Shown piece by piece: positions 1-28,203 of a stretch of DNA of 28,203 bases. The stretch comes from a virus: positions 1-28,203 of IMG/VR virus record IMGVR_UViG_3300025030_000361; one strand, 5' to 3'. Made by a program: the position numbers and the translations under genes. Positions within the stretch are counted from its first letter, which is position 1. The number at the start of each line of letters is the position of its first letter. The notes beneath the pieces are model-generated. The model made no database searches and was not told the DNA's origin. It saw only the letters and a list, made by a program, of their open reading frames with translations.

Positions 1-889
1 CTATATAAATGCAGTCTGCGATTTTAGAGATTCAAATAGGGTTCTAACTATCGCTAACACGAAAAAAGTCCCATCTGCATTTAATGCTTATGAGGTTAGA
101 AATGTATCTTCACGTATTGATTTAACAGGGGTTTCTATTGTTACGCTAGGAACTATTTCAAGAGGAAATTGGAGCACCACAGACGACGCAGATATAAATA
201 TAACCGGCTGTACTTTTACAGATATGGGTACTTTTGGTTTCCTCGCTCAAAGTACTATTTTAACTACGATTTTCAGAAGAACAGACGTTATAACAACCGG
301 CGGAGCTACGTTTACAGTATGCACGTTCGATAACAATAGAGCTTCAAAAGCAGTTTTAGCGGCATCGACAACTGAAGCATCTCTTATTTCAAATTCAACT
401 TTTATTAGTGATGGAACTGGGTATGGAATGGAAATAAGCGGCTCAGCTGCTAACATGACATTAACTGGAAACACTTTTACCGGATACCAGGCATATCAGG
501 AAGGAGGAACCACAACAGGAAATGAAGCTCTATATGTAAATATAGTAACTGGTTCAATGACCATAACAATTTCTGGTGGCTCAACGCCCTCGTACAGAAC
601 GTCTGGTGCCGCGGTTACAATTAGCAGTGGTTATACCTTAACTTTAACAGGACTTGTAAACGGTTCAGATATAGTTATTCTGGCAGCAGGAACAAGTACA
701 GAAAGAGTTAATGTAAATGAAAATTCAGGAACTACTTACGGGCATGGTTATACAGATTCCGGTACAAGTGTAGATATAGGCATATTTAAGATTGGATATG
801 TACCATTTTATATTAGGAGTTATACATTGGCTGCTTCTAACGCATCATTACCAATAAATCAAATATTAGATAGAAATTATTTAGAATAA
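1..889 (+). CDS. Beta-helix tail fibre/tailspike protein, C-terminal part (5' end outside window)
   Basis: The reading frame is open from base 2 to the stop at 887-889 with no convincing start, so this is the last ~295 residues of a longer protein. The first ATG in frame, at 224, is internal. The sequence is rich in Thr, Ser, Gly and Asn, with recurring short strands of the type 'ITGCTFTD', 'FTVCTFDNN', 'ISNSTFISDG' and 'LTGNTFTGY'. That periodicity is typical of right-handed parallel beta-helix tailspikes and fibres. The last ~45 residues form a separate module ending in DRNYLE. The neighbouring 610-aa protein ends in a similar DRAYLA, which suggests a shared C-terminal trimerisation or attachment motif. 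The likely role is host-surface recognition at the virion's distal tail. No catalytic residues could be assigned. I am confident it is a phage structural protein and less sure which fibre part it is. Confidence 0.7.
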   Translation, partial: YINAVCDFRDSNRVLTIANTKKVPSAFNAYEVRNVSSRIDLTGVSIVTLGTISRGNWSTTDDADINITGCTFTDMGTFGFLAQSTILTTIFRRTDVITTGGATFTVCTFDNNRASKAVLAASTTEASLISNSTFISDGTGYGMEISGSAANMTLTGNTFTGYQAYQEGGTTTGNEALYVNIVTGSMTITISGGSTPSYRTSGAAVTISSGYTLTLTGLVNGSDIVILAAGTSTERVNVNENSGTTYGHGYTDSGTSVDIGIFKIGYVPFYIRSYTLAASNASLPINQILDRNYLE

Positions 890-904
890 ACGTCAGTAAA
901 AACA

Positions 905-918
905 TTATTTACTATAAT
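905..918 (+). promoter_or_regulatory. Promoter-like motif TTATTTACTATAAT
   Basis: An AT-rich element ends 10 bases before the ATG at 929 in a 39-base gap. It contains TATAAT and resembles elements before 15921 and 24538 (TTACTATA core) and before 4160, 8718 and 21966. It could be a -10 box or a phage-specific promoter. No matching -35 was identified. Confidence 0.35.
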
Positions 919-928
919 TATATACAGA

Positions 929-1117
929 ATGATTTTAAAAATAATCGAAACAACGGATAACCAATACCTAGGAAAGTGTGTTGAATATAACGAAGTTGGT
1001 AAAATATTAACCTTACCCACCGGAGAAAGTGTAAAGGTTATTCATGAGATTATAGAAGATAACCTGTACACCCTAATAAATTCTAATTATATTTGTAAAT
1101 TAATAACAACAATTTAA
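929..1117 (+). CDS. Small protein of unknown function (62 aa) in fibre cluster
   Basis: This short acidic-to-neutral protein starts MILKIIETTDNQYLGK and contains alternating hydrophobic strands and turns (LTLPTGESVKVI, NLYTLINSNY), suggesting a small all-beta fold. It has no signal peptide, membrane segment or cysteine cluster. It sits between two tail-fibre genes, with 39 bases upstream and 15 bases downstream. A role in fibre assembly or as a fibre accessory is a guess from position only. No good Shine-Dalgarno is seen; the start is chosen because it is the only ATG giving the whole ORF and it follows a promoter-like element. I do not recognise a named family. Confidence 0.6.
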   Translation: MILKIIETTDNQYLGKCVEYNEVGKILTLPTGESVKVIHEIIEDNLYTLINSNYICKLITTI

Positions 1118-1123
1118 TAAATA
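1116..1123 (+). promoter_or_regulatory. T4 late-promoter-like box AATAAATA
   Basis: The box AATAAATA differs at one position from the T4 late consensus TATAAATA and ends 9 bases before the ATG at 1133. The same octamer precedes the SSB gene. In AT-rich DNA such boxes also arise by chance, so support is weak. Confidence 0.22.
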
Positions 1124-1132
1124 CTAAACATC

Positions 1133-2965
1133 ATGGCTAAAATTACAGACCCAGATTTAATTGCGATAGACACAGAAATAACTCTCGATACCGCTGCAAA
1201 AACATTTACTCTTAACGTGGCAGGAGACCTTGTCGCTAAAGACGGAGTAACATTACAGGCACTTTATTCATTCTTTGTAGACACATGGACAAATAGCGCT
1301 TATAATAAATTCCAATTTCCAATGTATTGTATTGACGCAAAATCCGGTCAGTTTATCTTTGGATTTGATGGAGGTACTTATTCGGGGTGGAAACCAGCCA
1401 ATGACGCAACAAGACAAATGATGCGTGATGGTGGATGGTCAGAATATTCATCTGGAGGAGTTCTTAATCGTCAGTATGTAGGTATTGTATCACTTGGTGC
1501 TTGTAGTGCTGATGCACAATTATACTACCAAATCACATCAACAGGATCGGCTGCAGACTTTACCTTTACCGACGAAGCCAACGAAGGTATTCAAGTATTT
1601 GGAGATGCATCTAACGGAGATTTTGATAGTCGGACTTTCTATAAAGGATTTATCCGTGAATCTGGGTATAAATATAAAGACTCTATTTTAGCGGATACAG
1701 GACAAACAGCTACCGGAGCTTATACCGTAAACGTGCTTTTGTCAAATGAAACAGATCTTGATGTGGCACATAATGACGCTTATGTTACTGCTGCAAAAAC
1801 ACTTATAACAGGAACTTCGTGGGCCGGAGGTGTTGCTCACTACAAAACATCAGAATCTCATGGTTTTAGTGATGGAGATTTTGTGAAAATTACAGGAACT
1901 TCTCCAGCTGGATATAATGTCGAAGGATTTATAGATTTAATTGACACCGATGAATTTGAAATTGCCATGGTAGGAGACCCAGGTGCATGGACATCAGATG
2001 GAACAGTAAAATCTATTTATGATTTAATTAATGTCAAGTATTTTGACGGAGCATATCAAAAAGATATTGATACAGATGATACACCAAGAAGTTTTGGTAT
2101 CGTAATTGATGCAGGTACTCACTCGGGTATTGACGGAGCAATGTCCGCCAGCATTTTTACAAGTGCAGCCGGTGGAATGGAAGTAGATGCTTATATTGGC
2201 GGAACACTTACAATTCACGAAGGAGCAGATGAAGGATTATCCTTTGCAATTACAGATAATGATGCTACTACTATTACTGTAACAGGTTCTCCAACAGATG
2301 CAACAGGTTTATCATTTACATCAAAAAGAGCATTGCATCCTAATGCTTCGCTTCAAAATATCTATACAAAGATTCAGTATCTTCTAAGACAAAACTCAGA
2401 CATTGACTCAACAGGAGGAACTGTAAATGGAAAAACGGCATCTTTGTTGTTAAACTTTGTTGGTTCTTCTCTCAAATGTGGATTTTATGCACCGACTAAT
2501 CCAAATGGCGGGGGATCTGGAGTAATTGTGGAAGGAGTAAAGGCAGCAGAAATAAATAGTATTGTATTTTATGATAACTCAGTAGTGTCAAGAGAATATC
2601 CATACGCATCAGCAGGTACTATGAATTTTAATTCATATCTTACAAGTGGTGGTACAGGATATTATGTAATGTATTTTACTGACTTATCGGGTTCGAGCGA
2701 CTATGGTTATACAGGAGCTATTATTGTAAATAATGCTTCTGGTAATCCTATCCAAGGAACTATTACAGGGGCATCAATAGATTTTACCTTTGATTACACA
2801 GGGAATACGCAAGGTGGCAGAACCGGCGGAACACCTGCCGATGTAACTCTTGTCGCTGGCAATGCAAGTAATGCAAAACCGGTAGTGGTAACAGGTACAA
2901 TCACTCAAAGTAAGGGGGTTACATTTGTAGCAACGGCGGAGCAGGATAGAGCATATTTAGCATAA
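1133..2965 (+). CDS. Large virion/tail-fibre structural protein (610 aa)
   Basis: The protein starts MAKITDPDLIAIDTEI and is rich in Gly, Thr, Ser and Asp, with no transmembrane segment. The N-terminal ~80 residues read as a compact domain (strands, then a helix with LQALYSFFVDTW, then FQFPMYCIDAKSGQFIFG). The middle holds long beta-rich stretches with many GT/TG turns. The C-terminus (VTLVAGNASNAKPVVVTG, ending DRAYLA) resembles an immunoglobulin-like or attachment tail and shares the DRxYL ending with the fibre fragment before it. It is one of a run of fibre genes, with only 3 bases to the next. Codon use is somewhat less AT-biased than in the small genes, as expected for an abundant virion protein. 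A distal tail or fibre component is the best call; no exact T4 equivalent is recognised. Confidence 0.6.
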   Translation: MAKITDPDLIAIDTEITLDTAAKTFTLNVAGDLVAKDGVTLQALYSFFVDTWTNSAYNKFQFPMYCIDAKSGQFIFGFDGGTYSGWKPANDATRQMMRDGGWSEYSSGGVLNRQYVGIVSLGACSADAQLYYQITSTGSAADFTFTDEANEGIQVFGDASNGDFDSRTFYKGFIRESGYKYKDSILADTGQTATGAYTVNVLLSNETDLDVAHNDAYVTAAKTLITGTSWAGGVAHYKTSESHGFSDGDFVKITGTSPAGYNVEGFIDLIDTDEFEIAMVGDPGAWTSDGTVKSIYDLINVKYFDGAYQKDIDTDDTPRSFGIVIDAGTHSGIDGAMSASIFTSAAGGMEVDAYIGGTLTIHEGADEGLSFAITDNDATTITVTGSPTDATGLSFTSKRALHPNASLQNIYTKIQYLLRQNSDIDSTGGTVNGKTASLLLNFVGSSLKCGFYAPTNPNGGGSGVIVEGVKAAEINSIVFYDNSVVSREYPYASAGTMNFNSYLTSGGTGYYVMYFTDLSGSSDYGYTGAIIVNNASGNPIQGTITGASIDFTFDYTGNTQGGRTGGTPADVTLVAGNASNAKPVVVTGTITQSKGVTFVATAEQDRAYLA

Positions 2966-2968
2966 TTT

Positions 2969-4099
2969 ATGAATTATACTTTTAATGGAATAAATAAAAT
3001 AATCACCCCAACTGACTCGCCTGTTGATGGGGTGATTGATTTTAATATTCAAGATTTGTATTCGAGATGGGTGGATTGGTTTCTAACAAGTGATAATTCA
3101 AAGTTTTTACCTGCACTGAGGGTAGTAGGTGGAGATCCATTGCCGGGTTCTAAAAAACTTGGAATTACTTATTTTTTACTTAATGGGTGGAAAATACGTC
3201 CTTATGAAGCAACTCATTTTTTTACATTAGATGGTAATTTATATTGTGATGATGGGTCAAGTCCGTATGTTTCAACTCTAGGTTCTTATAATGTCACTAT
3301 AATAAATTCGGTTTCAAATCTTGTCGACTCAACAGTACAACAATTACCGGAAATAGAATATGCTTCTTTTGATGGTGGAGTATCAATTGACTCTATTAAT
3401 GGAAACGATATAAATCGAGGGACAAGACAATATCCTGTCAACACTCTAACGGTTGCTAAATCAATAGCCACAGAAAGAGGATTTAATCAGTTACATATTA
3501 TTGGTAATATTACTATCGGATCAGGGTCCAATATTTCAGATTATGAAATTCATGGAGAAGATGGTAGTATAAATGTTCCTAAAACAACTATCACTCTAAC
3601 CGACGGATGTACAACTTCAAATACATTTTTCTATAAAGCAAAAATAACAGGTGTGCAAAATGGGGAATGTATTTTTACTGATTGTATAATAGACGAAATG
3701 TCAAATACCCATTGTCAATATAATAATTGTATTCTTATTGGACCACAAACATTAAAAAATGCGGAATGGTTGGCAAATCATACAGTATCATTAAATAATT
3801 GTATGTCATCTTATAATTGGTATGAGATAAATTATAATAATTCTCCTGTAAACATGGTATTTTCAAATTATTCCGGAAAAATTAAATTTTCTAATATTAC
3901 TGACAGTCAAACTGATATAATCATAAGATTAAATGCCGGAGCAGTTTGGATTGATGAAACTTGTACATCAGGAAAAATTGCAATTGTGGGAATAGGAACT
4001 TTTATTAACGAAAGTTCTGGAACGACTACAGATATCACTGGACTTCTGCAAGGTTCGGCTGTCAATACAAGTAAATTATTTAATATAATGAAGTTATGA
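2969..4099 (+). CDS. Tail fibre protein with N-terminal attachment domain and beta-helix-like body (376 aa)
   Basis: The first ~110 residues form a domain with IQDLYSRWVDWF, ALRVVGGDPLPGSKK, YFLLNGWKIRP and an LDGNLYCDD-type turn. I recall this arrangement from fibre proteins of other environmental myophages, where it probably anchors the fibre. From about residue 135 the text changes to GGVSIDSINGNDINRGT, then a series of short strands with repeated Cys/Asn turns (CIFTDCIID, CQYNNCILI, VSLNNCMSS) typical of a right-handed beta-helix. It begins 3 bases after the previous stop, so it is probably translationally coupled, and lies in the fibre module. The likely role is binding a host surface glycan or protein. 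No hydrolase active site is visible, so enzymatic activity is not claimed. Confidence 0.6.
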   Translation: MNYTFNGINKIITPTDSPVDGVIDFNIQDLYSRWVDWFLTSDNSKFLPALRVVGGDPLPGSKKLGITYFLLNGWKIRPYEATHFFTLDGNLYCDDGSSPYVSTLGSYNVTIINSVSNLVDSTVQQLPEIEYASFDGGVSIDSINGNDINRGTRQYPVNTLTVAKSIATERGFNQLHIIGNITIGSGSNISDYEIHGEDGSINVPKTTITLTDGCTTSNTFFYKAKITGVQNGECIFTDCIIDEMSNTHCQYNNCILIGPQTLKNAEWLANHTVSLNNCMSSYNWYEINYNNSPVNMVFSNYSGKIKFSNITDSQTDIIIRLNAGAVWIDETCTSGKIAIVGIGTFINESSGTTTDITGLLQGSAVNTSKLFNIMKL

Positions 4100-4145
4100 T
4101 AGATGCTCCGGCGTACTTAATGAGTTGGATTATTCAAAAAAATTC

Positions 4146-4157
4146 ATTATATTTATT
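4146..4157 (+). promoter_or_regulatory. Promoter-like motif ATTATATTTATT before polymerase
   Basis: The motif lies at the end of the 60-base gap between the fibre gene and the polymerase, 2 bases before the ATG at 4160. It resembles the elements before 8718 and 21966. It marks the switch from tail to replication genes, where a separate promoter would be expected. Being so close to the start, it would give a nearly leaderless transcript if it is a -10 box. Confidence 0.3.
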
Positions 4158-4159
4158 AA

Positions 4160-5509
4160 ATGATTATAGTCGAATCTGCAACCGAATACTCAAATTTTAA
4201 AAAAAACATTACCAACCAACCGTCATTGGTAATACCAATTTATTCTGATCAATACACCCATTCATCAAAAAACCGAATATCGTTTTTATATGTTTGTTTA
4301 TTTGATAAAACCGAGTATATTATTTCATTTCATCACAACGACATAATCGCATGTGACAAATCACTCAACGAAATTCTTAATCCAAACTCAGGATTATTTG
4401 TTTACGAAAAGAAAAAGTTTCTATATCATTTTCATAATTCAAAAATGAATGATATAGATTTAATGCAGTATTTTTCATCTAACCAAATAATTGACTTGGA
4501 ATCGACTACATCTCATGATTTTCTTTCTCGTCGACTATACAAATTTAAAAATCTCAATGACGTAATACCCATAACAAAACATTATGAACGATGTTGTAAA
4601 TTGCGCGACAAATTTTTTTCAATAAAATGGACACCACCAAAATCATATGACTATTACAATGATTTATTAATTGGTGTATTATTTAATATAGAAAAAAATG
4701 GTTTGTTTGTCGATTATAATAAATTCGTGGAGAAATTCGGGCAAAATGACATACAAAATAATTTAACATTTTCCGAGTATAATATCTACACCACAACAGG
4801 CCGGCCAAGTAATCACCATCTTGGAATTAATTATGCAGCACTAAATAAAGAGGATGGTACCCGTTCCGTATTTACCTCGCGCTTCGAAAATAAAGGCTTC
4901 CTAATTCAGTGTGATTATGATGCCTATCACTTAAGATTAATCGCCGAACTAATTGGATATGATTTTCCAAAAAAGATTAGCGTCCATGAATATCTTGGAA
5001 AACAATATTTTCAAAAGGATGAATTAACACCCGAAGAATATGCCGTATCAAAACAAGTGTCATTTCAACAATTATACGGCGGAGTATTACCTGAATACCA
5101 AAATATAAAGTATTTCCAAGAAGTTAAAAAATATATCGATAAACTATTTGGAGAATTCAAAAAAAATACTTATATTAATACAAAGGTGTTTAATCGTGAA
5201 TTACATAAAGAGTTTTTCACCGATATTAATCGCAATAAAATATTTAATTACCTTCTTCAAAATTTCGAAACTGAACGGAACATGACGGTATTATACGAAT
5301 TGATTAAATACTTTAACAAAGTAAAAGCCAAATCAAAATTAATCCTTTACTGCTACGATTCAATTTTATTTGACTACTGCATTGAAGATGGCAAGCAATT
5401 AATTATTGAAACCAAAAAAATTCTTGAACAAGATGGTAAATATCCAATTAAAATAGAAATTGGCTCAAATTACCATAACATGAAAACAACCAAACGATTA
5501 AGCGTATGA
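4160..5509 (+). CDS. Family A DNA polymerase with degenerate exonuclease-like N-terminus
   Basis: This is a DNA polymerase of the Pol I (family A) type, probably the replicative enzyme; T4 itself uses family B. Seen in the sequence: TTGRPSN (about 212-218), motif A D252-Y-D-A-Y-H-L-R, motif B K298-x3-F302-x3-Y306-G and motif C Y399-D400. Both metal-binding aspartates are present. The usual Glu steric gate after motif A is His257, the position of the conserved O-helix Arg is Tyr294, and the His-Asp-Glu of motif C reads Tyr-Asp-Ser. Residues 1-150 align in pattern with the Klenow 3'-5' exonuclease but lack its Asp/Glu metal ligands, so proofreading is probably absent or supplied in trans. At 449 aa it is shorter than Pol I, and no 5' nuclease domain is fused; a separate one lies at 14818. 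It overlaps the next gene by 4 bases (ATGA). Confidence 0.85.
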   Translation: MIIVESATEYSNFKKNITNQPSLVIPIYSDQYTHSSKNRISFLYVCLFDKTEYIISFHHNDIIACDKSLNEILNPNSGLFVYEKKKFLYHFHNSKMNDIDLMQYFSSNQIIDLESTTSHDFLSRRLYKFKNLNDVIPITKHYERCCKLRDKFFSIKWTPPKSYDYYNDLLIGVLFNIEKNGLFVDYNKFVEKFGQNDIQNNLTFSEYNIYTTTGRPSNHHLGINYAALNKEDGTRSVFTSRFENKGFLIQCDYDAYHLRLIAELIGYDFPKKISVHEYLGKQYFQKDELTPEEYAVSKQVSFQQLYGGVLPEYQNIKYFQEVKKYIDKLFGEFKKNTYINTKVFNRELHKEFFTDINRNKIFNYLLQNFETERNMTVLYELIKYFNKVKAKSKLILYCYDSILFDYCIEDGKQLIIETKKILEQDGKYPIKIEIGSNYHNMKTTKRLSV

Positions 5510-7344
5510 CCTCAGCCGAAGAAACATATAGGAAATTAACCGACATAGAGCACGTACTATTACGCCCAGGAATGTATGTTGGTTCGATTAAACCTCACAC
5601 CGAATCAAAATATCTTCTGAATAATAACAATAAATTTGAACTGCAAGAAATTACTTATATTCCGGCATTTCTTAAATTGTTCGATGAAATTATTATGAAT
5701 TCAGTTGACGAACATAAACGGCAAAATTCACGTCTTGACACAATTAAAATAGATATAACCGACAATACTATTTCGGTATGGGACAATGGCGGAATACCCG
5801 TTGTGATACACAAAGAACATAAAGAGTGGATACCAGAAATGATTTTTTCAAACTTAAAAGCTGGTTCGAATTTTAATGACGACACCGACAAGCGTACAGG
5901 TGCAGGATTAAATGGAGTGGGTTCGACCATTACAAACATATTTTCCTCTACTTTTAAAGTGGTTACAGCCGACGGTAAAAACAAATTTACCCAAACCTTT
6001 TCTGATAACATGCATAAGCGTTCGAAAGTAAAGGTAATTCCACATGCACGATATTTTACAGAAATTACATTTACACCTGACTATTTAAAGTTTGGTATGA
6101 TGGCACTTGACGAAATACATACCAAATTAATACATAAACGGGTATTGGATATTGCAGGTTGTAACCCTTCGCTTCGAATATTTTTTAACGGTAAACTTAT
6201 TAAAATTAAGTCATTTAAAGATTATATTAAACACTATGCCGAAGAATTCTTTTACGAAACTGCTCCGGAATGGTCAATTGGAGTTGCATTGTCGGATAAT
6301 GGCTTTCAACAAGTATCGTTTGCAAACTCAGCCGAAACATCAGTTGGTGGTACCCATGTTGAGTATATCATGAATCAAATCACTGATAAACTTAAAGATT
6401 ATTTCAGCAAAAAACATAAAACTGATGTTCGTACTTCTGAATTAAAAAATCATATATTTTTGTTTTTAAATACCAATGTAATTAATCCTGCTTTCTCCGC
6501 ACAAACCAAAGAAGAACTCATCACAGAACCCAAAGATTTTGGTACATCACATTTAGTAGGTGAAAAACTTATCAAACAAATTCTTCATTCAGAAATAGTT
6601 AATTCTATACTTGATTGGATAAATCAAAAAAAATTAGCACAGGACAATAAAATTGCGCGCCAACTTAATCATGGTATGGCGCGAATGAAAGTTGAAAAAC
6701 TTGTTGATGCAAAAAGTACATCACGAAATAATTGTTCACTTATGGTATTTGAGGGAGATTCGGCAATGTCTGCATTTAGAAAATACCGCAACCCAGATGT
6801 ACAGGGGGCATTTTCATTAAGGGGAAAATTTATTAATGCACTTGAATTAACAAATAAAAAACTTGTAGGTAATGATGAGGCGGTTAATTTAATGGCATCA
6901 ATTGGGTTGCGACTTGGAAGTAAAGCAGATCCTGTAGATTTGCGTTATGGAAAAATAATAATTTCGGTGGATGCCGATGTTGACGGGGCTTCTATTGCGG
7001 CATTACTAATAAATTTTTTCTATAGATTTTGGCCGGCGTTATTTGAACGAGGGTTAATATATCGTTTGGAAACACCGATAGTCGTTGTGCAACATCACAA
7101 AACAAAGAAAAAAATATCGTTTTATTCTCAAGAAGAATATGACAAATGGTTACCTACTATAAATGAAAAGGATTATGACCACTCATATAAAAAAGGACTT
7201 GCCGCACTATTAGATGATGAATATAAAGAAATTATTCAAAATCCAAGATTACTACCAATTAATCATGATTCCGAATCAAAAAAGTATTTGGACATTTGGT
7301 TCGGTAAGGACTCAGATTTACGAAAAACTGAAATGCTAAAATAA
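5506..7344 (+). CDS. 39: DNA topoisomerase II ATPase/TOPRIM subunit (T4 gp39+gp60 type)
   Basis: This is the ATP-driven subunit of a phage type IIA topoisomerase, which works with the cleavage subunit encoded next. The GHKL ATPase motifs are clear: RPGMYVGS (20-27), E61 and N65 in EIIMNSVDE, DNGG (93-96) and GAGLNGVGS (132-140). The QTK loop is at 333-335. The TOPRIM domain has EGDSA (416-420) and D489-x-D491-x-D493, so the metal site is complete. In T4 these parts are split between genes 39 and 60; here they are one 612-aa protein, as in many T4 relatives. It starts inside the polymerase stop (ATGA), and the partner gene follows after 4 bases, so the three are likely cotranscribed and coupled. 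The expected role is removing supercoils during replication. Confidence 0.93.
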   Translation: MTSAEETYRKLTDIEHVLLRPGMYVGSIKPHTESKYLLNNNNKFELQEITYIPAFLKLFDEIIMNSVDEHKRQNSRLDTIKIDITDNTISVWDNGGIPVVIHKEHKEWIPEMIFSNLKAGSNFNDDTDKRTGAGLNGVGSTITNIFSSTFKVVTADGKNKFTQTFSDNMHKRSKVKVIPHARYFTEITFTPDYLKFGMMALDEIHTKLIHKRVLDIAGCNPSLRIFFNGKLIKIKSFKDYIKHYAEEFFYETAPEWSIGVALSDNGFQQVSFANSAETSVGGTHVEYIMNQITDKLKDYFSKKHKTDVRTSELKNHIFLFLNTNVINPAFSAQTKEELITEPKDFGTSHLVGEKLIKQILHSEIVNSILDWINQKKLAQDNKIARQLNHGMARMKVEKLVDAKSTSRNNCSLMVFEGDSAMSAFRKYRNPDVQGAFSLRGKFINALELTNKKLVGNDEAVNLMASIGLRLGSKADPVDLRYGKIIISVDADVDGASIAALLINFFYRFWPALFERGLIYRLETPIVVVQHHKTKKKISFYSQEEYDKWLPTINEKDYDHSYKKGLAALLDDEYKEIIQNPRLLPINHDSESKKYLDIWFGKDSDLRKTEMLK

Positions 7345-7348
7345 CAAT

Positions 7349-8686
7349 ATGGCAAAAACTATCAAAGAATTTTTAAACAAAGATTATAAAGATTATTCAC
7401 TTTATACAATTGAAAATCGTGCAATACCATCTGTAATAGACGGGTTCAAACCAACGGCACGAAAAATAGTTCATTGTTCGATTAATACATGGAAGAACGG
7501 GGCGGAAAAACCATTAAAAGTATTTCAACTTGCCGGTAAAATTGCACATGAAACTTTTTACCATCACGGACCAGTTTCTCTTGAAGGTGCTATAATAACA
7601 CTTGCACAAAAGTTTAAAAATAATTTGTCGTTGTTTGAAGAACTTGGTCAATTCGGTTCACTGCGTTCACCACAACCTGGGGCGTCGAGGTACATTGGAA
7701 CAAAATTAAATAAAAACTTTTCGTTAGTCTATAAAGACAACAATTTGCTCGAGCATAAAATAGAGGAAGGAGAGACCATCGAACCAAAATACTTCTTACC
7801 CATTATACCAATGGTACTTGTAAACGGTTCTTCGGGCATTGCTGTTGGGTTTGCATCTAACATATTAAATAGAAATCCATTGGATATTATAGAGGCATGT
7901 CTTAATGTTTTAAGTGGTAAAAAAGTAAAAGATTTAATACCATTTATAAATGGGTTTACCGGTGAATTTACCACCGACCCATTAATACCGAAACGCTGGA
8001 TAATTAAAGGTAAGTATCATATTGAAAATACCACTACGGTAAAAATAATGGAGTTACCGCCGGCCGTTACTTATGAACGATATGAACAATTACTTGATAA
8101 TATGTGTGACAATAAATTCATTGTTTCATATACCGATAATTGTAAAGACAATATTGATTACGAAATAAAATTAAAACGTGAGCGGCTTTCCACCCTTAAG
8201 CACGAGCGCTTAATGAAAAAATTACGGCTAGAAGAATCAGAAACGGAGAATTTTACCACACTTGATGAGCATGGAAAGTTAAAAATATTCGATTGTGCAG
8301 AAGACATTGTAAAGTATTTTGTTGACTTTCGCCTTAGGTTTTATGCAAAAAGAAAAGCATTTTTACTTAATAAACTTGAGCACGAATTACTTATATTATC
8401 TAATCGCACTCGCTTTATTAAAATGATTATTAATAAAGAAATGGTCATTAATAATCGTAAAAAAGAAAGTATTGTTAAAGACCTTATTGATTTTAAGTTT
8501 GATAAAGTAGATGATTCATATGACTACTTATTAAAAATGCCTATTTATGCATTGACTAAAGAATTAGCCGATAAGTTAGTGGAAGACCACAAATCCAAGC
8601 AAAACGAACATAAAGAATTGTTAAAACGTGAACCGAAAGAAATGTACGTTGCAGATTTGAAAGAATTAAAGTCAAATTTGAAATAG
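7349..8686 (+). CDS. 52: DNA topoisomerase II cleavage subunit (T4 gp52 type)
   Basis: This is the DNA breakage-reunion subunit, equivalent to GyrA/ParC and T4 gp52. At 445 aa it closely matches the T4 protein. The winged-helix signature DGFKPTARKI (31-40) is present. The catalytic tyrosine is Tyr115, preceded by Arg114 within GASRYIGTKL. The tower region has the typical GSSGIAVGFASNI. The C-terminal half is a long charged helical region (lysine- and glutamate-rich, about 270-445), matching the coiled coil that closes the C-gate; there is no GyrA-type beta-pinwheel, so wrapping gyrase activity is not expected. It directly follows its ATPase partner. The only slip from convention is KP instead of LKP spacing in the winged-helix signature, which is minor. 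Confidence 0.93.
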   Translation: MAKTIKEFLNKDYKDYSLYTIENRAIPSVIDGFKPTARKIVHCSINTWKNGAEKPLKVFQLAGKIAHETFYHHGPVSLEGAIITLAQKFKNNLSLFEELGQFGSLRSPQPGASRYIGTKLNKNFSLVYKDNNLLEHKIEEGETIEPKYFLPIIPMVLVNGSSGIAVGFASNILNRNPLDIIEACLNVLSGKKVKDLIPFINGFTGEFTTDPLIPKRWIIKGKYHIENTTTVKIMELPPAVTYERYEQLLDNMCDNKFIVSYTDNCKDNIDYEIKLKRERLSTLKHERLMKKLRLEESETENFTTLDEHGKLKIFDCAEDIVKYFVDFRLRFYAKRKAFLLNKLEHELLILSNRTRFIKMIINKEMVINNRKKESIVKDLIDFKFDKVDDSYDYLLKMPIYALTKELADKLVEDHKSKQNEHKELLKREPKEMYVADLKELKSNLK

Positions 8687-8702
8687 AGTTTTTACAGATT
8701 TC

Positions 8703-8716
8703 ATATATTTATTATA
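8703..8716 (+). promoter_or_regulatory. Promoter-like motif ATATATTTATTATA
   Basis: This element occupies the end of the 31-base gap after the topoisomerase subunit and stops 1 base before the ATG at 8718. It shares TATATTTATT with the element before the polymerase. No Shine-Dalgarno is present in this gap, which fits a near-leaderless start or an A/T-rich ribosome entry site. Confidence 0.3.
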
Positions 8717-8717
8717 G

Positions 8718-10955
8718 ATGAATATTAATATAGATTTACTACTCGAAGATTGGGCGTACCGCTGTAAAAGTGGATATCCTACTAAAACAAACCCACTTGA
8801 TATTTCTGTTCTTAAAGAAGTACTTTTTGAACATGGTGCCACTGCCAATGAAATACTTGAATATGTCGAATTACTCTCAGAGAAACCAAAAGTAGCCAAA
8901 GCACTTGGAAAGAAATCAACTAAATCAGAACTAGATTCAATAAGAAAACAAGCCAAGCAATTAAAATTAATCGGTATAGGACGTGGGTACGGACCAAAAG
9001 GTAGTAAACATGCAACCCATACCGCGGTTAGTGGAAAGTTGGTACCAATTAAAGACACTAAAAAAAGTACCGGAAAAGAACCGGAAAAGAAAGAACCAGA
9101 AAAACAATTCAAAGACCCAGGATTTTTAGTAGGTCCGGAAAAGGAAGCAAAAGAGAAAAAAGAAAAGGCTTCTGATTCTAATGATTCGGTTATTGATTTT
9201 GGTGCAAAAGAGAAAAATAATATCAACTATGTTTTAAGTAATGTTACTCCAGACCAAAAGAAAGTTATCAATGATATAGTGTCTAAAGTTAATTCTATAC
9301 TTTCGAAAAAAACAAATCATAATCAGCGGGTAGAATTAATAAAAGGACTTATTTCAGACGGATGGATTTCATATAATGGAAAAGCAGTTAAAAAACCCGC
9401 GTTGTTATTAAATTATCATAAACTATTCGGTCCTAAAGGCAATACTATTGGCCGGGCGATGAAGATAATGTTAATGCCCAGTAAGAATATGTTGCCCGAT
9501 CAAAAAACTGCCGCAAATGCAATATTAAAATTCGCAGAAAAGAATAATATCGAACTTCCTGTATATGGTAGAAAAATTGGTGAAAAAATAATAACCAAAC
9601 AAGAAGGTATTATTAAAAATATTATCGACAGGACTTCAAAAAAATTGAATGTAGCACCTGATACCACTATTGCTACAAAAGACATTACCGGTGGAGCACA
9701 AGGATTTTCAATAGGAAAAACAGAATTTAAAACTCTCCCTAAACTTAATACCAAAACAAAATCTACTCTTACAGAAACTAAAGATGATATAGTAGAAACA
9801 TTTGTAAAAAAAGGAATGACACCTGTGGAGGCCGCCGGACAAGTCGTGTTGGTAGAAAAATCAATTACAAAATACAATAAATCAATTGAAACATTAGGTA
9901 AATTATTTAAGACTGAAAAATTTATTGCGTTGCGTGATGATAAAGGCAAAATTATAGACCAAACTACTCCTGAAGGAAAATTACTTACCAAGCGTTCAAT
10001 TCTTAATACAATATACGACTCAGTTGGTTCATATGATTCAAAACTAGGTGAAAAGATAAAATCACTTGCAAAATCTGCGGAAAAATTATCACCTGAACAA
10101 TTTGAAAAAGAACTACTCGACGGAGTATTTACCGATTTGTTAAATTCATCTTCCGCCCGACCAGCGGCTTCCTCTTTAGCAGAAATGGTAACAGGACTTA
10201 TTAAATTAAATCACGGGTATCAAGTGTATTATCCATATTCATCGGATTTTCCTGTTGCCGATGTTATTACAATTAAACCAATATCAGATTTAAACGCAAT
10301 AAAAAATTCCAACGAATTAGCAACAGCCGCTCAGGGTATGTTTTCTTCATTAGATTTAACATCGGTAAAATTAGGAATTGGTGGCTCATCGGCTGCATAC
10401 GGAAAGATAATTTTAAGTGAATTTAAACATCCTGATGTTGCAGAGGAACTAACCGAAATAACAAAAAATGCTCATAATGATGTATGGGGAAAAGAAAATG
10501 TCGAAACTGCATGTAAAGTACGACAGGACCAAGTAATGAAACTTGCTAAAAAATACAATTTAAAAATTGATTTTAAATCTCTAGATAAACGAATCGAACA
10601 AACCGTATCTATACAAGAACCGCAATATGCAACATCTAAAAAATTAAAATCGTTGAGTTCACAAGATTCCAAGAAATATAAATCACAGATTAAAACTTAC
10701 ATGATGTTAGAATCATTGGTTATTAATATGCATAATAAATTCATCGATGTCCAAAACTATGGAAATAATTCGTTAAAAGCAAAAGCACAATCAGGCAAAG
10801 TAGTTGGTGTGGAAGCACATGAATCAAATGGAATTAGCTCACTTTGTAAAATGGTGTCTCATGCACTATATAAAAATGGAAGACCATCTAATTTTGCCGG
10901 ACAATTATCTATTACACCTCGTGAAGAAATGCTTAAAATACAAAAAGAACTATAA
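8718..10955 (+). CDS. Large lysine-rich protein of unknown function (745 aa)
   Basis: I do not recognise a catalytic family. The N-terminus (LLLEDWAYRCKSGYPTK, then VLKEVLFEHGATANEILEYV) is a compact helical domain of about 60 residues that I recall as a head domain on varied large proteins of environmental myophages. Residues ~105-155 are a low-complexity linker of Lys/Glu/Pro repeats (KEPEKKEPEK). The rest is mostly helical and basic, with a Gly/Ser-rich patch (LGIGGSSAAYGK, near 555) and a final domain containing VEAHESNGISSLCKMV. No signal peptide, membrane helix or Walker motif is seen. It lies between topoisomerase and a 127-aa gene, upstream of the SSB/UvsX block. It may be a DNA-associated or virion-packaged protein, but that rests on position and charge only. 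Confidence 0.55.
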   Translation: MNINIDLLLEDWAYRCKSGYPTKTNPLDISVLKEVLFEHGATANEILEYVELLSEKPKVAKALGKKSTKSELDSIRKQAKQLKLIGIGRGYGPKGSKHATHTAVSGKLVPIKDTKKSTGKEPEKKEPEKQFKDPGFLVGPEKEAKEKKEKASDSNDSVIDFGAKEKNNINYVLSNVTPDQKKVINDIVSKVNSILSKKTNHNQRVELIKGLISDGWISYNGKAVKKPALLLNYHKLFGPKGNTIGRAMKIMLMPSKNMLPDQKTAANAILKFAEKNNIELPVYGRKIGEKIITKQEGIIKNIIDRTSKKLNVAPDTTIATKDITGGAQGFSIGKTEFKTLPKLNTKTKSTLTETKDDIVETFVKKGMTPVEAAGQVVLVEKSITKYNKSIETLGKLFKTEKFIALRDDKGKIIDQTTPEGKLLTKRSILNTIYDSVGSYDSKLGEKIKSLAKSAEKLSPEQFEKELLDGVFTDLLNSSSARPAASSLAEMVTGLIKLNHGYQVYYPYSSDFPVADVITIKPISDLNAIKNSNELATAAQGMFSSLDLTSVKLGIGGSSAAYGKIILSEFKHPDVAEELTEITKNAHNDVWGKENVETACKVRQDQVMKLAKKYNLKIDFKSLDKRIEQTVSIQEPQYATSKKLKSLSSQDSKKYKSQIKTYMMLESLVINMHNKFIDVQNYGNNSLKAKAQSGKVVGVEAHESNGISSLCKMVSHALYKNGRPSNFAGQLSITPREEMLKIQKEL

Positions 10956-10960
10956 GGAGA
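10954..10960 (+). promoter_or_regulatory. Shine-Dalgarno AAGGAGA that selects a TTG start
   Basis: A strong AAGGAGA overlaps the end of the preceding gene. The ATG at 10961 is directly adjacent (no spacing) and opens only a 17-codon frame. The TTG at 10965 has normal spacing and opens the 127-aa frame, so the ribosome site favours TTG. Confidence 0.5.
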
Positions 10961-10964
10961 ATGA

Positions 10965-11348
10965 TTGGACTCACAATTACTATGTACATTTGCAACAAAA
11001 CAAGTTCTAAATGAACTATTACTTCGTATAAATGATAATTTTATTCTAACGAATAAGTGTATCTTTGTCTTAACCACTCAAACTCCATACGAAGTACTTT
11101 GTACATATAATATAGATACGTCACCAAATACAAAATATTTACCAAACACCATATTGGTTCATCGAAAAAAGGAATCAAACACATTATATTCTATAAATGC
11201 TCTTAATGAAATATCAAAGCTGAACACCGGGCGAGTATCAAATTCATACATAGTCAAATGGGAGAAATTCAGAGATTGCCTACTTGTAACAAATGACAAT
11301 GGATTGCGAAAAATCAATACAAAACTATTTTTCATAAAAAAGTTTTAA
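10965..11348 (+). CDS. Conserved-looking small phage protein, unknown function (127 aa)
   Basis: The start is TTG at 10965, chosen because AAGGAGA ends 4 bases before it and no ATG gives a long frame. The protein is mixed alpha/beta, beginning with a helix (ATKQVLNELLLRIND), then strands (KCIFVLTT, EVLCTYNI), then PNTILVHRKKESNTLYSINALNEI and a C-terminal strand pair (SYIVKWEKFRDCLLV, GLRKINTKLFFIKKF). I recall similar 110-130-aa proteins in marine T4-like phages, but they have no assigned function. It has no membrane segment or metal site. It follows the 745-aa gene by 9 bases and is probably in the same transcript. The TnpB element begins about 100 bases downstream, so the gene itself is not interrupted. 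Confidence 0.6.
   Translation: MDSQLLCTFATKQVLNELLLRINDNFILTNKCIFVLTTQTPYEVLCTYNIDTSPNTKYLPNTILVHRKKESNTLYSINALNEISKLNTGRVSNSYIVKWEKFRDCLLVTNDNGLRKINTKLFFIKKF
11321..11346 (+). terminator. AT-rich hairpin at the gene end
   Basis: AAAACT-A-TTTT pairs with AAAA-A-AGTTTT around a TCAT loop: ten base pairs with one A-A mismatch. It overlaps the last codons of the 127-aa gene. The T-rich 3' arm is followed by AAAACG rather than a U-tract, so intrinsic termination is uncertain. Confidence 0.3.
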
Positions 11349-11447
11349 AACGAATAGGAATATGTAACTTTTTTATTATTTGTTTATATAATTTTTAATC
11401 AAAATCAATAAAATTTCTATAAAATAGTAGATATTTTTCACTTTTTG

Positions 11448-11494
11448 ATAGTGTTTGATAAATTCGCATATACTTATATGTATAAAAACACTAT
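11448..11494 (+). repeat. Left subterminal double hairpin of the TnpB element
   Basis: A perfect 9-bp stem (ATAGTGTTT/AAACACTAT) encloses a perfect 6-bp inner hairpin (CATATA-CT-TATATG). It ends 8 bases before the tnpB ATG. Such folded single-strand ends are what IS200/IS605 TnpA recognises, but the hairpin could also hide the ribosome site and limit tnpB translation. Confidence 0.5.
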
Positions 11495-11502
11495 ACTTTA
11501 TT

Positions 11503-12705
11503 ATGCTAAAAGCAATTAAAATAAAACTATATCCTACATTAGATCAACAAACTTATTGCAATAAGTTATTGGGTACATCGCGTTTTATTTATAATAATCT
11601 CTTAGCTTATAAAATTCAACGATATAATGATAACAAACAATCTACTTCATTTAAACAGCTTGGTTCGAAATTAGTATCTCTGAAAACAGAATTTCCATGG
11701 ATTAAAGAAGCACACTCCAAAGTATTACAACAATCCCTATTAAATTTAAAAGTTGCATATAAATCATTTTTTAAAAATGGCACTGGGTTTCCCAACTTTA
11801 AAAATAAAAAAAATAATAAACAATCCTGTAGGTTTCCTATTGATGCTATTGGTAATGTTAAAGGAAATCGAATAACTATCATAAAACAACTTAAAGACAT
11901 TCATTTTAAATGTAGTAGACGGGATGAAAAATACCTCAACAAACATCAATCTTTAATTCATTCTGCAACTTTAACAAAAACTCGGGCTGGGCAATACATT
12001 TTAAGTATTCTAATTGATAAATTAGATACCAAAATTCTACCGTCAACAAATAAAATAATCGGTATTGATTTAGGAATTAAAGATTTTGTTATTACTTCAG
12101 ATAATACCAAATTTAAAAACATCAAAGTAATTCGTAATAATCAAAATAAATTAGCAAAATTACATCGAAATTTATCACGCAAACAACCAAATTCAAAAAA
12201 CAAAGAGAAAGCCAGAATTAAATTGGCAAAGTTTCATGAAAAATTAACAAACATTAAAGAGTACTATTTACATTCTATATCTAACCAATTACTTACCGAA
12301 AATCAAGTGATAGTTATGGAAGATTTAAGTGTAAAAAACATGATGAAAAATCACAATTTAGCACGAAGTATTCAAGAATTAAGTTTATGTAAATTCAAAT
12401 CAATTTTACAATATAAAGCTTCGTGGTATAATCGCGATATCATTTTAATAGATAAATTTTTTCCTTCAACTAAATTATGCTCTGATTGTGGATATAAAAA
12501 CGATGAATTGACATTGTCTAATAGAGAATGGGGTTGCCCATCTTGTGGTGTTATTCACGATCGCGATTTCAATGCGGCTACTAATATAAAGAACGAAGGC
12601 CAAAGAATATTACAAATAGGGATGAGTAGTCCCAAATTAACGACTGTGAAGAGTAACCCGTCAGGTCCTCGCCGAAGCAGTAAAACAAAGGTTGATAGTT
12701 TTTGA
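11503..12705 (+). CDS. tnpB: TnpB, RNA-guided RuvC nuclease of IS200/IS605 type
   Basis: The 400-aa protein begins MLKAIKIKLYPT, the standard TnpB/OrfB opening; an upstream TTG in frame (11455) is rejected because it would extend through the left hairpin. The family is known as an omega-RNA-guided DNA nuclease that cuts next to a short TAM. The RuvC residues are present: Asp189 in IIGIDLG, Glu273 in VIVMEDLS, and DRDFNAATNI with Asp353/Asp355. The zinc ribbon is complete (Cys326, Cys329, Cys345, Cys348). Length and motifs indicate an active nuclease, not a relic. The C-terminal 30 residues are basic and Ser/Pro-rich. The stop codon lies inside the right-end hairpin, as expected where tnpB overlaps its guide RNA. 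No Shine-Dalgarno is evident. Confidence 0.92.
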   Translation: MLKAIKIKLYPTLDQQTYCNKLLGTSRFIYNNLLAYKIQRYNDNKQSTSFKQLGSKLVSLKTEFPWIKEAHSKVLQQSLLNLKVAYKSFFKNGTGFPNFKNKKNNKQSCRFPIDAIGNVKGNRITIIKQLKDIHFKCSRRDEKYLNKHQSLIHSATLTKTRAGQYILSILIDKLDTKILPSTNKIIGIDLGIKDFVITSDNTKFKNIKVIRNNQNKLAKLHRNLSRKQPNSKNKEKARIKLAKFHEKLTNIKEYYLHSISNQLLTENQVIVMEDLSVKNMMKNHNLARSIQELSLCKFKSILQYKASWYNRDIILIDKFFPSTKLCSDCGYKNDELTLSNREWGCPSCGVIHDRDFNAATNIKNEGQRILQIGMSSPKLTTVKSNPSGPRRSSKTKVDSF

Positions 12706-12714
12706 CTATTTAAC
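12590..12714 (+). ncRNA. Candidate omega-RNA scaffold overlapping the tnpB 3' end
   Basis: In this family the guide RNA derives from the tnpB 3' end and the adjacent right end. Here the 3' ~125 bases contain several foldable segments: GGGA-TGAGTAG-TCCC near 12619-12633, GAC...GTC pairing around 12642-12667, and the terminal GTTGATAGT/ACTATTTAAC hairpin. The guide would be the ~16-20 bases after the right end, beginning near 12715. The boundaries are inferred from the family, not read directly. Confidence 0.35.
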
Positions 12715-12824
12715 TGTACTTATAAGCAACTTTTGAATACTTATTAAAAAGGATACACAATAAAAATACAAAAATGACTATGTAAAATTAAAAAATAAAT
12801 GTATATTACAAGTAATTAACAATC

Positions 12825-12832
12825 AATAAATA
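12825..12832 (+). promoter_or_regulatory. T4 late-promoter-like box AATAAATA before SSB
   Basis: AATAAATA lies 25 bases before the SSB start, leaving room for a short leader that carries AAAGGAAG (12847-12854) as a Shine-Dalgarno. This spacing fits a T4-type late or modified promoter better than the copy at 1116. The 150 bases between tnpB and SSB otherwise show only AT-rich, gene-free sequence. Confidence 0.35.
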
Positions 12833-12857
12833 TTAACAATTAAACAAAAGGAAGATT

Positions 12858-13622
12858 ATGAATCTAGCCGAAGTAAAGAAGAAGCTGCTCAGCTTACAGA
12901 GCAAAGCAAAACAACAAGATGGATTATGGAAGCCGTCGGAAGGTGTGCAGGTAGTACGCATCGTACCGTATAAATTCAATACGGATTATCCATTTATCGA
13001 ACTCTATTTCCATTATGGTTTAATGGGCAAAACTTATTTGTCACCGACATCGTTTGGTAGACCCGACCCACTTGTGGATTTTGCCGAAAAATTAAAATCA
13101 TCGGGCTCGAAAGAAGATTACCAATTGTCGCGACAACTTACACCAAAAATGCGTGTATATGCGCCAATACTTGTCCGCGGAAAAGAATCCGACGGAGTTA
13201 AATTCTGGGGATTTGGTAAACAAGTTTATGAAGAACTTTTGGGAATTATCCAAGACCCAGATTACGGTGATATCGCAGACCCAAAGTCAGGAAGAGATTT
13301 TACCATTGAATTTACCAAAGCAACATCGGATAAGGAATTTCCAAAAACTTCGATTCGTGTTAAACCAAATCAAGTACCGGTTTCAACTGATAAAAATATT
13401 ATCATGAAAATTGGTGAGCAGCAAGAAATTACAACTTTCTTTCCGGAACCATCTTATGATGATTTGAAGAATACATTGCAACAATGGCTTGATGGTGATA
13501 AAACACCAAATACCAACGGAGCAACTCCGGTAAAATCCGAAGCAGAAACTGTTTCAAACAAAACTGCAACCACAAAAGTTGATGATGTAGAAGATGCATT
13601 TGACAACTTATTTAACTCTTAA
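12858..13622 (+). CDS. 32: Single-stranded DNA-binding protein (T4 gp32 type)
   Basis: The protein coats single-stranded DNA at forks and recombination intermediates and contacts UvsX and helicase. The 254-aa sequence follows gp32 closely: a basic N-terminal LAEVKKKLLSLQSKAK, VQVVRIVPYK, PFIELYFHYG, SPTSFGRPDP, LVRGKESDGVKFWGFGK and IIQDPDYGDI in the OB-fold core, then a flexible Thr/Asn/Lys linker and an acidic C-terminus (DDVEDAFDNLF) for partner binding. There is no cysteine anywhere, so the zinc site of T4 gp32 is absent and the fold must do without it; it is also shorter than T4 gp32. A clear Shine-Dalgarno (AAAGGAAG) sets the start. uvsX follows after 6 bases, in keeping with a recombination-replication operon. 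Confidence 0.93.
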   Translation: MNLAEVKKKLLSLQSKAKQQDGLWKPSEGVQVVRIVPYKFNTDYPFIELYFHYGLMGKTYLSPTSFGRPDPLVDFAEKLKSSGSKEDYQLSRQLTPKMRVYAPILVRGKESDGVKFWGFGKQVYEELLGIIQDPDYGDIADPKSGRDFTIEFTKATSDKEFPKTSIRVKPNQVPVSTDKNIIMKIGEQQEITTFFPEPSYDDLKNTLQQWLDGDKTPNTNGATPVKSEAETVSNKTATTKVDDVEDAFDNLFNS

Positions 13623-13628
13623 TTCATT

Positions 13629-14828
13629 ATGGCGAAGAAGAAAACAACCGAAGAGGTCAGGGATGACTTGGCCTCTTCTCTCGCCGAATCTCTGAATAAA
13701 AAATTCAAGGATGTAGGCCATAAGATAGCGTACTTTATTGACACAGAAAAAGATAATCCAACAAACATTAAAGATTGGATTTCTACAGGTTCGGATATTC
13801 TTGATTTGGCAATTTCAAATAGACCTAACGGCGGAATGCCAGTGGGAAGAATTGTAGAAATTACTGGGTTAGAAGGTTCTGGAAAAAGCCTCATGTGTGC
13901 CCATATAATTGCGGAGACGCAACGGAGGGGCGGTATTGGAATTTACATTGATACTGAACATGCCATGGACGAAAGTTTCATGACTGCAATTGGTGTTGAT
14001 TTTAGTAAATTGCTTTATATACCAATGAGTAAATTGGAAGATATTTTTAATACTGTCGACATAGTAATTACAAAAATTCGAGCTGATCACAAAGATAAAC
14101 CTGTTACCATTGTTATTGATTCTATAATGGGAGCAAAAACCGAGCAGGAAGATTCAGCGGATTATACCAAAGACGGATATGCAACAGGCAAAGCAATTAT
14201 TCTTTCGAAAGCAATGAGAAAAATAACCGAATTAATTTCTTATGAAAAGATTTTATTTGTATGTACTAATCAATTACGTACAATTTTAAATGCAATGGCA
14301 TTTGCAGAAAAATATACCACCAGCGGAGGAAAGGCGTTGGGATTTCATTCATCAGTAAGATTACGTTTATCAGCAGTTGGTAAAATCAAAGCCGACGTAA
14401 ATGGAGTTGATACTGTCGTTGGAATGAAAACTAAAGTGGTTGTTACAAAAAACAGGATGGGTCCGCCACATAAAGTAATTAATTTTGACATATACTTTGA
14501 CAGTGGTATTGACAACTATGGTGGATGGCTTGGTGTATTAAAAGCATACAAAATTGTAAGTCAAGGCGGTGCTTATTATACATACCAACCGGCAGTAGGT
14601 GATGAAGTGAGATTTATGCAGAAAGATTTTGTAAAACTAATCACAGAGAATCCGACACTAAAGCAGGAATTGTATGATAAAATTTGTGAGAATTATATCA
14701 TGAAATACGACCAAGCGGTCCATGGCACCGACAGCATTAAAATTGTTGGAATGAATGATGAATCCGACGAAATTGAAACTGCAAATCAACTCGACGGCGG
14801 AGTTGTAACCGACGAGAATGATGGATAA
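13629..14828 (+). CDS. uvsX: UvsX/RecA-type recombinase
   Basis: This is an ATP-dependent strand-exchange protein for recombination-dependent replication and repair. The 399-aa sequence has Walker A GLEGSGKS (80-87), the catalytic glutamate Glu110 in YIDTEHAMD, Walker B TIVIDS (160-165) and a loop region with AFAEKYTTSGGKALGFHSSVRLRL, all in RecA order. The first ~50 residues are a charged helical segment used for monomer contacts in this family. The C-terminus is acidic (NDESDEIE, VTDENDG), a feature that in RecA proteins moderates DNA binding. It follows SSB by 6 bases and overlaps the next gene by 11 bases, so expression is probably coupled. Phage UvsX is preferred over bacterial RecA because of the gp32/RNase H/gp41 neighbours. 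Confidence 0.93.
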   Translation: MAKKKTTEEVRDDLASSLAESLNKKFKDVGHKIAYFIDTEKDNPTNIKDWISTGSDILDLAISNRPNGGMPVGRIVEITGLEGSGKSLMCAHIIAETQRRGGIGIYIDTEHAMDESFMTAIGVDFSKLLYIPMSKLEDIFNTVDIVITKIRADHKDKPVTIVIDSIMGAKTEQEDSADYTKDGYATGKAIILSKAMRKITELISYEKILFVCTNQLRTILNAMAFAEKYTTSGGKALGFHSSVRLRLSAVGKIKADVNGVDTVVGMKTKVVVTKNRMGPPHKVINFDIYFDSGIDNYGGWLGVLKAYKIVSQGGAYYTYQPAVGDEVRFMQKDFVKLITENPTLKQELYDKICENYIMKYDQAVHGTDSIKIVGMNDESDEIETANQLDGGVVTDENDG

Positions 14829-15885
14829 ACATTTCCTCGATCTTTTTAAAGAAATTCAAAAAGACCATGAACAGTCGGCTGGAATGACTCTTAATGACAA
14901 GATACTTATTGTCGACGGCCTCAATTTTTTCATACGGGCGTGGTCTGCAACACCGTCTTTAAATGACGATGGCAACCATGTCGGTGGAGTAATTGGATTT
15001 CTAAAATCTGTTGGGGCACTTATACGACAATTCAAACCGTCGCGGTGCATTTTAGTATTTGATGGAACTGGCGGCTCATCAAGAAGAAAAAAACTCTATC
15101 CAGAGTATAAAGCCCACAGACAATTTAAAGTAAATGTTAATCGTGCAGAGCACATGAAACATTCCGACGATGTGGAATTAGAGTCAATGAGATTACAATT
15201 TCAACGGTTGGCAATGTATCTTAAAGTTCTACCGATGACTACTTTGTCGGTAAATAATGTTGAGGCCGATGATGTAATTTCCTACATTGCAACTGAATTA
15301 TATCCTAAAGCCCAAATTATAATTTGCTCAAGTGATAAGGATTTTTTACAACTTGTAGACGATTCACGAATTCGAGTATGGTCGCCAATTAAAAAGAAAT
15401 TGTTTGATAAAGAAGCAATGTTATTGACATATAAAATATATGCACATAACTATTTGCTTTCACGCATGTTTGACGGAGATAATTCCGACAATATTTCTGG
15501 AATACGGGGGGTAGGGCAAAAAACTTTACAAAAGAAAGTACCGATCTTATTTGAAGATAAACAAATACAAATTGAAGATATAATAACATACTGTAAAGAC
15601 AAAATAAGTGGAGGTAGTAAGTATGCTATTTATCAAAAGATAATTGACGGAGAAGACATTTTAAACCGAAATTGGAAATTAATGAATTTACGTGAGTATG
15701 ATATCTCAGGAACAATTTTGTCTTCTATTCAACATCAAGTTAATGATAATATTCCAGAATTAAATAAATTGGAATTTCGTGATATGTTACATCAAGATAA
15801 AATGATGACACACTTAGTTAATTTTGATACTTGGTTACCTTCCTCCTTTGGCACTCTAGATTCGTTTGCACGAATTAAAAAGTGA
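14818..15885 (+). CDS. rnh: 5'-3' exonuclease / RNase H-type flap nuclease (T4 rnh type)
   Basis: This is a 5' nuclease of the PIN/FEN fold, expected to remove RNA primers and flaps from lagging strands, a function fused to Pol I in bacteria but separate here. Metal-binding acidic residues appear in order: Asp33 (LIVDGLNFF), Asp82 (LVFDGTGG), Glu149/Asp151/Asp152 (NNVEADDV), Asp173/Asp175 (SSDKDFLQL) and Asp221/Asp224 (GDNSDNI). A helix-hairpin-helix follows (GIRGVGQKT, 228-236). At 355 aa it is somewhat longer than T4 RNase H, with ~25 extra N-terminal residues; a second ATG at 14821 makes no practical difference. The start overlaps the uvsX end by 11 bases. It complements the small polymerase at 4160, which has no 5' nuclease domain. 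Confidence 0.9.
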   Translation: MMDKHFLDLFKEIQKDHEQSAGMTLNDKILIVDGLNFFIRAWSATPSLNDDGNHVGGVIGFLKSVGALIRQFKPSRCILVFDGTGGSSRRKKLYPEYKAHRQFKVNVNRAEHMKHSDDVELESMRLQFQRLAMYLKVLPMTTLSVNNVEADDVISYIATELYPKAQIIICSSDKDFLQLVDDSRIRVWSPIKKKLFDKEAMLLTYKIYAHNYLLSRMFDGDNSDNISGIRGVGQKTLQKKVPILFEDKQIQIEDIITYCKDKISGGSKYAIYQKIIDGEDILNRNWKLMNLREYDISGTILSSIQHQVNDNIPELNKLEFRDMLHQDKMMTHLVNFDTWLPSSFGTLDSFARIKK

Positions 15886-15900
15886 GTTGTTATTTTATAA

Positions 15901-15915
15901 TTTTTTTACTATATT
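15901..15915 (+). promoter_or_regulatory. Promoter-like motif TTTTTTTACTATATT before helicase
   Basis: This element shares TTACTATA with those before 929 and 24538. It lies in the 35-base gap between the 5' nuclease and the helicase, followed by AAAGG and the ATG at 15921, so AAAGG may be the ribosome site, though its spacing is very short. Confidence 0.3.
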
Positions 15916-15920
15916 AAAGG

Positions 15921-17285
15921 ATGGAAACATTACTTAATAAATTCGGATATGCCTTTCAAATGAAAGTGTTAATTTCGTTAATGACAGATAACGATTTTAC
16001 ACAAAGGGTCTCTGACGTTTTGAGCCCCACATACTTTGATTCAGAAGCCAAACAATGGATAGTAGAAACCATATTCAAACACTTCACCGAATATAAAGTA
16101 CCACCAAATTTAGAAACATTTAAAATTAAACTTGACCAAGAAAAAATCGACGGTGTTTTAAAACAAACCATTGTCGATGCACTTCGCGATGCAAATAAGC
16201 ATGTAGGTTCACCTGATCTGGAATATGTAAAAGATGAAACTGTTGAATTTTGTAAAAATCAATGTATCAAAAAGGCAGTAATAGAATCTGTTGATTTATT
16301 AGAGCAAGGGGCATATGATAAAATAAAACTTATCATTGATAATGCAATGAAAGCCGGTGCGGATAAGAATGTTGGGCATGAATACAAAGAAATGATTGAC
16401 GCGCGATATTTAAGTTCGGTAAGGGAGGTCCGAGCAACACCATGGCCGGTTATAAATGATTTAGTTGAAGGAGGATTTGGTAAAGGTGAATTAATTGTAT
16501 TCGTATCAACTGCAGGTACAGGAAAATCGTGGTCACTTATTAATATAGGAGCACACGCAGTAAAAAATGGTTTGCGCGTTGCACATTATACATTGGAATT
16601 AAATGATGCGTATGTAGGACTTCGTTATGACGCAGTAATAACGGGAATATCAAATCAAAATTTAAAGTATAATATTGACGACATAAAAGAAAAAATATCA
16701 AAACTATCAGGTGATTTAACTATTAAATACTATCCAACAAAAACTGCCTCGGTACTTACAATAAAATCTCACATCGATAAATTAATTTTACAAAATAAAA
16801 AACCTGATATAGTAATTGTTGACTATGCAGACTTACTTCGTAATGTCACAGCAAAAAAAGAGGTGCGGCATGATTTAGAAAACATATATGAAGATTTACG
16901 TGGGATGGCAGGTGAATATCAAATTCCATGCTTTACCGCTTCGCAAGCTGGAAGGGGGGCGCTTGATGATGATGTTATTGAAGCGGGTAGAATTTCCGAG
17001 TCATATGCAAAAATTATGATAGCGGATTTTGTATTATCACTCCAACGAAAGGTTACAGACAAACTTGCAGGTACTGGACGATGGCATGTAATTAAAAACA
17101 GATTCGGACCTGATGGACTTACATTTCCAAGTAAATTAAATATGTCAAACGGTCAAATTAACATATATGAGGAATCAAGTGTACAAGGAATATCGACGAA
17201 AAAGGATATGAATAACGGCACGGAATTATTACGTCAGAAAATTTCTCAAAAATATCGTGAAATTTCCGGTAATAATTTTGGATAA
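15921..17285 (+). CDS. 41: Replicative DNA helicase (DnaB/T4 gp41 type)
   Basis: This is a hexameric 5'-3' fork helicase. The 454-aa protein has an N-terminal helical domain (1-155) and a RecA-like motor: Walker A STAGTGKS (196-203), Glu227 in HYTLELND, Walker B PDIVIVDYADLL (295-306, Asp301) and the DnaB-type ASQAGRGALDDDVIEAGRISESY segment, followed by IADFVLSLQR and an RFGPDGLTF strand. Length and motif spacing match gp41. No fused primase domain is present, and neither a primase (gp61) nor a loader (gp59) lies in this window, so they must be elsewhere. It closes the SSB-UvsX-nuclease-helicase block. A mismatched AT-rich hairpin directly after the stop may end this transcript before the reductase. 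Confidence 0.93.
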   Translation: METLLNKFGYAFQMKVLISLMTDNDFTQRVSDVLSPTYFDSEAKQWIVETIFKHFTEYKVPPNLETFKIKLDQEKIDGVLKQTIVDALRDANKHVGSPDLEYVKDETVEFCKNQCIKKAVIESVDLLEQGAYDKIKLIIDNAMKAGADKNVGHEYKEMIDARYLSSVREVRATPWPVINDLVEGGFGKGELIVFVSTAGTGKSWSLINIGAHAVKNGLRVAHYTLELNDAYVGLRYDAVITGISNQNLKYNIDDIKEKISKLSGDLTIKYYPTKTASVLTIKSHIDKLILQNKKPDIVIVDYADLLRNVTAKKEVRHDLENIYEDLRGMAGEYQIPCFTASQAGRGALDDDVIEAGRISESYAKIMIADFVLSLQRKVTDKLAGTGRWHVIKNRFGPDGLTFPSKLNMSNGQINIYEESSVQGISTKKDMNNGTELLRQKISQKYREISGNNFG

Positions 17286-17310
17286 TAACCAAAAATAATA
17301 TTTTTTGTTA
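17286..17310 (+). terminator. AT-rich hairpin after helicase gene
   Basis: TAAC-c-AAAAA and TTTTT-t-GTTA pair around a TAATA loop: nine pairs with one mismatch, starting at the base after the helicase stop. The T-rich 3' arm could act as the release tract. It is weak by bacterial standards but well placed between two transcription units. Confidence 0.35.
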
Positions 17311-17334
17311 TACGACTAATTAATATCAATGAGG

Positions 17335-17349
17335 ATTATATTTATAGTA
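17335..17349 (+). promoter_or_regulatory. Promoter-like motif ATTATATTTATAGTA upstream of reductase
   Basis: The motif lies in the 113-base gap, 49 bases before the ATG at 17399. TATATTTATAGTA also occurs before the gene at 21966. Here there is room for a normal leader with Shine-Dalgarno AAAGGA (17388-17393), which makes this the best-placed copy for a true promoter. Confidence 0.4.
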
Positions 17350-17398
17350 ACACAAACATTTATGCTTCCAATCAATTGTAAAATAATAAAGGAATTCA

Positions 17399-19267
17399 AT
17401 GGAATTATCAAGTAAGATACTCAGCGATATTACGATTTTTTCTAAATATGCAAAATATTTACCACACTTAAATCGAAGAGAAACATGGGAAGAAATTGTC
17501 GATCGAAATAAAGCAATGCATTTAAAAAAGTTTCCACAATTAAAAGACGAAATAGAAACTGCATATAAATTTGTACACGATAAAAAAGTATTACCTTCAA
17601 TGCGTTCAATGCAATTTGCAGGTAAGCCAATTGAAATTAATCCAATAAGACTTTTCAATTGTTCATTTATACAAGTTTCGAATCCTTATGTATTTGCAGA
17701 AATAATGTTCCTCCTTCTTTCAGGAACAGGAGTAGGATATTCAGTACAATCACGTCACATTGAACAATTACCGGAAATTACAAAACCTACGCGCAAGAAA
17801 AGATTTTTAATTGGTGATTCAATTGAAGGATGGGCCGATGCTGTAAAAGCACTTGTAGATTCATATATGAAGCGTAAACCACTTCCTGTTTTTGACTTCA
17901 ATGATATACGTGCAAAAGGCGAACAACTTATCACATCGGGTGGCAAAGCACCAGGTCCTGACCCACTTAGAATTTGCCTTGCACAAATCCAAGGAATTTT
18001 CGAATCAAAACAAAACGGAGAAAAATTAAAGTCAATAGAAGTCCATGATATTATTTGTCATATTGCAGATTGCGTTTTAAGTGGTGGGATCAGACGCGCC
18101 GCCTGCCTGGCACTTTTTGACTTTGATGATTATGATATGCTTGGTTGTAAAGTTGGTAATTGGTGGGAGCTACACCCACAAAGAGGTCGATCGAACAATA
18201 CTGCTGTAATTTTAAGGAATAAAATTAAAAAACCAGAATTCATTAAATTTTGGGAACGAATAAAATTATCAGGTTCTGGTGAGCCTGGTATCATGTTTAC
18301 CAATGATTCAGAATATGGGGCAAATCCTTGCTTCGAGGTGAGTTTATATAGTAATAATAGAGGTGGACAATTTTGTAATTTAACCAGCATTAATGCTGAT
18401 GCAATTTCCTCGGAGTCTGATTTTTTTGAGGCTTGTAGAATTGCTACGTTTATCGGTACATTACAAGCGTCGTACACCAATTTTCATTATCTCCGAGACG
18501 AGTGGAAAAAAATAACAGACAGGGATGCATTACTGGGTGTTTCTATTACAGGGATCGCATCAATGAAATTAGAAAAATATAATTTTTCAATTGCAACAGA
18601 AACAATTATATCAGAAAACAAACGAATTGCAAAATTAATCGGTATAAATCCCGCAGCAAGACTAACCGTTTTAAAACCGGAGGGAACTGCTTCGTGTGTA
18701 TGTGGAACATCATCAGGTATTCATGCATGGCATAATGATTTTTATATCAGACGTATGCGTGTAGGAAAAAATGAAATACTATATAAATATTTAAAACAAA
18801 ATCATCCAGAATTACTTGAAGATGAATTTTTTAAACCAACTGAGCAAGCATGTATATCAGTCCCACAAAAATCACCGTCAAACGCAATTTTAAGAACTGA
18901 GTCGCCCATTAAATTATTAAATCGAGTAAAGGAGTATCATGAAAAATGGATTAGCCCCTGCCATATAAAAGGAGCAAATACCAATAATGTATCGGTAACC
19001 ATTTCTATTAAAGACCATGAATGGGACAAAGTTGGGGATTGGTTATGGGACAATCGTACGTCATATACAGGAATAGCAGTTATCCCATATGACACCGGAA
19101 ATTACGTTCAGGCGCCTTTCGAGGATTGTTCTGAATATATGTATAATAAAATGATGAAAACACTTAAAGATGTTGATTTAACAAAGATAAAAGAAATGGA
19201 TGACTCAACTTCACAAGTAGCAGAGTTGGCGTGCTCCGGTAATTCTTGCCAAATTACATCTGTTTAA
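17399..19267 (+). CDS. Class II (adenosylcobalamin-dependent) ribonucleotide reductase
   Basis: The enzyme reduces ribonucleotides to deoxyribonucleotides using a B12-derived radical. Ten-strand barrel residues are visible: Cys88 (LFNCSF), Asn309-Pro-Cys311-Phe-Glu313 for the thiyl radical and catalytic pair, and Cys326 (GQFCNLTSIN). The C-terminus has Cys612-x4-Cys617 (ACSGNSC), the same x4 spacing as the Cys731/Cys736 redox pair of the monomeric Lactobacillus enzyme. PEGTASCVCGTSSGIHA and FYIRRMRVGKNE are typical of class II. No small subunit (NrdB) gene is nearby, and the class I tyrosine pair is not evident. At 622 aa it is short, with a reduced N-terminal region and no ATP-cone, so dATP feedback is probably absent. 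Shine-Dalgarno AAAGGA supports the start. T4 relatives usually carry class I. Confidence 0.87.
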   Translation: MELSSKILSDITIFSKYAKYLPHLNRRETWEEIVDRNKAMHLKKFPQLKDEIETAYKFVHDKKVLPSMRSMQFAGKPIEINPIRLFNCSFIQVSNPYVFAEIMFLLLSGTGVGYSVQSRHIEQLPEITKPTRKKRFLIGDSIEGWADAVKALVDSYMKRKPLPVFDFNDIRAKGEQLITSGGKAPGPDPLRICLAQIQGIFESKQNGEKLKSIEVHDIICHIADCVLSGGIRRAACLALFDFDDYDMLGCKVGNWWELHPQRGRSNNTAVILRNKIKKPEFIKFWERIKLSGSGEPGIMFTNDSEYGANPCFEVSLYSNNRGGQFCNLTSINADAISSESDFFEACRIATFIGTLQASYTNFHYLRDEWKKITDRDALLGVSITGIASMKLEKYNFSIATETIISENKRIAKLIGINPAARLTVLKPEGTASCVCGTSSGIHAWHNDFYIRRMRVGKNEILYKYLKQNHPELLEDEFFKPTEQACISVPQKSPSNAILRTESPIKLLNRVKEYHEKWISPCHIKGANTNNVSVTISIKDHEWDKVGDWLWDNRTSYTGIAVIPYDTGNYVQAPFEDCSEYMYNKMMKTLKDVDLTKIKEMDDSTSQVAELACSGNSCQITSV

Positions 19268-19285
19268 TTTTATTTTGATATAATT

Positions 19286-19453
19286 ATGTGTATCATGAAA
19301 CTAATTAAGTTAAAAAAACTTATTAAAGAGTATATTAATGAGGCTATCAATGAAACTCATCCCATTAATCAAACTGCTGACAAAGTTATTAGTGAATTAA
19401 AACAACTAAAAAATATGCTTCATTTATACGCAAAAGAACATGGTATTAAGTGA
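19286..19453 (+). CDS. Mini-protein with basic amphipathic N-terminus (55 aa)
   Basis: The frame reads MCIMKLIKLKKLIKEYINEAINE and continues as a second helix (ADKVISELKQLKNMLHLYAKEHG). An ATG three codons later (19295) may be the true start. The opening, lysine/leucine-rich and ending in NEAINE, resembles the KLIKEEINE-like leaders I recall on many small proteins of marine T4-like phages. It follows the reductase stop by 18 bases and overlaps the next mini-gene by 14 bases. It is all helical, without cysteine clusters or membrane segment. The function is unknown. Confidence 0.45.
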   Translation: MCIMKLIKLKKLIKEYINEAINETHPINQTADKVISELKQLKNMLHLYAKEHGIK

Positions 19454-19586
19454 AGATATTAAAGATGTACATGGTGCGATTAAGGAATTTCAAATTCAGG
19501 TAATTCGGGTAAGAAAAATTATTCGAAATGAACCGAAATTATTAAAATTTCTTTTGCATGTTAATTCTATTATTATTTATAAATAA
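19440..19586 (+). CDS. Mini-protein of unknown function (48 aa)
   Basis: This short basic frame starts MVLSEDIKDVHGAIKEF, followed by QVIRVRKIIRNEPKLLKFLLH and a hydrophobic end. It overlaps the previous mini-gene by 14 bases in another frame and ends 1 base before the ATG of the next. Its compact overlaps suggest a coupled run of small genes, but the coding call rests on gene packing alone. It is predicted to be helical, with no recognised family. Confidence 0.35.
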   Translation: MVLSEDIKDVHGAIKEFQIQVIRVRKIIRNEPKLLKFLLHVNSIIIYK

Positions 19587-19587
19587 A

Positions 19588-19791
19588 ATGAAACTTATTA
19601 CTCTTCTAGAACTTACCGACACCGAAATTAAATTTTGGGCATTAAACGCCGATATATTCGAAAAAGGATTTTCAAAGATGAAACGCAAAGTAGAAATATT
19701 AAAACTTGCCGATAAATTAAACCAATTATATCCAAGTAGAACACCTGCAATCGAGTATTTTAAAAATTATAGAATCAAACAATTAAAATAA
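19588..19791 (+). CDS. Small helical protein of unknown function (67 aa)
   Basis: The start at 19588 (MKLITLLELTDTEIKFW) is preferred over the in-frame ATG at 19558, which would overlap the preceding gene by 29 bases. The protein is basic and mostly helical (ALNADIFEKGFSKMKRKVEILKLADKLNQLYPSR). It has no motif that I can assign. A perfect TATAAATA (19578-19585) lies immediately before it, but only 2 bases from the ATG. It belongs to the mini-gene cluster between reductase and tail module, typical of nonessential, exchangeable phage genes. Confidence 0.5.
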   Translation: MKLITLLELTDTEIKFWALNADIFEKGFSKMKRKVEILKLADKLNQLYPSRTPAIEYFKNYRIKQLK

Positions 19792-19824
19792 AAAACACCA
19801 TGAAAAAATCAGAATTAAAACATT

Positions 19825-19969
19825 TACTAAATCTAAAGAACGAAGGAATTCGAATTCTTAATGAAAATAATTATACGGTGGGAACCACCGAAATTCACGC
19901 CTGTAGAAATATGAATTCAAGTATGGATTCAGCTCAGGAATCACTGTCCTTTAGGGCAGTGTAGTTCAA
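19825..19969 (+). mobile_element. Remnant of an IS200/IS605 TnpB element (3' end only)
   Basis: TAAAGAACGAAGG at 19834-19846 is identical to bases inside the intact tnpB (12587-12599) and in the same codon phase, encoding KNEG in both. The following codons give VGTTEIHAC and SSMDSAQES, a pattern I know from TnpB C-termini. The remnant ends in a hairpin with CCTTTAGG at its tip and TAGTTCAA after it, the usual look of IS200/IS605 right ends. Nuclease and zinc domains are gone. What remains, about 145 bases, is close to the part that encodes the guide RNA scaffold. Confidence 0.65.
19876..19961 (+). ncRNA. Two strong hairpins, possible omega-RNA-like scaffold
   Basis: The first hairpin is CGGTGG-GAA-CCACCG (19876-19890, six perfect pairs). 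The second is CACTGTCC-TTTA-GGGCAGTG (19942-19961, eight pairs with one G-U). In this AT-rich window they are among the most GC-rich stems. Their order and position before TAGTTCAA fit the 3' part of a TnpB guide RNA; the guide would start near 19970. No promoter is seen, so expression would depend on read-through from the mini-gene cluster. Confidence 0.45.
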
Positions 19970-20073
19970 GAATACCGTACAGGTAATTATGTGTCATATG
20001 ATGACATGGAGTATGTAATTAGAAAACTAATTTCTGAATTTAAAATTAAAAAATAAACCAACTAAAACAAGTT

Positions 20074-20934
20074 ATGCAAGTCACAGACGACCCAACACCA
20101 AAAGGACCTATCAATGAACAGGACCTTAAAAAACAATTAATACAACAATTCAATCAGAAGGAGGTTGCAAAGAGTGGATTTCCAACTGAAATTATTGATT
20201 TGCCATCTAAAGGATTACTATATCCTGAAGGTCATCCGTTGGCATCTGGAAAGATTGAAATGAAGTATATGTGTGCAAAAGAAGAGGATATTCTGACCAG
20301 TCAAAATCTTATCAAACAGGGTGTTGTGCTTGACAAACTTTTTCAATCGATGATAGTTACTCCGGTAAATTATGATGATATTCTTATCGGCGATAAAAAC
20401 GCAATTATGATTGCAGCCAGGGTGCTAGGATATGGAAAGAAATATGATATTGAAATTAAATGTCCAGGTTGCAGTACTCCTAATAAAGTATCAATTGATT
20501 TAACATTGGTTAAAGATAAAGTTATTGATGATACACTTTTATCAAAACAAAATCATTCACAGGAGTTTGAGTTTGTATTACCACAAACTAAAAGAGTAAT
20601 TCGATTTAAGTTATTGACAGTTGGGTTATCCAAACAAATTGAAATAGAACTTAAAGGCATGAAGAAAGTAAAATCTTCTGAGGTTAGCTCAGAACTAACC
20701 ACCCGAATGAAGCATATTATTACAGCTGTGGATGGAAATGCCGATATACAATATATTAGGAATTTTGTTGAAAATGAATTTTTTGCTTTTGATGCACGTG
20801 CTTTAAGAAAATATCTTTCGGATATTCATCCAGATGTTGATTTGTCATTTAATTTTGAATGCACTGAATGTTCACATTCAAAAGAAGGCATGCCTATTAT
20901 CCTCGATGTGAACTTTTTTTGGCCTGGAAATTAG
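20074..20934 (+). CDS. Baseplate hub protein (T4 gp26/gp51-like), copy 1
   Basis: The 286-aa protein belongs to the T4 baseplate hub assembly family. Typical segments are IIDLPSKGLLYPEGHPLASGKIE (opening near 40), AKEEDILTSQNLIKQG, DDILIGDKNAIMIAARVLGYG and a zinc-ribbon-like pair of CxxC (Cys130/133 and Cys263/266). An extra ~35 polar, helical residues precede the conserved part. In T4 these proteins help nucleate the central hub of the baseplate on which the tail tube is built. It starts a run of tail genes ending with the tape measure. It resembles the next gene along most of its length, so the two arose by duplication. T4 gp26 and gp51 are hard to separate by eye, so no symbol is given. 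Confidence 0.8.
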   Translation: MQVTDDPTPKGPINEQDLKKQLIQQFNQKEVAKSGFPTEIIDLPSKGLLYPEGHPLASGKIEMKYMCAKEEDILTSQNLIKQGVVLDKLFQSMIVTPVNYDDILIGDKNAIMIAARVLGYGKKYDIEIKCPGCSTPNKVSIDLTLVKDKVIDDTLLSKQNHSQEFEFVLPQTKRVIRFKLLTVGLSKQIEIELKGMKKVKSSEVSSELTTRMKHIITAVDGNADIQYIRNFVENEFFAFDARALRKYLSDIHPDVDLSFNFECTECSHSKEGMPIILDVNFFWPGN

Positions 20935-20986
20935 TTGTTATTTTAATAGAAAATCATCCAATTGTTATCCACATTAAAAGTAATTA

Positions 20987-21925
20987 TTGCAGGTAGTGAT
21001 ATTCCCTAATAAAATAATAGAGCTACCAAGTAAAGGTTTATTATATCCATTAAATCATGCATTATCATCAGGTACGATAGAATTACGACTTCCAACTGCG
21101 GAAACAGAAGAAATTTTAATGTCAAAAGATTATCATGATAATAATATCATTATAAAAAAACTGTTCGAATCATTAATAGTTTCGCCATTTAATTGCAGTG
21201 ATATTCTAATCGGAGACAGAAATGCAATAATTATTGCAATTATGGTATTTAGTTATGGTTCAATGTATAAATTATCATGTTCATGTAACTGTGGTCACTC
21301 AAACAACATCAATATTGATCTTACAAAAATTAAAAATAAAGTAATAGACACATCAATATTTACCCCAAATAAAAATAAATTTGAGTATATCCTACCTACC
21401 AGTAAAAGAAAAATTGAATTTTCATTGACAACGATTGGCACAGAATACCTAGACGAACACGAACTAAATTTTCATATTTCAAAAAAGGTTACAACTCAAT
21501 TAAAAAATAATATCATATCAATTGATAGTACTTCAGATCGAGAATATATTAATAATTTTGTCGAATTTGAAATGTTAGCAATTGATTCGTTGGCATTAAA
21601 AAAATATATCACTCAAATAGAACCTGGGCCAGTAAATAAAATGAATTTGGAATGTGAGGAATGTACTAAAATTTATCAAATTATTCTTCCATATGGACCT
21701 AACTTCTTCGGAATTACAGCTGATTACGGACCCATTCTACACACTGAGATATTTGATTTGGTGTTCCATGGGCAAGGTGGATTTACATATGACGCGGTTT
21801 ATAATATGCCCATATGGATACGCCGATTCTATCTTAAGAAGATTATTGACTTTAATAAAAAAGTGAATAATTCCGCTTCCGCACCAGCAACATCGCGCTC
21901 TAAAGCGCCGTCTTTCCGTAAATAA
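20987..21925 (+). CDS. Baseplate hub protein (T4 gp26/gp51-like), copy 2 with C-terminal extension
   Basis: This paralogue of the previous protein has IIELPSKGLLYPLNHALSSGTIEL, ETEEILMSK, SDILIGDRNAIIIAIMVFSYG, a cysteine cluster (Cys98, 100, 102) and a later CEEC. It lacks the polar N-terminal leader and gains ~75 C-terminal residues containing EIFDLVFHGQGGFTYDAVYNMPIWIRRFYLKKI, a helical module I recall from hub or assembly proteins of T4-like phages, then a Ser/Ala/Pro/Lys-rich tail. No ATG is available: an in-frame stop lies at 20981, so the start is TTG at 20987 or GTG at 20996, with no clear Shine-Dalgarno. The two copies probably divide the roles that T4 gives to gp26 and gp51. Confidence 0.75.
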   Translation: MQVVIFPNKIIELPSKGLLYPLNHALSSGTIELRLPTAETEEILMSKDYHDNNIIIKKLFESLIVSPFNCSDILIGDRNAIIIAIMVFSYGSMYKLSCSCNCGHSNNINIDLTKIKNKVIDTSIFTPNKNKFEYILPTSKRKIEFSLTTIGTEYLDEHELNFHISKKVTTQLKNNIISIDSTSDREYINNFVEFEMLAIDSLALKKYITQIEPGPVNKMNLECEECTKIYQIILPYGPNFFGITADYGPILHTEIFDLVFHGQGGFTYDAVYNMPIWIRRFYLKKIIDFNKKVNNSASAPATSRSKAPSFRK

Positions 21926-21936
21926 AATAAAGTTTT

Positions 21937-21955
21937 CTTATATTTATAGTATAAT
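21937..21955 (+). promoter_or_regulatory. Promoter-like motif CTTATATTTATAGTATAAT
   Basis: This element contains TATATTTATAGTA, shared with the element before the reductase, and a TATAAT-like end. It lies in the 40-base gap before the ATG at 21966, with TAAGGA as a possible ribosome site. It may start the tape-measure transcript. Confidence 0.38.
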
Positions 21956-21965
21956 AAGGATTACT

Positions 21966-22250
21966 ATGAACCCACGCACACGAAAAACGATTAATGAAAT
22001 TTGCACCGATAAGAAAGGTAAAATTCACGAAGGACTTTTGGATTGGCTTATTGGTAAGGCATATGGTAATAAATTAAAAAATTTATTGGCAAACGATCCT
22101 GGAGTCCAAAAAGCAAATAAAGAGTTTGACTCTTCTATAGAAAACTTAAAAGCCTCAATTAAACGATTTAAAGACTCCGCCCCTGGAATCGATGTTCCTA
22201 CGTTTATATATGAAAAACTTGCGGAACTTGAAAAAATGCAAGGTAAATAA
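21966..22250 (+). CDS. Small protein before tape measure (94 aa), unknown function
   Basis: The protein is helical and charged: MNPRTRKTINEICTDKKGK, then IHEGLLDWLIGKAYGNKLKNLL, then a long helix (FDSSIENLKASIKRFKD) and a final FIYEKLAELEKMQ. It has no membrane segment or metal site. It lies 2 bases before the tape-measure gene and is surely cotranscribed. Position suggests a tail-assembly or chaperone role for the tape measure, but no sequence motif proves this. The TAAGGA before the start supports the ATG chosen. Confidence 0.6.
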   Translation: MNPRTRKTINEICTDKKGKIHEGLLDWLIGKAYGNKLKNLLANDPGVQKANKEFDSSIENLKASIKRFKDSAPGIDVPTFIYEKLAELEKMQGK

Positions 22251-22252
22251 CT

Positions 22253-24496
22253 ATGGCAAAAAACGAGTCAGATGATATAAAATCAGTTCATGATTTTGCA
22301 AAAGATATAGAAGCAACTATGGCCAAGATGAAGGTCCATGGCAAAACTGTTGAAAACACATTTAAAGATTTGTTAGGTTCAAATGACCAATTGGTGAAAT
22401 CCTTGTCTAAAACAATGGACGCATCTGAAGGAATTGCTATAATACAAGAACGCATAAAAAAAATCATGTCCAGTGAAATACAAATGGCCGGACGAACTAA
22501 TACTCAAAAGGAAGAAGCAAAAAAATTGTTGCTTAGTAAACTCGATACCGCACAAAATTTATTTTTAATGTATCAAGACATAGACAATGCAGTTGAAAAA
22601 GGTAATGAACGTCTTAATAAGCAAAAGGATGTTGCAAAGGAATTAGGTACAAACATTGCGTCTTCAATCCTAGGACCTATTACACGGTTTGCACAAGAGA
22701 TTCCACTTGTTGGTGGCGCACTTGGTAAAATGGCAAGTGAAATAGAAGAACAAATCGGTAATAAAATTGGTAACTCACTTATATCAAATTTTACTGCAGC
22801 AGGGAAAGCCGGAGTGACTGCGGGTGTAGGAACTTCGTTGGCCTTTGGACCTATAGCTGCAATTATTCTCACCATTGCAGCCGCAGCTTACGTTTTGAAA
22901 CGTGCATTTGATTATCAAGCAGAAGCAGTTGACCTTACTCGAAATTTAGGAATTTCATACGAAGCAGCTTCAAAGTTGCAACATCGAGTTCATGACATTT
23001 CACTTGAAAATTTTAATGTTACTTCTAAAGAAGCACTTACATCCGCAGAAGCATTACATAACGAGTTCCAGACCTTGTATAGTGTTTCTAATGACATGAT
23101 AGCCCAACACGCAGAATTGATGAAATTTTATGGCCTAGAAGCGAAAGAAGCATCAACACTTACTTCACTTGCAAAACAGCAGGGTATAGAAGTTCGTGAT
23201 GTTGAAGGTACAATATTACAAACCGTTACAGCATTTAATTCTGTTACCAAATCCGGAGTAGCCTTTAAAGATGTAATGAAAGATATCGCCACTGCATCTG
23301 CTTCGACAAGGATGAGTTTCAAAGGCAATGTAGAGCAGTTAGTTTTGGCGGCAGCGAAGGCGCGTGCTTTCGGCTCTACTCTTGATGATATGAATACGGC
23401 AACCAGGGGCATGTTGAATTTAGAAGAATCATTGACCGCTCAATACGAAGCCCAAGCAATGGGAATTACCGGAATGAATTTAGATAAAATTCGTTCGTTA
23501 AGATTTGCAAACGAAACAGAAAAAGCAAACGATGAGATGATACACCAATTATCATCAATGGGTGATATTAGTAAAATGAATGTATTTAAGCAAGAAGCGT
23601 TGGCTAAAGCATACGGAGTGTCAATTGATCAACTCGCAAAAATAAATGAACAAAGTAAATTACGAAATGCGCTAGGAACCGATTTATTAACCGCAACCGA
23701 AGCGCAGATTACAGCAGCCGCAAGTGCACTTAATAAAAGCAAAGAAGAACTAATTGCAGAACAACACCGACTTCAAGCATCAGAAAAAATGTCATTGTTA
23801 ATGTCTAAATTTGGTGAATTTTGGGACGGATTGGTAACAGGGCCACTTGCAGGTTTTATTGACGGACTAACCGATATATTAGGAAATGCAACAGCAATGA
23901 AAGCGATTTTTTCTGGTATCGGATTGACATTTACTTTTATGTTTAGACCGATTAAATCTATTTTTGAAATGATAGGGGAAGCATCTATCGGGTTTAAAAA
24001 GATATTTAGTAAGGACGGTGATATTGTCGGCGGCCTTCTAGACATTGGTAAAGTTATTTTAAAAACTATATTTTTACCATTTACATTGATATTTGATTTA
24101 ATACAAGATATAGGAGCACGGATAGTAAAAACATTTAGCTTTGAACCACCTGAATGGCTTCGGTACATTCTCGACTTGGACACTTCCACTTCTGCTACGG
24201 TGATTCCTGCCACACCGGAAAAACGCAACGACTTAATAATCACACCTACCGGACAGCAATTCGAAACCGCTCCAGATGATTTTATTATAGCAACAAAAGC
24301 AATACCACAATCAGTAGGACAAGGAGCACAAAATAATAGTAATATTGAGTCACTACTTCGAGAATTACTCAACGCAGTTAATCAACCGGTCATGCTCCAA
24401 TTCTCCGACCAATCCACACAAAAAGTAAGTAACACCGCAAGATTTTCCGCAGGTAAAAGCGGACAGGGGGCAGTTGGTATGGGCTCACTTGTATAA
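22253..24496 (+). CDS. Tail tape-measure protein (T4 gp29-like role)
   Basis: The long (747 aa), mostly helical protein carries a coiled-coil N-terminus (~1-130), a strong hydrophobic stretch at about 188-214 (GVGTSLAFGPIAAIILTIAAAAYVL), many Ala/Lys/Glu helices between 220 and 520, and more hydrophobic segments around 530-625 (AIFSGIGLTFTFMF, TIFLPFTLIFDLI). This design and its position after the baseplate hub genes fit a tape measure, which sets tail-tube length and is extruded into the host envelope. The C-terminal ~90 residues are polar and Gln/Asn/Ser-rich. No lytic transglycosylase or peptidase motif is seen. Similarity to T4 gp29 cannot be read directly by eye, so the call rests on architecture and context. 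Confidence 0.78.
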   Translation: MAKNESDDIKSVHDFAKDIEATMAKMKVHGKTVENTFKDLLGSNDQLVKSLSKTMDASEGIAIIQERIKKIMSSEIQMAGRTNTQKEEAKKLLLSKLDTAQNLFLMYQDIDNAVEKGNERLNKQKDVAKELGTNIASSILGPITRFAQEIPLVGGALGKMASEIEEQIGNKIGNSLISNFTAAGKAGVTAGVGTSLAFGPIAAIILTIAAAAYVLKRAFDYQAEAVDLTRNLGISYEAASKLQHRVHDISLENFNVTSKEALTSAEALHNEFQTLYSVSNDMIAQHAELMKFYGLEAKEASTLTSLAKQQGIEVRDVEGTILQTVTAFNSVTKSGVAFKDVMKDIATASASTRMSFKGNVEQLVLAAAKARAFGSTLDDMNTATRGMLNLEESLTAQYEAQAMGITGMNLDKIRSLRFANETEKANDEMIHQLSSMGDISKMNVFKQEALAKAYGVSIDQLAKINEQSKLRNALGTDLLTATEAQITAAASALNKSKEELIAEQHRLQASEKMSLLMSKFGEFWDGLVTGPLAGFIDGLTDILGNATAMKAIFSGIGLTFTFMFRPIKSIFEMIGEASIGFKKIFSKDGDIVGGLLDIGKVILKTIFLPFTLIFDLIQDIGARIVKTFSFEPPEWLRYILDLDTSTSATVIPATPEKRNDLIITPTGQQFETAPDDFIIATKAIPQSVGQGAQNNSNIESLLRELLNAVNQPVMLQFSDQSTQKVSNTARFSAGKSGQGAVGMGSLV

Positions 24497-24525
24497 TTAG
24501 TCTGGAATTTTTTAGGAATTTGATA

Positions 24526-24539
24526 CTTATTACTATAAT
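24526..24539 (+). promoter_or_regulatory. Promoter-like motif CTTATTACTATAAT overlapping a start codon
   Basis: The motif matches the element at 905-918 (TTATTTACTATAAT) except for one missing T. Its last two bases are the A and T of the ATG at 24538, so if it is a -10 box, the start codon would be downstream of too little DNA for transcription to begin before it. This argues for a role in translation or as a processing site. Confidence 0.3.
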
Positions 24540-27500
24540 GGCACTATCAGATCTTAAATCAGATTTATCCAAATTTAGAAAGACCACTACCACTTCTATC
24601 ACTGTTCCTACCAAAAAAGAAGTGAACAAGTCGTTTTCCACTACTCCACTTGAAAAAATGGTGGTGCCATCTGTACGTACTTTACCACCATCTAAAAATA
24701 AAGTTTCACAAAATTTACAAAATATATCAATGCCATCAGGCCATCATTTAAAAGGTCATGATGTTAAAAAATCAATATCTGTCATTACCGAACATTTTTC
24801 CGGTTCGAAGTTACAAATAACATCCTCGGCAGGAACTCACAATAAAAGTTCATTGATTACAATTTCTAAAGATAGTAAATCATCAGGAAGATTTAATGGT
24901 GATACAAGTATTTTAAATCTTGATAAAATTACATTGATCAGTCCAACGGGCCGACATAATACAGGAATTGAAATTACATCACAAAACACTCCAAATGGTA
25001 GACATATTAAAGGTACAGATGCAAAAAATACTTCTGAGATAAGTGGAAGACATATTAAAGGTACAGATGCAAAAAATACTTCTGAGATAAGCGGGCGGCA
25101 TATTGTAGATGAAAGTAAAATTAATTTAGATAAAATTATCCTAACCAATCCATCAGGCAGACATACACTTGGTACTGACGCAATTAATTCAAGTCAATTA
25201 AGTGGCAGACATGAAAGTGATAATAGTTCTCTAAACAACGATAATATTGTTCTTACCAATCCAGGTGGAAGGCATGAACTTGGTACTAATGTTTTAAATT
25301 CAAGTCAATTAAGTGGCAGACATGAAAATGATAATAGCTCGTTAAATGTCGATACAATTAATTTAACTACATTAGGTGGCAGACACGAACTATCAGGTAA
25401 TGGATTATCACAATATCAATCTCCTGGACAAGTCGACTTTTTTAGTAATATAAACGCAACAGGATTTACCAGTAACCTTGCCCTTGGCGATAAAACTAAA
25501 TTCGATGTTAATTCTTCAAAGTTAAATGAGTATGGAAATTTAAAAATTGTTAATTTTATCAATGATGTTGATGCATGGGGATTTAGAAAAAAGATGCCAT
25601 TATTCGAAACATCATTTAATATTCAATCAATAACATTACAGCAACAAAAATATCCTCTTAATCCTCAGTTTATAATAAAACAAGAAAATACAAATGTTCG
25701 GGGAGTAGATAAGACAAAATTCACATATCCGGAATCAATTAAAGGTGGTAGGTTGTGGCGTGTTGGTAATGCAAAAATTACTTCACAATTAGGAGACGGA
25801 ACATATATTCCAACGCCCGCTGCATTTGCAATGGTTGGGCATCATGTTAAAATGCAATTAACAGGTACAGGATATCACGAAGGTAGAATGTATAAGGATG
25901 TTACTCGCAATAAAGTTTCACCAATAGAGTGGCAGTATCAACAAGAAAATTCACCATCACTATTGCAAGTATCATATAATAAATACAATTTACAAAGTGA
26001 CTCGGTAAATTACACTTACATCAAACACCCATTAATACTCCGGGGAATACAACGATCAGGAGCTGATGCAGAGCCACAACGATGGGGGCTTGAGCGAAAA
26101 TTTGGTTTTGATGATGGATTGATTCGTGGAGGAATGCTCACAGCAGTTGAAAGGATGGCAATAGATACAGCACGTATTGCAAAGTGGATGGCATCGCCAA
26201 AAGGTTTATTGTGGATAGTGAAACAGGCCGGATTAGGGTTAATGAATCCATTAGTTGAAAAAACCTCATTAATAGCAGGACTACCGTCTACAATTTTAGG
26301 TATTCAACAAACAAGAATCCATACAGGTGTTACAAGTTTATTATCTGTTGCCGGTAATGCACTTGGAATACATATTTCAACTCATGGTATTCCATTTGCA
26401 AATGCACCGGCAAATTATGAAACAGTAACAAAAGCAAATAATTCAATTGAAATTGATTCTGGAAGACTAAAATTAATTACCGAAGATTTATTTGGTGGTA
26501 AAAATGATCTACCAGGAGTGGTAAATACGATTGCAACAATTGCACAAAAATTAGGAATTGGCGGAAATAACATTCCAATTGCGCGGATATCTGGTATTGG
26601 TGGACCAAAATCAATGATGGGCATTGGAGCAACTATCCACCGACGATACACAAATACCGAAGATGGAAGACGGTATTTAAAACCAATTGATAAAAATACT
26701 CCTCCACTAATGGTTTTGTATGGAATAAAAAGTCAGTACGCATCACAATTATCAATAAATGCTCCGCGATCATACAATATAGAAAAGGAGGAAGCAGAAA
26801 CCCAAAGAAAGTTAAATGGCTCTGACAGTAATTTATTATTGACAAGTTTTTATAGCAATATAGATATTGAAACAGGTAAAAACTTTGGAATACGGTCATA
26901 TCAATCAGGTGATGCATCAACTCCAATTACCAAACCAGAAATTTCCCGACACAAATCTATTGACAAGTATCCATTTCGTTATGAAGGTGATAATGATAAC
27001 ATACATGGACCGGGGCAATTTGGTACATCAAAAGCAAGACCAAAAGTAAGTCCAATTAAACAATACGCAACATTGGCATACTCACAATTAAGTCGAAAAA
27101 ATATAACCATCGATCAAAATTTTATACAAGATACAAACGTAAAAAGGAAAGACGGCGACTCAGTACCTAACAAACCTAAAGTGTACGACTATACATTATT
27201 TAATTTAAACTCAACATTCGGTTATGGTGAGCAAGGTAAAGTTGGAGACGCTAATACTAATCGTTCCGACTATACTAAAAAAGCGGCTGAGTTTAGAGGC
27301 GATAAGGTAAATTTAATTAATGCTAAAATTGGTAAGGACGGTAAAACTGATAATAAAAATATTTACAAAGACACTGATAATAAAATCTTTAAAGATTTTA
27401 TTGAATTCTATTTTACCGGTCCAAAAAATATAGCAGCTGCCGGGGTATCCGAGGAAATATTGGTATTCCGCGCATCAATTACCGATTTCCAAGACCAATA

Positions 27501-28101
27501 TCAACCACAATGGCAATCATATCAAATGTTAGGACGTGCAGATAAAGTTCATATGTACGAATCATGGGGACGCTCAATTTCTTTTAACTTTAAAGCAATG
27601 GCAACATCACGTGAAGAACTTAAACCGATTTGGAGAAAATTAAATTACCTGGCATCGTGGACTGCGCCAAAATATGGCGGAGATAGATTTACCAATCCAA
27701 TGATACGAATAACACTTGGAAATTTATTTCAACAAACACCATGCTTTATCAATGGACTGACTTATACGGTTGATGAGAATACGCCATGGGAAATTAATCT
27801 AGAAAATGATCCAAAACTGATGCAGGTACCTCACGGGGTAAATGCAAGCATTCAATTAACCATGATTATGGATTATCGTCCACAATGGGATGGGCGCATG
27901 TATAGCCTATCAACATATGGAAAGCATGAAAATGTCGATGAGAATTGGCTAAAAGATTCGTCAGCTGCATTGAAATATAGTGAAGGAGATGGCGGAAAAA
28001 ATAAAAAAATAAAAGAAGATAATAGCATGCCTCCGGAAAAAGTTGAAGAATTAGAAGACGCGGATGTTGCCGAAGCACAATCATCAATTTCACCTAGATA
28101 A
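24538..28101 (+). CDS. Large tail/baseplate protein with GRH repeats (1187 aa)
   Basis: The start is ATG at 24538 (MALSDLKSDLSKF); an in-frame TTG at 24520 is rejected. Residues ~67-285 carry about ten copies of a (S/G/N)GRH-headed repeat, alternating 16- and 21-residue spacings with GTDAxNSSQL and NLDKIILTNP-type bodies. A middle region (~500-640) has the motif order HPLILRGIQR, PQRWG, FDDGLIRGG, SPKGLLWIVKQ, which I recall from large tail proteins of environmental phages. The C-terminal ~200 residues (LVFRASITDF, RSISFNFKAMA, YLASWTAPKY, INGLTYTVDENTPWEI, LPH-like VPHGVNASIQL) look like the tube-type beta-barrel used by tube-initiator or tube-cap proteins such as T4 gp48/gp54. The end is acidic and soluble. 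It follows the tape measure, where tube-cap or baseplate genes are expected. Confidence 0.65.
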   Translation: MALSDLKSDLSKFRKTTTTSITVPTKKEVNKSFSTTPLEKMVVPSVRTLPPSKNKVSQNLQNISMPSGHHLKGHDVKKSISVITEHFSGSKLQITSSAGTHNKSSLITISKDSKSSGRFNGDTSILNLDKITLISPTGRHNTGIEITSQNTPNGRHIKGTDAKNTSEISGRHIKGTDAKNTSEISGRHIVDESKINLDKIILTNPSGRHTLGTDAINSSQLSGRHESDNSSLNNDNIVLTNPGGRHELGTNVLNSSQLSGRHENDNSSLNVDTINLTTLGGRHELSGNGLSQYQSPGQVDFFSNINATGFTSNLALGDKTKFDVNSSKLNEYGNLKIVNFINDVDAWGFRKKMPLFETSFNIQSITLQQQKYPLNPQFIIKQENTNVRGVDKTKFTYPESIKGGRLWRVGNAKITSQLGDGTYIPTPAAFAMVGHHVKMQLTGTGYHEGRMYKDVTRNKVSPIEWQYQQENSPSLLQVSYNKYNLQSDSVNYTYIKHPLILRGIQRSGADAEPQRWGLERKFGFDDGLIRGGMLTAVERMAIDTARIAKWMASPKGLLWIVKQAGLGLMNPLVEKTSLIAGLPSTILGIQQTRIHTGVTSLLSVAGNALGIHISTHGIPFANAPANYETVTKANNSIEIDSGRLKLITEDLFGGKNDLPGVVNTIATIAQKLGIGGNNIPIARISGIGGPKSMMGIGATIHRRYTNTEDGRRYLKPIDKNTPPLMVLYGIKSQYASQLSINAPRSYNIEKEEAETQRKLNGSDSNLLLTSFYSNIDIETGKNFGIRSYQSGDASTPITKPEISRHKSIDKYPFRYEGDNDNIHGPGQFGTSKARPKVSPIKQYATLAYSQLSRKNITIDQNFIQDTNVKRKDGDSVPNKPKVYDYTLFNLNSTFGYGEQGKVGDANTNRSDYTKKAAEFRGDKVNLINAKIGKDGKTDNKNIYKDTDNKIFKDFIEFYFTGPKNIAAAGVSEEILVFRASITDFQDQYQPQWQSYQMLGRADKVHMYESWGRSISFNFKAMATSREELKPIWRKLNYLASWTAPKYGGDRFTNPMIRITLGNLFQQTPCFINGLTYTVDENTPWEINLENDPKLMQVPHGVNASIQLTMIMDYRPQWDGRMYSLSTYGKHENVDENWLKDSSAALKYSEGDGGKNKKIKEDNSMPPEKVEELEDADVAEAQSSISPR
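24735..25395 (+). repeat. Tandem GRH-coding repeats
   Basis: The segment encodes about ten successive units headed by GRH or a variant (GHH, GRF). Two 48-base units, 24997-25044 and 25045-25092, differ at only a couple of bases, showing a recent duplication. Further along, a 37-codon super-repeat (16+21 residues) recurs: ATTCAAGTCAATTAAGTGGC occurs near 25187 and again near 25298. Older units are diverged at both ends, as in a repeat array that grows and shrinks by slippage or recombination. Confidence 0.85.
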
Positions 28102-28105
28102 AATT

Positions 28106-28203
28106 ATGTCATACAACAGATACTCAACAGATAAAATTGTCAAAGACCAAAACGGCAAACGATTCCAGACAACAAATTTACCACCAAAGATAAATCGTTC
28201 GTC
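28106..28203 (+). CDS. Start of another tail gene (3' end outside window)
   Basis: The frame opens with MSYNRYSTDKIVKDQNGKR and runs open to the window edge (32 codons plus two bases). It starts 4 bases after the previous stop, in the same run of tail genes. The KIVKDQNGKRFQTTNLPPKI opening is polar; I recall similar openings on small baseplate proteins of T4-like phages, but too little is present for a call. Confidence 0.55.
   Translation, partial: MSYNRYSTDKIVKDQNGKRFQTTNLPPKINRS

Follow-up and report, generated by a model that had tools for sequence, protein, structure and literature searches.

Results

The window, as we call the whole 28,203-base IMG/VR virus record analysed here, belongs to a T4-type phage with a class II ribonucleotide reductase and baseplate proteins. 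A resident full-length tnpB (11503-12705, plus strand; 400 aa from its ATG) carries the Pfam domains OrfB_IS605, Cas12f1-like_TNB and HTH_OrfB_IS605. Further downstream, a short element adjoins a T4-type baseplate gene on its upstream side, and the surrounding genes all lie on one strand. A 54-aa ORF (19800-19964), open from its ATG, runs into this element; its first part (19800-19832, plus strand; MKKSELKHLL) probably represents the start of a small phage gene that has become joined, in frame, with a TnpB stump.

Sequence comparison confirmed that 19827-19969 derives from an IS200/IS605-type TnpB element, of which it is the 3' end. Of the TnpB itself, about 36-40 C-terminal codons remain (19827-19946, plus strand, including LKNEGIRILNENNYTVGTTEIHAC and SAQES), and residues 368-403 of the intact TnpB of phage locus L090 matched the window in tblastn with 50% identity over 40 aa (E=1.6e-5). 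The nuclease body and left-end hairpin are absent: the copy has no intact tnpB with RuvC catalytic residues and lacks the left-end hairpin and insertion motif of an autonomous element, and no left-end-like hairpin or inverted repeat occurs within 400 bases upstream. The right-end hairpin and the conserved 3' end of an IS200/IS605 remnant are present. Since the right end is retained and the left end is not, the copy is a 5'-truncated remnant rather than a movable miniature element.

The predicted omega-RNA scaffold is complete (19870-19969, plus strand). It consists of helix P1 (CGGTGG-GAA-CCACCG, 19876-19890), helix P2 (CCTG/CAGG, 19900-19903 with 19935-19938) enclosing an inner hairpin (19912-19931), the right-end hairpin P3 (CACTGTCC-TTTA-GGGCAGTG, 19942-19961) and the element 3' end TAGTTCAA (19962-19969). 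The earlier note had described two hairpins, which are indeed P1 and P3, and had missed P2 and the inner hairpin. The right-end motif pattern and the P1-plus-hairpin pattern each had a single match in the window and none in 100 shuffles. The folding energy of the 137-nt stretch was -37.2 kcal/mol (shuffles: -24.1 +/- 3.3; z=-4.0).

Relatives indicated where the element ends. The same element occupies different sites in L090 and L091, and the shared stretch extends from the left-end hairpin (GGCAATTCATCCC..GGGATGAATTGCC) to GTTCACAAA, just after which the match stops. By this boundary and by alignment A1 (below), where relatives end in GGTAGTTCAC or GTTCAA and the window in TAGTTCAA, the 3' boundary of the window element should lie at 19969. 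The known layout of TnpB elements places the predicted guide, GAATACCGTACAGGTAATTA, at 19970-19989 (plus strand); a second site for it was found in none of the sequences fetched.

Five viral loci matched a DNA pattern written for the tail codons and the hairpin loop: L089-L091, which have an intact TnpB, and L092 and L093, which have no TnpB body. A relaxed pattern returned 37 stretches, roughly half of which were unrelated genes, and alignment A1 comprises 18 true members. RNAalifold on A1 yielded three helices with 18 pairs, 11 of which show compensatory changes; single-sequence folds also recovered P2 and P3 and added the inner hairpin. All four structures are unbroken in the window. At model pair 8/20, in P1, it has G-C in place of the C-G or U-A of its relatives. 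The search pattern fixed P1 letters (columns 9, 10, 12, 13, 15, 16, 18 and 19) and most of the P2 5' arm; the compensatory changes at columns 8/20 and 11/17, in the P2 3' arm and throughout P3 are free of it. Because a TnpA would bind P3 as a DNA hairpin, the conservation of this helix cannot be credited to RNA alone; P1 and P2 are the informative helices.

Covariance model R2 was built from 14 members, leaving out the window and its nearest relative, L093. Its top site in the window was 19870-19969, matched at full length (77 bits, E=5.4e-16; 94.2 bits with R1), and the resident tnpB gave the second best, at its 3' end (26.1 bits, E=2.6e-4). The window copy thus has the conserved, covarying scaffold helices of a TnpB omega-RNA, which supports its assignment to that type, with a predicted guiding function. 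The stems passed the covariance test that the earlier note had proposed, and its claim of a TnpB element reduced to the omega-RNA-encoding 3' end was borne out by protein homology, the leave-out model and the compensatory changes in relatives. An ordinary small phage protein gene that resembles TnpB and its RNA by chance would, like the 54-aa ORF, be open from an ATG, but the E values of the protein match (1.6e-5) and of the left-out RNA model (5.4e-16) refute this reading, to which we give practically no weight.

No Rfam family scored above its gathering threshold in the window. The best match below threshold, aligned at full length, was HPnc0580, a Helicobacter pylori small RNA (19861-19968, 17.7 bits, E=1.6). 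This small RNA may be a TnpB-type solo guide RNA in its own right.

The earlier note had also pointed out a 13-base identity between the element and the resident tnpB. The two stretches (TAAAGAACGAAGG, 19834-19846 versus 12587-12599) are identical throughout and share their codon phase, and blastn within the record extended the match to 91% over 22 nt (E=0.02). As the parent of the stump, the resident tnpB is ruled out by its tail, its right end and the 38% identity of its product to the TnpB of L090, the nearest clade member. Judging from its sequence, the parent belongs to a separate TnpB clade with a VGTTEI.AC tail. The resident gene has a distantly related omega-RNA-like region (12613-12703, plus strand; 25.8 bits with R1), in which P1 and P2 resemble those of the scaffold while the 3' hairpin and end differ. 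Because of this difference and the 38% identity, use of the solo scaffold by the resident TnpB is possible but doubtful.

L093, a distant relative of the window phage, carries homologues of the genes flanking the resident tnpB about 100 bases apart (6296 and 6400), the upstream homology being judged by eye. No tnpB lies between them, and L093 therefore represents a distant empty site for the resident tnpB (window 11349-12857).

Downstream of the element, the rest of the flanking small gene (EYRTGNYVSYDDMEYVIRKLISEFKIKK*, 19970-20056, plus strand) is present. The earlier note had the surrounding frame resume here; the frame is real, but it differs from that of the 54-aa ORF (19800-20056 spans 257 nt). 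Pfam, NCBIfam and PHROGs gave no real match for the 54-aa ORF, and tblastn against phage and plasmid records returned only E values above 1. The search for an uninterrupted small gene in relatives that the earlier note had suggested found none, by tblastn or by degenerate pattern. With the baseplate gene as anchor, exact peptides retrieved no relatives in IMG/VR; with the ribonucleotide reductase, neither the small gene nor the baseplate gene lay nearby in the best 80 loci, and the scaffold occurred in 0 of the 41 ribonucleotide reductase-anchored and related loci searched. Spacing and strand make it plausible that the element broke a small gene, as the earlier note had proposed. The insertion itself is only inferred, since no uninterrupted relative was found, and its site cannot be defined because the left end is missing.

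Relatives of the element occur in other phages, both with and without the nuclease. Intact TnpB genes sharing the tail, scaffold and right end of the window copy lie at L090/L091, L094, L102, L104, L117, L119 and L162, and TnpB-less relatives occur in other IMG/VR phage contigs (L092, L093, L106, L110, L123 and L126). No TNB-domain match was found in the records of L092, L093, L110, L123 and L126, most of which are fragments. The covariance model found further scaffold copies in the same records, although members recruited in this way are biased towards the model's own structure. Together, these comparisons show that solo scaffold copies recur in phages.

Most TnpB-less copies resemble PATE/MITE-type elements, with left-end hairpin, scaffold and right end; the left-end hairpin was seen in L164, L169, both L171 copies, L159 at 528, and L160. 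In a published PATE-like element, 58 nt from the very end of tnpB are likewise combined with a left-end hairpin and the right end (PMC7290912). The window copy could accordingly be read as a non-autonomous transposon of this kind, a short element movable by TnpA in trans. Such elements have both ends and no ORFs, whereas the window copy has only the right end and no left-end hairpin upstream, and we regard this reading as very unlikely.

The TnpB-less copies also bear on whether such an element is kept as a free-standing guide RNA. Their helices are kept through compensatory changes: across 14 copies, 83/84 cells are paired in P1, 56/56 in P2 and 104/112 in P3, a level reached by 0 of 5000 shuffles, which ignore relatedness. 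The two TnpB-less copies in G001 are homologous in both left end and scaffold. One P1 pair differs between them at both positions, U-A in one and C-G in the other, and all other differences in their helices preserve pairing. Two large phages each have a full-length TnpB and a TnpB-less copy with closely similar scaffolds. In G006 (244 kb), a 402-aa TnpB (L162) and a copy cut to 46 TnpB codons (L164) share the left end, have scaffolds differing by one base and carry different guides. In G004, a 382-aa TnpB (L170) and a TnpB-less copy (L169) have scaffolds near-identical outside P1, where two pairs are swapped from C-G to G-C.

The scaffold nearest to that of the window is in L093 (NYTVGTTEIYACGDMN tail), where window genes 4160-5509 and 12858-13622 have homologues too. 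Neither the window copy nor that of L093 has an evident left end. L123 and L163, in which no left end was seen either, show decay in P3 or P1 and in the end motif; the window copy shows none.

Several other loci were noted. In L159 (G003:50800-66500; about 500-1850), a TnpB-less element that has both a left-end hairpin and the scaffold stands directly before a tnpB of another clade, apparently inside that gene, whose 5' part is missing; its 83-kb record has four to five scaffold copies, and the only TNB-domain match is in the L159 tnpB. G006 encodes seven TnpB proteins and has nine scaffold matches in one phage record. L005, in a 166.9-kb virus record with four TNB-domain matches elsewhere, has a right-end-like motif (GGAATCCCCTTCCTTTAGGGAGGGGGGGTGTCAA, 6092-6124) with no TnpB nearby; it was set aside as a solo scaffold of this family, having only the right-end motif in common.

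Discussion

The layout at this locus agrees with that of IS200/IS605 TnpB elements such as ISDra2, in which the omega-RNA (reRNA) scaffold overlaps the tnpB C-terminus and runs up to the right end, with flanking DNA serving as the guide. The window copy departs from these elements in that it lacks tnpA, the left end and the greater part of tnpB. Standalone omega-RNA loci have been reported for IscB and likewise consist of a guide-RNA scaffold with no adjoining nuclease; the window copy differs in being of TnpB type, and no cognate nuclease is known in its record. The TldR protein is nuclease-dead and is retained beside its guide RNA, whereas no protein body lies beside the scaffold in the window. 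TldRs are reported to be phage-encoded RNA-guided repressors derived from TnpB; a TnpB origin, a guide RNA and a phage location are common to them and the window copy (PMC13418256). TnpB processes its own mRNA into omega-RNA (PMC10278001). PATE-like IS605 derivatives are similar in that tnpB is reduced to its final codons and the right end is kept; the described PATE retains the left-end hairpin, unlike the window copy, which is phage-borne (PMC7290912). TnpB acts as an RNA-guided gene drive of insertion sequences in plasmids, a model in which a flank-copied guide cuts element-free relatives; there, TnpB is encoded in cis, unlike at the window copy (PMC11870625). We found no paper on TnpB-less omega-RNA units in phages, in a search with subscription literature largely outside its coverage.

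For the window copy, the most likely reading is that of an ordinary, recent remnant. Its source would be a copy of an IS200/IS605-type element, with a TnpB of the VGTTEI.AC type, that once stood in or beside a small gene just upstream of the baseplate gene. A deletion would then have taken the left end, any tnpA and the nuclease body; the C-terminal codons, the whole scaffold and the right end are still present in the sequence. We consider such a recent 5' truncation probable, with use in trans as a possible second stage. The remnant is probably transcribed by read-through, because the neighbouring genes are all on the same strand. It would be inert without a cognate TnpB, which could come from another element of the phage, a co-infecting phage or the host; with one, it would yield an omega-RNA guided by GAATACCGTACAGGTAATTA. 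TnpB-less elements in phages with a matching TnpB make such use a realistic second stage. The VGTTEI-type parent was not found in the 28-kb fragment, which is all that is known of the phage.

What counts against a remnant is that the scaffold shows zero decay, with every helix complete and a swapped pair in P1. Selection for a guide RNA could also account for this state, the element being kept as an omega-RNA gene for a TnpB in trans that cuts element-free relatives, in homing or competitor exclusion. The intact helices, the pairing preserved in TnpB-less copies and the scaffold pairs of G001, G004 and G006 favour this reading. However, the 28-kb record has no cognate TnpB, the resident TnpB is of another clade with a different RNA 3' hairpin and end, L123 and L163 have decayed, and selection is not measurable on the one window copy. 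We consider a maintained guide RNA unlikely at this locus. The undecayed copy fits either a young truncation or a maintained guide RNA, which a single copy cannot separate, and the intact scaffold is best read as a sign of recent truncation.

A broader proposal is that large phages have one nuclease and many guides, TnpB-less omega-RNA units, including the window copy, being selected as trans guides against element-free competitor phages. We hold this to be rather unlikely. The multi-guide idea is directly testable, because two phages carry a full-length TnpB together with a nuclease-free copy whose scaffold is closely similar. Solo guide-RNA scaffolds in phages would give one TnpB several target sites and would be a natural step from selfish transposon nucleases towards multi-guide systems.
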